Origin: an uncultured Lachnospiraceae bacterium
GTDB lineage: Bacteria; Bacillota; Clostridia; Lachnospirales; Lachnospiraceae
Assembly (NCBI GenBank): GCA_947625015.1
Contig: CANQMR010000005.1
Span: 1 to 64,000, forward strand
Length of the DNA stretch: 64,000 bases
Reading direction: 5' to 3'
The position numbers and the translations under genes are program-made. The first letter of the stretch is position 1. Each line of letters begins with the position of its first letter. Shown here in pieces: positions 1-64,000 of this stretch. The notes under the pieces were generated by a model. That model saw only the letters and a program-made list of their open reading frames with translations, was not told the DNA's origin and searched no databases.

Positions 1-161
1 TATAACATTTAGGATGTGTTTTTGCATTTCTTATTTTAGACTACAACTGTCTCTCAGAAAAAATGGGGAAAGTCAAAGTATTTTGCTGATTTCCTTCGCA
101 ATTTTCGGGGCAAAACTCTATTTTATTAAGGTATGTTTCTGGATATTCCTTCCAAACCGGT
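1..161. other. Intergenic segment after alaS
   Basis: This AT-rich stretch lies past the alaS stop at the window edge. I see no convincing gene, hairpin terminator or promoter in it. Short open frames here overlap the alaS end in other frames and have no ribosome binding site. Confidence 0.5.
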
Positions 162-2807
162 TTATCCCAACTGGGCCGCTGCCACCTCTTTTGCCTTTGC
201 AATGGCGTCCTTGATTCCGGCAGGATTCTTGCCGCCGGCCTGCGCCATATTCGGCCGTCCGCCGCCTCCACCGCCGACTAACGGCGCAATCTCTTTAATC
301 AGGTTCCCCGCATGGGCGCCCTGCTTTACCGCCCCTTCCGTCGCCATGGCAATCAAATTTACTTTTCCGCCATTGGCAGAGGCAATCACCACAATTCCTT
401 CGGATACCTTTTCCTTTAACTGGTCGCCTAAATCCCTTAAGCCGTTCATATCCACGCCTTCCACATCCGTAGCAATCACATGGAATCCGTTGACCTCCTG
501 CATATCAGAGGACACGTCGCCTAACGCCTCATTGGCCAGCTTAGCCTTCAGGGATTCATTTTCTGAGGAAAGCTCCTTAAGCTGCGACAAAGTGTGGGTA
601 ATCTTATCGACAAGCTGTTCCGGCGATGCCTTTAAAAGTCCCGCCGCCTCCTTTAACCGGTTCTCGATATCCCGGTAGTAGGCAAATACGCCGTCACCGG
701 TCAATGCTTCAATACGCCTTACACCGCTGGCAATTCCGGTCTCGGAAATAATCTTAAACGCAGAAATCACGCCCGTATTCTTGACATGGGTACCGCCGCA
801 TAGCTCGATAGAGAAATCCGACATGCTGACTACCCGGACAACATCGCCGTATTTCTCGCCAAACAAAGCCATGGCGCCGGTCTTTTTGGCCTCTTCAATC
901 GGCATTTCCTGAATCTTAACCGGCAGCGCCGCCATAATCTGCTCATTAACTAACTTCTCTACCTTAGACAGTTCTTCCTCGGTCATCGGGGAAAAATGTG
1001 AAAAATCAAACCGCAGACGGTTCGGCGTGACAAGGGAGCCCTTCTGCTCCACATGGTTGCCGAGAACCAGTTTTAACGCTTTCTGTAACAGGTGGGTCGC
1101 GCTGTGGTTCTTACAGGTATCCGCCCTTCCTTCCGCATCAATCTGGAGGTCTACGCTGTCGCCGGTCTTAAACATTCCCTTAGTCACAACGCCCACATGG
1201 CCGTATTTGCCGCCGGTAAGCTTAATGGTATCCTTTACCACAAACTCTGCATCCTTGGTGGTAATGACGCCGGTATCGCCCTGCTGGCCGCCCATGGTGG
1301 CATAAAATGGGGTTTCTTTCACAAATAAAGTTGCCTCGTCTCCTTCCGCCACCGCTTCCACAATCGCTTCCGCTGTTGTGAGGACGGTAATCTCCGAAGT
1401 GCAGTGATCCGTATCATAACCCACAAATTCCGTCGTAACTGCCGGGTCGATGTCGTCATAGACCGTTGCATCCGCACCCATATAATTGGTGGTCTTTCTG
1501 GCTGTACGGGCTTTTACCCGCTGTTCCTCCATACAGGCTGTAAATCCGGCCTCGTCATAACCTAAGCCCTTTTCTTCCAAAATCTCCTTCGTCAAATCCA
1601 CAGGGAAACCAAAGGTATCGTAAAGTTTAAATACATCTGCGCCGGATAATGTCTTTTCGTTCTTTTCCACAAGCCGGGCTTCCATATCGGACAAAATGGC
1701 AAGTCCTTGGTCAATCGTCTTATTAAACTGGTTCTCCTCCTGCGTCAGCACCCGGAAAATGAACTCTTTCTTCTCCTCCAACTCCGGATACCCATCTTTT
1801 GAACCGGCAATTACCGTCTCGCTCAGCCCGGCAAGAAAAGTGCCTTCAATGCCTAAAAGCCTGCCATGCCTTGCCGCCCGCCGGATTAAGCGGCGGAGCA
1901 CATAGCCCCTGCCCTCGTTAGACGGCATAATACCGTCGGAAATCATAAAGGTGGAGGAGCGGATATGGTCCGTAATCAGACGAATCGACACATCCTTATT
2001 GGCGTCCTCATGGTAGACTGCGCCCGCAAACTCACATACTTTATTCCGCAGGGCTTCAAGGGTATCCACATCAAAAATGGAATCCACATCCTGAACCACT
2101 GTTGCCAGACGCTCTAATCCCATACCGGTATCAATATTTTTATTTTCCAGTTCTGTATAATTGCCATGGCCGTCATTGTCAAACTGGGTAAATACATTGT
2201 TCCAAATCTCAATGTAGCGGTCGCAGTCACAGCCCACCTGGCAGTCCGGCTTGCCGCAGCCGTACTTTTCTCCCCGGTCATAGTAAATCTCTGAACAGGG
2301 ACCGCATGGACCGGAGCCATGCTCCCAGAAATTATCTTCCTTGCCGAAACGGTAAATCCGTTCCTTTGCAATGCCGATATCCTTATTCCAGATATCAAAA
2401 GCCTCGTCATCTTCCACATACACAGAAGGATAGAGCCTGTCCGGGTCCATCTCAAGCACTTCCGTCAAAAACTCCCAGGACCAGGCAATGGCCTCCTTCT
2501 TAAAATAATCCCCAAAAGAAAAATTGCCCAGCATCTCAAAAAAAGTGCCATGGCGGGCTGTCTTTCCCACATTTTCAATATCCCCGGTGCGGATACACTT
2601 CTGGCAGGTTGTCACCCGCTTACAGGGCGGAATCTCCTGTCCTGTAAAATATGGCTTCAAAGGCGCCATACCTGCGTTAATCAGAAGCAATGAATTATCA
2701 TTATGAGGAACTAAGGAAAAACTGTTCATCTTAAGATGTCCCTTGCTCTCAAAAAAATCAAGATACATTTTTCTAAGCTCATTTAAACCGTATTTTTTCA
2801 CAACCAT
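162..2807 (-). CDS. alaS: Alanine--tRNA ligase
   Basis: This 881-residue class II synthetase charges tRNA-Ala with alanine in the cytosol. The full family architecture is visible: an N-terminal catalytic and tRNA-binding region, then an editing domain with the zinc/active-site motif HSATHLL near residue 567 and CGGTH near residue 670, then a C-terminal DHHA1 region with the glycine-rich run VGGGGGGRPNMAQAGG near residue 842. The start is supported by GGAAGGGAGAT just upstream. Length matches full-length bacterial AlaRS. It follows a 51-residue membrane peptide gene by about 20 bases and so may be cotranscribed with it and the his genes. No T-box leader is visible directly upstream. Confidence 0.98.
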   Translation of the reverse strand: MVVKKYGLNELRKMYLDFFESKGHLKMNSFSLVPHNDNSLLLINAGMAPLKPYFTGQEIPPCKRVTTCQKCIRTGDIENVGKTARHGTFFEMLGNFSFGDYFKKEAIAWSWEFLTEVLEMDPDRLYPSVYVEDDEAFDIWNKDIGIAKERIYRFGKEDNFWEHGSGPCGPCSEIYYDRGEKYGCGKPDCQVGCDCDRYIEIWNNVFTQFDNDGHGNYTELENKNIDTGMGLERLATVVQDVDSIFDVDTLEALRNKVCEFAGAVYHEDANKDVSIRLITDHIRSSTFMISDGIMPSNEGRGYVLRRLIRRAARHGRLLGIEGTFLAGLSETVIAGSKDGYPELEEKKEFIFRVLTQEENQFNKTIDQGLAILSDMEARLVEKNEKTLSGADVFKLYDTFGFPVDLTKEILEEKGLGYDEAGFTACMEEQRVKARTARKTTNYMGADATVYDDIDPAVTTEFVGYDTDHCTSEITVLTTAEAIVEAVAEGDEATLFVKETPFYATMGGQQGDTGVITTKDAEFVVKDTIKLTGGKYGHVGVVTKGMFKTGDSVDLQIDAEGRADTCKNHSATHLLQKALKLVLGNHVEQKGSLVTPNRLRFDFSHFSPMTEEELSKVEKLVNEQIMAALPVKIQEMPIEEAKKTGAMALFGEKYGDVVRVVSMSDFSIELCGGTHVKNTGVISAFKIISETGIASGVRRIEALTGDGVFAYYRDIENRLKEAAGLLKASPEQLVDKITHTLSQLKELSSENESLKAKLANEALGDVSSDMQEVNGFHVIATDVEGVDMNGLRDLGDQLKEKVSEGIVVIASANGGKVNLIAMATEGAVKQGAHAGNLIKEIAPLVGGGGGGRPNMAQAGGKNPAGIKDAIAKAKEVAAAQLG

Positions 2808-2828
2808 ATCTCCCTTCCGACAGCTATC

Positions 2829-2984
2829 TTACGCTTCTTTTTGACTCTCCGCTTCTTCAGCCGCCTGTCTGGATAGTTTGTTCTTCTTATACTTTGCCCC
2901 AAGGATTACTCCCGCCACTGCAACAGCGCCTAAAATCACAAACTTGAATAAATACGTTAAAAATTCACCTGCTAATGCTTCCAT
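2829..2984 (-). CDS. Small single-pass membrane peptide (51 aa)
   Basis: This short gene has an ATG preceded by GGAGGATGTAAAA and a TAA stop 21 bases before alaS. The product begins MEALAGEFLTYLFKFVILG. It has one hydrophobic helix (about residues 8-29), followed by a basic stretch KYKKNKLSRQ and an acidic tail AAEEAESQKEA. This fits an anchored peptide with its charged C-terminus in the cytoplasm. I do not recognise the family and assign no function. The good ribosome binding site, clear coding character and tight fit between hisI and alaS argue that it is real. Confidence 0.75.
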   Translation of the reverse strand: MEALAGEFLTYLFKFVILGAVAVAGVILGAKYKKNKLSRQAAEEAESQKEA

Positions 2985-3025
2985 TTTTACATCCTCCATT
3001 ACATAAAATATCTATTGATCACTAC

Positions 3026-3409
3026 TTAACCCTGCGGATTGGTCAGGGTTCGGTAAAAACAATTCGGGTTTCCGGTATGGCACGCCGCTCCTACCTGAGC
3101 CACCAACGCCAGTATCGTATCCTTGTCGCAGTCAATGCGAAGCTCCTTCACATACTGTAAATGGCCGCTTTCTTCTCCCTTTTTCCAGAGCTTATTCCGG
3201 CTTCTGGAATAATAAGTCATAAAACCGGTTTCCAACGTTTTATAAAAGGATTCCCGGTTCATATAGGCCATCATCAGAACCTCTTTGGTTCTGTAATCCT
3301 GCGTAATACAGGGAATCAGCCCGTTGGCGTCTACGCGAAAGGTATCAAAATCCATGGTGCTTTCAAAAGATTTTGCGGTTAATTCTTCATTTTCTGACTG
3401 CCGTTCCAT
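3026..3409 (-). CDS. hisI: Phosphoribosyl-AMP cyclohydrolase
   Basis: HisI opens the purine ring of phosphoribosyl-AMP, the third step of histidine biosynthesis. The 127-residue product has the metal-binding motifs DCDKDT and a cysteine cluster ([14 protein letters not shown]), plus the family motif [10 protein letters not shown]. The ATG at 3409 is chosen over an upstream in-frame start because GGAGGAGAAC sits directly before it. It is the cyclohydrolase alone: no HisE pyrophosphohydrolase domain is fused at the C-terminus, and no hisE is in the window. It follows hisB by about 65 bases and ends the his group. Confidence 0.95.
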
Positions 3410-3472
3410 AGTTCTCCTCCAAAACCTCATTGTCTTCCGGCAAAAATTACGGCCGCCGGTCAAAAACTGCCA

Positions 3473-4066
3473 TTACAGGGTTCCCTTGGTGGACAACACT
3501 GTCTCCTTCATCCGGGAATCTATCTGGGTTGCCTCGTCTAACGCCTTGGCAAACGCCTTAAATGCCGCTTCAATAATGTGATGGTTATTATTGCCGGAAA
3601 ACTGCTTTAAATGCAGGTTCATTCCTGCGCTGTAGGAAACCGCATAGAAAAATTCCCGAACCATCTCTGTATCAAAGTATCCCACCTGGTCAACGGTTAA
3701 ATCCATATCATAGGAAAAATAGGGTCTGCCGGACAAATCAACGGCGCACAGCACTAAGCTTTCATCCATGGGAAGAAATCTCTGTCCATAACGCCTGATT
3801 CCCTTCTTATCCCCCACTGCCTTCTTAATTGCCTCGCCAAGTACAATGCCTGTGTCCTCAATCGTATGGTGGGAATCCACATACAAATCCCCTTTTACCA
3901 AAAGTTTCAAGTCAAAAAAACCATGTCTGGCAAAGGAATTTAACATATGGTCAAAAAAACCAATTCCTGTATCAATCTTGGTCTTGCCGCTGCCGTCTAA
4001 ATGCAGCTCCAATTTAATCTCTGTCTCATTTGTCTTTCTCTCAACATAAGCAATCCGTTCCGCCAT
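3473..4066 (-). CDS. hisB: Imidazoleglycerol-phosphate dehydratase
   Basis: This enzyme dehydrates imidazole glycerol phosphate to imidazole acetol phosphate in histidine biosynthesis. The 197-residue protein is the monofunctional form, with the paired manganese-binding histidine motifs FFDHMLNSFARHG, DSHHTIED and GNNNHHIIEAAFKA. The start is supported by GAGGAGAGGAAT. It lies 120 bases downstream of the NYN/LOTUS gene. A candidate promoter lies in that gap, so hisB-hisI may be expressed partly independently of hisZGD. Confidence 0.97.
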   Translation of the reverse strand: MAERIAYVERKTNETEIKLELHLDGSGKTKIDTGIGFFDHMLNSFARHGFFDLKLLVKGDLYVDSHHTIEDTGIVLGEAIKKAVGDKKGIRRYGQRFLPMDESLVLCAVDLSGRPYFSYDMDLTVDQVGYFDTEMVREFFYAVSYSAGMNLHLKQFSGNNNHHIIEAAFKAFAKALDEATQIDSRMKETVLSTKGTL

Positions 4067-4130
4067 ATTCCTCTCCTCACATTATTCTCACTATAGGTAT
4101 TTTCGAAACGCATCTGTTTTCATGCATGTT

Positions 4131-4159
4131 ATTGTAGCATATTATTCCATAAAATACCA
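4131..4159 (-). promoter_or_regulatory. Candidate promoter for hisB-hisI
   Basis: On the minus strand a TACAAT -10 (4131-4136), preceded by TGC (extended -10), lies 17 bases from a weak -35 TGGTAT (4154-4159). It sits in the 120-base gap between the NYN gene and hisB. This is a pattern call only; the -35 is poor. Confidence 0.4.
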
Positions 4160-4187
4160 CATAAAAACTGATTCAAGGGGTTGTGTA

Positions 4188-5129
4188 TCATTTTTTCTTT
4201 TTCAGTCTTACCCGGTTCTCCTCCACAGAAAGCCCCTGAATGCTGCGAAGGAAGCTGGAAAACCGGCTGAACCCATAATCGTGTAGGTCAAAGCCCCTGT
4301 GTTCTTCTTTCAGCTTATCATTGATAATGGAGAGATTGTCAATGACTCCGTTATTTCCCTTGATGATTGCAACGACCTCGTCTTTAATCGCATTCATCTC
4401 AATGGAGGACTCTCCCTTCTTTACATAATAGTGATTGTTCTCCCGGCTGATGTCAAAGCCCGGCATCTCCTCGCTGATTAATACGCTTAATTTGGAATAA
4501 CCGTAATTGCGCACATCAAAATCCGGATAACGCTCGCTAAGCCTCCTGCCAATGGCGCCTAAATCCACCCTTCCCTTGCTGGATTCATTAATCATGGAGA
4601 GTATGGATTTCTCCAAATCCTGAATACTGGTCACATAATTCTGTTCGCTGTCGTCATGGACACTGTTCGCCATAAGGCCGCTGTTTTCCTTATCCGACTC
4701 CCCGATTAAATTCAGATGGATAAAACGGTTACAGGCTCTTGTCAGGGCCGGGGGCGTCTTGGACTCTCCCATGCCGATGACATACTTGTTCTCTTCCCGG
4801 AGCCGCATGGCAAGCCTGGTAAAATCGCTGTCGCTGGTAACAAGGCAGAAACCCTCCACCTTATTCTGATACAGCAAATCCATGGCGTCAATGACCATGG
4901 CCATGTCTGTGCTGTTCTTGCCCGCAGTGTAGGAAAACTGCTGGATCGGAATAATGGAATACTCAAGAAGCGTTTCCTCCTTCCAGCCTATGCCCTTTGA
5001 CCAGTTGCCGTATATTCTCCTACAGGAAGCAAATCCGTATTTTTCCAATTCTTCAAAGATAATCGGCGCATATTTTGCGCTGACATTTTCCGCGTCAATC
5101 AACACCGCAAACTGCATTTTTTCTTCCAT
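4188..5129 (-). CDS. NYN-domain protein with two OST-HTH/LOTUS domains
   Basis: This 313-residue protein has an N-terminal NYN (PIN-like nuclease) domain, about residues 5-140. Its acidic residues are D12 (LIDAEN), D75 (NSTDMAMVIDAMD) and D100/D102 (TSDSDF), the usual metal-binding set. Two tandem winged-helix OST-HTH/LOTUS domains follow, about 167-235 and 246-313, each with the FDxxxYGYSKLS or FDLHDYGFSRFS signature. The LabA/DUF88-type NYN-LOTUS family is thought to bind and perhaps cut RNA; the target here is unknown. The gene lies between hisD and hisB, 20 bases after hisD's neighbouring start region and with a good GGAGGCGGCAGC site. A role in his mRNA control is only a guess from position. 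Confidence 0.88.
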   Translation of the reverse strand: MEEKMQFAVLIDAENVSAKYAPIIFEELEKYGFASCRRIYGNWSKGIGWKEETLLEYSIIPIQQFSYTAGKNSTDMAMVIDAMDLLYQNKVEGFCLVTSDSDFTRLAMRLREENKYVIGMGESKTPPALTRACNRFIHLNLIGESDKENSGLMANSVHDDSEQNYVTSIQDLEKSILSMINESSKGRVDLGAIGRRLSERYPDFDVRNYGYSKLSVLISEEMPGFDISRENNHYYVKKGESSIEMNAIKDEVVAIIKGNNGVIDNLSIINDKLKEEHRGFDLHDYGFSRFSSFLRSIQGLSVEENRVRLKKKK

Positions 5130-5149
5130 GCTGCCGCCTCCTATGCTTT

Positions 5150-6442
5150 TTACTTCTCAAACCGCACCTGAATGGAATTAGCGTGGGCGGTAAGCTGCTC
5201 GCTTGCAGCAAAATCAATAATATCCTGATGAACCGGCGCTAAGGCTTCCTTTGAGTAATAAATAATGCTTGACTTTTTCACAAAATCATCCACGCTCAAA
5301 GGAGAGAAGAATTTGGCGGTTCCGTTGGTTGGCAGGACATGGTTGGGTCCGGCAAAATAATCGCCCAAAGGCTCGGAGCTGTATTCTCCGATAAAGATTG
5401 CGCCCGCATTTTGTATCTTCATCATGACCTCAAAAGGATTCTTTGTCACAATCTCCAAATGTTCGCTGGCAATGTCGTTAGCCGCCTCAATCGCAGTCTC
5501 CAAATCGTCAGCCACAAGGATATATCCGTAATTGTCAAGGGACTTTTTAATAATCTCGCTGCGGCTTAGCTTCGTTAAAAAGCCGGCAATCTCATCAGAC
5601 ACCTTCTGCGCCAGTTCCTTCGAGGTCGTAACCAAAATAGCGGAGGCCAGCTCGTCATGCTCTGCCTGGGACAATAAATCTGCCGCCACATACCGGGGAT
5701 TGGCGGTCTCGTCTGCAAGCACTAAAATCTCTGACGGTCCTGCAATGGAGTCAATGCTGACATATCCGTATACCGCGCGCTTTGCCAGCGCCACAAAAAT
5801 ATTGCCCGGTCCCACGATTTTGTCTACTTTGGGCACAGACTGGGTGCCAAAGGCAAGGGCCGCAATGGCCTGAGCCCCGCCTGCCTTGTAGATTGCGTCT
5901 ACTCCCGCCTCGTTGGCAGCCACTAAGGTTGTGGCATAGACCTTGCCCGACGCGTCGCAGGGAGTTGTCATAATCACCTTTTTCACTCCGGCCACCTTGG
6001 CCGGTACAATGTTCATCAGTACAGAGGAGGGATAAACCGCCTTGCCGCCCGGCACATATACGCCCACTGCCTGTAAGGGAGTTACCTTCTGCCCTAACAT
6101 CGTACCCGTCTCAGTGGTGTCAAACCAGCTAAACTGTTTCTGTTTCTCGTGGTAGGTACGGATATTGACAAGCGCCTTCCTGATGACTTCCAATAAATGT
6201 TCGTCTACCTCCTGATAGGCTTCTTCAATCTCTTTCTTCGTCACCTGAATATTATCGGCGGTAATCTCCGCTTTATCAAATTTCTTTGTGTATTCAAATA
6301 ACGCCCGGTCCCCGTTTGCCCTTACCTTGTCTACAATCTCCTGAACCGTATCCGCATATTCCGTATAATTATTGGGACTTCTCTTTAATAAATCATTTAA
6401 TAAATTCTGTTTTGTCTCCTGCGTAAGCTTTACAATCCGCAT
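5150..6442 (-). CDS. hisD: Histidinol dehydrogenase
   Basis: HisD oxidises L-histidinol to L-histidine in two NAD-dependent steps, using zinc. The 430-residue product contains family hallmarks such as GVYVPGGKAVYPSSVLMN, IAGPSEILVLAD, LSQAEHD and the C-terminal GPNHVLPT region. The ATG at 6442 is preferred over one 33 bases upstream because AAAAAGGAGAACAGAG precedes it; this also leaves a 22-base gap from hisG. It belongs to the hisZ-hisG-hisD run. Confidence 0.97.
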   Translation of the reverse strand: MRIVKLTQETKQNLLNDLLKRSPNNYTEYADTVQEIVDKVRANGDRALFEYTKKFDKAEITADNIQVTKKEIEEAYQEVDEHLLEVIRKALVNIRTYHEKQKQFSWFDTTETGTMLGQKVTPLQAVGVYVPGGKAVYPSSVLMNIVPAKVAGVKKVIMTTPCDASGKVYATTLVAANEAGVDAIYKAGGAQAIAALAFGTQSVPKVDKIVGPGNIFVALAKRAVYGYVSIDSIAGPSEILVLADETANPRYVAADLLSQAEHDELASAILVTTSKELAQKVSDEIAGFLTKLSRSEIIKKSLDNYGYILVADDLETAIEAANDIASEHLEIVTKNPFEVMMKIQNAGAIFIGEYSSEPLGDYFAGPNHVLPTNGTAKFFSPLSVDDFVKKSSIIYYSKEALAPVHQDIIDFAASEQLTAHANSIQVRFEK

Positions 6443-6464
6443 TCTCTGTTCTCCTTTTTGCAAA

Positions 6465-7112
6465 TTACTGCTCATAAAGCAGTGTCTTTAACTCTTTAAC
6501 GATATTTAAAATCCGGTCCTGCTCCATCTTCAGGCTGACCTTATTCACCACCATACGGCAGGATAAGGGGCAAATCTCCTCTAACACTTCTAAGCCGTTC
6601 TCCTTAAGGGTGGTTCCCGTCTCCACGATATCCACGATTACATCAGACAAATCCACGATCGGCGCCAACTCCACAGAGCCGTTTAACTTGATAATCTCTA
6701 CTGTCTGGTTCTTTTTGGTCTGAAAATAATTCTTGGCAATGTTGGGATATTTGCTGGCTACCCGGATAATCTCATTCCGCTGTAGAATATCTCTTGCTTC
6801 TGCCGGTCCGCAGACGCACATTCTGCACCTGCCAAAGCCTAAATCCAGCATCTCATATATATTGTCCCTGCCTTCCTCTAGCAGAGTATCCTTTCCCACT
6901 ACGCCGATGTCCGCCGCGCCGTATTCCACATAGGTAGGCACATCGCCCGCCTTGGCGAGAAAAAAGCGCAGTTTCAGCTTCTCATTGGTAAATATCAATT
7001 TTCGTGTATCGGGGTCTTTCATCTCCTCGCAGGTAATCCCGATTTGTTCTAAATAGCTAAGCGTCGTTCTGGCAAGCCTGCCCTTGGCCAGCGCAAATGT
7101 AATATATCTCAT
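6465..7112 (-). CDS. hisG: ATP phosphoribosyltransferase, short form
   Basis: HisG joins ATP and PRPP in the first committed step of histidine synthesis. At 215 residues it is the short form, lacking the C-terminal histidine-binding regulatory domain. Such forms depend on HisZ, which is encoded directly upstream. Visible signatures include ALAKGRL at the N-terminus and [19 protein letters not shown], the PRPP-binding loop. Start supported by AAGAGAGGACGAC. Confidence 0.97.
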
Positions 7113-7172
7113 TGTCGTCCTCTCTTAATTCCATAATTGGTTATTGGAAAACCGCATCTATCAAATGGCATC

Positions 7173-8432
7173 TTAGCAGTATGTGATGTCTTCCACCAAA
7201 GCCTGTCCTACCACGTCCGCCACAAAGTCATAGATTTTAACCTCTGTATTGCTAATCAAATAAAACATTCCGGAGAAATGGTGTTTCCTTCCGTACTGGG
7301 CGTAATCCTCAACCTCTTTCCGTCTGGATTTGCGGATTAATTCCACCCTGCGCCCCGACTTTCTTAACAGGTTGGCAAGCTGCACAGCCGCCTTCTGCTG
7401 GTCGATATCGTACAGGATAATGCTGTCGGAATTATCAATATTGATAATAATCCGCTGTCTGGAAATGGCAGTCATTAAATCGTCAATGTAAAAGGCAAAC
7501 CCGATGGCCGGGGACGGCTTTCCATACTGGGCTAAAAGATTGTCATAACGCCCGCCCTTTACCACTGCATCACCTGTTCCGTAAGTATAGCCCCGGAAAA
7601 TGATGCCTGAATAATATTCATAACGGCTGAGCAGGGAAAAGTCAAAGCTGATATACTGTTCATATCCGGAATACGACAATACCTTGGACACCTTTTCCAG
7701 TCTCCGGATAGCCTCTAAGGATACCGGATTCTTTACCAGCTTTCTGGCATTATTCAGCATATTCCTTCCGCCAAACAACTGGTCAAAGGATAGGAGGACA
7801 TGCTTAACATCCTCTTCTAAGTCTAAGTCCCGAATCAGGGATTCCACGCCAAAGAAATTCCGGTTATGAATCAGCCGGTGCAGTTCTCCGGCAGTCTTTT
7901 CATCAATGCCTGCCTCCTTAATAATTCCCTTAAAGAAATCCACCTCGCCAATCTCAATTTGAAAATCTTTCATCCCTATAGCTAAGAAACAGTCAATCAC
8001 CGTAGCAATAACTTCTGCATCCGCCGCGGAAGACGCGTCATTAATGAGTTCTGCGCCAAGCTGCGTCATCTCATTTAACTTGCCCTGATGGTTATGGGTG
8101 TTAAAAAAGGTATTCCCCTCATAGCAAAGGCGGATCGGCAAATCCTCATCCTCGTAATACTTCACTGCGCATCTTGCAATGCTGGGCGTAATATCCGGCC
8201 TTAAAACCAAAGTATTATTCTCCCGGTCAAAAAACTTATACATCTCATTAGACGCCGCCGAGCCTTTGTCCTGATTAAAGATATCAAAAAATTCAAAGGT
8301 AGGCGTCTGTATTTCGTTGTAGCCATGAAGGGCAAGGACGTCATTCATCTTTTCCAAAACCTTGCGTTTTCTCTTACATTCATTGCCGTAAATGTCCCTT
8401 ACACCCTCCGGCGTGTGTAGTAACTTTTCCAT
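7173..8432 (-). CDS. hisZ: ATP phosphoribosyltransferase regulatory subunit
   Basis: HisZ is a catalytically inactive relative of histidyl-tRNA synthetase. It assembles with short HisG and carries feedback control by histidine. The 419-residue protein has the class II synthetase fold motifs (TPEGVRDIYG, TPTFEFFDIF, FYYSG-like YEYYSGIIFRGY, VVKGGRYDNL). It lies immediately before hisG, which separates it from a true HisS, and a downstream anticodon-binding domain is only partly represented. It starts the his group, 75 bases after trpS. No T-box is seen in that gap. Confidence 0.93.
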   Translation of the reverse strand: MEKLLHTPEGVRDIYGNECKRKRKVLEKMNDVLALHGYNEIQTPTFEFFDIFNQDKGSAASNEMYKFFDRENNTLVLRPDITPSIARCAVKYYEDEDLPIRLCYEGNTFFNTHNHQGKLNEMTQLGAELINDASSAADAEVIATVIDCFLAIGMKDFQIEIGEVDFFKGIIKEAGIDEKTAGELHRLIHNRNFFGVESLIRDLDLEEDVKHVLLSFDQLFGGRNMLNNARKLVKNPVSLEAIRRLEKVSKVLSYSGYEQYISFDFSLLSRYEYYSGIIFRGYTYGTGDAVVKGGRYDNLLAQYGKPSPAIGFAFYIDDLMTAISRQRIIINIDNSDSIILYDIDQQKAAVQLANLLRKSGRRVELIRKSRRKEVEDYAQYGRKHHFSGMFYLISNTEVKIYDFVADVVGQALVEDITYC

Positions 8433-8507
8433 ACTCTGTAATCTCCATTCCTTATCGGGATCTTTCGTCTTAAGCGCCCTGTTGTCTCCGGCGTTGCTTA
8501 TTGCCTT

Positions 8508-9602
8508 CTAATCTGCACTGCTTCTATATTTCTCGATATGCTTTTGAATCAGCTCTTCATCTTCAAAATAGTTAATCCGCATGGCGTTCTTCACAGCGTC
8601 TAACGTCTTTTCCGCCACCTGCCTAGCCACCTCGCTTCCTTTTTTCAGAATCTCATAGACATAGGCGATATCTTTTTCATACTCGTGCCTTCTGTTGCGG
8701 ATAGGCTCTAATTCCTCCTGGATTACGCTGTTTAGGAACTTCTTTACTTTCACATCTCCAAGACCGCCTCTGGTATAATGAGCCTTTAACTCATCCAGAT
8801 TCGCATACTCCGGAAGATAGCGTTCAAAATGTTCCGTCCTGCAAAATGCATCTAAATAAGTGAACACTGTATTGCCCTCTAACTTACCCGGATCTGTAAT
8901 CTTAATGTGGTCCGGATCGGTATACATGCTCATCACTTTTTTCTTTATCTCCTCCGGCTCCTCAGAAAGATAAATGCAGTTGCCTAAGGATTTGCTCATC
9001 TTGGCCTTGCCGTCAATGCCCGGCAGCCGCTTGCAGGCCTCGTTGTCCGGCAGCAGAATGTCCGGATCGGTCAACGCTTCCCCATACACAGTATTAAACT
9101 TGTGGACAATCTCTTTGGTCTGTTCTAACATCGGCATCTGGTCCTCCCCGACAGGAACAGTGGTCGCCTGAAACGCCGTAATATCCGCCGCCTGGCTGAT
9201 GGGATAGGTAAAAAAGCCAACGGGGATACTGGTTTCAAAATTACGCATCTTAATCTCTGTCTTAACCGTCGGATTTCTCTGCAATCGGGACACTGTAACC
9301 AGATTCATATAATAAAAGGTCAGTTCCGTAAGCTGGGGAATCTGGGACTGGATTAAAATTGTGGATTTTGCCGGGTCAATGCCGCAGGCCAGATAATCTA
9401 ATGCCACCTCGATGATATTCTCCCGCACCTTATCCGGGTTATCCGCATTGTCGGTAAGTGCCTGCGCATCGGCAATCATAATATAGATTTTCTCATATTC
9501 ACCGGAATTTTGCAATTCCACCCTCCGTTTTAATGAGCCGACATAATGTCCTACATGTAATCTTCCTGTCGGTCTGTCGCCGGTCAATATTATCTTTCCC
9601 AT
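8508..9602 (-). CDS. trpS: Tryptophan--tRNA ligase
   Basis: A class I synthetase of 364 residues that charges tRNA-Trp. It shows the HIGH-type motif as RLHVGHYVGS near the N-terminus and the KMSKS motif as AKMSKSLGN. The ATG at 9602 is preferred over one 18 bases upstream because GGAGAATAGAT is placed directly before it. It is followed by hisZ. The upstream leader is only about 120 bases and holds a TATAAT but no T-box consensus. Confidence 0.97.
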   Translation of the reverse strand: MGKIILTGDRPTGRLHVGHYVGSLKRRVELQNSGEYEKIYIMIADAQALTDNADNPDKVRENIIEVALDYLACGIDPAKSTILIQSQIPQLTELTFYYMNLVTVSRLQRNPTVKTEIKMRNFETSIPVGFFTYPISQAADITAFQATTVPVGEDQMPMLEQTKEIVHKFNTVYGEALTDPDILLPDNEACKRLPGIDGKAKMSKSLGNCIYLSEEPEEIKKKVMSMYTDPDHIKITDPGKLEGNTVFTYLDAFCRTEHFERYLPEYANLDELKAHYTRGGLGDVKVKKFLNSVIQEELEPIRNRRHEYEKDIAYVYEILKKGSEVARQVAEKTLDAVKNAMRINYFEDEELIQKHIEKYRSSAD

Positions 9603-9681
9603 ATCTATTCTCCTCATCATTTATTTCTATGCACCGCTTATCATAATCATATAGCGTCGTTATGTCCGGATAAACATACTA

Positions 9682-9687
9682 ATTATA
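9682..9687 (-). promoter_or_regulatory. Candidate -10 element upstream of trpS
   Basis: A perfect TATAAT on the minus strand, 80 bases before the trpS ATG and just after the recU end. No good -35 hexamer is found at 16-18 bases, so this is a weak promoter call. Confidence 0.35.
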
Positions 9688-9723
9688 CTATAAGTTTCCC
9701 AAAAAAGAAAGAGTGGCTTTTAA

Positions 9724-10278
9724 TCAGGAACCGGTTGCGTTATCCCTTCTCTCCATAAGGTCCGTATTCAACGCCTCCAGATAGTGAACCAGCGCCGCCC
9801 CGGAACGGGTGACGAAATACTTTGGGTCCAGTTCCTCATATTTGAAATTCTTTGCATGTCCGTCCCGCTCAATCCGCTCCACATACTCTTTAAGCACCCT
9901 GAAAGGCAGATAATAAAAGACATTTCTCGCCGTAAAATGAACCAGCAAAAAGCTGACGCCGCCCTGTTTTTCAAAGTCCTCCATAAACCGGAGCTGATGG
10001 GCATGGATATTCTGCATGGGAAAGGTATCAGTGTGACATTCCTTTGCGTCAAAGCAGATGGGAACTGACTGCGCCACGCCGATGTAATCCACCGTAGAAT
10101 CCTTTTCAAAATAGGCGAGGGTGATATGCCTCGTGGCCTTGTCAATCTCAATGGGCGTTATGGGCGTGGGAATCTTCTGCACCAGCGCTAAAGACTTTTC
10201 CCCATACACCTGATTGGTCATATTAATTAATTCTTCAAATCCGGAACCGCGAAGTCCTCTGGAATTCCATGTTGCCAT
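9724..10278 (-). CDS. recU: Holliday junction resolvase RecU-like
   Basis: The 184-residue product matches the Firmicute RecU family, which cuts Holliday junctions in recombination and chromosome segregation. It has NSRGLRGSGFEELI near the N-terminus (substrate/stalk region), IGVAQSVPICFDAKEC with the nuclease D-x-E/K core (the V-C-F-D-A-K-E-C part), and HQLRFMEDFEKQGGVSFLLV. Its first 52 bases overlap the 3' end of the rluA-like gene, with an AAGGAG site inside that gene, so translational coupling is likely. RecU is often paired with a PBP1 gene; here it is not. Confidence 0.9.
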   Translation of the reverse strand: MATWNSRGLRGSGFEELINMTNQVYGEKSLALVQKIPTPITPIEIDKATRHITLAYFEKDSTVDYIGVAQSVPICFDAKECHTDTFPMQNIHAHQLRFMEDFEKQGGVSFLLVHFTARNVFYYLPFRVLKEYVERIERDGHAKNFKYEELDPKYFVTRSGAALVHYLEALNTDLMERRDNATGS

Positions 10279-11261
10279 ATGATACTCCTTATTATCTCCT
10301 GAAACTCAACCGGAAGGGGGGCGCGCAGGACACCGCCGGAAAGGGTCTCCGGCAGTTCCCCGCTTTCAGGGAAAATAATCTCTCCCGCATGTAAAAGCTG
10401 ATGCTTAAGGCCAAATTCCTTTTTCAATCTCCCGTTTATGTTCTTCCACCCATACTTGCCGTCCCCGATAATGGGATGTTCGACAGATTGAAGGTGGGCG
10501 CGGATCTGATGTGTTTTCCCCGTCACCAGCCTGACTTTTAACAGCGTAAACTCCATATCCTGAAACCGTCCTGTTGCAACCGGTTCATAATGCGTCTCAA
10601 TCAATGCCGGTTTTGTGACGCCGGCGCTTTTTGCCTCTTCAATGGTCTCGTAAATAACGACCTGGTTGTGGCTTTCCTTTTTTGCCAGAAATCCCTTAAT
10701 CCGGTCCGGTCCTTCCACCACACCGGACACAACGGTATAATAATACTTCTCAAGGCTCCGCTCCTTCAGCATCTTTGACAAAAGCTGCGAGCCCTTCAAC
10801 GACATTCCTGCAAGGAGAATCCCGCTGGTATTCCGGTCTAAACGGTTGCAGACCGAAGGGGTAAATAAATGGTCTTCCCCTCTTTTTTGCCGGTAATAAT
10901 CCACAATCTGCTCATTGATGGAATAATCCCCCGCCTGCGCCTTCTGGGATAACACGCCCACCGGCTTGTTGAGAATCAATATATCCCCGTCCTCATAGAG
11001 AATATCACCTTGCAAAGCGATATCTGTCTTAGCCTTCATATCCTTTTGAAAAGCTGCAATGGTATCGTCGGATAAATAAAGCTGGATGATATCTCCCTCC
11101 TGCACGATTTCATTGCCCGACGCCTTCTGGTGATTCCATTTGATATTTTTCTTGCGGAGCATTTTGTAGATAAAACTCTGGGGCGCCGCATCCAGATATT
11201 TTCCTAACAGCTTATTTAACCGCTGTCCCGCCTCCGCTTTGGTAATCTTAATCTCGCGCAT
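10227..11261 (-). CDS. RluA-family 23S rRNA pseudouridine synthase
   Basis: This 344-residue protein converts uridine to pseudouridine in rRNA. It has an N-terminal S4-like RNA-binding region (about 1-75) and a catalytic domain with the motif NRLDRNTSG (the family HRLDxxTSG with an Asn in place of His) whose aspartate is catalytic. TGKTHQIRAHLQSVEHPIIGD is the second family block. It resembles the RluC/RluD group; the exact uridine target cannot be told. The final 17 codons overlap the recU start. Confidence 0.93.
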   Translation of the reverse strand: MREIKITKAEAGQRLNKLLGKYLDAAPQSFIYKMLRKKNIKWNHQKASGNEIVQEGDIIQLYLSDDTIAAFQKDMKAKTDIALQGDILYEDGDILILNKPVGVLSQKAQAGDYSINEQIVDYYRQKRGEDHLFTPSVCNRLDRNTSGILLAGMSLKGSQLLSKMLKERSLEKYYYTVVSGVVEGPDRIKGFLAKKESHNQVVIYETIEEAKSAGVTKPALIETHYEPVATGRFQDMEFTLLKVRLVTGKTHQIRAHLQSVEHPIIGDGKYGWKNINGRLKKEFGLKHQLLHAGEIIFPESGELPETLSGGVLRAPLPVEFQEIIRSIIWQHGIPEDFAVPDLKN

Positions 11262-11288
11262 ACCTACCTCGCTGTCTTTGCGTTATTC

Positions 11289-12050
11289 TCACATCAGCTT
11301 TAACAAAAGGCTCTGGGGCAGCAGCCGGGCAGCCGCATATATCCCTTTCATGGGCAGGCCGTAAATGGAGATTTCCCTGCCTTCTTTGGCGTCCCGCAGC
11401 GCTTTTGCCACTACCGGTGCCGGTTTTGCCATTACCAGACGCTTTAAGGGCTTTGGCTTCATACCCTGATTGCAGATATCCAGAAATTCCGTATCAACCG
11501 GCCCCGGACAGACTGCCGTTACCCTTACGCCTTTCTTCTTAAGCTCCTCATTCAAGGCCCTTGAAAAACTCAATACAAACGCCTTAGAGGCAGCATATAC
11601 CGCAAATTCCTTCTGGGGTAAAAATGCAGAGGCCGATGCTAACTGTATAATATGGCCGGGGTTCGTCATATACGGCAGCGCCATATGGGTAACCGCCACT
11701 AACGCCATGTCGTTCAATTCTACCATTCTCAATGCGTCCTGTCTGGTCATTCCGTCAAAATCTCCGGCTGTTCCCACCCCCGCCGCATTTACTAAAATCC
11801 GGACTCCGGGATTTGCCTGTATGAGAGCTTCCTCCAAACAATCAAGCTGATTCTCCTTACAGATATTCAACGGAAAAATCCGGACGGAGCAATTCTTTAT
11901 CTCCTTTTCCAGTTCTTCTAACCGTTCTTTTCTTCTGGCAACCGCCCAGATTTCGTCGATTGTCCTTGTGTGCCGGTCAATCTGCCTTACAAACTCCCTC
12001 CCCATGCCGGAAGAAGCCCCTGTTACGATTGCAATTCTTTTCTGTTCCAT
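11289..12050 (-). CDS. Short-chain dehydrogenase/reductase
   Basis: A 253-residue classical SDR. The nucleotide-binding motif is TGASSGMGREF near the N-terminus; the NAG-type structural motif appears as LVNAAGVG; the catalytic residues are a serine in LASASAFLP and YAASK. After PGPVDTEF it has a C-terminal tail that could associate with membranes, as in DltE/YqjQ-type relatives. The substrate is unknown. It sits between the rRNA methyltransferase and the pseudouridine synthase, with short gaps on both sides. Confidence 0.92.
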   Translation of the reverse strand: MEQKRIAIVTGASSGMGREFVRQIDRHTRTIDEIWAVARRKERLEELEKEIKNCSVRIFPLNICKENQLDCLEEALIQANPGVRILVNAAGVGTAGDFDGMTRQDALRMVELNDMALVAVTHMALPYMTNPGHIIQLASASAFLPQKEFAVYAASKAFVLSFSRALNEELKKKGVRVTAVCPGPVDTEFLDICNQGMKPKPLKRLVMAKPAPVVAKALRDAKEGREISIYGLPMKGIYAAARLLPQSLLLKLM

Positions 12051-12116
12051 TCATTTCCAACCTTCTATCATATGATATAACTATTTTCCTGCAATATAAA
12101 CCGTCCTTCCGATGGC

Positions 12117-13502
12117 CTACATCCATCTCCACCCGGGAAGATATCTGTTTTTCACCGTACCGTTCGAAAGTTTCCCAAAGCCCAGGGAAAAGCCCTCCAC
12201 GCAAATCAGGCAGATTCCCTCCTTACATTCCGTTTCCTCCTGCTTTGTCAGTTCAATGGTCTCCCCCTTCAGATATCGGATTACCCGCTCGTCCTCCGCC
12301 GGAAAGCTTACCATATTGGGAAATTCGCCGGCTTTTAAAAACATGGCCAACGCCTGGCTTGGCTCAAACCGTTTCTTCTTCATCTCCCCCATATACAGGC
12401 CGCACCGCAATATCCGCAGACCCTTTACCTCCGGCATATGCTCCGGTATGTAGAATACCCGGTCTCCCTGCGCATCCATGCGGGACAGGTCAAACGGATA
12501 GGAAAGGCTCTTGATAAACGCCTCCGCCTCGCTGCTTAGCTTGCAGCGGGAATATCCATACTCCGGCACAGAAACCGTTTTTTCTCCCGGCGCGCCGTCC
12601 TTTCCCGCCATCGCCACAAAATGCCCCTCCCCTTTTATGCGGTGGGGCCACAGCCTGCGGCAGCGGGACAAATCTTCGTTTCCGGTAAGCCCCCAATCCG
12701 GCCGCCCTTTGTCAAAGCCCGGATACATCGGCAGTTCCTCTAAATGCAAGGAATCGTCTAAGGACAGAAGGTACTCTATGGAGCGTTCATTTTCTTCTTT
12801 GGAAAAGGTACAGGTGGAATAGAGCAGCTTTCCGCCCGGCTTTAACATGGCGACAGCCTCCTTTAAAATGGAACGCTGTAACCCGACAAACAAATCAACC
12901 CCATTCTTCTCCCACGCCTTAATCATGCTGTTCTGCTTCCGGAACATGCCCTCCCCGGAGCAGGGAGCGTCAATCAGTATCTTATCAAAAAAGGCAGGAA
13001 AACGCCCCGCCAGTACATTGGGCGGCTCGCTCGTTACCAGTATATTGCCTGCGCCGAACAGCTCCAAATTCTTGAGCAGGGCCTTTGCCCTGGAATTGCT
13101 GATGTCATTGCTGACCAGCAGTCCGGTGCCCATAAGCTTTGCCGCTAACTCGGTGGATTTGCCTCCGGGGGCGGCGCAAAGGTCCAACACCCTGTCCCCC
13201 TCCTCCACCGGCAGCAGGCTTGCCGGCGTCATGGCAGAGGGCTCCTGAATATAATAAAGTCCGGCGTAATAGAAAGGATGCTTGGCAGGCTTGTCCTCCC
13301 TGTCATAATAAAAGCCGTTCGGACACCAGGGTACCGGCGTTAAGGGAAACGGGGAAATTGCCTTAAATTCCTTAGAAGACAGTTTTCTGGTATTCACCCG
13401 CAGCCCCTGGCTTGGTTCCTCTTTAAAAGAGGCCAGATATTTTTCATAATCCGGCCCCAACATTTCCTTCATTTTTGTTTCAAAAGCAAGTGGTAATTCC
13501 AT
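12117..13502 (-). CDS. RsmB/RsmF-type rRNA cytosine-C5 methyltransferase
   Basis: A 461-residue SAM-dependent RNA m5C methyltransferase. The SAM-binding motif CAAPGGKSTELAAKL, the first cysteine motif DAPCSGEGMFRK and the catalytic STCTFSKEENE are all present. The C-terminal ~150 residues fit the PUA-like extension of RsmF-type enzymes. These modify 16S rRNA near the decoding site in characterised relatives; the exact position here is inferred. Only eight bases separate it from the upstream alarmone synthetase gene, so the two are probably cotranscribed. Confidence 0.94.
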   Translation of the reverse strand: MELPLAFETKMKEMLGPDYEKYLASFKEEPSQGLRVNTRKLSSKEFKAISPFPLTPVPWCPNGFYYDREDKPAKHPFYYAGLYYIQEPSAMTPASLLPVEEGDRVLDLCAAPGGKSTELAAKLMGTGLLVSNDISNSRAKALLKNLELFGAGNILVTSEPPNVLAGRFPAFFDKILIDAPCSGEGMFRKQNSMIKAWEKNGVDLFVGLQRSILKEAVAMLKPGGKLLYSTCTFSKEENERSIEYLLSLDDSLHLEELPMYPGFDKGRPDWGLTGNEDLSRCRRLWPHRIKGEGHFVAMAGKDGAPGEKTVSVPEYGYSRCKLSSEAEAFIKSLSYPFDLSRMDAQGDRVFYIPEHMPEVKGLRILRCGLYMGEMKKKRFEPSQALAMFLKAGEFPNMVSFPAEDERVIRYLKGETIELTKQEETECKEGICLICVEGFSLGFGKLSNGTVKNRYLPGWRWM

Positions 13503-13510
13503 ATGGTATC

Positions 13511-14314
13511 CTACATAAGGCTCTGCGCCTTATAGCCCTCCGATATAATATCGAGCTGTTTGGAAAATCTCTCTAACTGCTCTAAATTCTCTGTCTGGTA
13601 CACCTTGTAAAACTCATCCTGAATCTTTACAACCTCGCGCTTGCTGGCAACCTTGAACAAATTCTGGATATTGGTTAAGATATCCGCAACCAGCGTAGCC
13701 TTAATCTGGAAAATATTCTGGGCGTCCATAATCTCATCCCGGACAGAGCCCATCTCCTCATCTAAAGTAATGATTGCGTCGGAAGCCTTCAACAGCTTAT
13801 CCTTAATATGCTGCGGCATATTGCCCTTGTACTTGTACTGCAAAGAATGTTCTATGGTGGCCCAGAAGTTCATGGCCAGCGTCCGAATCTGAATCTCTGC
13901 CTGAATCCGCTTGGTGCCGTCTAAGGTATATACATCATAATAGATAATCATATGATAGCTGCGATAGCCGCTTTCCTTCATATTGGTGATATAGTCCTTC
14001 TCCCGTACCACCTCCATATCCGTCCGGTTATGGATAATCTCCACCACCTTCTCAATGTCCTCCACAAACTGGCACATAATGCGGATTCCCGCCATATCCG
14101 AAATCCGGTCGTCTATCTCCTCAATCGAAATATTTTTCTTCTGCATTTTGTCCAGAATACTGGATATCTTTTTCACCCGCCCCGTCACCTGCTCAATCGG
14201 TGAATACAGGCCCGCATTGCGGTATTCCTCAATAATATGATTAAATTTCACTACCAGTTCTTCCACCGCCAAGCGGTATGGATCCAGTATCTCACGCCAA
14301 AGCTGAATCTCCAT
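13511..14314 (-). CDS. Small alarmone synthetase (RelQ/YjbM-like)
   Basis: A 267-residue RelA/SpoT-type (p)ppGpp synthetase lacking the HD hydrolase and the TGS/ACT regulatory domains. Synthetase signatures are AGIRIMC near residue 76, GYRSYH at 116-121, and EIQIRT at 140-145 followed by WATIEHSLQYKY. The long C-terminal helix region fits the tetramerising RelQ class. It would make alarmones under cell-wall or other stress. It lies between an M23 peptidase and the rRNA methyltransferase. Confidence 0.93.
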   Translation of the reverse strand: MEIQLWREILDPYRLAVEELVVKFNHIIEEYRNAGLYSPIEQVTGRVKKISSILDKMQKKNISIEEIDDRISDMAGIRIMCQFVEDIEKVVEIIHNRTDMEVVREKDYITNMKESGYRSYHMIIYYDVYTLDGTKRIQAEIQIRTLAMNFWATIEHSLQYKYKGNMPQHIKDKLLKASDAIITLDEEMGSVRDEIMDAQNIFQIKATLVADILTNIQNLFKVASKREVVKIQDEFYKVYQTENLEQLERFSKQLDIISEGYKAQSLM

Positions 14315-14361
14315 TTATTGTCACCCCATTTTTACTATGCTGCTAACACACAATTAAATAT

Positions 14362-14367
14362 ATTGTA
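14362..14367 (-). promoter_or_regulatory. Candidate extended -10 upstream of alarmone synthetase
   Basis: TGGTACAAT on the minus strand, 48 bases before the start codon, in a 119-base gap. The -35 is not recognisable, so this rests on the extended -10 alone. Confidence 0.3.
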
Positions 14368-14433
14368 CCACAAGCCCCACAAAAAGAAAAGTATTACCTG
14401 CCGTCAATTTCCAACAAAAGAACTGAAAAAGAA

Positions 14434-15042
14434 TCATTTCTTCTCTGCTTCCAGTAAATAGGAATATGGCGGTATGCTTTTCTCATTTCCCTCTCCGTCC
14501 CTTATATAGAGGCCAAAATGCAGATGTGTGGCAAACTTTCCCTTCGTTCCTTCCTCGCCCTCTCCCGAATTTCCCATAAAGCCCAAAAGCTCCCCGGCCT
14601 TTATCTCCTTCCCTGCCGCCAGCCCTGCGGCATAGGAATCCAAATGGGCGTAGTAATAATAGACCCCATGGGCCGAGGTAATCCCCACCCGCCAGCCTCC
14701 AAGATACAGCCAGCCCACATTGGTGACAACCCCGTCTGCTGCACTGATTACCGGAATCTCTCCCGGGGCATTTTTCCGGTCCATCATGTCGCACCCCTCA
14801 TGGGAGCCGTTATCCCGATAGGCGCCGTAGGTATCTTCATAGCTGATTCTGTCCCGATAGGCAATGGGTATGGGAAAGCATTTCATCTCCTCTGCAATAT
14901 ACTGTTCCCCTGCCTGAAAGACTGCCCGGTTCCGGGAATTTTCCCCTGAAAGCCGGAGATTCAACTGTTGCAGGCCGTTTAAAATCACCGCCTGTAACAT
15001 CAGCGCGGCAAACGTCCATATCCATCTATGCTTTCCAAGCAT
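14434..15042 (-). CDS. M23-family metallopeptidase, membrane-anchored
   Basis: A 202-residue protein with an N-terminal hydrophobic helix (IWTFAALMLQAVILNGL) and an extracellular LytM-type domain. Zinc and catalytic residues are visible as SHEGCDMMD, YYAHLD and THLHFG. It is expected to cut peptidoglycan cross-bridges or act as a SpoIIQ-like zinc protein. The ATG at 15042 is preferred over a GTG six bases upstream because GAGGTGTAT precedes it; its ribosome binding site overlaps the mtaD stop codon. The family member involved in sporulation cannot be told apart from a vegetative enzyme by sequence alone. Confidence 0.88.
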   Translation of the reverse strand: MLGKHRWIWTFAALMLQAVILNGLQQLNLRLSGENSRNRAVFQAGEQYIAEEMKCFPIPIAYRDRISYEDTYGAYRDNGSHEGCDMMDRKNAPGEIPVISAADGVVTNVGWLYLGGWRVGITSAHGVYYYYAHLDSYAAGLAAGKEIKAGELLGFMGNSGEGEEGTKGKFATHLHFGLYIRDGEGNEKSIPPYSYLLEAEKK

Positions 15043-15049
15043 ATACACC

Positions 15050-16375
15050 TCAACATAACCCTGTTAATTCACACTCAATCCTGCGGATAATATAATTCGC
15101 TTTCTCATAAATGGTAATCGGGTCCGCATTTACCTGATAAGTCCCGTTGACATACCGTATTTTTCCAGCCACCATGGTCATAATCACATTGTCAATGCTG
15201 CCGCTGTACACCAGATTGGCCTTTAAGTGGTTAAGCGGCTGCATATTTGGTTTCAGTAAATCAATGAGGACTAAGTCCGCCTCTTTTCCTTCGGCAATAC
15301 AGTCGCAGGAATCAAGACCTAACAGCTTTGCGCCGTTTACGGCAGCCATGGTAAGCACAGCCTCCGGCGGCAGGGCGGACGCATCCTGATATTTAATCTT
15401 CTGCAAAGTGGAGGCTAAATACATTTCCTTAAAGAAATTCAGGCTGTTATTGCTTGCCGGTCCGTCTGTGCCAATGGCAACCAAAATCCCCTTCTCGACA
15501 TACTCCTTTAAGGGCGCAATGCCGCTGGCCAGCTTCACATTAGAGGACGGGTTCGTCACTACATATATTCCCTTATCCTTTAAAATCTGCCGGTCAGCCT
15601 CCGTCGTATATATCATATGATGACCGGCTCCTCCATATTCAAATAATCCCAGGGAGTCCATCAGTTCCACAGGGGTTTTTCCATGACGGCCGATACACTC
15701 CGCCACCTCTTTTTCCGTCTCGCTGTTATGCATATACACCGGGGCCTGATAGCGGCGGCTTAAGTCCGCCACCCCTTCTAAGAGCTCCCTTGCGCAGCTG
15801 TATTCCGCATGAAAGCCCAGACGGTAGTCCACCAGCGGGTGGTATTGGTGATACGTGCGGTAATCCTGCTCTAAACTGTCAATACTGCCCTTTACGGCCT
15901 GTTTTTCCATACCTACGGCTGTTCCGGAAATCACCATGCGGTATCCCATATCCACAGCCGCCTTCGCCATCATCTCCGGATAGAAATACATCTCAAAGCT
16001 AGTGGTAATACCGCTCTTTAAATATTCTAAAATGGCTAACTGCATCAGGGTATAGATATCCTCCTCCCGGAGCTTTGCCTCCGCCGGAAATATCTTCTGC
16101 GTAAGCCACTCCTGCAAGGGAAGGTCGTCTGCAAAAGAGCGCAGAAAAGTCATGGGGCCATGGGCATGGCAGTTCTTAAAGCCCGGCATTAGGAGATTTC
16201 CCATGCAGTCAATCTGTTCGTCAAACGCCCCTCCCGGAGCGTCTTCCGCTTCCGCCCTGTACTCCCCGCGAATCACCCGCTCAATCAGATGGTCTTTTAC
16301 CCAGACCTCGCCCTTGAAAATCTCCTGTTCCTCCCCCATTGTCAAAATTCTTGCTCCGTACAACCGAATCCGCAT
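15050..16375 (-). CDS. mtaD: MTA/SAH deaminase-like amidohydrolase
   Basis: A 441-residue metal-dependent amidohydrolase of the ATZ/TRZ/SsnA group. The metal-binding motifs are the NCHAHGP stretch, then a GFHAEYS histidine, and IGTDGPASNNSLNF. Characterised relatives deaminate 5'-methylthioadenosine or S-adenosylhomocysteine. Purine-nucleoside phosphorylase is encoded directly upstream, which fits a purine salvage step, but guanine or another deaminase activity is not excluded. The stop overlaps the ribosome binding site of the M23 gene. Confidence 0.85.
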   Translation of the reverse strand: MRIRLYGARILTMGEEQEIFKGEVWVKDHLIERVIRGEYRAEAEDAPGGAFDEQIDCMGNLLMPGFKNCHAHGPMTFLRSFADDLPLQEWLTQKIFPAEAKLREEDIYTLMQLAILEYLKSGITTSFEMYFYPEMMAKAAVDMGYRMVISGTAVGMEKQAVKGSIDSLEQDYRTYHQYHPLVDYRLGFHAEYSCARELLEGVADLSRRYQAPVYMHNSETEKEVAECIGRHGKTPVELMDSLGLFEYGGAGHHMIYTTEADRQILKDKGIYVVTNPSSNVKLASGIAPLKEYVEKGILVAIGTDGPASNNSLNFFKEMYLASTLQKIKYQDASALPPEAVLTMAAVNGAKLLGLDSCDCIAEGKEADLVLIDLLKPNMQPLNHLKANLVYSGSIDNVIMTMVAGKIRYVNGTYQVNADPITIYEKANYIIRRIECELTGLC

Positions 16376-16477
16376 GCGCGCACCTCCTTTAACATATATT
16401 GCTTAGCAGCCTCTCACTGCACCTGACCGCATATTGATCCCGGCAAACCGATATGGCGTCTTTGCGCAAATTCTTTC

Positions 16478-17299
16478 TTACATCCTTGATATAGCTAACT
16501 TAACCAACGCCTGAAACTTCGGCGCCACTTCGTCCGCAGCCGCCTTCACTTCCTCATGCCTAAGCGGAACGGGACTGATTCCGGCGGCCAGATTGGAGAT
16601 AAAGGAAACGCCGCAGACCTTCATCTGCATATGGCTTGCGGCCACTGCCTCCACAGCCGTACTCATGCCTACTGCCGAAGCCCCTAACCGCTTGCACATC
16701 TGCACCTCAGCCGGCGTCTCATAACTGGGTCCGGTAAGCTGGATATAGACGCCCTCCTTCATATCGATTCCGGTTTCTTTCGCTGCATTACGGATGATAC
16801 CGCAAAGTTCCTCATCATATATCCGGCTCATATCCGGGAAACGCACCCCGAGAGAATCCTCATTTTCTCCTAATAAGGGATTGGGGACGAAACAGGAAAT
16901 ATGGTCTGTAATCAACATTAAATCCCCGCACTGAAACCCTTCTCCAATTCCTCCCGCCGCATTGGTTAAAAACAAAATCTCCGCCCCTAAGGCATGCATT
17001 AAACGGATTGGCAGCACTACCTCCTCCATGGCATACCCCTCATAGTAATGCACCCTTCCCTGCATAATCACCACAGGCGTCTTATCGATATATCCAAAGA
17101 CAAACCGCCCCTTATGCCCGGCCACAGTGGACTGGGGAAATCCCTTTATTCCGGAATAATCGACAATCTCCTTCACTTCAATCTGCTCCGCCAGATCCCC
17201 AAGCCCGGATCCTAAGACCAGCGCCACCTTAGGAACAAAATCCGTTATGTCCCGTATCTGCCTAAGACAATCCGCAATCCGTTTTGCAACCTTTCCCAT
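16478..17299 (-). CDS. Purine-nucleoside phosphorylase
   Basis: A 273-residue trimeric-type PNP that splits purine nucleosides with phosphate into base and ribose-1-phosphate. Motifs include VLGSGLGDLAEQI (phosphate site), the HYYEGY motif, LTNAAGGI and the base-binding GPSYETPAE. The ATG at 17299 is supported by AAAAGGAGAACAGGT; an in-frame start 18 bases upstream lacks a site. It is followed by mtaD, giving a small purine-salvage pair. A terminator hairpin precedes it. Confidence 0.95.
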   Translation of the reverse strand: MGKVAKRIADCLRQIRDITDFVPKVALVLGSGLGDLAEQIEVKEIVDYSGIKGFPQSTVAGHKGRFVFGYIDKTPVVIMQGRVHYYEGYAMEEVVLPIRLMHALGAEILFLTNAAGGIGEGFQCGDLMLITDHISCFVPNPLLGENEDSLGVRFPDMSRIYDEELCGIIRNAAKETGIDMKEGVYIQLTGPSYETPAEVQMCKRLGASAVGMSTAVEAVAASHMQMKVCGVSFISNLAAGISPVPLRHEEVKAAADEVAPKFQALVKLAISRM

Positions 17300-17321
17300 A
17301 CCTGTTCTCCTTTTCAAAAAA

Positions 17322-17361
17322 ACTTAGCATATGCCTTTTATGATTATAGCATATGCCAAGT
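17322..17361 (-). terminator. Rho-independent terminator after the L,D-transpeptidase gene
   Basis: On the minus strand ACTTGGCATATGC pairs with GCATATGCTAAGT across a 14-base loop and is followed by TTTTTTT. It lies between the L,D-transpeptidase stop (17395) and the PNP start. A TATAAT lies in the loop, so the same sequence might also contribute to the PNP promoter. Confidence 0.75.
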
Positions 17362-17394
17362 ATAATGAACATTGATTCTGTTATGATTTTCATT

Positions 17395-19488
17395 TTATTT
17401 GCGGTTTTCGTTATCCCAGAAATATACCACCACAGGATCCCCGATCTCAAAATTATTATAAATGGTCTCCGCCAAATCGTAGGGAAGATTCACACAGCCA
17501 TGGGAACCGCTGTAATAATATATGCTGCCCCCATACTGGCTCCGCCAGCCCGCCGCATCATGAAGGCCGATGCCGCCGTTAAACTGAAGCCAGAAGGTAA
17601 CGGGAGATTCGTACTCATACTCTGATGATGTCTGTTTAACCTTTACCTTTTTGCCCTTTTTCTTTTTGGTGACATATTTCGTGACCTGTACCCGCTCTCC
17701 CCGAAGCACAGTGGGGCTTTTTTTATCCTGAATGGCATAAAGGCCGATACAGGTGCCGTCGCCGGTGGCCTCCTTGCCGGATACACAGTCGCCCTCTGCA
17801 ATTTTTTTGCCGTTCTTATAGGCAATCACCCGCTGTTCCGACAGATTCACCTCCACATAGGTCTTTCCAATATCATTTTCTCCCTGTAAAGTATATCCCT
17901 TACTTTCAAAGACTGCCTCCACCGTTGCGGATTTACCGGCGTTTAACGCCTTGTAAAGCGCGTCTGTCGTCTCCTGCTGGTTCATCTTGTAGCCAAAGGC
18001 AGAACCGAACACCTTCACCTTTTTGCTGCTAAAAGAGGTCGTGAAAGTGCGCTCGGTCTCCATGGTATCATATTCCTTGGCTAAAGACTCCACATACTTT
18101 TTCACCAGATTTTTGGAAACCTGATAATTTTCTCCCTTTTTCTCTAAAACCGTATTGTAAAGCTCCATGCCCGGCTCTAAGGTTAAGTCGTCTAACTTCA
18201 GCTTTATCACACTCTTTTCATAAGCACTTTTTGCCTCGTATTCCGCCTGTAACTCCTCGTCGGCTTCATAGACTGCCGGCAGCTTATAACAACCCGCCTC
18301 TTTAAGATTCAGGGCAGACTGCACCGTAGATAAGCTGTTTTCCACTGCCTTTTTAAAGGCCGCAGTATCAATGGTGCTGCCTAATACCTCTTTCACAATC
18401 TTAAATTTTCCGTCCTCTACCCCGACATAGGCGTCTTTTGGCGCAGCCATCAGTTTCTTATCAAGTATCTTCATGGAATCATACTGTGCATCTAAGGCTT
18501 TTTCATCCCATACCGCATCTGCGCCGACGGTATAATCATGATGCCCGAACATATTGACAAACCACAGATACGGCTGTTGTTGCCTGATACAATTATCCAT
18601 CTCATCACGCAGGGTAATCTGCATGGAAATATCCTTACCGTTGATGGACACCTGCTTGCCGTCAATGGTGTCCATCGTCAGCGTATAATTGGTATAAAAA
18701 TCATCCAGCTTTTGTTTGGTCTGTTCCTTACTCATATTGGAAGCTAACACGCCGTTTATTGCAACATCCGGATAAAAATGTCCGGAAAAATAGATATATC
18801 CGCCTGCATAGACAACCGCTAACAAAACGACTACCGTCAAAAGTATAATTCCGGCAATCTTTCTGCCCTTCCGGCTATCCTTCGGATCGTAATATCTGTC
18901 GTCTTTTTCCTTATCCTCGTCAGATGCAGCTTTCTCTTCATCTTTTGGAACGGTTGCTTCCTTTTCTTCTTTTTTGCTCGTTTCGGGCTTCTCGTCGGAC
19001 TTGGCTTTCGCTCCGTCCTTTAAACCGGCTGCATCTTTTTCTTTCTTCTGGCCCGTTTCTTTCTTCTCGTCAGTCTTGGCTTTCTCTCCGTCCTTTGAGT
19101 CGGTTGTTTCTTTTTCTTCTTTTTTGCTCGTTTCCGGTTTATCATCAGTCTTGGCTTTCGCTCCGTCTTTTGAAGCGGCTGCATCCTTTTCTTTCTTCTC
19201 TTCGGATTTTGTTTTTTCACTGTCCTTTAAAGCGGTTGTTTCTTCTTCTTTCTTTTCTTCCGTTTCCGGCTTCTCGGCAGTCTTGGCTTTTTCGCTATCC
19301 TTTGAAGTGGCAGTTTTCTTTTCTTCCTCTCCATCCTTTGAGTCAGCGGTTTCCTTTTGGCTCTTTTCATCTGCTCCGGCAGTATCGTCAGCCTTCTTAA
19401 GCTCATCAAAATCTGTAATTTCCTGAGTAGGTTCAACAGATGTTCCCTTTGTTTCTTTCTCTTTTTCCTTTTTCTTCGTATCGTCCAT
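17395..19488 (-). CDS. L,D-transpeptidase (YkuD) with charged cytoplasmic repeat region
   Basis: A 697-residue enzyme that cross-links or anchors peptidoglycan through a catalytic cysteine. Residues 1-208 are cytoplasmic and very rich in K, E, D, T and A, with 25-residue repeats at 73-191. A transmembrane helix follows (209-235), then a PG_binding_4-like region (about 236-560) and a C-terminal YkuD domain with SGSHGCVNLP; the cysteine is near residue 665 and an upstream histidine is in GIGLHDAAGW. The start has GGAGAGTAGAA. The very long charged cytoplasmic head is unusual for this class. Confidence 0.93.
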   Translation of the reverse strand: MDDTKKKEKEKETKGTSVEPTQEITDFDELKKADDTAGADEKSQKETADSKDGEEEKKTATSKDSEKAKTAEKPETEEKKEEETTALKDSEKTKSEEKKEKDAAASKDGAKAKTDDKPETSKKEEKETTDSKDGEKAKTDEKKETGQKKEKDAAGLKDGAKAKSDEKPETSKKEEKEATVPKDEEKAASDEDKEKDDRYYDPKDSRKGRKIAGIILLTVVVLLAVVYAGGYIYFSGHFYPDVAINGVLASNMSKEQTKQKLDDFYTNYTLTMDTIDGKQVSINGKDISMQITLRDEMDNCIRQQQPYLWFVNMFGHHDYTVGADAVWDEKALDAQYDSMKILDKKLMAAPKDAYVGVEDGKFKIVKEVLGSTIDTAAFKKAVENSLSTVQSALNLKEAGCYKLPAVYEADEELQAEYEAKSAYEKSVIKLKLDDLTLEPGMELYNTVLEKKGENYQVSKNLVKKYVESLAKEYDTMETERTFTTSFSSKKVKVFGSAFGYKMNQQETTDALYKALNAGKSATVEAVFESKGYTLQGENDIGKTYVEVNLSEQRVIAYKNGKKIAEGDCVSGKEATGDGTCIGLYAIQDKKSPTVLRGERVQVTKYVTKKKKGKKVKVKQTSSEYEYESPVTFWLQFNGGIGLHDAAGWRSQYGGSIYYYSGSHGCVNLPYDLAETIYNNFEIGDPVVVYFWDNENRK
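18916..19272 (-). repeat. Tandem 75-bp coding repeats in the L,D-transpeptidase gene
   Basis: The DNA encodes about five imperfect 25-residue units (one is shortened to 19) starting KPETSKKEEKE or KKETGQKKEKD and ending KAKTDE or similar. Units alternate between a KPET type and a KKET type, suggesting duplication of a two-unit block. Such tracts vary in length easily by slippage or recombination. Confidence 0.8.
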
Positions 19489-19498
19489 TTCTACTCTC

Positions 19499-20389
19499 CT
19501 ACACTGATTTCTGACAAAGCGTTACGGACACGATTTCCGGCAGGTTATTCACCCGGAATTTAAAGGTATGATTGCCCAGTCCACCGCTTAAAATCATATA
19601 TCTATTATTATTTGTAAATAATCCCTTATCATACTTCGGAAAAAAACGAATCATGGGCGACAGAACGCCGCCTAAAAACGGCAGCCGTATCATTCCGCCA
19701 TGCACATGTCCGGCAAAGGTAAGGTTTGCTCCCCAATCTGCATATTCCTTAAAATATTCCGGATTATGCGCCATAAAAATATGGTATCTGTCCGGTTCGC
19801 ATTTTCCAAACAGGGAAGTGAGATAATCCTGCGGCATAGGCGCCTTACGTAACCGGCGGTATAGCTCCGGCGTCAGATTGAGTCCATACAAATAAACCGC
19901 CTCGCCGTCCCTTACAATCGTTTCCCGCTCATCTAAAAGCAGATGTACCTCCGGAGAAAGCCGGGCCTTTAAATCCTTCCACATGCTGCCATAGGTATCG
20001 GTATAAAGCATGGCCCGCAGTTCATGGTTTCCCAGACTGTAATAGACCGGCGCAATCTCACATAGAGCGTTCACCGTCCGGGCCGCAAATGCAACATCCG
20101 CCCCCGGCTTTCCGATTATCATATCTCCCGTTATCAATATGATGTCCGGCTTTAACTGCCTTATACTTTGAAAAAGCCTCTCATTCTCCCTGCCAAAGGA
20201 CGCATTGTGTAAATCCGTTAAGTGCACAATATGATATCCGTCAAAGGCCGCCGGAATAAGAGAATCGGCAATCCGGTATTTCGTGACCGAAAGCCTCCGG
20301 TTTTCAAAATAGCTGATTAACAGCACGCAAACCAGACAAACAATAATTAGTATACTAAGAATTTCCAATATATTCAAGCAGAATTTCAT
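19499..20389 (-). CDS. Membrane-anchored metallophosphoesterase (YkuE/YaeI-like)
   Basis: A 296-residue calcineurin-like phosphoesterase with an N-terminal transmembrane helix (ILSILIIVCLVCVLLI). The metal-binding motif set is complete: HLTDLHN, ITGDM, SLGNHE, MAHNPEY and AGHVHGG. Related proteins act on membrane lipids or cell-surface UDP-linked substrates; the substrate here is not known. The ATG at 20389 follows AAGGAGTTACAA and is preferred over an upstream in-frame start inside the carboxypeptidase gene. It lies between a D,D-carboxypeptidase and an L,D-transpeptidase. Confidence 0.9.
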   Translation of the reverse strand: MKFCLNILEILSILIIVCLVCVLLISYFENRRLSVTKYRIADSLIPAAFDGYHIVHLTDLHNASFGRENERLFQSIRQLKPDIILITGDMIIGKPGADVAFAARTVNALCEIAPVYYSLGNHELRAMLYTDTYGSMWKDLKARLSPEVHLLLDERETIVRDGEAVYLYGLNLTPELYRRLRKAPMPQDYLTSLFGKCEPDRYHIFMAHNPEYFKEYADWGANLTFAGHVHGGMIRLPFLGGVLSPMIRFFPKYDKGLFTNNNRYMILSGGLGNHTFKFRVNNLPEIVSVTLCQKSV

Positions 20390-20406
20390 TTGTAACTCCT
20401 TAAGGT

Positions 20407-21732
20407 TTAATAAATATTGATGAAACGTTTCCATATTTTGGCAAGGGCATGGTGGTATTTCTGCTGCTTAACAGTTTCCGCAGCAAGAATATCTACAGAA
20501 CCTAACACCGTTTCTCCCTGGGTATACTGCATTTTGGCAAGCACTTCCCCCTTCTTTACGGGAGCCTGATTCTTTACGATAACCAGTTCTTTGGAAACTT
20601 CTCCCTCTCCGGCATTTCCCACAAAGACATAGGTAAAATCATTGGCTGCCTTCACCGCAGCCGTATCCTTTATCCCGCCTTCTATGGCAATCTCAGCGGT
20701 TCCCTCCAACACTTTATGATCCTGATATATTTTACAGCTTGCGAACCCATAATTCAACAATTTTTCCGCATCCGAATAGCGGATATCCTTGGTTTTGGAA
20801 CCCATAACGACAGCAATCAGGGTAGTGCCGTTGCGGGTGGCCGTTGCAGACATGGAAAATCCTGCTGCTGAAGTATATCCCGTCTTCAAACCGTTGGCCC
20901 CCTCATACCGTTTCAGGAATTTGTTGGTATTGGCCAGACCAAATTCCGATTCACCCTTTTTGGTCTTATGGGTAATCGTATCCATCCAGATTGTGGTGTA
21001 ATCAAGAACCTCCGGATGCTTTAGCAAAAGCTCCCTGGAAAGAATGGCGATATCCCTGGCGCTCATTAAATGTCCCTCCGCCTCTAAGCCGCAGGCATTG
21101 GCAAAACTGGAATTGTTCATGCCAAGCTGCCTTGCCCGCTCGTTCATCATCGCTACGAACGCTTCCTCGCTTCCGGCAACGGCCTCTCCAACAGCCACAG
21201 CCGCATCATTGGCGGAGGATACAATCATGCATTTTAACATATCCTGTACCGTCTGCGTCTCGCCCGTTTCCAGATATACCTGACTGCCTCCCATGCTGGC
21301 GGCATGCTCCGAAACCGTTATGGTTCCGTCAAGGCTCAGTTTTCCCGAATCAATAGCCTCAAAGGCCAAAAGCATGGTCATAATCTTGGTGACGGAGGCC
21401 GGTCTTCTGGCAGTATCCGCATCCTTTTCATACAACACCTGCCCGCTGTTAAGCTCCATCAGCAGGACGGAGGGCGACTCTATATCCAACACAGCGCCAT
21501 TGTCCGCCGCAGGGTTTGTCTGCGCAGTTTCTGCTGTCTGCTCCTGCGTTGTTTCTGCCGTCCCCTCCTGTGTAGCTTCTGCCGTCTCCTTCTGTGTAGT
21601 TTCTGCTGCCTCCTGCGTTGTTTCTGCTGCCTCGCTGCCGTTTTCCGTCGCAAATGCAGAAGAAACCGGTAAAAGGCACAACAGCATTACGATAACCATA
21701 TAAATTGAAATTCTCTTTTTCACTGAAAACAC
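20407..21732 (-). CDS. D-alanyl-D-alanine carboxypeptidase (DacF-like)
   Basis: A 441-residue low-molecular-weight penicillin-binding protein that trims the terminal D-alanine from peptidoglycan stems. It has a signal peptide, a T/E/A/Q-rich linker of short repeats (TQEAAETTQ and variants, about residues 34-72), then the peptidase S11 domain with SVTK, SAN and KTG motifs, and a C-terminal beta domain. The start appears to be GTG at 21732, with a second GTG nine bases on; the ribosome binding site is weak. A second S11 carboxypeptidase lies at 29.3-30.6 kb. Confidence 0.92.
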   Translation of the reverse strand: MFSVKKRISIYMVIVMLLCLLPVSSAFATENGSEAAETTQEAAETTQKETAEATQEGTAETTQEQTAETAQTNPAADNGAVLDIESPSVLLMELNSGQVLYEKDADTARRPASVTKIMTMLLAFEAIDSGKLSLDGTITVSEHAASMGGSQVYLETGETQTVQDMLKCMIVSSANDAAVAVGEAVAGSEEAFVAMMNERARQLGMNNSSFANACGLEAEGHLMSARDIAILSRELLLKHPEVLDYTTIWMDTITHKTKKGESEFGLANTNKFLKRYEGANGLKTGYTSAAGFSMSATATRNGTTLIAVVMGSKTKDIRYSDAEKLLNYGFASCKIYQDHKVLEGTAEIAIEGGIKDTAAVKAANDFTYVFVGNAGEGEVSKELVIVKNQAPVKKGEVLAKMQYTQGETVLGSVDILAAETVKQQKYHHALAKIWKRFINIY

Positions 21733-21840
21733 CCATATTTTCTTTCTTACAGTTTATTAACAAATCTGCGGTTTTATTCTTTTTCCAGGTATTTTCAGGG
21801 CAACGGCAAAATCATATATATCTTGTCAGCATGAGCTTTG

Positions 21841-23190
21841 TCATTTTTCTGAACCGGACAGGTCCTCTTTCGTAATCACCTCGTAGACAATCCGGTTGTG
21901 GAAATCCTTTTTTTCCGACAGGTTATAGGCTTTCACAAACCTTGCCTTTGCCTCCCGCAGTCGCCCTTCGTCGTTAGCAAAAAGCACCGCCACCGGCTCC
22001 TCCGGCTTTACTGCATCCCCTAAATGCTTATACAGGCGGATTCCCACCGTCAGGTCAATCACATCCTCCTTGGTCTGTCGTCCGCCACCAAGAACTAAGG
22101 AAGCCATACCGATTTCCTGATTGTCGCAGGAAATGAGATAGGCATGGTCAAAGGGTTTTTCCTGCAAATCCCGGCCGTAGACCGTTTCCGAAAGCCCGGC
22201 CCTTTCAAAATTACCGGATTCCAGTTCCCCGGCGTCGCCTCCCTGGGCTTTTACAAACTCCTTAAATTTATCAAAAGCCTTGCCGGAGGAAATGCTTTCT
22301 GCAACCATTGCTTTTGCCTCATCGATTGCGGCCGCCTTCCCGGCGGCAATCAGCATATAGGCGGCAAGGGTTTCAGAAACCTCCATAAGCCTTCTCTCCC
22401 CTCTGCCCTTCAGACATTCCACAGCCTCCTCAACTTCTAATATATTTCCCACTGTATTTCCCAGCGGCTCATTCATATCCGTTATCACTGCGGTAGTGTT
22501 CCTTCCGGCCATGGCGCCAATGGCAACCATGGTCTTTGCCAGTCCCCTTGCCTCCTCCAATGTCTTCATAAAGGCGCCGGAACCGGTCTTTACATCGAGC
22601 ACAATCGCATCTGCACCGGCAGCCAGTTTTTTGCTCATAATGCTTGCCGCAATCAGGGAAACATTGTCTACGGTTGCCGTCACATCCCGAAGGGCATAGA
22701 TTTTCTTATCCGCCGGGGCAAGATTGGCAGTCTGTCCCACAATGGCAAGGCCAATGCGGTTGACCTGTTCCACAAACTGCCGCTCCGGCAGGGCAGTCTG
22801 AAACCCTTTGATACTCTCTAACTTGTCAATGGTTCCGCCTGTATGTCCAAGGCCCCTGCCGCTCATCTTGGCCACAGGCACGCCCAGACTGGCAAGAATG
22901 GGGCCGATGATTAAACTCGTCTTATCCCCCACGCCGCCTGTGGAATGTTTATCTACTTTAATCCCGTTAATGCCGGACAAGTCCAGCCGCTCCCCGCTGT
23001 CCGCCATGGCCATGGTAAGCCGGGTGGTCTCCTCCGGGTTCATCCCCTGAAAATAAACGGCCATTAAAAATGCGGCCATCTGATAGTCGGGAATCTCCCC
23101 TTTGGTATACCCGTCTACAAGATAACTAATCTCTTCTTTGGAAAGCGCCTTCCCATTGCGCTTTTTCATGATGATATCATATACATGCAT
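21841..23190 (-). CDS. pdp: Pyrimidine-nucleoside phosphorylase
   Basis: A 449-residue enzyme that splits uridine, thymidine or deoxyuridine with phosphate. Motifs are KHSTGGVGDKTSLIIGP (phosphate binding) and SGRGLGHTGGTIDKLES. Length and the Firmicute context favour the dual-specificity Pdp form over strict thymidine phosphorylase (DeoA). It starts 13 bases after deoB, so the two form an operon converting pyrimidine nucleosides to ribose-5-phosphate or deoxyribose-5-phosphate. Confidence 0.95.
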   Translation of the reverse strand: MHVYDIIMKKRNGKALSKEEISYLVDGYTKGEIPDYQMAAFLMAVYFQGMNPEETTRLTMAMADSGERLDLSGINGIKVDKHSTGGVGDKTSLIIGPILASLGVPVAKMSGRGLGHTGGTIDKLESIKGFQTALPERQFVEQVNRIGLAIVGQTANLAPADKKIYALRDVTATVDNVSLIAASIMSKKLAAGADAIVLDVKTGSGAFMKTLEEARGLAKTMVAIGAMAGRNTTAVITDMNEPLGNTVGNILEVEEAVECLKGRGERRLMEVSETLAAYMLIAAGKAAAIDEAKAMVAESISSGKAFDKFKEFVKAQGGDAGELESGNFERAGLSETVYGRDLQEKPFDHAYLISCDNQEIGMASLVLGGGRQTKEDVIDLTVGIRLYKHLGDAVKPEEPVAVLFANDEGRLREAKARFVKAYNLSEKKDFHNRIVYEVITKEDLSGSEK

Positions 23191-23203
23191 AATCTATCTC
23201 CTC

Positions 23204-24373
23204 TTACAATTTATCTTTGAAACTAACGCCTATGGGCAGGGGGCCTACGCCAAAATTTTCCGCAATGGTTGCGCCGATGTCCGCAAAAGTATCGAGGACG
23301 CCCAGATTCACACCATGATCCATGCCCTTATGGTAGACAAGCACAGGAATATATTCCCTGGTGTGGTCCGTCCCCCGGAAAGTGGGATCACAGCCATGGT
23401 CCGCATTGATAATCAGCAAATCGTCCTTTTGCATTTTAGCAATCAGCCTGCTTAACCCTTTGTCAAAGGTTTCCAATCCCTGGGCGTAACCCTCCACATC
23501 ACGCCTGTGTCCCCATGTGGAATCGAACTCTACCAGATTGGTAAATATCAGTCCCTCATGCTGGGTGTCCATGAAATCCATAGTCTTTTCCATGCCGTCA
23601 ATATTGCTCTTGGTGTGGACGGTATCGCCAATGCCTGTTCCGCAGAAAATGTCATGGATTTTCCCCACGCCTGTTACCCTGTATCCCGCTTCTGTCAGAT
23701 AACTTAACAGGTTGTCTTCGCTGGGTTTCAGGGAAAAGTCCCTGCGGTTCGGCGTACGGACATACTTGACGCCGTCTTTGACAAACGGTCTGGCAATGAC
23801 TCTTGCCACAGCGTGTTCCCCGGTAAGCAGGTCTCTGGCCGTCTCACAAATCCGGTAAAGCCTGTCAATGGGAATGACATCTTCGTGGGCCGCAATCTGA
23901 AATACGGAATCCGCAGAGGTATAGACAATGGGATATCCGGTCTTCATATGCTCGTTTCCCAGTTCGTTGATAATCTGGGTTCCGCTGGCTACAATATTGC
24001 CAAGATAGCCCTTACAGCCCGTACGCCTGACAAATTCCTCCATCAGTTCCTCCGGGAATCCCAACGGATAGGTGGGAAAGGGCTGTCTCGTCTCTATCCC
24101 GGTCATCTCCCAGTGCCCTGTCGTGGTGTCCTTTCCCTTTGATAATTCCCTGGCTTTCCCATAGGCGCCTATGGGAATCATGTCCGTCTTTGGCAGGGTC
24201 GTTCCGTCAATGGAAAACAGCCCTAACTTTTCCATGTTGGGAACCTGAAGCTGTCCACGCTCCTTTAATATATTGCCTAAGGTATCCGCCCCCACATCCC
24301 CGAAACAGTCTGCGTCCGGCGCTTCTCCAATTCCCACACTGTCCAATATAATCCAAATCACCCGTTTATACAT
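23204..24373 (-). CDS. deoB: Phosphopentomutase
   Basis: A 389-residue metalloenzyme of the alkaline phosphatase superfamily that interconverts (deoxy)ribose-1- and -5-phosphates. Visible motifs are LDSVGIGEAPDAD at the N-terminus with metal ligands, KDTTTGHWEM containing the phosphorylated threonine, and NADHGCDPTFRGTDHTRE. Start is supported by GGAGGAGATATC. It precedes pdp by 13 bases. Confidence 0.97.
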   Translation of the reverse strand: MYKRVIWIILDSVGIGEAPDADCFGDVGADTLGNILKERGQLQVPNMEKLGLFSIDGTTLPKTDMIPIGAYGKARELSKGKDTTTGHWEMTGIETRQPFPTYPLGFPEELMEEFVRRTGCKGYLGNIVASGTQIINELGNEHMKTGYPIVYTSADSVFQIAAHEDVIPIDRLYRICETARDLLTGEHAVARVIARPFVKDGVKYVRTPNRRDFSLKPSEDNLLSYLTEAGYRVTGVGKIHDIFCGTGIGDTVHTKSNIDGMEKTMDFMDTQHEGLIFTNLVEFDSTWGHRRDVEGYAQGLETFDKGLSRLIAKMQKDDLLIINADHGCDPTFRGTDHTREYIPVLVYHKGMDHGVNLGVLDTFADIGATIAENFGVGPLPIGVSFKDKL

Positions 24374-24500
24374 GATATCTCCTCCATTCCGTAATCATTT
24401 CCCTATATTAATAGAATTTTACCATTTTTTACGGGATTTTACTACCAAAAAATGAATGGCGCACCGGTTTGCGAATTTTGAAATTTTTAAATGTTTGAGT

Positions 24501-24533
24501 GAATTAAATGTGAATTAAAGCTGAATTAAATTC
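24501..24533. repeat. Three 11-bp direct repeats
   Basis: Three adjoining units read GAATTAAATGT, GAATTAAAGCT and GAATTAAATTC. They end 10 bases before the -35 of the plus-strand antisense promoter. They could be a binding site for a regulator or an UP-like AT-rich element; both are guesses. Confidence 0.6.
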
Positions 24534-24543
24534 CGAAAAATAC

Positions 24544-24572
24544 TTGCAGATGATAAGACATTATGGTATTGT
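24544..24572 (+). promoter_or_regulatory. Promoter of the antisense RNA
   Basis: TTGCAG (24544-24549), 17-base spacer, TATTGT (24567-24572) preceded by TGG. It is the only plus-strand promoter I accept. It directs transcription towards the small hydrophobic peptide gene. Confidence 0.65.
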
Positions 24573-24578
24573 GAACAT

Positions 24579-24697
24579 AAAGAAGGGCATCTGCGTCAAC
24601 AGATACCCTACAGGAGCTACCGATAGACGGTTAGCCCGATTCATTTTGGCAGAAATAGCCGCCTCATTTTATCAGGTCAGGGGCGGCTATTTTTCTG
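24579..24697 (+). ncRNA. Putative type I antitoxin RNA
   Basis: A roughly 119-nt RNA is predicted from the promoter to the terminator. It would fold into a 5' stem-loop (AGGGCATCTG paired with CAGATACCCT, 24584-24609), a second hairpin GCTACCG/CGGTTAGC around 24616-24634, and the terminal hairpin at 24653-24692. Convergent overlap with the toxin-like gene and a shared terminator resemble the Fst/par layout. The exact family is not identified. Confidence 0.65.
24653..24692. terminator. Bidirectional terminator shared by toxin mRNA and antisense RNA
   Basis: AAATAGCCGCC (24653-24663) pairs with GGCGGCTATTT (24682-24692). A T-run follows on the plus strand. The right arm contains the stop codon of the toxin-like peptide, so the two convergent RNAs overlap by at least 40 bases here. 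Confidence 0.75.
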
Positions 24698-24785
24698 TCT
24701 TGTTATGATCTTTACCAAAAGAGTATCCTATACCAAAGCAAGTCAAACCGAAGCTTAACGCTGCCATCAGGTTTAAAATATCCAT
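24687..24785 (-). CDS. Small hydrophobic peptide, putative type I toxin (32 aa)
   Basis: A 32-residue peptide starting MDILNLMAALSFGLTCFGIG and ending in a short polar tail (GKDHNKTEK). One membrane helix covers about residues 5-24. The ATG is preceded by AAAGGAGGGG with a 6-base spacing. Size, hydrophobicity, charged tail and the convergent antisense RNA fit the small membrane toxins (Fst/TxpA/holin-like) that damage the cell's own membrane. Its first 13 bases overlap the end of the secreted-protein gene, so it may be read from that mRNA; no clear promoter of its own was found. Confidence 0.72.
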   Translation of the reverse strand: MDILNLMAALSFGLTCFGIGYSFGKDHNKTEK

Positions 24786-25252
24786 AGGCAACCCCTCCTT
24801 TCCCAGATTCCGTTTCCGGTTTCTATGTAATCGGAGGTACCGCTTTCGCTAGAAGCGTTTTCGGAATCGTTCCCGGCACCTTCCTCAGAAAAGCTCGCTG
24901 AAATGGTTACATTCTTTTCGGGCATATTGAAGGTGAATCGGTTGTCTGTGGTGTTTTTCTTTGCCAGTACCTTGCCGGTATCGGTATTCGTTACCTTAAA
25001 CTGGCTGACAAGATAGCCCTTATCCGGCCTCAGTGTCACATCCACTTTGTCGTTTTTGTTGAACTTCCTGCTATTGCCGTCACCACCGGTAAAGACGATA
25101 GTGCCATGCTCCGCAGGGCTGATGGCAGCCGTATAAGCGGTTTGCTGTGCTTCCGTTGCCGTTGTCTCCGCCGCTAATGCGGTGATGTTGGTCGGTATGC
25201 ACATAATAACCGCCATGATTAACGCTGTCAGTCTGATTAGTTTGTGTTTCAT
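24773..25252 (-). CDS. Secreted protein with InlB-like beta repeat, probably truncated
   Basis: A 159-residue product with a signal peptide (about 1-28, cleavage near ALAAE). One module follows that resembles the divergent InlB B-repeat (GTIVFTGGDGNSRKF through MPEKNVTISASFSE), then a Ser/Glu-rich stretch. It ends abruptly with WERRGCLWIF inside the ribosome binding site and start of the toxin-like gene. The same N-terminal layout is common on large surface proteins of conjugative elements, so this is probably the remaining front part of a longer gene, though it may be a complete small protein. Start supported by AAAGGGATTAAGAG. Confidence 0.7.
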   Translation of the reverse strand: MKHKLIRLTALIMAVIMCIPTNITALAAETTATEAQQTAYTAAISPAEHGTIVFTGGDGNSRKFNKNDKVDVTLRPDKGYLVSQFKVTNTDTGKVLAKKNTTDNRFTFNMPEKNVTISASFSEEGAGNDSENASSESGTSDYIETGNGIWERRGCLWIF

Positions 25253-25394
25253 TTCTCTTAATCCCTTTCTTTAAATTATTTACCGCAGAAAAAAAACATT
25301 CTGCTGCATACATTTAAAATGGTAGAAAGGTGCAAAGTTGTTGCAAAAAACCAAAAAAAAATAAAAAAAACTTGCATGAACGGCGAAAAAATAA

Positions 25395-25429
25395 GCCTGT
25401 CAAGGCGGGGAACGCCCTGTCAAACAGGC
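25395..25429 (-). terminator. Second terminator after the secreted 503-aa gene
   Basis: On the minus strand GCCTGT pairs with ACAGGC around an inner GGCG/CGCC stem, followed by TTATTTTTT. It lies 31 bases past the first terminator and would insulate the short secreted-protein gene from upstream transcription. Confidence 0.65.
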
Positions 25430-25459
25430 ATATCTTATAAGAAATACCGGACCATAAAA

Positions 25460-25491
25460 AATCCCCTATCGGATAAACCGATAGAGGATTT
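25460..25491 (-). terminator. First terminator after the secreted 503-aa gene
   Basis: AATCCTCTATCGG pairs with CCGATAGGGGATT (one G-U pair on the minus strand) and is followed by TTTTTT. It lies 20 bases past the stop codon at 25512. Confidence 0.85.
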
Positions 25492-25511
25492 TCTGTTACA
25501 GCAAATATCTG

Positions 25512-27023
25512 TTACTCGTAAATCAGACCTAAGAAGTCAAACTCGTCTCCTAATCCAGAGGATGTCGGGAAATTCTGTTTGCCGGGGCCGCTACTGGAAC
25601 CGGTTGTTCCACATGAAACCCACTGTTTCAAGATATCAGTTTCAGATGGATTATAATACATATAGCATACATGGGAGCCGTATCCTTCTACCCTAAACTG
25701 CTTGTATCTTGGAGCATATACGTTGAGTCCGTTTTTCAGCGGAAGGATCAACTCAGGTCTATACCGAGGATCAATTGGTATGTATGCAGTATCTTGTACC
25801 AGCATCTTCACGCCCGGACAATAGTATCTGGAAAGTGACATTCCTAAAATCGTGCCATACTGACAACCAAAGTAATTAAAAGTGAGTACCTGCCACAAAC
25901 TAAATGCCATCGGAGTAATGTTTCCATTTTGGACACAATCAGACGAGTACCAATTATAGCCCAGAAAATCTTTAAATACAATGTCAGGTCCTTGTGTCAG
26001 CAAGTCCTGCAAATATTCCTCACCGCCGTAATCCCTGAACAGCTTAATAGAGTTGTTGATGCAGGCCGGTTTTACCCTTGTCGTGCTTGCCAGTGTTTCT
26101 CCAGCGTACTGCAATGTGACTGTATAGCTTCCGGCTACCTTGTGCGGCACCGTTTCCTCGTCAACAGTGAAGAAATGCGGCAAACCGTTTTTACTCATGT
26201 ATACATCTGCGATTGCATTGGCGTAACTCGGTACAGAATAGATGGTTTGCTCTGATATATCGCTGGTTCCCAGCCAATCCCACAACTCTGCGGAACCGAA
26301 AGAAAGGGATACTTTGGAATAATCAATGGCAACGGTATCGTCAATGAACGCATATACCCCTTTTTTTCCTGACTGGCTCAAACGCATCAAATATACCTTA
26401 AACATTGTCTGTACGCCTTTTCCCTGTTCGTCCGCATAGGTATGCACGTCAAACACCTGACCGCCTGCCTTGACGATTTTGGAAGTTGCCCCAGCCGGTA
26501 GTTCGTGCTTGCACTTGTACTTCGCCAGTTCGTCCTCTTCCTCTTCGTCATCTTTGGAAGCTTTCTTTGTTTTGACCTTCTTCTTGCTGCTCCATGCTGT
26601 CCACTTGCTTTTCACCTTCACCCGCATCTGAATGTAATAGGTTGTATTCGCTTTCACCTTCCCGCTCTTAATTGTGAATTGATAACTGCCTTTCTTAGCG
26701 GTGGATTTGCTGAATTTGTAGGTTCTGGCTGACTTCATGTTCTTCTTGGTTGCTACCTTAATCTGTACATTTTTGAAAGAAGACTTCTTCTTGTTGCTGA
26801 CAGACCATTTAACGGTAACGCCCTTGGAAGAAACGGAAGTTTTCAGTGTACATTTATTGGAGGCAGAGCTGCCGAATTGTCTGATACTTTCTGCCGCCTG
26901 CGACTGGTTAATGCCGGTGATGATTGTTCCGGAGGCTCGTACTGATTTTGCAGGCTGTAAGAAGTTTCCCAAAAGAGCAACTAATACTATTGCTGTTGTA
27001 ATAATTGAAACTTTAATTTTCAT
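25512..27023 (-). CDS. Secreted Lys/Ser-rich protein of unknown function
   Basis: A 503-residue protein with a signal peptide (about 1-30, VRASG). A fibronectin type III-like segment follows (about 55-155: NKCTLKTSVSSKGVTVKWS through WTAWSSKKKVKTK), then a charged linker with DDEEEEDE. The C-terminal ~320 residues are a large domain that I do not recognise. No sortase motif or transmembrane tail is visible, so release into the medium or non-covalent wall binding is inferred. It has its own strong promoter and tandem terminators and is therefore a single-gene unit. Start: AAAGGAGGAATTTATT. Confidence 0.85.
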   Translation of the reverse strand: MKIKVSIITTAIVLVALLGNFLQPAKSVRASGTIITGINQSQAAESIRQFGSSASNKCTLKTSVSSKGVTVKWSVSNKKKSSFKNVQIKVATKKNMKSARTYKFSKSTAKKGSYQFTIKSGKVKANTTYYIQMRVKVKSKWTAWSSKKKVKTKKASKDDEEEEDELAKYKCKHELPAGATSKIVKAGGQVFDVHTYADEQGKGVQTMFKVYLMRLSQSGKKGVYAFIDDTVAIDYSKVSLSFGSAELWDWLGTSDISEQTIYSVPSYANAIADVYMSKNGLPHFFTVDEETVPHKVAGSYTVTLQYAGETLASTTRVKPACINNSIKLFRDYGGEEYLQDLLTQGPDIVFKDFLGYNWYSSDCVQNGNITPMAFSLWQVLTFNYFGCQYGTILGMSLSRYYCPGVKMLVQDTAYIPIDPRYRPELILPLKNGLNVYAPRYKQFRVEGYGSHVCYMYYNPSETDILKQWVSCGTTGSSSGPGKQNFPTSSGLGDEFDFLGLIYE

Positions 27024-27133
27024 AATAAATTCCTCCTTTACTTTAAAAGTTTTATTACAACTTTAATAAGGATATAGCATATTCGCACATAAAAAGTTTT
27101 TGCTAAATTTTCCCATTATGTTTCTATGTATAA

Positions 27134-27163
27134 AGTATACACCAAAGGAACATATTTCGTCAA
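27134..27163 (-). promoter_or_regulatory. Promoter of the secreted 503-aa gene
   Basis: TTGACG (27158-27163), 18-base spacer, TATACT (27134-27139) on the minus strand. It gives a leader of roughly 100 bases. The AT-rich leader shows no clear riboswitch fold by eye. Confidence 0.75.
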
Positions 27164-27219
27164 AGGGAAAAGAAACGGAGGGCAAAAAAGAAATGACAAG
27201 TCCATGTGACACAAGGAAC

Positions 27220-27257
27220 GAATCCCCCAACCGTATTGCCGTACAGTTGAGGGATTC
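27220..27257 (-). terminator. Long hairpin between two accessory genes
   Basis: On the minus strand GAATCCCTCAACTGTA pairs over 16 positions with TACGGTTGGGGGATTC (two G-U pairs). It lies about 60 bases past the stop of the membrane-protein gene. The minus-strand side has no U-run, while the plus side is T-rich but carries two mismatches, so the direction of termination is not settled. Confidence 0.5.
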
Positions 27258-27318
27258 TTCTTTTCTTTTATACTGGCAAAGCACCCAGTAGGTTAGTTGT
27301 TGTCTTTGTGGTCACTGT

Positions 27319-28143
27319 CTAACCATTTGATGATGTAGTGGAATCATCCAAAATTCCTTCTCCTAAACCGCTGGTATCCATCTGCTTTTGATTTTCCGCA
27401 TCCATTTCAGGGAAATCAAAAGGGCTACGGGTATCAGAATTACTTTCCTGACTATCCACATCTCCATTTTCAAAGACAGGAAGCGTATCGTTTGCCGCAG
27501 AGTTCTGGGGATTCCCCGCTCCGACAACATTTTGCGCCTTCGGCTGTCTATAGGCGGATATAATCGGAACCAATACCACTGCCGCGCTGATAAATGCAAG
27601 AATCAAACCAATTATGAGCATAGTCGGACCGGAACTGTAATCCTCGCATTGAATATAATAACTGAGGGCCGTTTTTGCTATCTCATCTTCCGTAAAGCCC
27701 ATATCTGCCATATAGTCATGCATATATCCTTTTGTTTCGCTGTCCATGCCGATAACCCGGCCTTTAAAATGTACGGCGGAAGGCATACCGCCGCCGCTCA
27801 TATAATCAAAGGAATCCGCTGTCTGGGTATCTAACTGGTCCTGCATATCTACGGTGTTATTTAAAAATCCCATATATTCCGCATCTCCTACCGGAATCAG
27901 ATATGTATATCTGGAATTTCCCGTTTTTACCCCGTTTCTTGTAGTGTAATTTTCCGCAAAGGGACCTAAATTAACATAGAGATCCCCCTCAACAATCAGA
28001 TTTTTCTTTACCTCTTCTGCTTTTAATACCGCAAAATCCACCGGCGTCTTATGTCCCCGGGCTGTATCAGTGGCTCCTGTACAAATCAAAATGACGCCGA
28101 CAACAAACAGTACGCCAAAAAGTCTTTTTACTCTTCCGTTCAT
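27319..28143 (-). CDS. Membrane protein of unknown function (two TM helices)
   Basis: A 274-residue protein with a transmembrane helix near the N-terminus (LFGVLFVVGVILICTGA) and another around residues 175-197 (TMLIIGLILAFISAAVVLVPII). They enclose an extracellular domain of about 145 residues. The C-terminal ~75 residues are cytoplasmic, acidic and Ser/Asn-rich. The ATG at 28143 is chosen because GAGGGAGAGAAGG precedes it; an in-frame start 57 bases upstream has no site. I do not recognise the family with confidence. It lies after the DAHP synthase gene and ends before the long hairpin. Confidence 0.8.
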   Translation of the reverse strand: MNGRVKRLFGVLFVVGVILICTGATDTARGHKTPVDFAVLKAEEVKKNLIVEGDLYVNLGPFAENYTTRNGVKTGNSRYTYLIPVGDAEYMGFLNNTVDMQDQLDTQTADSFDYMSGGGMPSAVHFKGRVIGMDSETKGYMHDYMADMGFTEDEIAKTALSYYIQCEDYSSGPTMLIIGLILAFISAAVVLVPIISAYRQPKAQNVVGAGNPQNSAANDTLPVFENGDVDSQESNSDTRSPFDFPEMDAENQKQMDTSGLGEGILDDSTTSSNG

Positions 28144-28228
28144 CCTTCTCTCCCTCTCATATTCTATATAGGAATTGGCGTTTTGCGAAACGCTTATCAA
28201 CCTGTGTTATTCTATGCAAAACAATTAC

Positions 28229-29260
28229 CTATAACAGCTCTGCTATCTCCAAAAGCAGACGCTCGGATTTTTCCCAGCCCAAGCATGGATCCGTAATGGA
28301 TTTGCCGTAGCAGCCGCCGCCTACCGGCTGGTTGCCATCTTCAATATAGCTTTCTACCATGACGCCTTTTACCAGCTTGGCAATCTCATTGCTGTGGCGC
28401 ATACTGTGCAGAATCTCCTTCACGATACGGGGCTGCTCGTTCCATTTCTTGCCGGAATTATTATGGTTGGCGTCTACAATGACTGCCGGATTCTTGAGCG
28501 TGGAAAACTTCTCGTACGCCTCATGCAGCAAAATTAAATCCTCGTAATGATAATTGGGAACCGATACTCCATGACGGTTCAGGGAACCCCTTAAAATACA
28601 ATGCGTAAGCGGGTTGCCGTCAGACTTTACCTCCCAGCCTGCGGTCATAAAGGTATGTTTGGACTGGCCTGCAATACAGGAGTTCATCATAACAGAATAA
28701 TCTCCTGAGGTTGGATTCTTCATGCCGACCGGCACATCAATACCGGAGGCAATCAGGCGGTGGGACTGGTTCTCAACGGAACGGGCGCCCACTGCAACAT
28801 ACGACAAAATATCTGACATATACGGCCAGTTATCCGAATAAAGCATCTCGTCAGCCGCCGTTAAATGTGTCTCGGCAATGGCGTCGATATGCATCTTACG
28901 GATTGCCTTCAAGCCCTCGATAAAGTTCGGTTTTTCCTCCGGATTGGGCTGGTGCAGCATACCCTTGTAGCCGGAACCGTTGGTACGGGGCTTATTGGTA
29001 TAGATTCTGGGAATAATGATAACCTTATCCTTAATTTTCTCCTGTACCCCGGCAAGGCGGTCAATATAATCCAATACCGCATCCTCGTTATCCGCAGAGC
29101 AGGGGCCAATAATAACCAAAAACTTATCCGATTCTCCGGTAAACACCCCGGCAATCTCCTGATCCCGTTCTTCCTTTACCTTCTGCAACTCCTTGCTCAT
29201 CGGAAACAATTCTTTAATCTCTTCTGCTGAGGGAACCTCAGAAATATAATGTAAACCCAT
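28229..29260 (-). CDS. 3-deoxy-7-phosphoheptulonate synthase, class I
   Basis: A 343-residue DAHP synthase that condenses phosphoenolpyruvate and erythrose-4-phosphate, the first step of the shikimate pathway. Motifs include GPCSADNEDAVLDYIDRL, PRTNGSGYKGM, SGDYSVMMNSC, VDANHNNSGKKW and the C-terminal DPCLGW. It is the AroF/G/H-type catalytic core. The ATG at 29260 follows AAAGGAGATTTTGAAG and replaces an upstream in-frame start. No other shikimate genes are in the window; a promoter overlaps the preceding gene's stop. Confidence 0.95.
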   Translation of the reverse strand: MGLHYISEVPSAEEIKELFPMSKELQKVKEERDQEIAGVFTGESDKFLVIIGPCSADNEDAVLDYIDRLAGVQEKIKDKVIIIPRIYTNKPRTNGSGYKGMLHQPNPEEKPNFIEGLKAIRKMHIDAIAETHLTAADEMLYSDNWPYMSDILSYVAVGARSVENQSHRLIASGIDVPVGMKNPTSGDYSVMMNSCIAGQSKHTFMTAGWEVKSDGNPLTHCILRGSLNRHGVSVPNYHYEDLILLHEAYEKFSTLKNPAVIVDANHNNSGKKWNEQPRIVKEILHSMRHSNEIAKLVKGVMVESYIEDGNQPVGGGCYGKSITDPCLGWEKSERLLLEIAELL

Positions 29261-29330
29261 CTTCAAAATCTCCTTTAGTATTATAAAATCCAGTTTATCT
29301 GCGGCCATCTGACTTACAGCCACGCTTGAC

Positions 29331-29359
29331 AGTTTATCACTTTACAGTAAAATAGTCAA
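29331..29359 (-). promoter_or_regulatory. Promoter for the DAHP synthase gene
   Basis: TTGACT (29354-29359), 17-base spacer, TAAACT (29331-29336) on the minus strand. It overlaps the last codons and stop of the upstream carboxypeptidase gene and leaves a leader of about 65 bases, in which no T-box is seen. Confidence 0.65.
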
Positions 29360-30626
29360 CCTGAAAATAGCGGGACAGCACCTTCTTTAATATGTATGCA
29401 TAAGTGATTTTCGTCCTGCTCTCCCGGCTGTATAAAGGCAATACCTGATAAACCTGGTCGTTAATGCTAATCGTAATCTTGCCAAGCGTCTCATCCTGCT
29501 TAACCGGGGCGGTCAAATTTGCCGGAAGCTCAATGTCATAACTCACCTTTTCGTCTTCCCGAAGAAGCAGGGAAACAGAATCCTTTACATAGGGCGTCAC
29601 CGGTTTTCCCTCAATGCTGTCCACCACAGGAATCTGCTGAAATGTGGTTCCGACAGCTAAAATCTCCTTCATGTTATACTGCGTGACGCCATAATCCATA
29701 AGCCTTGCTGTATCCTTCCACTTATAGGCCTTGTGGGGCGGCCAGCCGCAGGCTAACACTACGCTGACAAACTGTTTCCCCTCCCGGCTGACTGCTCCTA
29801 CAAAGCAGTACCCCGCATTTCCGGTAAATCCGGTTTTAATGCCGATTGCGCCCTCATAGGAATTTAAGAAACGATCCTTATTGTTGACGGTAAAACTCCT
29901 TTTCCCGCCCTGTTCATGAAAGCTGTACGAGGGAGTCTGCACAATCTCAAGAAACCGGGGATTTTCAATGGCATAGCTGGCAATAAGGGCTAAGTCATAG
30001 GCTGTGGTATAGTGATTGGGCGCATCCAACCCATTGGGCGTGACAAAATTTGTGTTATACGCCCCTAATTCCTTTGCCTTTTCATTCATCATGGCCGCAA
30101 AGCCCTCCACAGAACCTCCCACATGCTCTGCAATGGCCACAGCCGTATCGTTATGGGATTCCAACATCAGGGAATAGAACAAATCCCCAAGCCGATACTG
30201 CTCCCCGGCTCTTATGTTTAACTGTACATCCGGCATAGACGCCGCATAAGAGGAAACCGTTACAATATCTTCCGGATTTGCATTTTCCAAAGCAACTAAC
30301 AACGTCATAATTTTAGTCGTGCTTGCCATGGGAACTTTTTCATACCCGGCTTTTTCAAATAATACCCGGCGGTTTGCAGCGTCCATCAAAAGCGCATAAC
30401 GGGCGTTTAACTGGCTTAAGGAGGAAATATCGGCCGCCGTTTCCACAGTCTGTTCGCCGGTTCCTCCCTGCTCTAAATGATACGAGGAAACCTCCCGCAT
30501 ATTCTGTTTTAATAACCCCTGCTCCATATGGTTCAAAAAAAGACAGGAACCGGCTAACAGGGCGGCAAAACCCCAGATAAAGCCGGAATCCCGGAATCGT
30601 TTAGAAAGAAAATGAAAAAATGACAT
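29337..30626 (-). CDS. D-alanyl-D-alanine carboxypeptidase, S11 family (second copy)
   Basis: A 429-residue DacF-like penicillin-binding protein. It has an N-terminal membrane helix or signal (GFAALLAGSCLFLNH), then an S11 domain with STTK (about residue 101), SHND and KTGFTG motifs, and a C-terminal domain. It follows scpB by about 70 bases. In other Firmicutes dacF lies near sporulation genes and trims spore or mother-cell peptidoglycan; that role is possible here as spoIVA is close, but is not shown. It differs clearly from the 20.4-21.7 kb copy. Confidence 0.92.
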   Translation of the reverse strand: MSFFHFLSKRFRDSGFIWGFAALLAGSCLFLNHMEQGLLKQNMREVSSYHLEQGGTGEQTVETAADISSLSQLNARYALLMDAANRRVLFEKAGYEKVPMASTTKIMTLLVALENANPEDIVTVSSYAASMPDVQLNIRAGEQYRLGDLFYSLMLESHNDTAVAIAEHVGGSVEGFAAMMNEKAKELGAYNTNFVTPNGLDAPNHYTTAYDLALIASYAIENPRFLEIVQTPSYSFHEQGGKRSFTVNNKDRFLNSYEGAIGIKTGFTGNAGYCFVGAVSREGKQFVSVVLACGWPPHKAYKWKDTARLMDYGVTQYNMKEILAVGTTFQQIPVVDSIEGKPVTPYVKDSVSLLLREDEKVSYDIELPANLTAPVKQDETLGKITISINDQVYQVLPLYSRESRTKITYAYILKKVLSRYFQVDYFTVK

Positions 30627-30695
30627 AATCCCACACTTGTACTTTATCTATACAAGTATATGAACCTGTCATTTTCTTTATCCCTATAACCTGGC

Positions 30696-31280
30696 TCAAT
30701 CCTTTACCGGTGCGAAAGTAAGCTGGGCCTCCTCCATGGCCTGCTGCTTAAAATCTTCAATCTTATCGGGCGTAATTAAAGGCAGCTCGTCCGTAGACTG
30801 CACTCCAAAACTTCTCAAGAAATCATCTGTGGTGCCAAAGAGAATCGGTTTGCCTACCGCATCCAACCGGCCCACTTCGTGAATCAGATTATACTCCACT
30901 AACTTATTGACCGCATGGACGCAGGACACTCCCCGGATTGCCTCAATCTCCTGTCTGGTAATCGGCTGCTTATATGCCACAATGGAAAGCGTCTCTAACA
31001 ACACATCGGTCAGAACATGCTTTTTCGGAATGTTGACGACCTTAATCAGAGTGTCGTAATAATCGGCTTTCGTACACATCTGAAATGAATCCTCTAATTC
31101 GATAATCCGCACACCCCGGTCAGCGCTGTCATACTTATCCATCATATTATGTACAATGCGCACTACGGTGTCCACATCTAATTCCAAGGCCTGGGCCAGC
31201 CGCTCCCGGTCTACTGCTTCCCCTACGGAAAACAGCACAGCTTCAATTTGTCCTTCAATCACACTGATATTCTGTTCCAT
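30696..31280 (-). CDS. scpB: SMC-ScpAB condensin subunit B
   Basis: A 194-residue two-winged-helix kite protein of the bacterial condensin. It has the typical IEAVLFSVGEAV start, the core ETLSIVAYKQPITRQEIEAIRGV and a C-terminal YGTTDDFL-like segment (FGTTDDFLRSFG). With ScpA and Smc it compacts and segregates chromosomes. It follows scpA by nine bases. Confidence 0.96.
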   Translation of the reverse strand: MEQNISVIEGQIEAVLFSVGEAVDRERLAQALELDVDTVVRIVHNMMDKYDSADRGVRIIELEDSFQMCTKADYYDTLIKVVNIPKKHVLTDVLLETLSIVAYKQPITRQEIEAIRGVSCVHAVNKLVEYNLIHEVGRLDAVGKPILFGTTDDFLRSFGVQSTDELPLITPDKIEDFKQQAMEEAQLTFAPVKD

Positions 31281-31289
31281 ACTCTACTC

Positions 31290-32069
31290 CTATATCTTTT
31301 CTACCTTCTCTGCCTGTTCTTCTATCTCATCTAAAGAATCAATCACAATCTCCCCGAAAATCTCCTCCTGCCGTATCGTTATTGATCCCATTTTCATCAA
31401 TTCCAGTATGGACATAAAGGTTACAATAATGCTCATCCGGCTGGGCTGGGACTCAAGCAGGGTGCGGAAATTAATGCCCTTTAAGCCCCGGACCTGCTCT
31501 CTGATCTGCACCATCCGGTCCTCAATGTTAATTTCCTCCTTCTCAATGGTGCCGAACTTAGAACGGATCGGATCTATCTTGTCCACCTGCCGCCGCATGA
31601 TGGACTGGAAAATATCATTTAACATGTTAAGCGTCATGCCGTCCACCAATACAGCCGGATCAATCTCCTCCCGGTATGCGGCCACCTCATCGGGTATCGT
31701 AGGCTTTTTGTAAAGGCTGTGGGAGGCGTCTAACTCCATATCCTTAAGCTCTAAGGCGGCATACTTGTACATCTTGTACTCCAAAAGCCGTCTTACCAGT
31801 TCTGCTCTCGGATCTTCCTCCTCTTCCTCCTCGGTTTCCTCCTTTGGCAGCAGCATCTTGGATTTAATCCGGATCAGGGTGGCGGCCATGACTAAAAATT
31901 CACTCATGACGTCCATGTCCTGTTCCTGCATCTGCTCCACATACGCTAAATACTGCTCGGTAATGGTCACAATGGGAATGTCGTAAATATCCACTTTATT
32001 CTTTTCGATTAAATGCAGCAAGAGATCCAGCGGTCCCTCAAATACCTGCAGCTTATATTCAATCTCCAT
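31290..32069 (-). CDS. scpA: SMC-ScpAB condensin subunit A (kleisin)
   Basis: A 259-residue kleisin that bridges the Smc heads and binds the ScpB dimer. The N-terminal FEGPLDLLLHLIEKNKVDIYD, the central acidic run (EETEEEEEEDPRAELVRRL) and the C-terminal winged helix are typical. It is separated from the upstream spoIVA gene by a terminator, so it probably has its own promoter. Confidence 0.97.
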   Translation of the reverse strand: MEIEYKLQVFEGPLDLLLHLIEKNKVDIYDIPIVTITEQYLAYVEQMQEQDMDVMSEFLVMAATLIRIKSKMLLPKEETEEEEEEDPRAELVRRLLEYKMYKYAALELKDMELDASHSLYKKPTIPDEVAAYREEIDPAVLVDGMTLNMLNDIFQSIMRRQVDKIDPIRSKFGTIEKEEINIEDRMVQIREQVRGLKGINFRTLLESQPSRMSIIVTFMSILELMKMGSITIRQEEIFGEIVIDSLDEIEEQAEKVEKI

Positions 32070-32111
32070 CTTTCTGGTATGATCCTTATCTTAAATATCT
32101 TTATCCTAAAA

Positions 32112-32141
32112 TAGGCCGCTCCCTAACCCGGAAACGACCTA
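32112..32141 (-). terminator. Terminator between spoIVA and scpA
   Basis: On the minus strand AGGTCGTTTCC pairs with GGGAGCGGCCT (three G-U pairs) and is followed by ATTTTAGG. It lies about 40 bases past the spoIVA stop. The G-U pairs exist only on the minus strand, which supports that direction. Confidence 0.6.
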
Positions 32142-32179
32142 CTCATTATATTATAAATTTTTCAAAAAGGCAAACATTA

Positions 32180-33655
32180 TCAGATAATGATAAAGACCAT
32201 GCCGCCGTTACTGTCATTGATGATTTTTTCCATCGTGTCCTGTAAGCGGATCTGGGAGTCGTCGTTAATCTTGTTCGACTTAGAAATCAGCCCTTCCTCC
32301 ACCATCTGCTCTACGGTTTTTCCAAAAATATTGATTTTCCACAATGCTTCCGGGGAAGTGGCAAGCTGCTCCTTCATGTTGGCAAGGAAATCCTTCGCCT
32401 GTTCCTCGGAACCTACAATGGGCGCAATCTCCGTTGTGACATTGGCCTTGATAAAATGTAAAGACGGCGCGTTAGCCTTAATCTTAATTCCATACTTGCT
32501 GCCATGCTTGATTAATTCCGGCTCCGCAATGGTAATATTTTCCTTTTCCGGCATGACCAGACCATACCCCTTCATGAGGACACTGTTCATGGCATCCGCC
32601 ACCCGTTCATATTCCCGCCGCTTTCCGGCTACCTCTTTTAACAGTGTTAAGAAATCATATTCATTTTCCACAGGCGCCCCTAACAGGCTGGTAAGCATTT
32701 CATAGTAATAATTTTCCGGAATGGAAATGTTAAGCCTCACCGTCCCGTCTTTTAAATTCAGGCTGGATAAGTAGACATCGCTGATATATTCGTTTTCCGG
32801 CTTGGGAATATCATATAGCTTCTTCATGCCGGCGGCCTCATCCATTACCTGTCTGGCATAATCCACCACAGCCTGCTTAATCGGGTGGGATGCGTCTAAT
32901 GTCTCCGCCCATTTGGGAATGAAAAAACCAATCTGGCTGACAGGAAACTCCAGCAATACATGTTTCAGAATCTCAATGATATCACTGCCCTTTAACTGGT
33001 CGCAGTTGACCGGCAGCACCCTGACGCCGTACTGGTTGGTTAGCTCCTCGGCTAAGTCCTTTGTCTCCCGGCTTTCCGGCTTGACGCTGTTGAGAATCAC
33101 GATAAAGGCTTTTCCTAACGCCTTCATCTCCTCGACTAACTCTTTTTCCACAGGGTAGAAGCTTTCCCGCTCAATCTCACCAAAGGAACCGTCCCCTGTG
33201 ATAATCAGGCCAATCGTGGCATGGTCCGTCATTACCTTTTTGGTGCCGATATGTGCCGCCTTGGTAAAGGGAATCTCATAGTCATACCATGGCGTCTTAA
33301 CTAAGCGCTCCCGTTCTTCCTCTAAATGGCCGCTGGCGCCATCTACCATATATCCCACGCAGTCCACCAGCCTTACATTTACATCTGCTTCCTTGTTCAG
33401 GGTGATCTTGGCTCCCTGCTTGGGAATAAATTTGGGCTCCGTCGTGGTAATGGTTCTGCCGGAACCGCTTTGCGGCAGCTCGTCAATCGTCCGCTCCTTT
33501 TCCGGTCCATCCTCCATCTGTGGAATCACCAGAGTTTCCATAAAACGCTTGATAAATGTGGATTTTCCGGTACGCACAGGCCCTACCACGCCTATGTACA
33601 TATCGCCGCCGGTGCGCTCTTTTATATCCTGATAGACATCAAACTGCTCCTTCAT
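32180..33655 (-). CDS. spoIVA: Stage IV sporulation protein A
   Basis: A 491-residue ATPase that polymerises on the forespore surface to form the basement layer of the spore coat. The Walker A motif GPVRTGKSTF (residues 25-34) and the long family-specific middle and C-terminal domains are present, ending in the hydrophobic GGMVFIII, which fits the usual membrane-targeting end. The ATG at 33655 follows AAGGAGGATTAT. It shows that the organism belongs to a spore-forming lineage. Expression under sigma-E is known for the family; a candidate site lies just upstream. Confidence 0.97.
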   Translation of the reverse strand: MKEQFDVYQDIKERTGGDMYIGVVGPVRTGKSTFIKRFMETLVIPQMEDGPEKERTIDELPQSGSGRTITTTEPKFIPKQGAKITLNKEADVNVRLVDCVGYMVDGASGHLEEERERLVKTPWYDYEIPFTKAAHIGTKKVMTDHATIGLIITGDGSFGEIERESFYPVEKELVEEMKALGKAFIVILNSVKPESRETKDLAEELTNQYGVRVLPVNCDQLKGSDIIEILKHVLLEFPVSQIGFFIPKWAETLDASHPIKQAVVDYARQVMDEAAGMKKLYDIPKPENEYISDVYLSSLNLKDGTVRLNISIPENYYYEMLTSLLGAPVENEYDFLTLLKEVAGKRREYERVADAMNSVLMKGYGLVMPEKENITIAEPELIKHGSKYGIKIKANAPSLHFIKANVTTEIAPIVGSEEQAKDFLANMKEQLATSPEALWKINIFGKTVEQMVEEGLISKSNKINDDSQIRLQDTMEKIINDSNGGMVFIII

Positions 33656-33699
33656 ATAATCCTCCTTAAAATATGGCATTATGCTGTTATCCTAAAAAG

Positions 33700-33728
33700 A
33701 ATATATGCGGGAATTTCTGATTATATGT
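33700..33728 (-). promoter_or_regulatory. Candidate sigma-E-type promoter for spoIVA
   Basis: On the minus strand CATATATT (33700-33707) resembles the sigma-E -10 (CATACAnT), and CATATAA-like sequence lies about 13 bases further upstream. It sits 45 bases before the spoIVA ATG in the short gap after gpsA. This is a weak match by eye. Confidence 0.35.
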
Positions 33729-34738
33729 CATTTCCACTCTAAATTTTCTGACTCAATGGTTCTATCCCGGACCAATAACTGCATGGAGGCTTCCCTGACA
33801 TTTACCCCCTCAAAGAGCACCCGGTTGACTGCCTCAACAATCGGCATCCTTACATTATATTTCTTAGCGAGCGCTAAAGCCGCCTTGGCAGAATACACGC
33901 CCTCCACTACCATTTTTACCTCGTCCATGGCCTCCTGGTAGGTTTTTCCCTGTCCCATCAAATAACCGGCATTCCGGTTTCTGGAATGTTTGGAGGTACA
34001 GGTCACAATCAAATCCCCAATGCCGGAAAGTCCGGCCAAAGTCTCAATATGGCCGCCCATAGCTGTCACCAGCCTGCTCATCTCCGCAATTCCTCTGGTC
34101 ATTAACGCCGCCTTGGTGTTATCCCCAAAGCCTAAACCGTCTACCATGCCGGCTGCCAGGGCAATCACATTTTTTAAGGAACCGCCTAACTCAATCCCGA
34201 TTACATCCGGGCTGGTATATACCCGGAACACCTCGTTCATAAAGGTATCCTGAATGGCTTCCGCCACTTCCCGGTCTTTCGAACCAGCAACTATCGTGGT
34301 AGGAATCTTCCGTCCCACCTCCTCGGCGTGGCTTGGGCCGGACAAAATGCCGATTCTTGCCTGGGGACATTCCTCCCCGATAATCTCCGTCATTGTCTTA
34401 TAGGTCTTATCCTCAATTCCCTTCGCCACATCTACGACAATCACGCCCCCGGCGATATATGCGGAAGCCTTTTTCATGGTCGTCCGGACAAAAGGCGACG
34501 GCACTGCGCAGACCGCCATGTCCTTACCGCTTAACGCCATTTCCATATCCGTCGTAAATTCCACAGTGCTGGGCACCATAACGCCCGGCAGTTTATCCCT
34601 CTGCTCCCGGTAATCTTTTAACATTAAAACCTCTTCCGGATCAATCGACCAGACGGTCACCTCATGCCCGTTATTGCTCAATAAAACCGCTAAAGCTGTT
34701 CCCCAGCTTCCCGCCCCTAAAATACAAATCTTTTTCAT
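33728..34738 (-). CDS. gpsA: Glycerol-3-phosphate dehydrogenase [NAD(P)+]
   Basis: A 336-residue dehydrogenase that reduces dihydroxyacetone phosphate to sn-glycerol-3-phosphate for phospholipids. The GAGSWGTALAVLLSNNGHEV nucleotide-binding motif, KGIE, the catalytic lysine in ELGGSLKNVIALAAG and the RNRNAGYLMGQG region are present. It follows plsY by about 20 bases, so the two early phospholipid steps are made together. Confidence 0.97.
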   Translation of the reverse strand: MKKICILGAGSWGTALAVLLSNNGHEVTVWSIDPEEVLMLKDYREQRDKLPGVMVPSTVEFTTDMEMALSGKDMAVCAVPSPFVRTTMKKASAYIAGGVIVVDVAKGIEDKTYKTMTEIIGEECPQARIGILSGPSHAEEVGRKIPTTIVAGSKDREVAEAIQDTFMNEVFRVYTSPDVIGIELGGSLKNVIALAAGMVDGLGFGDNTKAALMTRGIAEMSRLVTAMGGHIETLAGLSGIGDLIVTCTSKHSRNRNAGYLMGQGKTYQEAMDEVKMVVEGVYSAKAALALAKKYNVRMPIVEAVNRVLFEGVNVREASMQLLVRDRTIESENLEWK

Positions 34739-34757
34739 CGCAGAATCCTCCTAACCT

Positions 34758-35447
34758 TTACTGATTACTGTCTTCTTCCGTCTTCCTGGAAAATATCTTA
34801 TTCTCCTCGCCATGGGCAAGCCTTATGATGTTCGCCTTATGCCGGTAAAAAGCCAAAGCCCCAAACAGAAAGATAATGATATAGCTTTCCGTAAGCTCCC
34901 CGCCCGCATAGGCCGCACCCGTAACCGGATTGATTATGTGTCCTGTCATGCCCAGACAGAGGAAGGACAGGAAAAACAGTGTGACTACAATTAAAGAGCC
35001 TAGGGACACATATCTGGTTATCGCAACACACAGAATAAAAGCCGCAAGGCAGATTACCATAATCCGCCAGTCCAAAAGGCCGAAGATTACTCCGGCAGTG
35101 GCCGCAATGCCCTTACCGCCCTGAAAATTCATATAAAAAGGAAAATTGTGCCCTAACACTACGCCAAGTCCCGCCCATAAAATCATCGGGTACATAATAT
35201 CCGGATAAAGCATGGAGCCTGCTACCCTTGCCAGCACACAGGCAGCCGTCGCCTTAAAAAAATCTCCGAGCAGCACAATCAGACCGGCCTTCTTTCCCAA
35301 CACCCGCAGCGCATTTGTTGTGCCGGAATTGCCGCTTCCATGCTCCCTTATATCTATGCCATGAAGCTTTCCATATATGTACGCCGTCTGTAACAGACCA
35401 AAACAATAACCTGCTGCAACACAAAGAATACGAACTAATATTTCCAT
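34758..35447 (-). CDS. plsY: Glycerol-3-phosphate acyltransferase PlsY
   Basis: A 229-residue polytopic membrane enzyme that acylates glycerol-3-phosphate from acyl-phosphate. The conserved loops GSGNSGTTNALRVLGKKAG, FYMNFQGGKGIAATAG and the C-terminal YRHKANIIRLAHGEE are present, with several membrane helices between them. The ATG at 35447 is the likely start; a TTG 12 bases upstream would overlap the der stop. The der-plsY-gpsA order is common in Firmicutes. Confidence 0.96.
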   Translation of the reverse strand: MEILVRILCVAAGYCFGLLQTAYIYGKLHGIDIREHGSGNSGTTNALRVLGKKAGLIVLLGDFFKATAACVLARVAGSMLYPDIMYPMILWAGLGVVLGHNFPFYMNFQGGKGIAATAGVIFGLLDWRIMVICLAAFILCVAITRYVSLGSLIVVTLFFLSFLCLGMTGHIINPVTGAAYAGGELTESYIIIFLFGALAFYRHKANIIRLAHGEENKIFSRKTEEDSNQ

Positions 35448-35455
35448 AAATGATA

Positions 35456-36781
35456 TCAACCTTTCTCTTTTCTCTCCCGCAGCATAAATTTAAGCGGGGT
35501 TCCCCGAAAGCCGAAAGCCTCCCGTATGCGGTTCTCAATATACCGGATATACGAAAAATGGCTCAGCTTTTTATCGTTTACAAAGATCACGAAGGCCGGC
35601 GGTTTTACTGCCACCTGCGTCATATAGTAAAGCCTGAGTTTTCTGCCCTTGTCAGAGGGCGGCTCCTGCATGGCAACGGCCTCGGATAAAATCTCATTGA
35701 GCACGCCGGTTCCCACCCGGAGGGCGTGGTTGTCAATCACCACATCCAACAATTCAAAAAGCTTCGGCAGCCGCTGTCCGGTTTTCGCGGAAATGTAAAT
35801 AATCTCCGCATAGGGCATGAACGACAAAATTCTCCGGATATCCTCGGCAAACCGGTACACCGTCTTGTCGTCCTTTTCAATGGCGTCCCATTTATTCACC
35901 GCAATAATCATACCCTTGCCCCGGTCATGGGCGATTCCCGCAATCTTGGCGTCCTGTTCCGTCACGCCCTCTGTGGCGTCAATGACAAGGACGCACACAT
36001 CCGCCCGCTCCACCGCCGTCACTGTACGAATAATGGAATACCTCTCTATTTCTTCCTTTACCTTGCTTTTCCGGCGAAGCCCCGCCGTATCGATAAAGAC
36101 ATATTCCCGTCCGTCTTTTTCAATAGTGGTATCAATGGCGTCCCTGGTGGTTCCTGCAATATCGGAAACAATCACCCGCTCTTCCCCTAACAGCTTATTG
36201 ATAATGGAGCTTTTTCCCACATTGGGTTTTCCGATTATGGCAATCTTGGGCCGCTCGTCCTCCTCTAAGTTTTTCATTTCCTCGGTAAAATGAGAGACCA
36301 CTTCATCTAACATATCTCCAAGCCCCAACTGGGAGGCGGCGGAAACAGGATGGGGATCTCCCAAGCCCAGATTATAAAATTCATAGACATCTGGCATGAA
36401 TTTCTCAAAATCATCTACCTTGTTGACCACCAGCACCACAGGCTTATGGGAACGGCGCAGCATATCCGCCACCTTATTATCTGCATCTACCAAACCCTGG
36501 CGGACATCCACCAAAAATATAATCACATCAGCGGTATCCATGGCAATCTGCGCCTGAGCCCGCATGCTCTTCAAAATAATATCCTCGCTCTCCGGCTCAA
36601 TTCCGCCGGTATCAATCATGGTAAAATGATAATCCAGCCAGTCCACATCTGCATATATGCGGTCCCTCGTAACGCCCGGCGTGTCCTTCACAATGGAAAT
36701 CCGGGAACCCGCCAACACATTAAACAGAGTGGATTTGCCCACATTGGGCCTTCCTACAATGGCTACAATCGGCTTACTCAT
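35456..36781 (-). CDS. der: Ribosome biogenesis GTPase Der
   Basis: A 441-residue GTPase with two tandem G domains ([12 protein letters not shown] near residue 8 and [12 protein letters not shown] near residue 184) and a C-terminal KH-like domain. It acts in 50S subunit assembly. Start supported by GAAGAGGAGAAAGAC. It has a good promoter directly upstream, beyond which lies the long palindrome copy A. Confidence 0.97.
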
Positions 36782-36816
36782 TGTCTTTCTCCTCTTCCTG
36801 ATTTACAACTCCCCTT

Positions 36817-36845
36817 AGTTTACAATAGACAACCCTTTTTGTAAA
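36817..36845 (-). promoter_or_regulatory. Promoter for der
   Basis: TTTACA (36840-36845), 17-base spacer, TAAACT (36817-36822) on the minus strand. The two hexamers lie in an inverted repeat, GTTTAC and GTAAAC, so this could also be an operator. The start point would be about 30 bases before the ATG. Confidence 0.65.
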
Positions 36846-36858
36846 CCTTTATTTCTCC

Positions 36859-37436
36859 AAATCCCCGGCCATAACGTTCCTGCCCTCCATACCGCTCCCG
36901 TTTCTGTTCCGGCGCCTGCCCTTCTTTTCTCCGCGGATTTTATATTTATATAGCCGCCCCGGGATAATCCTTTCCCATTTTCCCGCACTGCCATCGGTTT
37001 TAAGAAATCCTGCTGCCGGGCCTTCCTGCATATTAGATTGCACGTGCTTACGAAGAAACTCGCACCGGGAAGGGGTGACTGGGAAACATTTGCAGCCCCT
37101 TTGAAAACGCCGGTACTTGCGAAGGCCCTATTATAAATCTGTTATTCAGTATATAATTAACAGGGCCTTCGCTTATGTACCGCTGCGTTTTCAACAGAGC
37201 GCAAGCGTGGCTGCAAAATGTTTGCCCAGCACCCCAAACCCGGTGCTCAGACACTTCTTCGCACGTGCAATATGCAGGAAGGTCCGGCAGCGGATTTCTA
37301 AAAAACCGCGTGTCGGGAAAATCGGGAAAAGGATTACCTGGGGCGGCAATTTACTCATATTCCTGCGGAGAAAAGAAGGGGAGCCGCCGGAATCAAAATA
37401 TCTGCGTAAGGGCAGGAAGGTTACGCCGGGGATTTT
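36859..37436. repeat. Giant imperfect palindrome, copy A
   Basis: Nearly the whole gap between pgeF and der is one inverted repeat centred near 37147. The core shared with copy B is 36907-37392 (486 bp). Extra inverted-repeat arms extend it to 36859 and 37436, the right one overlapping the last five codons of pgeF. Examples of paired blocks are GCGAAGGCCCT with AGGGCCTTCGC, TGCATATT with AATATGCA, and GCCGCCCC with GGGGCGGC. The terminal loop is around TATTCA. Internal open frames are broken relative to copy B, so it is not protein coding. It could be a structured RNA, a MITE-like element or a very large terminator. Confidence 0.85.
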
Positions 37437-38278
37437 AACATCATTACGCCGGCCAGATTGCCGCGGCGGCCATGGCTGGCCCGGTGGGAAAAGAAAAAGT
37501 TTGGGTTACAACAGGTGCAAAGGTCGGTAATATCCAGATGTTTGGGCAGGATTCCCGCCTCAAGCAGGGTGATTTCACAGGCTTTGTGAAGGTTTAGCTG
37601 GTACTTACCGTCGGGCTTTGGGTACAGCAGGGAGCTTCCATGTTCTTTTCCGAATACTTCCAGAAAGCGAAGGGCTACGTCTTCGCTTACCTCGTAGCAG
37701 TTCTGGCAGATAGACGGGGCAATGGCGCAGACAATATCCCGGCTTTCACAGCCGTATTCCGCCTTCATATATGATATCATTTTCCCGCCTATCCGCTCTA
37801 CCGTTCCCTTCCAGCCGGAATGAGCCATGGCAATCACCTTTTTAACCGGGTCGTAGAAAAACAAGGGTACGCAGTCCGCATAAAAAGTAATCAGCGGGAT
37901 TTCCGGTACATTCGTCACCAATCCGTCAATCTCCTTAATATCGCTTTCCCGGATGATTCCCTTGCCGCAGTCCTCCTCGCTTACTTTGTGAAAATGGGTT
38001 AAATGCACCTGGTCAGAAAAAACCAGCCTTTTTTCGTCATAGCCTGTTGCCGCAGCGAAACGCCTGTGATTTTCCATAACCTTTTCCCTGTCGTCTCCCC
38101 TGGAAAAGCTTAAGTTCATCGTTCCCAAATAGTCCTCAGACACGCCGCCTAAACGGGTGGAGAAAGCGTGCAGCAAATCCTTGCTGTATGCAGCAAGCCC
38201 GGGAAAGGTAATATAGGTTACGCCCTGATTTTCATTTATTATACAGGTCTTACTGTCATTGATATAATTTAACTTCAT
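37421..38278 (-). CDS. pgeF: Peptidoglycan editing factor PgeF (YfiH family)
   Basis: A 285-residue multicopper-oxidase-fold protein of the YfiH/DUF152 family. Characterised members hydrolyse mis-incorporated residues in peptidoglycan precursors, and some act on purine nucleosides. Motifs are SDQVHLTHF, DGLVTNVPEIPLITFYADCVPLFFYDP (as separate blocks) and AMAHSGWKGT, with metal-binding His/Cys. The C-terminus LAGVMMLKSPA is encoded inside the right arm of palindrome copy A, so the element reaches into the gene. Start: AGGAGGACGACCGGAAC. Confidence 0.92.
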   Translation of the reverse strand: MKLNYINDSKTCIINENQGVTYITFPGLAAYSKDLLHAFSTRLGGVSEDYLGTMNLSFSRGDDREKVMENHRRFAAATGYDEKRLVFSDQVHLTHFHKVSEEDCGKGIIRESDIKEIDGLVTNVPEIPLITFYADCVPLFFYDPVKKVIAMAHSGWKGTVERIGGKMISYMKAEYGCESRDIVCAIAPSICQNCYEVSEDVALRFLEVFGKEHGSSLLYPKPDGKYQLNLHKACEITLLEAGILPKHLDITDLCTCCNPNFFFSHRASHGRRGNLAGVMMLKSPA

Positions 38279-38316
38279 GTTCCGGTCGTCCTCCTATGCC
38301 CTGAAACCAATTCTTA

Positions 38317-39231
38317 CTATTTCTTTCTCTTTGCCAACAGGCGTTTCTTAATCTCTATTGCTTCCTCCTCTAATCCCTTAAACCCGGAACCCGGATTATG
38401 CAATAAAAGCTGTCTGGAAGGTTTCTCCATGCTCTTTAAAACGCTGTCCCTTGCCGTCGTCAATTCTGCAATAGTCCGCTCGATTCTCTCTCTTCTTTCG
38501 GCAGCAGCCTCCTCTACCTTCTCCTTTGTCTCATTTACCGCCTCTTCGAACTGTTCTTTGTATTTATTAAGTGCCTTTCTGTTCTCCTCCGCTCTTTCTT
38601 CTAATGCCTGCTCAATCTGCGCCTGGGCCTCGGAAACAGTCTGGCTTAAGTGCTGCTTTCTCTCCTCAATGGCCTCATCCAAACGCCTTCTGATTTCTTC
38701 CGCCTGTATGATTAAAGCACGCAAATCCATAGCATTTCTGAACGCATTGGCAAAATCAAATACAATGACTATGGTTATCAAAAAGGTAAGAATACTCAGC
38801 ACTTCTTCATTCCACAGCGCAATAAACCGCACCACAGGCTCATGCACCAGATAAACCATTATCAGGCTTAAAAATCCCCATGCAATGGAGGAAACCAGAC
38901 AGATATGCCCCTGGAACTGTATCTTTCGGTAGCTGTAATCCCAATAACGCACCTTAAACAGCTTAAGCATCACGACACCGGTTACATATTCCAATGCGGT
39001 AGCCGCTATGGCTCCGACAAAATATACCGCAACCGGAAACTGCTTAACGGGAAGCGTCACCAGTAAAATCACAATCGCGCCGCTCCCATAAAGGGGCAGC
39101 CAGGGGCCCTTCATAAACCCTCTGTTTGTCAGTTTCTTCGTTTTAAGAGATACATATGTGGACTCAAAAATCCATCCGCAGATACAATAAAAATAAAAGT
39201 AAATCAGCCAGCTGTCAAAATGAAATGCCAT
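38317..39231 (-). CDS. CmpB-type (PF06541-like) membrane protein with coiled-coil tail
   Basis: A 304-residue protein. The first ~160 residues hold about four or five membrane helices and match the putative ABC-transporter permease CmpB family (IYFYFYCICGWIFESTYV, NRGFMKGPWLPLYG, YVTGVVMLKLF). The C-terminal ~140 residues form a highly charged coiled coil (EERKQHLSQTVSEAQAQIEQ and onward) likely in the cytoplasm. The actual function of this family is unclear; no ATPase partner is encoded nearby. Start: GAGAGGATAAGGC. Confidence 0.85.
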   Translation of the reverse strand: MAFHFDSWLIYFYFYCICGWIFESTYVSLKTKKLTNRGFMKGPWLPLYGSGAIVILLVTLPVKQFPVAVYFVGAIAATALEYVTGVVMLKLFKVRYWDYSYRKIQFQGHICLVSSIAWGFLSLIMVYLVHEPVVRFIALWNEEVLSILTFLITIVIVFDFANAFRNAMDLRALIIQAEEIRRRLDEAIEERKQHLSQTVSEAQAQIEQALEERAEENRKALNKYKEQFEEAVNETKEKVEEAAAERRERIERTIAELTTARDSVLKSMEKPSRQLLLHNPGSGFKGLEEEAIEIKKRLLAKRKK

Positions 39232-39258
39232 GCCTTATCCTCTCCCTTTGTAAATGTC

Positions 39259-39627
39259 TTATATGCAAAATGCAAACGCATTCCGGTAATAAGTAATCTT
39301 ATTTTGAAACACCCCGGCCACATCAAACCGCACCGGGGTATCCTCTCCTAAATTATGACTGTAAAGGTATTGCAGCGCAACCTTGGAAATCCGTCTCTGT
39401 TTGGCGGTTCCCACCGCCTCCGCGGGAATCCCGTAGTCCGCCTTACTGCGGTACTTTACCTCAATAAAGACATAATAACGGCCCTCTTTGGCGATAATAT
39501 CAACCTCTCCCTGGCGGCAGCGGTAATTTCGCTCTATAATCTCAAAGCCATGCGCTAAGAGGTAGTCGCTGACTGCCTCCTCTACCTGACCACCTAACTT
39601 TCTTTTGTTCACGCTCTTGCTATCCAA
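39259..39627 (-). CDS. YraN-family (UPF0102) endonuclease-like protein
   Basis: A 122-residue protein with the restriction-endonuclease-like fold typical of YraN: GGQVEEAVSDYLLAHGF, then RNYRCRQGEVDIIAKEG and YVFIEVKYRS, giving the E-x-D...E-x-K core. Its role is not established. I choose a TTG start at 39627, because AAGGAG lies seven bases before it and the resulting length fits the family. An ATG 105 bases further upstream overlaps the preceding gene. It follows the FlhB-like gene. Confidence 0.9.
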   Translation of the reverse strand: MDSKSVNKRKLGGQVEEAVSDYLLAHGFEIIERNYRCRQGEVDIIAKEGRYYVFIEVKYRSKADYGIPAEAVGTAKQRRISKVALQYLYSHNLGEDTPVRFDVAGVFQNKITYYRNAFAFCI

Positions 39628-39682
39628 CCTGACACTCCTTACCAATGAATCCGGACACTGACCGCCTAAACGCTCGCAATTT

Positions 39683-39976
39683 CTATCTGCCGCCGGTAAT
39701 TTTGCTCTTAATCTTATCCATCTTATCGACATACACTAAAATCTCAGCTACAACGCCGTAAAGCTCCGGCGGTATCATCTCGCCGATATCCAGCTTTAAA
39801 AGGGTGTCGGCTAAACCTTCGTCTTTGTAGGTTGCCACATCCGCTTCCTTCGCCCGCTCAATAATTCTCTCCGCTACGGCTCCCCGTCCGGAGGCTACGA
39901 CTTGGGGCGCCTGGCTGCCCGGCTCATAGGTAAGGGCAACCGCTTTTTTTCTCTTTTCCGGTTGGTTTTCGGCCAT
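39683..39976 (-). CDS. FlhB C-terminal-like protein (YlqH-type)
   Basis: A 97-residue stand-alone version of the cytoplasmic substrate-specificity switch domain of FlhB/EscU. It shows the KKAVALTYEPG start, GAVAERIIERAKEADVATYKDE and the IPPELYGVVAEILVYV block. The NPTH autocleavage site of full FlhB is not visible. The same small gene (ylqH) follows rnhB and ylqG in Bacillus. It overlaps no neighbour and sits 13 bases after the FliK-like gene. A role in flagellar export switching is inferred. Confidence 0.9.
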   Translation of the reverse strand: MAENQPEKRKKAVALTYEPGSQAPQVVASGRGAVAERIIERAKEADVATYKDEGLADTLLKLDIGEMIPPELYGVVAEILVYVDKMDKIKSKITGGR

Positions 39977-39988
39977 ATCTGTCCCCCC

Positions 39989-41770
39989 TTACATTCTGGC
40001 ATCAAAGGTGTAACGTTTGATGCTCCGCTCTGCATTTTCATCGATAATCTCATCTACCACCTTGTTAATCGACTCCTGGGGCTGCCTTTTTATCACTTCA
40101 TTCGTTAAGGAAAATCCCCGGTCTGCCAACTGCTTTGCCAGCTGCGACATATTTTCCGCCACAATATCTACGCTCTGCTGGTCGTTTAGATAAAATCTGG
40201 CATTGACATTGGTGCCGGTTAAGGTCACCTTGATATCCGTCTGCCCTAAATGGTCCATATCTAAATGCAGCATGACGCTGATGCCGTCCTTTTTCTCCGC
40301 CAGTTTCCGCTTATCCGCATAGATATAAAGCTCTGAATTGGCATTCTGCCCGGATAGCTTTAACGGCATCTGGGCATAGATCATCTGGTTGTTAAGCTGC
40401 TCCATAAACTGCATATTCTGGCGCATATTTTGAAAATTCTGGTTAAATCCTTTGGTATCGCCGCCTTTCGCTGCAATGGCGTCCTCAAAGCCTTTGCTCT
40501 GGCGGGCAATCTTATTATAAAGCTCATCAATCTCTTTGGGGTCTTTCATTTCTCCCGGATTTAGGGCCCAATTCTTTTTAATCATATCGGTAAACAGCTT
40601 CTTAAACTCGGCGGACTCCATAATGCTGCGCACCGCCTGTTCCCCGGCGCCGCTTTCACTGAGGGCGCTCAACATATTGCGCATCAGTTCTCCTCCGCTG
40701 TCTGACTGCTTATAGATCTCCCGCACCTGCTCTGCGGAAATTCCCGCCTTTTGCATCGTGCGGGCCAGATTCGCCGTCTCCTCCCGGCTAAGCCCGGTCT
40801 TTTCCGCAAGGTTAGAAAGGCTGCCTTTTTCTCCGGCGCTCTCCTGCCCTGCAACGCTTTCGTTCTCCCCATTGTGAACTGCCTGCCCTGCCGCACTTTC
40901 CTTATCCGCAGACACACCTTCCCCGGTTAAGACGCGTTCCTGTCCGTCGGCGGCAAGCCTTCCTGTCTGTTCCAAAGCCGCTCCGTTCTCACCCTGAACT
41001 GCTGCCTCATTTTCGCCAGCAATCTCCGGATTGCCATTCAAATCAGCCGGTTCGCCGGTTGTCTCCGGCATAAACATCTCAAAAATATCTCCCGCCACAG
41101 AGAGCAGAGTTGCCGCCGGCGTCCCTGCCGGAAAACTTTCGGTAAAGGCCGCCATGCCTCCTGCCGCCTGCCCTATATCCCCGGTAAGCTGGTGGTGATA
41201 GCCCTGGTACCGCTCAAACTGGGCTATATTTTCCGCCGTTACCGGAATATTCATCTTATTCAGGGAAACCAATGTCTGTATCGGTGTTTCCGGAAATTTC
41301 ATGCTCTGTGAGAGAAGTTTTACCATGCTGCCTTTATCCAAAGGCATTCCCGCCTCCATCAGTTCCTTTGCCACTGCGAAATTCTTCTCTGTGGGAGACA
41401 GTCCGGTCATCTCCAACGCCTTTTCCAACACCTGCGTCTGGGCGCTGTAAAGGGAGTCAAACATCGGCTTAATCAAAATCTGGTTGTTGACATTTTCCTT
41501 TACGGAAAATAAAAGCCTGTCTCCAACGCCTAATTCCACGCCCTCCTGCAATCTGGCAAAGAGCATGGCTTTGTTGTCTAAAGCAATCTGCACCTTTTCA
41601 CCGGCAATGTCCATAATCTGTCCCTTAAAGACCATGCCTTCCTTAAGAGCGGACAAATCCGTCCCTGACGAGACCTGACCGGTCTGGTCTGCCGCCCTGG
41701 TATTGTCCATTTTCACATTATCCTGTAAATGCATCTCATAGTTGTTTAAAACATTATGTCCGACCTGCAT
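39989..41770 (-). CDS. FliK-like flagellar hook-length control protein (YlqG-type)
   Basis: A 593-residue, mostly disordered protein rich in A, E, G and Q (about residues 195-330). It has a C-terminal domain resembling the FliK C-terminus: MLHLDMDHLGQTDIKVTLTG, then YLNDQQSVDIVAENMSQLAK. The latter region is the part of FliK that contacts FlhB and ends hook export. It is encoded directly before the FlhB C-terminal-like gene, which supports a functional pair. True fliK normally lies in the hook operon, so this may be an extra or diverged copy. Confidence 0.75.
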   Translation of the reverse strand: MQVGHNVLNNYEMHLQDNVKMDNTRAADQTGQVSSGTDLSALKEGMVFKGQIMDIAGEKVQIALDNKAMLFARLQEGVELGVGDRLLFSVKENVNNQILIKPMFDSLYSAQTQVLEKALEMTGLSPTEKNFAVAKELMEAGMPLDKGSMVKLLSQSMKFPETPIQTLVSLNKMNIPVTAENIAQFERYQGYHHQLTGDIGQAAGGMAAFTESFPAGTPAATLLSVAGDIFEMFMPETTGEPADLNGNPEIAGENEAAVQGENGAALEQTGRLAADGQERVLTGEGVSADKESAAGQAVHNGENESVAGQESAGEKGSLSNLAEKTGLSREETANLARTMQKAGISAEQVREIYKQSDSGGELMRNMLSALSESGAGEQAVRSIMESAEFKKLFTDMIKKNWALNPGEMKDPKEIDELYNKIARQSKGFEDAIAAKGGDTKGFNQNFQNMRQNMQFMEQLNNQMIYAQMPLKLSGQNANSELYIYADKRKLAEKKDGISVMLHLDMDHLGQTDIKVTLTGTNVNARFYLNDQQSVDIVAENMSQLAKQLADRGFSLTNEVIKRQPQESINKVVDEIIDENAERSIKRYTFDARM

Positions 41771-41814
41771 ATAACCCTCCCTGGCGCACCGCCCGTTACA
41801 AAACTATGTACTGC

Positions 41815-42573
41815 CTACAATTCCACAAAATTACGGATAAATGTTCGTCTGTGTATCTCACAGGGGCCGATTTCCTTTAACGCGGCAATATGCTCCGCGC
41901 TCCCATACCCTTTGTTGGAGGCAAAGCCGTAACCCGGATACCGGGCGTCCATTTCAACCATAAAATGATCCCTGGTCACCTTTGCCACAATACTGGCCGC
42001 TGCGATAGATACGCTCTTGGCGTCTCCTTTTATAATCGACACCTGCGGGATGTCCACCCCCGGTATTTCCACTGCGTCGTTTAGTAAAATATCCGGCGTT
42101 ACCGAAAGCCTGCTTATGGCAGTCCGCATCGCCTCATAGTCCGCCTGCAAAATATTAATCTCATCAATCCGTTTCTCGTCTGCAAATCCAATGCCGACGG
42201 CAACTGCCTTTTCCATAATCTCCTGATAGAGCTGTTCCCGTTTTTTTTCGGAAAGCTGCTTGGAATCGTTGAGATAGTAGATATCCTCATCTTTTGGCAG
42301 CACCACTGCCGCCGCCACTACCGGACCGGCTAACGGTCCCCGGCCAACCTCGTCTATCCCACATATATATCGGCATTTTTCGTATTTCCGTTCATACTCC
42401 TTCAAGGAATAAGTGCGTTTTACTTCCTCCTCAAAGGCGGCAATCCGCTTTCTGGCGCTTAATATAAGTTTTTGCACTCCCGCCCGCTCATCCGCCTCAA
42501 ATTGGGGCAGTAATTCCTTTAAGGCGTCGATATCCGCCTCGTTCAATAATTGTTTAATCTCATTGATTCCCAT
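41815..42573 (-). CDS. rnhB: Ribonuclease HII
   Basis: A 252-residue type 2 RNase H that removes RNA or single ribonucleotides from DNA. The catalytic motif GIDEVGRGPLAGPVVAAAV and the downstream SIAAASIVAKVTRD are present, with an N-terminal helical extension of about 70 residues common in Firmicutes. It follows the signal peptidase cluster. Confidence 0.97.
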   Translation of the reverse strand: MGINEIKQLLNEADIDALKELLPQFEADERAGVQKLILSARKRIAAFEEEVKRTYSLKEYERKYEKCRYICGIDEVGRGPLAGPVVAAAVVLPKDEDIYYLNDSKQLSEKKREQLYQEIMEKAVAVGIGFADEKRIDEINILQADYEAMRTAISRLSVTPDILLNDAVEIPGVDIPQVSIIKGDAKSVSIAAASIVAKVTRDHFMVEMDARYPGYGFASNKGYGSAEHIAALKEIGPCEIHRRTFIRNFVEL

Positions 42574-42652
42574 TCCGTCCCTCTTTCATTTTTCCACTGG
42601 CTATTCCTACTCCGTCTGCCCGATGCGTGCTGTAAAGGATTTCTTTCCGTCC

Positions 42653-43348
42653 TTACTCTACTTTTCCAAATTTGGAAAGCGGCCATATCCGGAATACGGC
42701 TTTCCCGATCAGCTTATCCCGCTTAACATTGCCGACCAGCTCATACCGGGAATCCTCGCTTTCATTCCGGTTATCTCCCATGACAAAATATTCGTCTTCT
42801 CCTAATGTAACGCCCTTCTTTGCCCGTCCCCGGCAATCCGGTTCAATGGTTTCATAGCCGTAGGATTCTTTTAAAGGTTTTTCATTGATATAGATTACGC
42901 CGTCTTCATCAATCCGCACCTTTTCCCCCGGCAGGCCGATAATCCGCTTGATATAGTAAATATCTTCCTCCTCATCTACCGGAAATACAACAATGTCAAA
43001 CCGTTCCGGGTCTCCTAACCGGTAAGAAATCTTGCTTACCCATAAATTATCCCGGTCGTCTAACGTGTCGTACATAGACACGCCGTCCACTACGGTACGC
43101 TGTCCCACAAAGGTAATCACCAGCCATACGAGGAAGAGCACAAACACCAGATAGATTACCATTTCTATTATCTCTCTTGCCATGTTCACCTGTTCCTTTT
43201 CCTCTTTATTCTTCACATCATCAGATTTTTCTTCTTTTTTTCTGTTGGATTTCCCGTCCTTTTTATCCTTCTTTTCATTTTTCTTTTTACTGTTCTCATT
43301 TACTGCCTGTTTGTTTTCAGGCGCCGCTGTCTTTTTCTGTTTCTTCAT
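42653..43348 (-). CDS. lepB: Signal peptidase I with long charged N-terminal region
   Basis: A 231-residue type I signal peptidase that removes signal peptides at the outer face of the membrane. The first 55 residues are cytoplasmic and almost all K, E, N and D. A membrane helix follows (about 59-80), then the catalytic domain with serine S91 (DGVSMYDT) and lysine K134 (YYIKRIIGLPGE), and the GDNRNESEDSR box. It is one of three paralogues within 2.8 kb. Confidence 0.95.
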   Translation of the reverse strand: MKKQKKTAAPENKQAVNENSKKKNEKKDKKDGKSNRKKEEKSDDVKNKEEKEQVNMAREIIEMVIYLVFVLFLVWLVITFVGQRTVVDGVSMYDTLDDRDNLWVSKISYRLGDPERFDIVVFPVDEEEDIYYIKRIIGLPGEKVRIDEDGVIYINEKPLKESYGYETIEPDCRGRAKKGVTLGEDEYFVMGDNRNESEDSRYELVGNVKRDKLIGKAVFRIWPLSKFGKVE

Positions 43349-43373
43349 ATTCTGCGCTCCTATATCCCATCTT

Positions 43374-43943
43374 TCATTTTATCCTGCCGAATTTAGAAAG
43401 CGGCCATATCCGAAAAGCCGCCTTTCCCTCTATCTGGTCCCGACGGATATTGCCCACCTCCGCAAACCGGGAATCCTTACTGTCGTTGCGGTTATCGCCC
43501 AGTACAAAATATTCATTGTCGCCAAGAAAAATATCTTTATTGGCGCGTCCCACCATACCGGGTTCAATAGGTTCATAACCAAATTCATCATTTAAAGGCG
43601 TTCCGTTCACATAGATATTTCCCTCATCATCTATCCGGATTTTTTCGCCCGGAAGTCCGATAATCCGTTTAATATAATATACAGAACTGTCCTGATAAGG
43701 AAATACCACTATATCAAAACGCTTTGGTTCCTCAAAATGATAGGTCAGCTTGTCAATCCACAGATTATCCCCATCCTCTAAGGTAGCGTACATAGAACTG
43801 CCGCTGACTTTTGTTCTCTGGCCAACATAATTAAACACCAACCACATGATGATTATCAGAAATGCAATATAAAGCAATACACCGCCTATTTCTTTTACAA
43901 TCCTCATATTCTGCTGTCTGGCATGTGCATAATCATATTTCAT
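43374..43943 (-). CDS. lepB: Signal peptidase I (second paralogue)
   Basis: A 189-residue signal peptidase I with a short cytoplasmic head, one membrane helix (about 19-39), catalytic serine S50 (SGSSMYATL) and lysine K92 (YYIKRIIGLPGE) and the GDNRNDSKDSR box. The second of two adjacent ATGs fits better with GGAG spacing. Very similar to the 42.65-43.35 kb gene, which it precedes by 25 bases; probably a tandem duplication. Confidence 0.95.
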   Translation of the reverse strand: MKYDYAHARQQNMRIVKEIGGVLLYIAFLIIIMWLVFNYVGQRTKVSGSSMYATLEDGDNLWIDKLTYHFEEPKRFDIVVFPYQDSSVYYIKRIIGLPGEKIRIDDEGNIYVNGTPLNDEFGYEPIEPGMVGRANKDIFLGDNEYFVLGDNRNDSKDSRFAEVGNIRRDQIEGKAAFRIWPLSKFGRIK

Positions 43944-43953
43944 CATTGTCTCC

Positions 43954-44796
43954 TTATTCGGGTCTTTCTACAGACACCCTTCCTAATTTACCGCTTCGAA
44001 ATTCGTCTAACAAAATCGACGCAGCCTTCTCATAATCCAGTTCCTTTCCTTTTTGCAGGCAGCCGCGTACCTCGGCAATCTTACCTAACATTTCCGCCGG
44101 AGGCAGCGCTTCATCTACCTGATACCGCTCCTCCACAATTCCCGGATATTCTTTTGTCAAAAAAGAAATCAACTGACAGGCAAGCTCCGTCTTTTGTATA
44201 ATCTCATCATTAATGGAACCGATAAAAGCTAAATGCTCGCCTACGGTTTCATCATCAAACTTAGGCCATAAAATTCCCGGCGTATCTAAAAGCTCGACGC
44301 TCCTGTTAAGCCTAATCCACTGCTTTCCCTTAGTGACGCCCGGACGGTTTCCCACCTTGGTACAGGCTTTTCTTGCATAGGAATTGATAAAGGTGGATTT
44401 TCCCACATTGGGGATTCCCACAATCATGGCCCGGATTGGGCGGTTTAATATCCCTCTTTTCCGGTCTCGTTCTATCTTCTCCCGGCAGGCCTCCTGCACT
44501 TTAGCGGTTATGGATTTCATTCCCTGACCATCTCTTGCGTTAATGGCCACCACCATAATACCCTGATCCTTAAACCAGCTAATCCACTGTTCGTTGACCT
44601 TCGCATCGGCTAGATCGCATTTATTCAATAAGACGAGGCGGTATTTATCTTTCGCCAACGTATGAATGTCCGGATTCCGGCTGCTTAAAGGCGCTCTGGC
44701 GTCTAAAAGCTCAATGACAATATCAATCAGCTTTATATCCTCCTGCATCATACGCTTTGCCTTTGTCATATGTCCGGGATACCACTGTATATTCAT
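43954..44796 (-). CDS. rbgA: Ribosome biogenesis GTPase YlqF/RbgA
   Basis: A 280-residue circularly permuted GTPase needed for late 50S assembly. G4 (NKCDLAD) comes before G1 (GIPNVGKSTFIN), with WYPGHMTKAKRMM at the N-terminus and VGNRPGVTKGKQW as G2. The C-terminal helical domain is present. It lies in the conserved rplS-rbgA-rnhB order, here interleaved with signal peptidases. Confidence 0.97.
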   Translation of the reverse strand: MNIQWYPGHMTKAKRMMQEDIKLIDIVIELLDARAPLSSRNPDIHTLAKDKYRLVLLNKCDLADAKVNEQWISWFKDQGIMVVAINARDGQGMKSITAKVQEACREKIERDRKRGILNRPIRAMIVGIPNVGKSTFINSYARKACTKVGNRPGVTKGKQWIRLNRSVELLDTPGILWPKFDDETVGEHLAFIGSINDEIIQKTELACQLISFLTKEYPGIVEERYQVDEALPPAEMLGKIAEVRGCLQKGKELDYEKAASILLDEFRSGKLGRVSVERPE

Positions 44797-44844
44797 GCCT
44801 TTACTCCTTTAGTGTTATACTATATTCTTAGCTGTCCCGCTAAG

Positions 44845-45429
44845 CTATTTTACAAATCCAAATTCACTTCGGGGGGAAATCCGAAAAAATATCCTGCCGC
44901 TGATTTCCTTGTCGGAAATATTTCCGATATTTACATAACGGGAATCTTCACTATTGTTACAGTTATCCCCCATCAGAAAATATTCGCCTTCCGCTAAGGT
45001 AATCTCTGACAGGGCCAATCCCTCCGTCATAATCAAATCATCAAAGGGCAGGTCTGACAACACCTGTCCATCAATAAATATGTGTCCGTTTTTTATCTGT
45101 ACGGTCTCCCCCGGAAGACCGATAACCCGCTTAATATTAAAATAAGTGTCCGGATCCTCCTTAGGCTTAAAGGCAACCACATCATACCGTCTTGGACGGT
45201 GGAAGGTATAAGCCCGCTTGTTTAACAGCACCACATCCTGATTGGAAAGGGCCGGCGACATGCTCTGCCCGATCATGGTAACGGACTGTACGCCAAAAGT
45301 AACAATACTGTAAGCGAGAATAATCACAATCAGAATGGACAATGCCCACTGCCCTACCTCGGACATAAAATCTTTAATATCAAATTCTTCCCTGTCGTAA
45401 CTGCTACGATACCTTCTGCGGCGTCTCAT
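44845..45429 (-). CDS. lepB: Signal peptidase I (third paralogue)
   Basis: A 194-residue signal peptidase I with a basic N-terminus (MRRRRRYRSS), one membrane helix (about 27-48), catalytic serine S56 (IGQSMSPAL) and lysine K100 (FNIKRVIGLPGE), and GDNCNNSEDSR. It is the most divergent of the three; an asparagine-cysteine-asparagine version of the GDNRxxS box is notable. It is separated from rplS by a terminator. Confidence 0.95.
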   Translation of the reverse strand: MRRRRRYRSSYDREEFDIKDFMSEVGQWALSILIVIILAYSIVTFGVQSVTMIGQSMSPALSNQDVVLLNKRAYTFHRPRRYDVVAFKPKEDPDTYFNIKRVIGLPGETVQIKNGHIFIDGQVLSDLPFDDLIMTEGLALSEITLAEGEYFLMGDNCNNSEDSRYVNIGNISDKEISGRIFFRISPRSEFGFVK

Positions 45430-45486
45430 GGAATCTCCTTATCCTTATTGTTTTCTTTTCCCAGTTTACTACACAATAGTATAAAA

Positions 45487-45515
45487 GGCCAGAGTAAAGA
45501 TACATTACTCCAGCC
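45487..45515 (-). terminator. Terminator after rplS
   Basis: GGCTGGAGTAA pairs with TTACTCTGGCC (two G-U pairs on the minus strand) and is followed by TTTTATA. It lies 16 bases past the rplS stop. Confidence 0.8.
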
Positions 45516-45531
45516 CCTCTTGCCTTATCCA

Positions 45532-45879
45532 TTACTTAACAAGTTCTTTTACTCTTGCTGCCTTACCTACTCTGTCACGCAGGTAGTATAATTTGGCCCG
45601 TCTTACCTTACCCCGTCTTACGACCTCAATCTTTTCTACGATTGGAGAATGTAAGGGCCAGGTCTTTTCTACGCCAACGCCGTTTGAATTTTTACGGACA
45701 GTGAAAGTCTCTCTGTTGCTGCCGCCCTGACGCTTGATGACAGTACCCTCAAATACCTGAATCCTCTCTCTGTTGCCTTCCTTAACCTTAGCGGATACTT
45801 TAACGGTATCGCCTACCCGGAAGTCTGCTACATTTTCCTTTAACTGTGCAGCTTCAATGTTCTTAATAATATCGTTCAT
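45532..45879 (-). CDS. rplS: 50S ribosomal protein L19
   Basis: A 115-residue L19 ([51 protein letters not shown]). It lies at the 30S-50S interface. The ATG at 45879 follows AAGGAGGTTCATA; an upstream in-frame start lies inside the leader. Unlike the classic trmD-rplS coupling, here it has its own promoter, leader and terminator. Confidence 0.98.
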
Positions 45880-46001
45880 AATGAACCTCCTTAGAATATG
45901 GGACGTTCTTGCAAGGCCGGCCTGCTCTTCCTGCCGCCTGGTTCTCACTTGCAGCGGACCATCCAATGATTATGCGGCTTCTTACATCACGAAGTCACAA
46001 C
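45880..46001 (-). promoter_or_regulatory. Structured leader of rplS (L19-leader candidate)
   Basis: About 120 bases of leader between the predicted start point and rplS. It is much more GC-rich than its surroundings and has repeated complementary blocks such as GTCCGCTGCAAG, GGCGGC, GGCCGGCC and CTTGCAAGAACG. L19 autoregulatory leaders are known in low-GC Gram-positive bacteria. I could not confirm the exact fold by eye. Confidence 0.5.
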
Positions 46002-46007
46002 TCAATT

Positions 46008-46036
46008 AATGTACCATATATATAGCTAAAATGCAA
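46008..46036 (-). promoter_or_regulatory. Promoter of rplS
   Basis: TTGCAT (46031-46036), 17-base spacer, TACATT (46008-46013), with TGG before the -10. It lies directly after the preceding membrane-protein gene. Confidence 0.65.
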
Positions 46037-46060
46037 GCATTATTTTCAAAATACGGCAAT

Positions 46061-47176
46061 TTAAAACACAATACTTTCTTTCCTTTTCTTAATATCCTCT
46101 AATTCTTCCTCATTTTGCTTCATCATCAGCAACATTTCCTCGCGCTTGTGCTTTAATGGCACACACCCATTGCGAAAAGCGTACTCTTTTATCAATTGAC
46201 TGTCATGTTCCACTAAATACAACAAAATGGGACGTTTACACTTTTTCTCGAAATAAAAGATGTAACTGATGCTGGCAATAATACATATCATACTAGTAAT
46301 CGTCCCCCAAATACCGCTAAAAGCGCTTTGTACAATAGCCACCAGAATATATACCGCCACAAAAAACAGCATATGTTTTTTTACGGTTTCAAAATCGTCA
46401 TCAATAGCAGTAATTTCTTTATCTATCCGCTGAATCTTTGCCTCTAACTGCAATCTGGTATTTATTATATACTGTTCCTCTTTCAGGTAAAACTCATATA
46501 AATCCCTGGCATTTAATGTCCCCATTCCATCGTCTTTTAAGGTAAACTTTCCTTCGGAAACCGGCTTATTCGGATTTTCATCAAACAAAATCCCCTTATT
46601 TCTTAAAGTCTCTTCCCGTTCTTCCTTCTCCTTAAGCAAATTCTCCTGTTGCTTTATAAGGCCGGCAATTTTTTGTTCAATTGCGGCAATCTGATCTGTC
46701 AGCATGGCAATCTGCTGTTTGGTTTTTTCTTCATCTCTCTGTAACGTAATAATATCATGTTTCTGGCAAAAGGACTTTGCCCTCGCTGAATTCCTGCTGG
46801 CATAGAGCAGCGCAAGATATCCGATTTCCCGCCGGATAAGCATTACATCGGCATATCCCACAAAAGGAATCGCAAGAAAGGAGAATAATAACATAAAACC
46901 GGCGACTGCATTCCCTTTTAACTCTCCTGCATTCAGCATATAATAAACAATAACACAAACCGCCGCCACGATAATCATCGTTAAGGGAAAAATAACAAAC
47001 ATATGTGTTGTGGCGCTGGTGCCTGCAATTTCCCTGCGCTGGGGAAGATAGCTCTGATGAAACTTTGCACTGCTAAGTTTCAGCTCCAATTCCCGTTTTT
47101 TGCTTTTACAATCATAGATTTCTTCCGTTATCCTTAAAAGCTCCGGCTTTTCATAGCCGTATCCGCCGATCTCCAT
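46061..47176 (-). CDS. Membrane coiled-coil protein with internal duplication
   Basis: A 371-residue protein I do not recognise. It contains the same module twice: a charged helical segment, a pair of membrane helices, then a conserved block. In the first half the helices cover about 64-125 and the block contains YLALLYASRNSARAKSFCQ and the segment TLQRDEEKTKQQ. In the second half the helices cover about 255-300 and the block has LLYLVEHDSQLIKEYAFR and HKREEMLLMMKQ. Coiled coil covers about 150-210. The downstream-start paralogue at 47.2-47.7 kb carries one copy. Both interrupt the trmD-rplS pair. Confidence 0.8.
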   Translation of the reverse strand: MEIGGYGYEKPELLRITEEIYDCKSKKRELELKLSSAKFHQSYLPQRREIAGTSATTHMFVIFPLTMIIVAAVCVIVYYMLNAGELKGNAVAGFMLLFSFLAIPFVGYADVMLIRREIGYLALLYASRNSARAKSFCQKHDIITLQRDEEKTKQQIAMLTDQIAAIEQKIAGLIKQQENLLKEKEEREETLRNKGILFDENPNKPVSEGKFTLKDDGMGTLNARDLYEFYLKEEQYIINTRLQLEAKIQRIDKEITAIDDDFETVKKHMLFFVAVYILVAIVQSAFSGIWGTITSMICIIASISYIFYFEKKCKRPILLYLVEHDSQLIKEYAFRNGCVPLKHKREEMLLMMKQNEEELEDIKKRKESIVF

Positions 47177-47188
47177 ATCCTCACCCTC

Positions 47189-47746
47189 TTATTCCTGTTC
47201 CGGAACCGGTTCCTCCTGCTTCCCCGCTAAATCTTTCATTCGTTCTTCTAAAAATGCGATCTGCTCCTTCACCATCATAATTGCCTTTCCTGTCTTTTCC
47301 TCATCTCTTTCAAAGGTGAGGATTCCATGTTCCAAGCAAAACCGCTCTGCCTTTGTAGAATGATTCCCCACGTGCAGCATAGCCAGAAATTTCCTCTCCT
47401 TACGCAGTAAAAGAAAATCTCCGTATCCGGCAAAAGGAGAAAAAAGAACCGCCCCTAAAAGCAGATGTCCCGAACCTATAACATACCTTAACTCCTCATC
47501 ATACACAATATACAGGATAATATAGGAAATATCAATCACCAGAAAAAAAGTTAAGAAAAATATAATTATAAAGTAGATCACTGCGCTCATTTTAACACTT
47601 TCCCTGCGTTTAGGAATATACTCCATATGAAATTCCAATTCGCTTAGGTCAAGTTCTAATTCCTTTTTTTTCTCTTTACATTCATGCAGTTCCTCGGCAG
47701 CCTTTCTACGCATTTCTTTCTCACTGCCATATTCTTCCCTTTCCAT
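47189..47746 (-). CDS. Membrane coiled-coil protein, single-module paralogue
   Basis: A 185-residue protein homologous to the first half of the 371-residue neighbour. It has LHECKEKKKELELDLSELEF and YIPKRRESVK before two membrane helices (about 53-110), then GYGDFLLLRKERKFLAML, RFCLEHGILTFERDEEKTGK and a C-terminal coiled coil. No function is assigned. It starts 3 bases after trmD and ends 12 bases before its paralogue. Confidence 0.8.
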   Translation of the reverse strand: MEREEYGSEKEMRRKAAEELHECKEKKKELELDLSELEFHMEYIPKRRESVKMSAVIYFIIIFFLTFFLVIDISYIILYIVYDEELRYVIGSGHLLLGAVLFSPFAGYGDFLLLRKERKFLAMLHVGNHSTKAERFCLEHGILTFERDEEKTGKAIMMVKEQIAFLEERMKDLAGKQEEPVPEQE

Positions 47747-47749
47747 ATC

Positions 47750-48481
47750 TTATCTCTCCCGCTCTTCCCTGATTTTCAGTAAATCCGGTCTGCGCTCTTT
47801 TGTCCGCATTAAGGACTGCTCCCTTCTCCAGGCTTCAATATTCTTATGGTGGCCGCTAAGTAATACCTCCGGCACCCGCTTTCCCATAAATTCCTCCGGT
47901 CTTGTATACTGCGGGTACTCCAACAGATTATCATGAAAGGTTTCATATTCTCCGCTGTCGGCGTTGCTGAGCACACCCGGCACCATACGCGAAACCGCAT
48001 CAATTACCACCATGGCCGGTAATTCCCCGCCGGTTAACACATAATCGCCGACGGAAATATGGTCGGTGACAATCATGTCTAACACCCGCTCGTCAATACC
48101 CTCATAATGTCCGCAAAGGAGAATTAAATCCTCCTGTAAAGCCAGCTCTTTCGCCATATTCTGGTTAAACACCCTGCCCTGGGGCGTCATATAAGCCACC
48201 CTTACCGGCTTTGGCTCTGATACGCCTTCTGCCTGCCGCCTTATATCAATCTGATTCTTAATATGCTCATACGCCCTATACACCGGTCCCGGCTGCATCA
48301 CCATACCGGCGCCGCCCCCGTACGGGTAATCGTCCACCTGGCCATGTTTATTGCCTGCATAATCCCGGATATTCACCGCATCAAGGGAAATATATCCGTT
48401 TTTCACCGCCCGGCCAATAATGGAAGTGTTAAGGCCCGCTAAGACCATTTCCGGAAATAAGGTCATGATATGAAAATGCAT
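47750..48481 (-). CDS. trmD: tRNA (guanine-N1)-methyltransferase
   Basis: A 243-residue SPOUT-class enzyme that methylates G37 of tRNAs using SAM, preventing frameshifts. The deep trefoil-knot motifs [15 protein letters not shown] and [15 protein letters not shown] are present. It follows rimM by one base and is translated from the same mRNA. Confidence 0.98.
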
Positions 48482-48482
48482 A

Positions 48483-48992
48483 TTACTCCTCCATTCCCTT
48501 CATCATCCGGACCGTCATCCGCCGTTTTTCCATATCCACCTTTAAGATACAGTCCTTGATGGCCGGAAACAGCCATTCCTTTTGATTGACGTCCGTTACC
48601 ACATACACATCATTCGCTCCCGTAGGAATAATCTCCGTCAGTGTTCCTAAAGGACTTCCATCCTCCCTGTCCACCTGTATTCCCAAAAGGTCTGCAATGA
48701 AATATTCGTCCTGTTCCAATTTTACGGCGTGTTCCCTGTCAACAAAGATTCCACACTGTTTGTACTGCTCTACATCATTTATATTGTCAATTCCCTCAAA
48801 CTTGAGGATTACCATATTCTTAAAAAAACGGGCTCCCTGCACCTTAACCGGAATCCATTCCTCCTTATACTGAAGCATACATTCCTTAAGTTTTTTGAAC
48901 CGCCGGTTGTCATCGGTCATGGGAAACACTTTTACCTCGCCCTTTATGCCATGGGTGGAGGTAATCACCCCTACCTGCAATAAATCCTCCAT
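48483..48992 (-). CDS. rimM: Ribosome maturation factor RimM
   Basis: A 169-residue 30S maturation factor that binds S19. [17 protein letters not shown] at the N-terminus and the C-terminal PRC-barrel ([19 protein letters not shown]) are present. The ATG at 48992 follows ACAGGAGGAAGA; a GTG 15 bases upstream lies inside that site. It comes after a hairpin in the khpA-rimM gap. Confidence 0.96.
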
Positions 48993-49014
48993 TCTTCCTC
49001 CTGTCACACAATCA

Positions 49015-49070
49015 CCACAGGCGGATGTACCTTACCCGTAAAAATTTCCGGGAAATACACCCGCCTGCGG
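49015..49070 (-). other. Stem-loop between khpA and rimM
   Basis: On the minus strand CCGCAGGCGGGTGTA pairs over 15 positions with TACATCCGCCTGTGG (two G-U pairs), with an inner CCCG/CGGG stem. No U-run follows, so it is not a typical terminator. It might be an RNase site or a stability or pausing element inside the rpsP-trmD mRNA. Confidence 0.65.
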
Positions 49071-49096
49071 CTTTTCTTTAAATGCAATGGACGCCT

Positions 49097-49324
49097 TTAT
49101 TTAATGTCCACAATTACCTTCTTATCACCCTTGGATGCAGCTGCTTTCACAACTGTACGGATAGATTTTGCAATTCTACCCTGCTTACCGATTACCTTGC
49201 CCATGTCCTCCTGGGCAACCTTAAGCTCAATATAAATAGCGTCGTCCTTGGAAGTCTCAATGACCTCCACTTCCTCTGGGTGATCCACTAGGGATTTTGC
49301 GATTACTTCTACTAATTCTTTCAT
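49097..49324 (-). CDS. khpA: KH-domain RNA-binding protein KhpA
   Basis: A 75-residue single KH domain with the GKVIGKQGRIAKSIRTVV signature (GxxG loop). The KhpA/YlqC family works with KhpB (EloR/Jag) in RNA binding and cell-elongation control. It lies between rpsP and rimM as in other Firmicutes. Confidence 0.95.
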   Translation of the reverse strand: MKELVEVIAKSLVDHPEEVEVIETSKDDAIYIELKVAQEDMGKVIGKQGRIAKSIRTVVKAAASKGDKKVIVDIK

Positions 49325-49344
49325 CTACGAATAACCTCCCAGTC

Positions 49345-49590
49345 CTACTTCTCAATCCCTGCCTGCTTTAAAAGACGGGCAACCGTATCTGTCGGCTGAG
49401 CGCCGTTTTCCAGCCACTTCTTTGCTGCTTCTGCATCAATATTTACTACGCTTGGCTCCTGATTAGGATCATAAGTTCCGATTTCCTCGATAAATCTGCC
49501 ATCTCTTGGAGAGCGTGCGTCTGCAACTACTACTCTATAAAAAGGATGTCTCTTATATCCCATTCTCTTTAATCTCATCTTCACTGCCAT
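49345..49590 (-). CDS. rpsP: 30S ribosomal protein S16
   Basis: An 81-residue S16 ([58 protein letters not shown]). Start has GGAGGTGAAAAGGAA. It begins the rpsP-khpA-rimM-trmD run. Confidence 0.98.
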
Positions 49591-49674
49591 TTCCTTTTCA
49601 CCTCCTTTATCCTGTACCGCTAATGTACATGCTGTTATTCTATGTCTAAACCGTTGCCGGTTTGTACATCTGAT

Positions 49675-51015
49675 TTAAAATCCAAATGGCATACGGAATC
49701 TTCTGCCTTTCTTTCCGCCCATCATGCCGGACATCTGCTTCATCATCTTTTTCATCTGGTCAAACTGCTTAATCAGGCGGTTTACCTCGCTGATATCCAC
49801 GCCTGCGCCGGCGGCAATCCGCTTTTTCCGGCTGGGATTAATGATATCCGGATTGGCCCGTTCCTCCTTGGTCATGGACAATACAATGGCCTTGGGACGA
49901 TCCATCTGCCGCTCGTCAATCTCTACATTTCTAAGCTGATTTCCCATACCCGGAAGCATGGAAAGCATATCCTGAATGCCGCCCATCTTCTCCATCTGGG
50001 CAAGACTGTCCAAAAAGTCATTGAAATCAAAAGCCGCCTTTTTCATCTTCTGTTCCAACGCTTTTGCCTTTTCTTCATCTATGGCATCCTGGGCTTTCTC
50101 AATCAAGGATTCCACATCTCCCATGCCGAGAATCCGGCTGGCCATTCTATCGGGATAAAAAGGCTCTAAATCGGAAAGTTTTTCGCCCATGCCCACATAA
50201 TAAATCGGTTTTCCCGTTACCGCTTTAATCGAAAGGGCAGCACCGCCTCTGGTATCGCCGTCTAACTTTGTCAAAATGACGCCGTCAATCCCGATCTGCT
50301 CATTAAAGTTGACTGCTACATTCACCGCATCCTGTCCGGTCATGGCGTCAACGGTCAATATGGTATAGGTAACAGCAACCTGTTCCTTAATCGCCTTAAG
50401 TTCCTCCATCATGGCTTCATCCACATGGAGACGGCCGGCCGTATCTAAAAATACAATCTGGATATTGTTCTTTGCCGCATGCTCCACTGCCGCCTTGGCA
50501 ATATCCACAGGTGAATTCTGGTTTCCCATGGAAAAGACCGGAACCCCCTGTTTTTCCCCGTTGATCTCCAACTGCTTAATCGCCGCCGGACGGTATACAT
50601 CACAGGCTGTCAGCAGACAGTTCTTGCCCTTTTCCTTATACTTACCCGCCAGCTTTGCCACCGTAGTCGTCTTACCTGCACCCTGTAAGCCGCACATCAT
50701 AATAACCGTAACCTCGTTAGAAGGAAGCAGCTTAATCTCTGTCATCTCCGAACCCATCAGCCGGTCCATTTCTTCCTTCACAATCTTAATGACCATCTGT
50801 CCGGGATTCAGGCCCTTTAACACATCCTCGCCTACTGCCCGCTCGCTTACCGCATTGATGAACTGCTTCACCACCTTGAAGTTTACATCCGCCTCTAAGA
50901 GAGCCCGTTTTACTTCCTTCATGGCCTCCTTTACATCCGCTTCGGTAAGGGAGCCCTTGCTTCTTAATTTTCTAAACGCATTCTGTAATTTGTCGGATAG
51001 ACTTTCAAATGCCAT
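49675..51015 (-). CDS. ffh: Signal recognition particle protein Ffh
   Basis: A 446-residue SRP54 GTPase. It has the N domain, the G domain with GLQGAGKTTTVAKLAGKY and DTAGRLHVD, and a C-terminal methionine-rich M domain (MSMLPGMGNQLRN, QMKKMMKQMSGMMGGKKGRR). It binds 4.5S RNA and hydrophobic signal sequences. It follows ylxM by about 70 bases. Confidence 0.98.
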   Translation of the reverse strand: MAFESLSDKLQNAFRKLRSKGSLTEADVKEAMKEVKRALLEADVNFKVVKQFINAVSERAVGEDVLKGLNPGQMVIKIVKEEMDRLMGSEMTEIKLLPSNEVTVIMMCGLQGAGKTTTVAKLAGKYKEKGKNCLLTACDVYRPAAIKQLEINGEKQGVPVFSMGNQNSPVDIAKAAVEHAAKNNIQIVFLDTAGRLHVDEAMMEELKAIKEQVAVTYTILTVDAMTGQDAVNVAVNFNEQIGIDGVILTKLDGDTRGGAALSIKAVTGKPIYYVGMGEKLSDLEPFYPDRMASRILGMGDVESLIEKAQDAIDEEKAKALEQKMKKAAFDFNDFLDSLAQMEKMGGIQDMLSMLPGMGNQLRNVEIDERQMDRPKAIVLSMTKEERANPDIINPSRKKRIAAGAGVDISEVNRLIKQFDQMKKMMKQMSGMMGGKKGRRFRMPFGF

Positions 51016-51086
51016 ATATTCCTCCCGCAGCTCTTGCTGCCTTAAGCTCCGGCGCCAAAGCGCCGAATCCGCCTTAATCCCACTGA

Positions 51087-51443
51087 TTAATAACTTTCAT
51101 ATATATCTTTGGAAATCTGTTCAATCTCCTGAATCTTATCGGCAAGTTCCTTCCTGTCCGTCATCGCAGTAAGCTCCGTCGCCAGTTCGTGAATCCTGCT
51201 GACGCGCTCCTTTGTGTCTAAAAACTTCTCCACCAATAACAGCTTGCTCTCATACTCCTCTAAAATCCTGTCGCACCGCTTCACCAGATCATATACGCCC
51301 TGCCTGCTGATTCCCTCATCCCTTGCCACTTCGGAATAGGAAAGGTCGTTCAGCACAATATCCGCATATATGGATTTCTGATGCTCCGTCAACAATTCTC
51401 CATAAAAATCATAGAGCAAAGCCTGCCTGACCATCTTTTCCAT
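51087..51443 (-). CDS. ylxM: YlxM-family SRP-associated DNA-binding protein
   Basis: A 118-residue helix-turn-helix protein (LNDLSYSEVARDEGISRQGVYDLVKRC) resembling region 4 of sigma factors. YlxM associates with Ffh and the SRP in relatives. The ATG at 51443 follows AAGGGTGTGAAGTAC. A near-consensus promoter with flanking repeats lies just upstream, a likely place for autoregulation. Confidence 0.93.
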   Translation of the reverse strand: MEKMVRQALLYDFYGELLTEHQKSIYADIVLNDLSYSEVARDEGISRQGVYDLVKRCDRILEEYESKLLLVEKFLDTKERVSRIHELATELTAMTDRKELADKIQEIEQISKDIYESY

Positions 51444-51457
51444 GTACTTCACACCCT

Positions 51458-51536
51458 TGTAAAGTATTTTTTCTTGACACCAACTCTGCACAGTATACAG
51501 AAAAAAAACACATCTGTCAAGTCTTTTTTCTTGACA
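51458..51536. repeat. Two 22-bp direct repeats around the ylxM promoter
   Basis: TGTAAAGTATTTTTTCTTGACA (51458-51479) recurs as a copy at 51515-51536 with two differences. The upstream one carries the -35 (TTGACA on the minus strand) and is itself nearly palindromic (TGTCAAG/CTTGACA); the other lies between the start point and the ribosome binding site. The layout fits a two-site operator. Confidence 0.7.
51492..51520 (-). promoter_or_regulatory. Promoter of ylxM-ffh
   Basis: TTGACA (51515-51520), 17-base spacer, TATACT (51492-51497) on the minus strand; the best promoter match in the window. Start point about 42 bases before the ATG. Confidence 0.85.
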
Positions 51537-51555
51537 TCAAACCACAATACAACAT

Positions 51556-52052
51556 TTAATAATTTTCTCCCGGATATCCTTCTTTTACCCGCTAATTTTA
51601 TTTATAAAACCGCCGCAGGATAATCCTTTCCCATTTTCCCGCACTGCCATCGGTTTTAAGAAATCCTGCTGCCGGGGCCTCCTGCATATTAGATTGCACG
51701 TGCTTACGAAGAACTCGCACCGGGAAGGGGTGGCTGGGAAACATTTGCAGCCCCTTTGAAAACGCCGGTACTTGCGAAGGCCCTGTAATATATTTGCTAT
51801 TCAGCAGATAATGAACAGGGCCTTCGCTTATGTACCGCTGCGTTTTCGACAGAGCGCAAGCGTGGCTGCATAATGTTTGCCCAGCACCCCAAACCCGGCG
51901 CTCAGACACTTCTTCGCACGTGCAATATGCAGGAGGCCCCGGCAGCGGATTTCTAAAAAACCGCGTGTCGGGAAAATCGGGAAAAGGATTACCTTGCGGC
52001 GGTAATTTATTGATACTGGTGCGGGTAAAAGAAGGATACCCGCCAGAATTAA
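51556..52052. repeat. Giant imperfect palindrome, copy B
   Basis: A 497-bp inverted repeat between the MltG-like gene and the ylxM promoter, centred near 51804. Its shared core (51565-52048, 484 bp) aligns end to end with copy A (486 bp). Arms pair through blocks such as CTTCTTTTACCCGC with GCGGGTAAAAGAAG, ACCGCCGC with GCGGCGGT and CCGGGGCC with GGCCCCGG; the ends are TTAAT and ATTAA. A 152-residue minus-strand open frame spans it, but in copy A the frame is broken by an extra base, so I do not call it a gene. Confidence 0.85.
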
Positions 52053-52084
52053 TCACTATATCAGGTTGATATTATAAGGGAGGG

Positions 52085-52636
52085 TTATTGAGGATCGGAA
52101 ATGGCTTCCGCAATGGCTTTAAAATCCATTCCTTTGGTTAGCCTGTGGGTGCCTACTTTCATCCGGTCTGCATATCCATTTTCCACCAGATAGGTATCAA
52201 ATTCCTCCGCATTCTCAATGATTCCCAATTCCTTAAGCTGTTGGCAGACAGGATAAGAGGAGGAACCGCGCTCAATGGTAATCTCTACGCTGTCTCCGTC
52301 ATTTTCTTCCGTTTGCCCACCGGAAGAGTCTGCCTGTTCCTCTGTCGGCTGCGTTGTCTCCGTAATCTCCGTCGCCTCTTTTCTGGTATCCGGCTCCACA
52401 GAGGTTTCCTGTTCCGTTTTTGTGTCGTCTAAGGCCTCCGATGTATCGTCATGTTCGGTAAGCAGATTGCCAATTTTGCTGTCCGCCTCTACCATGCCCA
52501 AGGATTTGGCCCGCTTAATAATTTCATCATCTGTCAGCTTATAGGAAGAAAGGTTATCCCGGTAAGCTGTCAAAAACAGGATAGACGCAAATACAATACC
52601 GACGCCTAATCCCCTTAAAAAATATCTGAATTTCAT
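52085..52636 (-). CDS. MltG/YceG-like membrane protein, short form
   Basis: A 183-residue protein with an N-terminal membrane helix (about 6-25) and an E/T-rich linker (about 60-115). Its C-terminal domain (VEITIERGSSSYPVCQQL through GTHRLTKGMDFKAIAEAI) resembles the LysM-like part of endolytic transglycosylase MltG. The catalytic MltG domain with its glutamate seems missing, so enzymatic activity is doubtful. It ends the sigma-D block, 3 bases after the DUF6115-like gene. Its stop lies about 30 bases from palindrome copy B. Confidence 0.75.
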   Translation of the reverse strand: MKFRYFLRGLGVGIVFASILFLTAYRDNLSSYKLTDDEIIKRAKSLGMVEADSKIGNLLTEHDDTSEALDDTKTEQETSVEPDTRKEATEITETTQPTEEQADSSGGQTEENDGDSVEITIERGSSSYPVCQQLKELGIIENAEEFDTYLVENGYADRMKVGTHRLTKGMDFKAIAEAISDPQ

Positions 52637-52638
52637 CG

Positions 52639-53589
52639 TTATTCTCCTCGGTATAAATCAATGACCAGTTTTACCTCGCCAACTCCAAGTCCCAACTGTT
52701 TTGCTATTTCAAGAATACTATTACCATTTTTATGCATTTCTAAGATAATGGCGTTGGAATTTTCCCCTTCGGCAGATTCTTCCTCCGGATGTTCTTCAAC
52801 AGCCGTATCCTGCTGCGTATCGGAAAACTCCTCCATAACCGCTTGCTCTTCTCCGTTGTCCTTGGAGAGAGCAGTTTCTTTCTCCTCCACAACGGGCTCT
52901 TCCTCTCCGGCCGTCTGTATAACCGCAGCGTCCAGCTCTGGTTTGGGTTCAGACGCTGTCTGGGATTTCAACTGCTGCCTTGCCTGTTCCGCCGATTTTT
53001 GTAAAGCCTCTGCCTGGCTTTGTTCCGCCTGTAATAATTCCGCTTCTTTTTTTCGCTTTGCAAGTGCGGAAAGTTGGTCTATGGCTGAAGTCTTTTTCTC
53101 CTCCGCCGGCGTTTCTTCGGCTGCGCTCTGCTTGAGACTGGCCGGAGTCACCGTAATCGGGTTTTTCAGCCTGCTTACGCTGTCTTTTATACTCTTATTG
53201 GCCTCGTCCACCGCCCGCACAGTATTCATTATTTCTTTTTGTTTATCATCTAACATGCTGTATAAAAACATAACCTCTTTGTGGTTCTTTTCAATCTCCT
53301 CACAGACAGCTACCGCATAATCCCCTAAAGCCATCGTCTTTTCATTGGCCATGGCAACAAGGGAATCGTTGGTTTCATACAAGATCTCTTTCGCATGGTT
53401 CGCGATTACATCCTCGATTTTGCGCTTGATAATCCGAAGCTCCCGCTCTGAAAACTCATAATCCTCATCAATGGTCATGAAATCCAGCCTGTTATTCTCT
53501 TCCTTTCCGGTCAGATTCTCTCCCACAAAAAAACTGGCAACAATAATGAGCAATCCGACGATCATGGTTACAATTACTGAAACTGTCAT
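52639..53589 (-). CDS. SwrB/DUF6115-like membrane coiled-coil protein
   Basis: A 316-residue protein with one N-terminal membrane helix (about 4-22), a coiled-coil region (about 45-150), an E/Q/A-rich linker and a C-terminal helix-turn-helix-like segment (HKNGNSILEIAKQLGLGVGE). SwrB of Bacillus, encoded just after sigD, has this layout and helps activate flagellar basal-body assembly. Position after sigma-D supports the assignment; sequence similarity to SwrB itself I cannot measure. Confidence 0.72.
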   Translation of the reverse strand: MTVSVIVTMIVGLLIIVASFFVGENLTGKEENNRLDFMTIDEDYEFSERELRIIKRKIEDVIANHAKEILYETNDSLVAMANEKTMALGDYAVAVCEEIEKNHKEVMFLYSMLDDKQKEIMNTVRAVDEANKSIKDSVSRLKNPITVTPASLKQSAAEETPAEEKKTSAIDQLSALAKRKKEAELLQAEQSQAEALQKSAEQARQQLKSQTASEPKPELDAAVIQTAGEEEPVVEEKETALSKDNGEEQAVMEEFSDTQQDTAVEEHPEEESAEGENSNAIILEMHKNGNSILEIAKQLGLGVGEVKLVIDLYRGE

Positions 53590-53606
53590 TTTATTCTCCT
53601 AATCTT

Positions 53607-53942
53607 TTAGATCTGAATATTTATCCTTGGCTGCTTGTTGGCCTCCTCCTCGGGGGAAGCCGCCTTTTTTTTCTCTTCCTCATCGGAAGGCTTTTTCTTT
53701 TTTCCCCTTTTTCTGGGATTGGAATAGGTTCCGTTCCCTTCCTCGGAAGCGTCGTATTGATATTCGGCAAACTCATTGGCATCCTTCTTAATTACCGTCT
53801 CGCTGTTATGCTTGACCTCTTTTGCCACCTCGTTGGCCGCATTGATATTGGTGTTCACCACCCGTTGGTTTTCCTGATGCTGCGTGTTGCCTACGGATTC
53901 CGAACGGGGAAGAAGCATCTGCATTTCTATCGGCCTTATCAT
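53607..53942 (-). CDS. Small charged protein in the flagellar block
   Basis: A 111-residue product starting MIRPIEMQMLLPRSESV. The second half is very lysine-rich (PRKRGKKKKPSDEEEKKK) and it ends PRINIQI. No membrane helix is seen. The ATG at 53942 is chosen because GGAGGTGGATATT precedes it; a GTG nine bases upstream falls inside that site. Function unknown; likely coexpressed with sigma-D and the FapA protein. Confidence 0.7.
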   Translation of the reverse strand: MIRPIEMQMLLPRSESVGNTQHQENQRVVNTNINAANEVAKEVKHNSETVIKKDANEFAEYQYDASEEGNGTYSNPRKRGKKKKPSDEEEKKKAASPEEEANKQPRINIQI

Positions 53943-53981
53943 AATATCCACCTCCGTTAATATTATACGCTGTTTGCTGCA

Positions 53982-55583
53982 TTATAATGGCGAGGCAACC
54001 ACATCGGCGCCGCTCATCTTAAACTGGCATCTGCTTCTGGTATCCTTTAAATTAAATACCCGGTTGGAGATGTTCAGGCACACGCCCGGATAGACGGTCT
54101 GGTTCACTACAATCTTACCATCTGTATTATTCTCAATCTCCTGCTTTAATATCATATATTCTGAAGACTCCTCCTCTAAATCCTTGCTCAATGCGGTAAA
54201 ACTTGCTCCTGCCTGTTTGGCCGCCACAAGCTGGTTGGGCAGAAGTTTCTGTCCCTCCGCCATCTTCTTTTTCAAATTCTCTAAAATCTGACGCTGCTCC
54301 TGCATTTCCTCCTGCTTTTCCTTAATGCTTGCCGTCAGCTCCTTGAACCGCTCCATTACCTCCGGCTCCACACCTACCTTAAGCGTCGTTGCCGTATTCA
54401 TTTTATTGCCGAATACACTGGCCTCGATGCGCTTGCCGGCGGAAGCCGTCCCGCCAATTAAGAATCCCTTTTTCCCGCTGATGATAATGGCTTCACCGGC
54501 TTTTAAGTCTGAATGGAGACTAGAGCCCGCGTTAATCGTATTTCCAGCAACCACATTGCAGCTTTCCAAAAATTTGGTGACAATATCATTTCCGGCTTTC
54601 AGATAGCCCTTGCTCATGCCCTGAACGCCACGTTTCAGGACAATGTTGCCGCCGGAAATCAAGGTGGCCCCCTCCACTACGCCATTGACTTCTATGTCTC
54701 CGGTAGCTTCAATGGTAAACCCGGAACGGACATTGCCGGTCACTACCACATTCCCCTCATAGTGAATATCTCCTGTGGAAGTGTCCACATCTGCCGGAAC
54801 AATATAAGAGTTAGACACAAATACCGTATCTCCCTGCAAGGATACATCCCCACTGATTTCGGAATAAATCTTCGTCTTATCTTCAGAGATCTTAATATTC
54901 TTGCCATATTTTAATATCTGCTTATTTACCCTCGCCGGCTGCACATCGTTCCCATAGACATCGATGCCTTTCTGCCCCGGCACCTCCGGAATAAGTTCCG
55001 CTAACAAATCCCCCTCTTTAACGGCGGTAAACAGGCTTAATTCATGGAAGTCCACGCTGCCGTCCTCTAAAAGTTTGGGCTTTGCCGTCGGGTTCGTGCT
55101 GAAATAATATTTAATCTCTGCATTTTTCCCCTGCACTACAGCCTTTCCTTTGGCAATGGGAATATCCCGGCAAAACTGCCGCCCTGCTAAATAGGCGCGG
55201 ATTACTTTTTCAGAAACGCCATAAGCGATATTCATCCGTTTAAGCTCATTTAATATATCTTTTTCAGTCATGTATTTCCCGCTTACAGACGGTGCATAAA
55301 ACCGGATAACTGCCATCATACGGTCCGGCGTTACCCTGACTGTCGCCATTTCATTAACTTCCTGAATCTTATCCGCCGTCACGAAAATATCCTTTTCTTC
55401 TTTGACTAACAGTAAATTGCGGTTTAATTCTGCTATATCATAATTGGTTATCCCACATTTATCCAAATAAGCGGAAATTTCCTGCGCATCCAGCTTTTTT
55501 CCGCCATTCTGTTCGGGATATATGTGCAGATATACTCCATTTTCACGAATGTTCAGTTGAAAATAACTGTTTGTATATTTCAT
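53982..55583 (-). CDS. FapA/DUF342-family protein
   Basis: A 533-residue protein with an N-terminal domain (about 1-170) followed by a beta-helix rich in V, G and I (YEGNVVVTGNVRSGFTIEA, GDIEVNGVVEGATLISGGNI), typical of the flagellar assembly A/DUF342 family. A C-terminal coiled coil (about 420-475) follows. The role is not well established; in several Firmicutes it lies beside sigD, as here. Confidence 0.88.
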   Translation of the reverse strand: MKYTNSYFQLNIRENGVYLHIYPEQNGGKKLDAQEISAYLDKCGITNYDIAELNRNLLLVKEEKDIFVTADKIQEVNEMATVRVTPDRMMAVIRFYAPSVSGKYMTEKDILNELKRMNIAYGVSEKVIRAYLAGRQFCRDIPIAKGKAVVQGKNAEIKYYFSTNPTAKPKLLEDGSVDFHELSLFTAVKEGDLLAELIPEVPGQKGIDVYGNDVQPARVNKQILKYGKNIKISEDKTKIYSEISGDVSLQGDTVFVSNSYIVPADVDTSTGDIHYEGNVVVTGNVRSGFTIEATGDIEVNGVVEGATLISGGNIVLKRGVQGMSKGYLKAGNDIVTKFLESCNVVAGNTINAGSSLHSDLKAGEAIIISGKKGFLIGGTASAGKRIEASVFGNKMNTATTLKVGVEPEVMERFKELTASIKEKQEEMQEQRQILENLKKKMAEGQKLLPNQLVAAKQAGASFTALSKDLEEESSEYMILKQEIENNTDGKIVVNQTVYPGVCLNISNRVFNLKDTRSRCQFKMSGADVVASPL

Positions 55584-55613
55584 ACGTTTTCCCTCCCAAT
55601 AACTATATGAATG

Positions 55614-56378
55614 TTACCCCATCAATACTTCAAAATATCTGCCTAAATGTTTTTTCATCTTTTCCAGCGCCCTGGAATGAAGCTGTGAAATGCGGGATTC
55701 TGACACTTCCAGCACAGACGCAACTTCTTTTAAGGTCAAATCCTCATAATAATATAACAAAACTACTTTTTTTTCTTTTTCAGTAAGCAATGTCAATGCT
55801 TCCATTAGCATTTTCTTAATCTCATCCTTATCAACCGCTTCTTCCGGTTCGAGGTATGTGATATTACGAAATTCCTTAACACTGCCTTCCGTTCCCTGCT
55901 CCATAAATTCATCCAGCGAGGCAATGTTAGACACATTAGCCATACTTTCCCAACTGCGGTACTCATCTAAAGTAATTCCCAGTTCTCTGGCAATATCACG
56001 ATCTTTAAAATCCGATCCTTTTTCTTTCTCCAGCTTATCAACTGCCATTTCAATCTGCTTCTGTTTCTGGCGCACAGATCTGGGAATCCAATCCATTTTG
56101 CGGATCTGGTCTAAAATAGAACCTCTAATCCGCAGACTGGCGTAAGTTTCAAATTTAATTCCCTTATCGTAATCAAATTTATCAATGGCGTCAATTAAAC
56201 CAAATACACCATAGCTTACCAAATCTTCATATTCCACCGTATACCCCAGATACATATTCAGACGCCCGGCCACAAGTTTTACCAGCGGAACATATTCGAT
56301 GATAATCTGTTCCCGCAGTTTTTCAGATCTTGTTCTGGCATATTCCTCCCAAAGCTGGTTTTTCTTTGCCTCGTCCAT
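55614..56378 (-). CDS. Flagellar RNA polymerase sigma factor SigD/FliA
   Basis: A 254-residue sigma-28. Region 2 contains VEYEDLVSYGVFGLIDAIDKFD and RIRGSILDQIRKMDWIPRSVR, region 3 KGSDFKDRDIARELGITLDEY, region 4 LTEKEKKVVLLYYYEDLTLKEVAS (as blocks) and SESRISQLHSRALEKMKK. It directs late flagellar and chemotaxis genes. It follows a small membrane protein gene by 15 bases. Confidence 0.97.
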   Translation of the reverse strand: MDEAKKNQLWEEYARTRSEKLREQIIIEYVPLVKLVAGRLNMYLGYTVEYEDLVSYGVFGLIDAIDKFDYDKGIKFETYASLRIRGSILDQIRKMDWIPRSVRQKQKQIEMAVDKLEKEKGSDFKDRDIARELGITLDEYRSWESMANVSNIASLDEFMEQGTEGSVKEFRNITYLEPEEAVDKDEIKKMLMEALTLLTEKEKKVVLLYYYEDLTLKEVASVLEVSESRISQLHSRALEKMKKHLGRYFEVLMG

Positions 56379-56393
56379 TTATACACACCCCTA

Positions 56394-56702
56394 CTATACT
56401 TCATCTTCATCAAAGGAAACATGCGGCTCCTCCTCTGCCTGTGTCTCCTCTACCTGTTCTTCTTCCGTCTCGTCCCAGTCATCCTCCGTAAAAGAATGAT
56501 CCATCTCATTTTTCCGTTTTTCTTTTTCCATGGAATGTTGTATTATCTCAACAGCCAGGGTTCCCAGAACATAAAAGATAATCAGAACCACCAATACAAT
56601 GAACAGGGACAGGGTAACCTGCCTGTGCATTTTCATATTGACAATTAAGGCAATCAACCCTGCCAGCAATACAATAAACGCTCTTAAATATCTTAACTTC
56701 AT
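56394..56702 (-). CDS. Small membrane protein between cheD and sigma-D
   Basis: A 102-residue protein with two membrane helices (about 6-23 and 30-52), a basic turn (MEKEKRKNEM) and a very acidic tail (DDWDETEEEQVEETQAEEE). No recognised family. GAAGGGGAAGGAAC precedes the ATG. Conserved position between cheD and sigD suggests a motility-linked role, not shown. Confidence 0.75.
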   Translation of the reverse strand: MKLRYLRAFIVLLAGLIALIVNMKMHRQVTLSLFIVLVVLIIFYVLGTLAVEIIQHSMEKEKRKNEMDHSFTEDDWDETEEEQVEETQAEEEPHVSFDEDEV

Positions 56703-56723
56703 GTTCCTTCCCCTTCTCCATTA

Positions 56724-57209
56724 TTATATGCGCTTCTCCGTCTTTCCTGCCGAATATATCGTCAAATCTTTGGTAACGGAATCAAAGACAATCGTCCGCC
56801 CGTAGTCCCTGCCGGTATCCTCTGAGACAATGGGAATATTATATCCGGCCAGGATATCTTTGACTGCCTGTATATTGCGGTCCCCAATGCTGCCGATTTC
56901 AGTCTTGGTGGAAAACTGGAACATCGCGGCGCCGCCTGCAATCTTGGCACGCATGGTGCTTCGCCTCATCCCCTGCTGCTCCAACGCCCCAATCAAATCC
57001 TCCAACCCCGTATCCGCAAACTTTGCCCGGTTCGCATTATTTTTAATATCCTTGCTTGAAGGCAAGAGAATATGCAGCAGGCCGCAATAATCACTGGTTG
57101 CGCTATATATGACAATACCCACGCAGGAACCCAAACCGATTGTTGTAATCTTACCCGGAGCCTTACAGAGTTTCCAATCTGCTATCCCCACTTTCGTTAC
57201 TTCTTCCAT
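56724..57209 (-). CDS. cheD: Chemoreceptor glutamine deamidase CheD
   Basis: A 161-residue CheD that deamidates glutamines on chemoreceptors and stimulates CheC. Catalytic cysteine C29 is in LGSCVGI and histidine H46 in GLLHILLPS. Start at 57209 (not a TTG nine bases upstream). It lies directly after cheC, three bases from its stop, as usual. Confidence 0.96.
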   Translation of the reverse strand: MEEVTKVGIADWKLCKAPGKITTIGLGSCVGIVIYSATSDYCGLLHILLPSSKDIKNNANRAKFADTGLEDLIGALEQQGMRRSTMRAKIAGGAAMFQFSTKTEIGSIGDRNIQAVKDILAGYNIPIVSEDTGRDYGRTIVFDSVTKDLTIYSAGKTEKRI

Positions 57210-57211
57210 TC

Positions 57212-57829
57212 TCAACACCTGATTCCTAAGGACTCAAATATCTTATCGGAGGACTCTTCATCACAGACAAACATCAAAAATCCATTGATTGACTTTTCAT
57301 TGTCTAAAAATTTAGAGTCGATGATTAATGCCTGATCGCCAACCTGACCTAATTCACTGATGGGCATACTAAGAACAGAACCGGCCATATCAATACAGAT
57401 TGCAGGCGGTTCCGTACGCAGCTTTAAATTCGTCAGTGTTCCGATTGATGAAATATAGGAACTCATCAGAATATTTGCCGTCTCCTTAAGCGCAGATTTA
57501 TCCATATGGTCAAAGCTGACAAGATCATCCGGATAGGTCTTATTCAGCATAAGGCTTAACAGCTTCTTCGCTTCCTCTAAGGTAAGGATAAACAAAATCA
57601 TCCCGTTAATCCCACCTTTAAAATGGGTGAGGACCGCTGTCACAATGGCCTCCGGCCCTCCCACCATATCTGCTAATTCATTGAAATCCACAAATTTAAC
57701 TACCGGAACCTCCATGCGGGGACTGGTGTTAAACATGACAGACAGCGCCGTAGTCGCATTGCCCATGCCGATATTGCCAATCTCCTTTAATATATCCAGT
57801 TCCATGTTTGTTAATTTTCGTCCTGTCAT
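57212..57829 (-). CDS. cheC: CheY-P phosphatase CheC
   Basis: A 205-residue phosphatase with both active-site helices: ILKEIGNIGMGNA near the N-terminus and LKETANILMSSY in the middle. It removes phosphate from CheY-P, enhanced by CheD. It lies between cheW and cheD. Confidence 0.96.
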   Translation of the reverse strand: MTGRKLTNMELDILKEIGNIGMGNATTALSVMFNTSPRMEVPVVKFVDFNELADMVGGPEAIVTAVLTHFKGGINGMILFILTLEEAKKLLSLMLNKTYPDDLVSFDHMDKSALKETANILMSSYISSIGTLTNLKLRTEPPAICIDMAGSVLSMPISELGQVGDQALIIDSKFLDNEKSINGFLMFVCDEESSDKIFESLGIRC

Positions 57830-57837
57830 ACCCTCAC

Positions 57838-58287
57838 CTATGCATTATCCAAATCGGCAATAATTGACTGAATATTCAGCAATGAAATCAAAGTGTCCTT
57901 ATATTTGCCCACACCCTGAAGATTAATCCCCTGCTCGTCATAATCCGCTTTTTCCACGTCTTCTTCCTCAAGAGAAACCACTTCGCGAACCTCATCTACT
58001 AAAATACCAATCTTAGCATTGTTCTCCGGTTTCACGATGATAATACGGGTGGCGTTGGTATTCTCCTTCTCCGACAACCCAAACCGCAGTCTTAAGTTCA
58101 TAACCGGAATAATCTCACCGCGAAGGTTGATTACCCCTGCAAAAAAGGACTGGGCTTTCGGTACTCTCGTAATCTGCTGCATGCGGACAATATTATCAAT
58201 AAAGGTAATATCAATTCCATACTGCTCTCCGTCTAACTTTACCACGATATATTGCTTTGTCTCATTAATTACTGCATTTTCGTCCAT
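57838..58287 (-). CDS. cheW: Chemotaxis coupling protein CheW
   Basis: A 149-residue SH3-like adaptor that links receptors to CheA. Motifs include VVKLDGEQYGIDI, MQQITRVPKA, FFAGVINLRGEIIPVMNL and GILVDEVREVVSLE. It follows cheA. Confidence 0.97.
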   Translation of the reverse strand: MDENAVINETKQYIVVKLDGEQYGIDITFIDNIVRMQQITRVPKAQSFFAGVINLRGEIIPVMNLRLRFGLSEKENTNATRIIIVKPENNAKIGILVDEVREVVSLEEEDVEKADYDEQGINLQGVGKYKDTLISLLNIQSIIADLDNA

Positions 58288-58302
58288 TCTTCGTCCCCTC
58301 CC

Positions 58303-60369
58303 TTATACCAATGAATTGGAATCAATAATCAGGGCAACCTCGCCGTCGCCTAAGATCGTTGCGCCGCTGATCATTCTGTGAATGTTAATATATTTGCCAA
58401 GAGGCTTAATTACAATCTCCTGCTGTCCTAACAGATTGTCAATGACAAGACCGGTCTGGCGGTCGCCCTTCTTCACAATGACGACAATCAGATTCTCCGG
58501 TTCTTCCTCTCTCTCCGGACAGTCTAACATCTGGTCAAGACGGACAAGCGGAATTACGGTACCGCGAAGGTTGATTACCTCTTTTTGCTGAACATACTTG
58601 ATATCGCTAACCATCACATCCTCAATGGTTACAATGGAATTTAGCGGAATAGCGTATTTTTCATCCCGTACCTCAACCATAAGGGCCTGGATAATCGCAA
58701 GCGTAAGCGGCAGACGGATTGTAAATTTGGTTCCCTCTCCAAGTTTGGTAGATACCTCTACATCGCCGCCGAGACCCTCAATCTTGTTCTTAACCACATC
58801 AAGGCCAACGCCTCGCCCGGACACATCTGAAATCTTTTCTGCCGTCGAAAATGCCGGTCTAAACAGCAGGTCGATGGCTTCCTTTTCTGACATCATGTCC
58901 GCCTGCTCCTGGGTAATATGTCCCTTCTTCACAGCAGACGCCTTTACCTTTTCCACATCAATTCCGGCGCCGTCGTCAATAACCTCTATGGTGACATTGT
59001 TGCCGTCCTGATATGCGTTTAACTGAATGGTTCCGCACTGGGGCTTGCCTAGCTTCAGACGGTCAATCGTGGACTCTAAGCCATGATCCGCTGAGTTTCT
59101 AAGCATATGCATCAACGGATCGCCGATCTCGTCAATTACCGTACGGTCAAGCTCGGTATCCTCACCAGTCATAATTAATTCCATTTCCTTACCAAGCTTT
59201 TTGGAAAGATCCCGGATCATTCTCGGGAAACGGTTAACCACGCTCTCTATCGGCACCATTCTGACCTTCATAACCGATTCATGAAGATTGGTGGTAATTC
59301 TCTCAAGATACTCAATCTGCTCATTAAAGCTCTGCATGGAAGTGTTATTTCCCTCCTGATTGCTGACAGATACTAATCCATTCTTGGCAATAATCAGCTC
59401 GCTGACTAAATTCATAAGGACATCCAGCTTGTCAATATCTACGCGGACAGAACGGTTTGCCACCGGCTTGCTGTTGGTCTTAGCCGGAGCAGCCTTCTTC
59501 TTGCCCTCTTCCTTCTTAACCGGCTTATCTTCTTCCTTATTCTGAACAGAACTTACGACCTCCACATCGCCCGGAATTTCATAATCCTCAATGACGACTT
59601 CCTTAATCTCAGATACATTGGCAATAATCTTTTGTACCTCTTCTAAGGATTTATCCGTAATAATCAGCATGGAGAAATCAAATTCAAACTTCTCGTCTTC
59701 GATATCCTGCACGCCGGGAACAGACTTAATAATCTCTCCCACTGCTTCAACTCCCTTGAATACAAGAAACGCTCTGGCCGCCTTTAAAATACAATTCTCA
59801 TCAATATAGACGGTTGCGCCAAATACATTCTTGTTCTGTGATTTGGCTTCTGTAATGGCATTCTTTTCGAAATCCGCAATACTGATATGTAAAAATTTGC
59901 GCTTATCGTCGTCTGTCGACGTTTCCGCCTCCGCCTTTTCCTCCTTTGCCGCACTTTTCTCCTTTGCCGGAGCCGTTGCCTGTCCGCCGGCCTCTAAGCA
60001 GGCGTTCAGGGTATTGATGATATCCTCGTTATCGTTCTCGCCTTCGTCAGAGGTCTCCACAATACAGCCTAAATACTCTTCAATGGCGTCTAAGCACTTA
60101 AACACAACATCCACCAAATCCGGCGTAACGCTCATCTTGCCATTGCGGATCTCAGAGAACACATTCTCCATATCATGGGTTAACCGCTGCATTCTCTTGA
60201 ATCCCATGGTGCCTGCCATACCCTTCAGGGAATGGGCGGCGCGGAAAATCTCATTCACCGTATCAATGTTCTCCGGTTCCGCCTCTAAAATCAGCACCTG
60301 GTCATTCAACGTCTGCAAATGCTCCTTTGTCTCATCAATAAAAATCTCAAGATATTGACTTAAATCCAT
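58303..60369 (-). CDS. cheA: Chemotaxis histidine kinase CheA
   Basis: A 688-residue kinase. P1 Hpt domain with H46 (AAHSLKGMAGTMGF), a linker and P2 (about 165-270), then a basic linker (KKEEGKKKAAPAKTN), P3 dimerisation (about 305-370), P4 ATPase with LRNSADHGLES, IEVIDDGAGID and DVSGRGVGLDVV, and P5 regulatory (IRLPLTLAIIQALMVEVRDE to the end). It phosphorylates CheY and in many bacteria CheB. Confidence 0.98.
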   Translation of the reverse strand: MDLSQYLEIFIDETKEHLQTLNDQVLILEAEPENIDTVNEIFRAAHSLKGMAGTMGFKRMQRLTHDMENVFSEIRNGKMSVTPDLVDVVFKCLDAIEEYLGCIVETSDEGENDNEDIINTLNACLEAGGQATAPAKEKSAAKEEKAEAETSTDDDKRKFLHISIADFEKNAITEAKSQNKNVFGATVYIDENCILKAARAFLVFKGVEAVGEIIKSVPGVQDIEDEKFEFDFSMLIITDKSLEEVQKIIANVSEIKEVVIEDYEIPGDVEVVSSVQNKEEDKPVKKEEGKKKAAPAKTNSKPVANRSVRVDIDKLDVLMNLVSELIIAKNGLVSVSNQEGNNTSMQSFNEQIEYLERITTNLHESVMKVRMVPIESVVNRFPRMIRDLSKKLGKEMELIMTGEDTELDRTVIDEIGDPLMHMLRNSADHGLESTIDRLKLGKPQCGTIQLNAYQDGNNVTIEVIDDGAGIDVEKVKASAVKKGHITQEQADMMSEKEAIDLLFRPAFSTAEKISDVSGRGVGLDVVKNKIEGLGGDVEVSTKLGEGTKFTIRLPLTLAIIQALMVEVRDEKYAIPLNSIVTIEDVMVSDIKYVQQKEVINLRGTVIPLVRLDQMLDCPEREEEPENLIVVIVKKGDRQTGLVIDNLLGQQEIVIKPLGKYINIHRMISGATILGDGEVALIIDSNSLV

Positions 60370-60370
60370 G

Positions 60371-60967
60371 TTAATACACCCCCACTTTATTAATTATTTC
60401 GTTTCCAATATCTTCTAATGGTAATACTTTATCTGCCACGCCCTGCTCAATAGCCACCTTAGGCATGCCATAGACCACACAGGTATCCTTATTCTGTGCG
60501 ATTGTATACACTGAATACCAATCCTTCAAGTTCTTAATTCCCTGCGTCCCGTCTGCCCCCATGCCGGTAAGCACCACACAGACTATAAACTCAAGAGAAA
60601 ACGCCGGTACGCTCGTAAATGTCACATTGGCGCAAGGCTTCAAGCCGTTCACCGGTTCCTCGTCCGACTCTTTAAAAAAGAGCCTTCCCTGAACATCCTT
60701 TTTCAGATGTAAATGGGTACCGCCCTTGGCCAGATACACATGCCCTTTTTCTAACATCTCTCCGTCCTGCGCTTCGCTGACGGTAATCTGGCTGAGATCA
60801 TTGAGCCGCTGGGCCAAAGAGTTCGTGAACCCTCTTGGCATATGCTGGACAATCACCACCGGGGCGTCTAAATCCTTATTGAGCCGGGGAATCAACTGGT
60901 GCAGAGCTTTCGGCCCGCCTGTCGAACTGGCAATCAATACAAGCTTGTTAATTCTGTTCGCTGCCAT
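60371..60967 (-). CDS. cheB: CheB methylesterase, catalytic domain only
   Basis: A 198-residue receptor methylesterase/deamidase. The triad is visible: S15 (ASSTGGPKAL), H42 (IVQHMPRG) and D139 (TGMGADGTQG). The N-terminal receiver domain and linker of ordinary CheB (about 150 residues) are absent; the ATG at 60967 has GGGGTAAGATT and no coding sequence for a receiver lies upstream. It therefore cannot be activated by CheA phosphorylation in the usual way. It lies one base before cheA and after a terminator. Confidence 0.92.
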   Translation of the reverse strand: MAANRINKLVLIASSTGGPKALHQLIPRLNKDLDAPVVIVQHMPRGFTNSLAQRLNDLSQITVSEAQDGEMLEKGHVYLAKGGTHLHLKKDVQGRLFFKESDEEPVNGLKPCANVTFTSVPAFSLEFIVCVVLTGMGADGTQGIKNLKDWYSVYTIAQNKDTCVVYGMPKVAIEQGVADKVLPLEDIGNEIINKVGVY

Positions 60968-60996
60968 AATCTTACCCCATTTTTTATGATGAATCT

Positions 60997-61005
60997 ATTA
61001 TATCA
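60997..61005 (-). promoter_or_regulatory. Extended -10 for the cheB-sigD transcript
   Basis: TGATATAAT on the minus strand (TATAAT at 60997-61002), 30 bases before the cheB ATG. No good -35 found. It lies just after a strong terminator, where a new promoter would be needed. Confidence 0.5.
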
Positions 61006-61042
61006 AAAGACACTCTGCACATAAGTGCATAATAACAAAAAA

Positions 61043-61077
61043 TATCCCATTGTATCAGTTTTTTCTACAATGGGATA
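61043..61077 (-). terminator. Strong terminator between the PilZ gene and cheB
   Basis: TATCCCATTGTA pairs perfectly with TACAATGGGATA on the minus strand and is followed by TTTTTT. It lies 13 bases past the stop of the PilZ gene. Confidence 0.9.
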
Positions 61078-61089
61078 CCCTCTTTTCAT

Positions 61090-61821
61090 TTATGAATTTC
61101 CAAGCTGCTTAGAGCGGTTTTTCCGCTGCTCGTCAAAAATGTACCGGATAATCTTTTCCCGCAGGCCCTGATCCATATGCCAGAATTTAATATGATGGTC
61201 ATATATAGTGGAATTATTCTGGTTTTTATAAGCGCGCAGCAGCCTTGCATAACAATAGACCACCTCCGCTTTTTCCTTATAGACGATGGGAAAGCGCACC
61301 TGCATCAGTTTTTCCCTGTCCTCCTGCACCCCGGCCACAAAATGGATTCCTCCCCCGCTTAAATCAAGCATGACGGCCGTTTTCCAGAGGGCGTGCTCCT
61401 CATCCGCTATGTAGGCTTCCCCGGATAAAACCATCCGCTGCTCCTCATCCCCTAATGGACGGTATTCTATCTGGGTACGACATTCAAAGCGGAAATATTC
61501 TCTCCTCTGCATCTTCTGCAATACGGTCTTTTGCTCCAATTCCATGAAAAAGAGCGCATTTTTCTTAAATCTTCCCGCAACTGCCACTTTACAACGCATA
61601 AGCCCTGTCTTAGTGTAAAAAGTGGCATAAAATTCCTCTCCTACACTCAAGGCAATGACCTTCCCCTCTTTAATGGGCATTGCCACATACACATTTCCTG
61701 ATTCCGCCTCGTCTAACACCTGGCTGGTATATACCACAGGTTCCTTATTGGGATTGGCAGAAAGCCTCGTTTCAATTTTTTCCAAGTCCAGCTTATCGCC
61801 GATTTCAATTCGAGTATCCAT
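61090..61821 (-). CDS. PilZ-domain c-di-GMP-binding flagellar protein (YcgR/YpfA-like)
   Basis: A 243-residue protein with an N-terminal YcgR-like domain and a C-terminal PilZ domain. The c-di-GMP signatures are QRREYFRFECR (RxxxR) near residue 105 and LDLSGGGIHFV (D/NxSxxG) near 155. Such proteins slow the flagellar motor when c-di-GMP is high. It follows flhG by 10 bases and is the last gene before a terminator. Confidence 0.92.
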   Translation of the reverse strand: MDTRIEIGDKLDLEKIETRLSANPNKEPVVYTSQVLDEAESGNVYVAMPIKEGKVIALSVGEEFYATFYTKTGLMRCKVAVAGRFKKNALFFMELEQKTVLQKMQRREYFRFECRTQIEYRPLGDEEQRMVLSGEAYIADEEHALWKTAVMLDLSGGGIHFVAGVQEDREKLMQVRFPIVYKEKAEVVYCYARLLRAYKNQNNSTIYDHHIKFWHMDQGLREKIIRYIFDEQRKNRSKQLGNS

Positions 61822-61831
61822 ACATCACCGC

Positions 61832-62713
61832 CTACCTGTTATTTTTTTTGGACTTAATAAAGTCTAATAATACCTTTGCTATTCCCTTTTTCCCCTCTTC
61901 CTCTACGGGAACATCCAACAATGCCCCGCATATGCTGCGAATCCGCACAGCCGTCTCACTGTTCGGTGCGCTCAACGAAATGGGAGTCTGGGCGATTACC
62001 GCATCCGCAATCTTCTTGTCCTGCGGAATATATCCTATGTACTCTAATTGGATATTCAGGAATTTTGATACCACAATGCTGATTTTGTCATAAATTTCCT
62101 TACCATCCTCCATATTTTCCACGCGGTTTGTGACAACTTTAATTGACTTTTGTTCTTTTCTAAAATCTTTCTTCCGGTTTACCGCTTTTAGGAGAGAATA
62201 GGCGTCCGTAATGGATGTGGGTTCCGGAGTTACCACTAACAAAACCTCCGGGGAGCTTAACACAAATTCCACTACAGAATCCGCAATTCCCGCGCCGGTA
62301 TCAATGATAACTACATCATACATGCTGTCCAATTTCACCAGCTTGGCAATCAGCTTCTTAATCCGCTCCTTATCCAGATTCACCAGATCCTGCACGCCGG
62401 AGCCGCCGGAGATAAAACCAATTCCCATCGGTCCTTCCGTAATAATCTCCTCAATCGTCTTATTGTTAAAAATTAAATCTGCCAGATTATACTGCGGCCG
62501 TATGCCAAGCATTACCTCCACATTAGCCAGACCGAAATCTGCATCCAAGATGACAACACTTTTTCCAAGAGCTTTAAACTGTAAGGCAAGATTAACGGAA
62601 AGACTGGTCTTTCCCACGCCGCCTTTTCCACTGGTCACAGCGATGACTCTGGCAGAAGGCGCATTATCCTTTAACAGCTCTACCTTTTCCCGTAACTTAT
62701 CTGCCTGATCCAT
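61832..62713 (-). CDS. flhG: Flagellum site-determining ATPase FlhG (YlxH)
   Basis: A 293-residue MinD/ParA-type ATPase controlling flagellar number or placement with FlhF. It has the deviant Walker A TSGKGGVGKTSLSVNLA, VVILDADFGLANVEVMLG and DTGAGIADSVVEFV. The ATG at 62713 follows GGGGGTGGCGACGGCT, overlapping flhF's end by 17 bases; a GTG 12 bases upstream falls inside that site. Confidence 0.95.
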   Translation of the reverse strand: MDQADKLREKVELLKDNAPSARVIAVTSGKGGVGKTSLSVNLALQFKALGKSVVILDADFGLANVEVMLGIRPQYNLADLIFNNKTIEEIITEGPMGIGFISGGSGVQDLVNLDKERIKKLIAKLVKLDSMYDVVIIDTGAGIADSVVEFVLSSPEVLLVVTPEPTSITDAYSLLKAVNRKKDFRKEQKSIKVVTNRVENMEDGKEIYDKISIVVSKFLNIQLEYIGYIPQDKKIADAVIAQTPISLSAPNSETAVRIRSICGALLDVPVEEEGKKGIAKVLLDFIKSKKNNR

Positions 62714-63989
62714 AGCCGTCGCCACCCCCTAACACCTGCTTGGCAATGATCTGCGGATTCATGACCTCGATATCATCCGGTACATTCTGCCCGTAAGACA
62801 CATAGGATAAAGGCCGGTCTGTATCCAGCTTGATATTTAATATATTGCCAATCGCATCTGTTTCATCCAATTTGGTAAAAATCAAATTATAATCCGTAAT
62901 ATCCGCATAGAGCGAAGTGATCTTCTTTAAATCGTTATATTTGGTTGTGGCGCTTAACACAAGATAAGTCAGTATGCTATATCCGGCAAAAGCGTCATAT
63001 ATTTTCTTAAGATCGTCCGCCTGCTCCTTGTTCTTGTGGGAGCGTCCGGCCGTATCCATCAGAAGATAGTCATACTCCTTGTACTTAGGAAGAATTGCCT
63101 CTAAGTCCCCGGCCTCGTAGACCACCTCCACAGGAATGGATAAAATATTGGCATAAGTCTTAATCTGTTCTACCGCCGCAATCCGGTAGGTATCTGAAGT
63201 CAGGATTGCAATTTTTTTCTTTTCTTCCAGTAAAAGCTTGGAGGAAAGCTTTGCAATAGTCGTAGTCTTTCCAACGCCGGTGGGTCCCACAAAGAAAATC
63301 ACCTTGGGCTTCTTATCACCCTTGTCAAAGGATATCGGCTTCATCTCTCCTAATTTCAAGATAATCTTCTGATATACGCAGGAAAGCATCTCGTCTAAGG
63401 TGCGGATATTGCCGGAATGGGTAATCTCATCCATAATCTGCTTTGCATAGTTAAGCGTTACCTCATTGTTGGTCAGCTGTTCAATAATTAAGTCAATGGA
63501 CTTGTTCTTTAAGCTGTTCTTCTCCGCCTCTTCTTCCTTTTCCTTATCCGCAGTCTCCTTCTTTTCAGATGCGGCTTTTTCCTTATCCGCTGTCTTTTCC
63601 TCTGAATCTGCCGTCTTGCCCTCTGCGCTCTGTCTTTCCTTTTTCTGGCTCTCCATCTGCTGTTCAATCAGCATGGCAAGATTATTGAGCTTTTCCTCAA
63701 TCTCTTTGGATTCCTTTGCGCTTTCGGACTCCTGCTTCATCTCCGGATGGAGCTTTTCGTCAATCTGGGCGTTAATCTGCGATGTAGCCTTGCTCTCCTG
63801 CTTTTGCTCCGCAGTCCTCACCTCATCTACCGCAGCCGTCACTTCCACCTTCGTCTTTCTGAAAAATTTGAAAAGACCCTTCGGTTTCATCGTCTTAATA
63901 TTCATCACAATGGCGTCTTTGCCTAAGTCATCCTTTGCCATCATAATGGCTTCTGTCTCTGAATTTGCTTGAAATTTCTTAATTATCAT
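62697..63989 (-). CDS. flhF: Flagellar SRP-type GTPase FlhF
   Basis: A 430-residue SRP GTPase that places flagella. It has the N-terminal B domain start MIIKKFQANSETEAIMMAK, a long charged linker (about 60-180, K/E/A-rich: EEKTADKEKAASEKKETADK region), then N and G domains with VGPTGVGKTTTIAKL near residue 233 and LLMDTAGRSHKNKEQ. It appears complete, with 11 bases left in the window; GGTGACAACAG precedes the ATG. Upstream flagellar genes probably continue beyond the window. Confidence 0.97.
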   Translation of the reverse strand: MIIKKFQANSETEAIMMAKDDLGKDAIVMNIKTMKPKGLFKFFRKTKVEVTAAVDEVRTAEQKQESKATSQINAQIDEKLHPEMKQESESAKESKEIEEKLNNLAMLIEQQMESQKKERQSAEGKTADSEEKTADKEKAASEKKETADKEKEEEAEKNSLKNKSIDLIIEQLTNNEVTLNYAKQIMDEITHSGNIRTLDEMLSCVYQKIILKLGEMKPISFDKGDKKPKVIFFVGPTGVGKTTTIAKLSSKLLLEEKKKIAILTSDTYRIAAVEQIKTYANILSIPVEVVYEAGDLEAILPKYKEYDYLLMDTAGRSHKNKEQADDLKKIYDAFAGYSILTYLVLSATTKYNDLKKITSLYADITDYNLIFTKLDETDAIGNILNIKLDTDRPLSYVSYGQNVPDDIEVMNPQIIAKQVLGGGDGYGSGR

Positions 63990-64000
63990 CTGTTGTCACC

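What the first reader, a model, noticed from the sequence alone, without database searches (positions are those of the whole stretch)
36859..37436. Two ~485-bp giant palindromes with compensated differences
Copies A (core 36907-37392) and B (core 51565-52048) each fold into one hairpin with arms of about 240 bases. They are not identical, and many differences are matched on the other arm. Examples: A C37021-G37282 is B G51677-C51937; A T37023-A37280 is B C51679-G51935; A G36953-C37347 is B A51609-T52003; A C36959-G37341 is B G51615-C51997; A C36929-G37370 is B A51587-T52026; A T36930-A37369 is B C51588-G52025. Base pairing thus seems to be kept while sequence drifts, which points to a functional folded RNA, or to a DNA hairpin under repair or selection. 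I know of no described RNA family or element that it matches.
Basis: seen in the sequence. Interest (0 to 1): 0.95.

Follow-up and report, generated by a model that had tools for sequence, protein, structure and literature searches.

The report
Bacterial hairpin repeat with matched arms
The two giant palindromes are copies of a repeat found many times in this genome and in related bacteria: a small conserved folded tip on long arms that seem to stay matched because DNA copying repairs one arm from the other, so their matched changes do not by themselves prove a working RNA.

Summary
In detail: A and B are real, non-identical giant palindromes, and all six cited compensated pairs check out. They are two of about 30 long copies in this genome. 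A shared apical unit of about 100 nt occurs at 54 places here, in 26/26 genomes of the genus (own included) and in 121/299 sampled genomes of the family. Rfam gives no match to the window at gathering scores.

Two layers must be kept apart. In the long arms, G·U and A·C mismatches are equally common (103:113), so no RNA strand is favoured; sister-species orthologs show 19 double, pairing-preserving changes against 0-4 in shifted registers; 6 of 15 comparable orthologs are inverted in place. This fits arm-to-arm DNA copying better than stepwise RNA compensation, although a second genus did not repeat it. The apical unit differs: 23/25 pairs covary and its mini-hairpin loop is GNRA in 86/86, so it looks like a selected RNA or ssDNA fold.

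In congeners the unit sits in 206-212-bp MITEs sharing ends with an IS1182-like transposon that lacks it. Mobility of the giant form and RNA function are not shown.

The parts
36859..37436 (+). Copy A, whole palindrome (arms 36859-37085 and 37222-37436 outside the apical unit)
   Evidence: both flanks match L054 in sister genome G023, same orientation
37086..37221 (+). Apical unit of copy A (P1-P4 plus GNRA mini-hairpin)
   Evidence: R2 match 79.5 bits, E 2.5e-21; this copy (L001) is among the sequences behind both models
51565..52048 (+). Copy B, whole palindrome (arms 51565-51740 and 51877-52048 outside the apical unit)
   Evidence: its left and right flanks lie at two different copies (L056, L055) in G023, a rearrangement
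51741..51876 (+). Apical unit of copy B
   Evidence: R2 match 76.6 bits, E 1.9e-20; this copy (L003) was in alignment A1 behind R1, not in A3 behind R2
35456..36781 (-). Flanking gene left of A: EngA/Der-type GTPase (context only)
   Evidence: PF01926 1.4e-61, PF14714 8e-34
37421..38278 (-). Flanking gene right of A: multicopper polyphenol oxidoreductase (laccase) family; its last 16 bases overlap the arm of A (context only)
   Evidence: PF02578 3.7e-81; coordinates
51087..51491 (-). Flanking gene left of B: YlxM-like (context only)
   Evidence: PF04297 2e-22
52085..52636 (-). Flanking gene right of B: weak YceG-like match below Pfam's cut-off (context only)
   Evidence: PF02618 1.7e-6, 28.2 bits against cut-off 32.4

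Best explanation
A and B are two old copies of an interspersed hairpin element spread through one bacterial family (Lachnospiraceae, by the titles of matching contigs). The element has two layers. (1) An apical unit of about 100 nt, a stem with a conserved internal loop, an apical hairpin and a side mini-hairpin closed by a GNRA loop, is under selection as a folded strand, most likely RNA, at the level of the element. (2) Two long arms stay complementary because DNA synthesis copies one arm from the other (template switching at the extruded hairpin, or arm-to-arm gene conversion). The same events flip the interior, and copies also recombine with each other. The element first spread as a MITE-type passenger, as its relatives in sister species appear to do on IS1182-like ends. 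Shown: copy number, family range, covariation, G·U = A·C in the arms, coupled arm changes and in-place inversions between two sister genomes, MITE ends and target duplications in congeners. Inferred: template switching rather than another conversion route; RNA rather than ssDNA at the tip; that the giant form arose from such a MITE.
For: Copies: about 30 long copies and 54 apical units (56 rows, two of them reverse-strand echoes). Range: 26/26 genus, G000 included; 121/299 family; 30/295 order, all 30 in the same family; 5/398 phylum, one outside the family. Arms: G·U 103 vs A·C 113 in 29 G000 copies, 91 vs 96 in 23 G023 copies (1 of 30 and 7 of 30 fetched loci left out as cut short or incompletely matched; p 0.54 and 0.77). 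Nine same-orientation ortholog pairs, flanks 3.4% diverged: outside the core 19 double changes, all giving Watson-Crick pairs, and 52 one-sided (25 A·C, 17 G·U, 10 other); in the core one double mismatch and one A·C (only pairs Watson-Crick in G000 counted). Ten shifted registers gave 0-4 doubles against 19. Inversion: 6 of the 15 ortholog pairs whose two flanks fall at one G023 copy; in all six the interior is reverse-complemented with switches about 180-260 nt from the centre. Tip: covariation 0.490 vs shuffled 0.172, 0/500 shuffles, 404 double-change cells, 23/25 pairs; GNRA 86/86 with six loop sequences, 102/103 in the looser set. Congeners: exact target duplications of at least 8 bp in 12/22 TIR-bounded elements, 0/462 mismatched controls; unit in 5/5 full-length MITEs given, not in two IS nor a 127-bp deletion copy; transposase IS1182-like. 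Arm homogenisation and spacer inversion are reported marks of template switching (PMC8604942, abstract; PMC8794818, abstract and passages).
Against: The double-change excess did not recur in a second genus: 6 ortholog pairs of G255/G380 gave 2 double Watson-Crick, 1 double mismatch, 28 one-sided and 63 gapped, and there 6/6 pairs keep orientation. Some double changes in the middle zone could come from conversion by other copies. The tip's own G·U excess is fragile: over all 25 pairs G·U 45 vs A·C 48; 34 vs 11 only in well-paired columns chosen afterwards and without one C·A-rich position, 34 vs 29 with it. No ends or target duplication were found for the giant form, and 27 of 30 G000 loci have a flank at a G023 copy, so its mobility is not shown. 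G000 has no match to the transposase at E 1e-20. Inversions rest on two separately assembled draft genomes. Covariation at the tip could also be helped by template switching, and A3 was fitted to model R1.
Confidence: 0.64

Rival explanations
1. The whole 480-580-nt hairpin is a functional long RNA, and compensatory mutation under selection keeps it paired.
For: Extreme folding z-scores; compensated differences between A and B; coupled changes between sister species.
Against: G·U and A·C mismatches equal in the arms; orientation to genes near random; interiors inverted in place in 6/15 ortholog pairs; stems outside the tip differ between genera while the tip is conserved.
Confidence: 0.08
2. 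The element is an invertible DNA switch: a site-specific recombinase acts on the outer stem repeats and flips the interior to control neighbouring genes.
For: 6/15 in-place inversions, all with switch points in the outer part of the arms, about 180-260 nt from the centre; sites lie in gene spacers.
Against: The interior is itself palindromic; no recombinase gene stood out among the 25 broadest neighbour clusters of non-G000 loci (stretches of about 1-8 kb); no promoter was tested. In five of six flipped copies (not L025) one of the two longest perfect arm runs falls in or near the switch zone, once about 38 nt is added for the tip (the 38 nt is my estimate), so homology alone may place the breaks. 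6/6 ortholog pairs keep orientation in another genus.
Confidence: 0.1
3. The apical unit is itself the mobile entity: a ~100-nt folded RNA or ssDNA that lodges at hairpin tips of any origin (MITE hairpins, terminator-like palindromes).
For: Same unit on unrelated stems in 28 family loci, only 3 with MITE-like TIR letters on at least one side; some stems look by eye like intrinsic terminators; eight G135 copies share a nearly identical tip (one site varies) on differing stems. At one G255 site, relative G447 has a bare AT-rich hairpin (3 of 100 shuffles fold as well) and G380 a 5-bp stub (1 of 100), both without the unit.
Against: At that same site three relatives (G521, G400, G462) have no hairpin beyond shuffles and G478 only a weak one (24 of 100); the bare hairpin of G447 has other letters than the G255 stem; at a second site G380 lacks a whole 183-bp segment, stem included. 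A matching empty stem was not seen.
Confidence: 0.16
4. Plain old MITEs with no selected part; conservation of the tip is recent ancestry plus gene conversion among copies.
For: MITE ends and target duplications in congeners; nearly identical tips within a genome; orthologs that carry tip variants shared with other loci of their own genome (L012 with L003/L004, L060 with L063/L065).
Against: Tip found in 121/299 sampled family genomes with 23/25 covarying pairs and GNRA 86/86; conversion within a genome cannot keep GNRA across genera.
Confidence: 0.1

Closest known systems
Bacterial MITEs (QMITE, Chunjie, ERIC, RUP, BOX and others, as in the review PMC10969869; passages seen)
   Same: Short non-coding, intergenic, multi-copy, TIR-bounded with target duplications, stable hairpin, sharing ends with an IS (in congeners)
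   Different: A tip conserved across much of a bacterial family with GNRA mini-hairpin and heavy covariation, absent from the two IS tested; in the window's genome, arms of about 240 nt with no ends found
IS1182-family insertion sequences
   Same: The 491-aa transposase sharing MITE ends matches NF033551 (IS1182) best, and Pfam DUF772 plus sub-threshold DDE domains
   Different: 77.5 and 70.8 bits against a curated cut-off of 270; the two IS carry no apical unit
REP/BIME repeats of enterobacteria (recalled, no call)
   Same: Dispersed hairpins in gene spacers, sometimes in inverted pairs (L034, L163, L177)
   Different: Much longer; neither a GTAG-type foot nor a Y1 transposase was searched for
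Template-switch mutations at inverted repeats (PMC8794818, abstract and passages; PMC8604942, abstract)
   Same: Arm homogenisation, multi-base compensation and spacer inversion
   Different: Here long natural palindromes in bacteria, flipped in 6/15 comparable ortholog pairs (flank divergence 3.4%, measured on the nine unflipped pairs)

Membership tests
MITE moved by an IS1182-like transposase (sister-species elements) | Terminal inverted repeats shared with an autonomous IS | tested here: met
   TAGGNNNTTGCGAAAC ends in 24/26 genus genomes; same ends on IS of 1753 and 1770 bp
MITE moved by an IS1182-like transposase (sister-species elements) | Target-site duplication | tested here: met
   exact, at least 8 bp, in 12 of 22 fetched elements; 0/462 controls. 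Ten of 22 had none exact of that length; three of those had one of 10-12 bp with one mismatch
MITE moved by an IS1182-like transposase (sister-species elements) | Transposase passes the curated IS1182 cut-off | tested here: not met
   77.5 and 70.8 bits against 270; so 'IS1182-like' only
MITE (giant copies A and B themselves) | Defined ends and target duplication | tested here: inconclusive
   None seen by eye in aligned copies (the listing was cut); no systematic test was made
MITE (giant copies A and B themselves) | Insertion polymorphism between close relatives | tested here: not met
   27 of 30 G000 loci have at least one flank at a G023 copy; 3 (L016, L024, L029) had no matched flank among the fetched G023 copies and are undecided
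Known Rfam RNA family | Match at the gathering score | tested here: not met
   0 of 4227 families in the window; nine weak matches, all under gathering, in six loci
Structured RNA (apical unit) | Covariation above background | tested here: met
   A3: 0.490 vs 0.172, 0/500 shuffles; slid registers at most 0.158. The alignment was fitted to the model, which leans towards the structure
Structured RNA (apical unit) | RNA-specific pairing (G·U over A·C) | tested here: inconclusive
   All 25 pairs 45 vs 48; well-paired columns 34 vs 11 without, 34 vs 29 with, the C·A-rich position
Structured RNA (apical unit) | Transcription | not testable with these tools
   no expression data
REP-like element of Y1 transposases | Associated Y1 (RAYT) transposase | not tested

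The most novel reading that the evidence does not exclude
A selfish ~100-nt structured RNA (or ssDNA) module, a bacterial counterpart of a SINE tail, has persisted across a whole bacterial family by riding on successive unrelated carriers, including IS1182-like MITEs and giant palindromes. Its fold, not its ends, is what is selected, perhaps because it recruits a transposition or replication factor.
Probability: 0.23. Interest if true: 0.85.

Novelty: new variant of a known kind. Interest (0 to 1): 0.61.

Why it matters
Matched double changes in a stem are usually read as proof of a working RNA. Here a natural system shows such changes with G·U and A·C equal and with the interior flipped, so arm-to-arm DNA copying can mimic that proof; the G·U versus A·C count and the inversion test are cheap filters. 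The apical unit is a family-wide, multi-copy fold that I found described nowhere searched, and one transcript map could place it as RNA or DNA. It also offers a system to measure palindrome inversion and correction in bacteria: the two giant-palindrome genomes give no SbcC match, while 16 of 26 genomes of the genus match strongly, though none over the curated cut-off.

Tried and rejected
Plasmid and phage collections: no match to A at distant blastn. IMG/VR pattern scan: 0. So no sign of a plasmid or phage vector at those sensitivities.

Recurrent neighbour gene: 1706 open segments of at least 80 aa from fetched loci (most G000 and G023 loci left out) were clustered; of the 25 broadest clusters printed, read by eye and without a domain search, none looked like a transposase.

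Terminator-tip insertion: several stems in other genera look by eye like terminators, but G135 stems have T-rich left and A-rich right flanks, the wrong polarity. Empty sites are mixed: no hairpin beyond shuffles in three relatives, a bare hairpin of other letters in G447, a stub in G380, a weak one in G478. I therefore raised that rival from 0.14 to 0.16, lowered the best explanation from 0.66 to 0.64, and set the novel case at 0.23 (was 0.22).

Cis-acting mRNA element: rejected for lack of orientation bias (28 ++ against 34 --, 9 divergent, 7 convergent, 17 without two called neighbours, of 95 loci). ORF calls there are crude, and orthologs and paralogs are not independent.

SbcC loss as the cause of giant arms: fits (no match in G000 and G023, the latter 85% complete), but G024 (77% complete) also has none and 7 others only weak partial matches, without known giants; no genome passed the curated cut-off, and SbcD was not searched. 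Left as permissive only.

Coupled changes in a second genus: looked for and not found.

Literature: searches found no description of this repeat; the library lacks most subscription papers.

One search stopped with an error after its first group because my pattern missed the G135 cores; the other two groups were redone.

Full report
Observation. In this genome the long form was fetched at 30 places, one cut by a contig end, with more partial matches listed. The apical unit occurs at 54 places once two reverse-strand echoes are dropped from 56 rows. In the window only A and B carry it.

Anatomy. Copies share a central part, while outer stems differ strongly in sequence yet stay complementary. 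The centre, aligned over diverse species, is P1, P2, an internal loop, P3 (CGGTAC/GTACCG), an apical hairpin P4, and on the 3' side a two-pair mini-hairpin with a tetraloop. In 86 distinct sequences kept at E 1e-12 the loop is GNRA in 86 (GAAA 43, GCAA 23, GAGA 14, GGAA 3, GGGA 2, GCGA 1) and the two closing pairs change on both sides in 5 and 12 sequences. In the looser set of 103 it is GNRA in 102; the exception is a weak match, L034:490-591, with AAAA. Twenty-three of 25 pairs show double changes; covariation is 0.490 against 0.172 shuffled, and at most 0.158 when slid. Alignment A3 was fitted to model R1, which leans towards this structure.

Range. R1 hits 26/26 genomes of the genus, own included, with 1 to 111 matches each, and 121/299 of the family sample, scored with stricter filters and 12 candidates a genome. 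R2 hits 30/295 in the order sample, all 30 in the same family, and 5/398 in the phylum sample, four in the family and one outside. Rfam: no match in the window at gathering. Plasmids and phages: none.

Why the arms look like DNA copying. If an RNA strand were selected, G·U should far exceed A·C on that strand. With a scoring that treats both as mismatches, the arms give 103 G·U and 113 A·C in 29 copies of G000, and 91 and 96 in 23 copies of G023 (L029 and seven G023 loci were left out). In 47 stems from other genera the count is 44 and 61. In nine same-orientation orthologs with flanks 3.4% diverged, changed pairs outside the core were 19 double changes, all Watson-Crick, and 52 one-sided (25 A·C, 17 G·U, 10 other), with 14 gapped; in the core one double mismatch and one A·C. 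Shifting the partner by 3 to 15 bases gave 0 to 4 doubles. Six of the 15 orthologs whose two flanks lie at one G023 copy are inverted in place; in all six the interior is reversed, with switch points about 180-260 nt from the centre, in the outer part of the arms. Others have exchanged flanks (L003/L004 with L055/L056; L005, L006, L009 with L059/L061), which is recombination between copies. Arm homogenisation and spacer inversion are reported marks of template switching at inverted repeats (PMC8604942, abstract only; PMC8794818, abstract and passages). Against this: in a second genus the excess of doubles was absent (2 double Watson-Crick, 1 double mismatch, 28 one-sided, 63 gaps) and orientation was kept in 6/6, although one pair there (L299/L306) has stems that barely align on flanks about 7% diverged.

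Mobility. In congeners the unit lies inside elements bounded by TAGGNNNTTGCGAAAC ends (pattern in 24/26 genomes). Of 22 such elements that I chose to fetch, 20 of 127-212 bp and two of 1753 and 1770 bp, 12 have exact target duplications of 9-12 bp, against 0/462 in mismatched pairs. The two long ones encode a 491-aa protein with DUF772 and weak DDE matches; its best NCBIfam model is IS1182, well below the curated cut-off. R2 finds the unit in 5/5 full-length short elements given, but not in the two IS nor in the 127-bp deletion copy. A full-length transposase occurs in 2/26 genomes, fragments in 3, none in G000, at E 1e-20. G000 also holds shorter copies; of 20 fetched, several of those visible end in GCGAAACGC/GCGTTTCGC (listing cut). 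In 28 loci of the family sample only 3 show such TIR letters on at least one side; the same tip sits on other stems.

Empty sites. Among seven G255 loci tried I examined two. At the ilvN-ilvC-like spacer (gene names by eye), no relative of six has the unit: G521, G400 and G462 have no hairpin beyond shuffles, G478 a weak one (24 of 100 shuffles as low), G447 a bare AT-rich hairpin of other letters (3 of 100) and G380 a 5-bp stub (1 of 100). At the second, G380 lacks a 183-bp segment, stem included. So stems mostly came with the element or formed later, but lodging at existing hairpins is not excluded.

Context. Copies lie in gene spacers. Among 95 loci, tandem sites were 28 with and 34 against the tip's strand. 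So the fold is strand-specific but its orientation is not, which points to selection for the element rather than for the neighbouring gene.

Reading. I hold most likely a MITE-type hairpin element with a selected tip and arms kept matched by DNA copying (0.64). RNA at the tip is favoured by strict GNRA and covariation. The G·U evidence there is weak: 45 against 48 over all pairs; 34 against 11 in well-paired columns chosen afterwards, or 34 against 29 if one position with 18 C·A cells is counted. So ssDNA remains open. The two genomes with giant arms gave no SbcC match while 16/26 of the genus match strongly (E below 1e-30, none over the curated cut-off); from general knowledge SbcCD cuts long hairpins, so its loss may permit long arms, but other genomes without a strong match have no known giants.

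Noticed in passing
G000, G023, G024: No SbcC match at E 1e-3 in the two genomes with giant palindromes and in G024; 16 of 26 genus genomes have strong matches, 7 only weak partial ones; none passes the curated cut-off.
   Followed up: partly
L038, L039, L051, L100, L124, L130: Copies of the unit lie near secY/adk-like genes (read by eye from ORFs) in several species, suggesting very old, vertically kept sites.
   Followed up: no
window 51087-52048; L050, L107, L121, L151: B lies next to a ylxM-like gene; L107, from a differently named genome, shares neighbour genes with G023 loci and also carries the unit.
   Followed up: no
L034, L144, L163, L171, L177, L159: Apical units in inverted pairs a few hundred bp apart, reminiscent of paired REP elements.
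   Followed up: partly
L182-L190 in G013: About 20 nt just inside the left end of these MITEs differ between copies while the matching right side is nearly constant.
   Followed up: no
L299 versus L306: Orthologous elements in sister species have stems that barely align yet are each self-complementary, on flanks about 7% diverged.
   Followed up: partly
A2 columns 34-99: A P3 pair is C·A in 18 of 103 sequences and never G·U.
   Followed up: no
P4 of many units: Two recurring P4 forms, by eye: six pairs with a 7-nt loop like GTATTTT, or a stem with tandem G·A mismatches.
   Followed up: no
L068 (G023 C90): Near-perfect palindrome of 280 pairs running into the flank near a contig end; may be an assembly fold-back.
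   Followed up: no
L309 (G447) and L312 (G478), ilvN-ilvC-like spacer: Bare hairpins of other letters (weak in L312), without the unit, at the site where G255 carries the element.
   Followed up: partly
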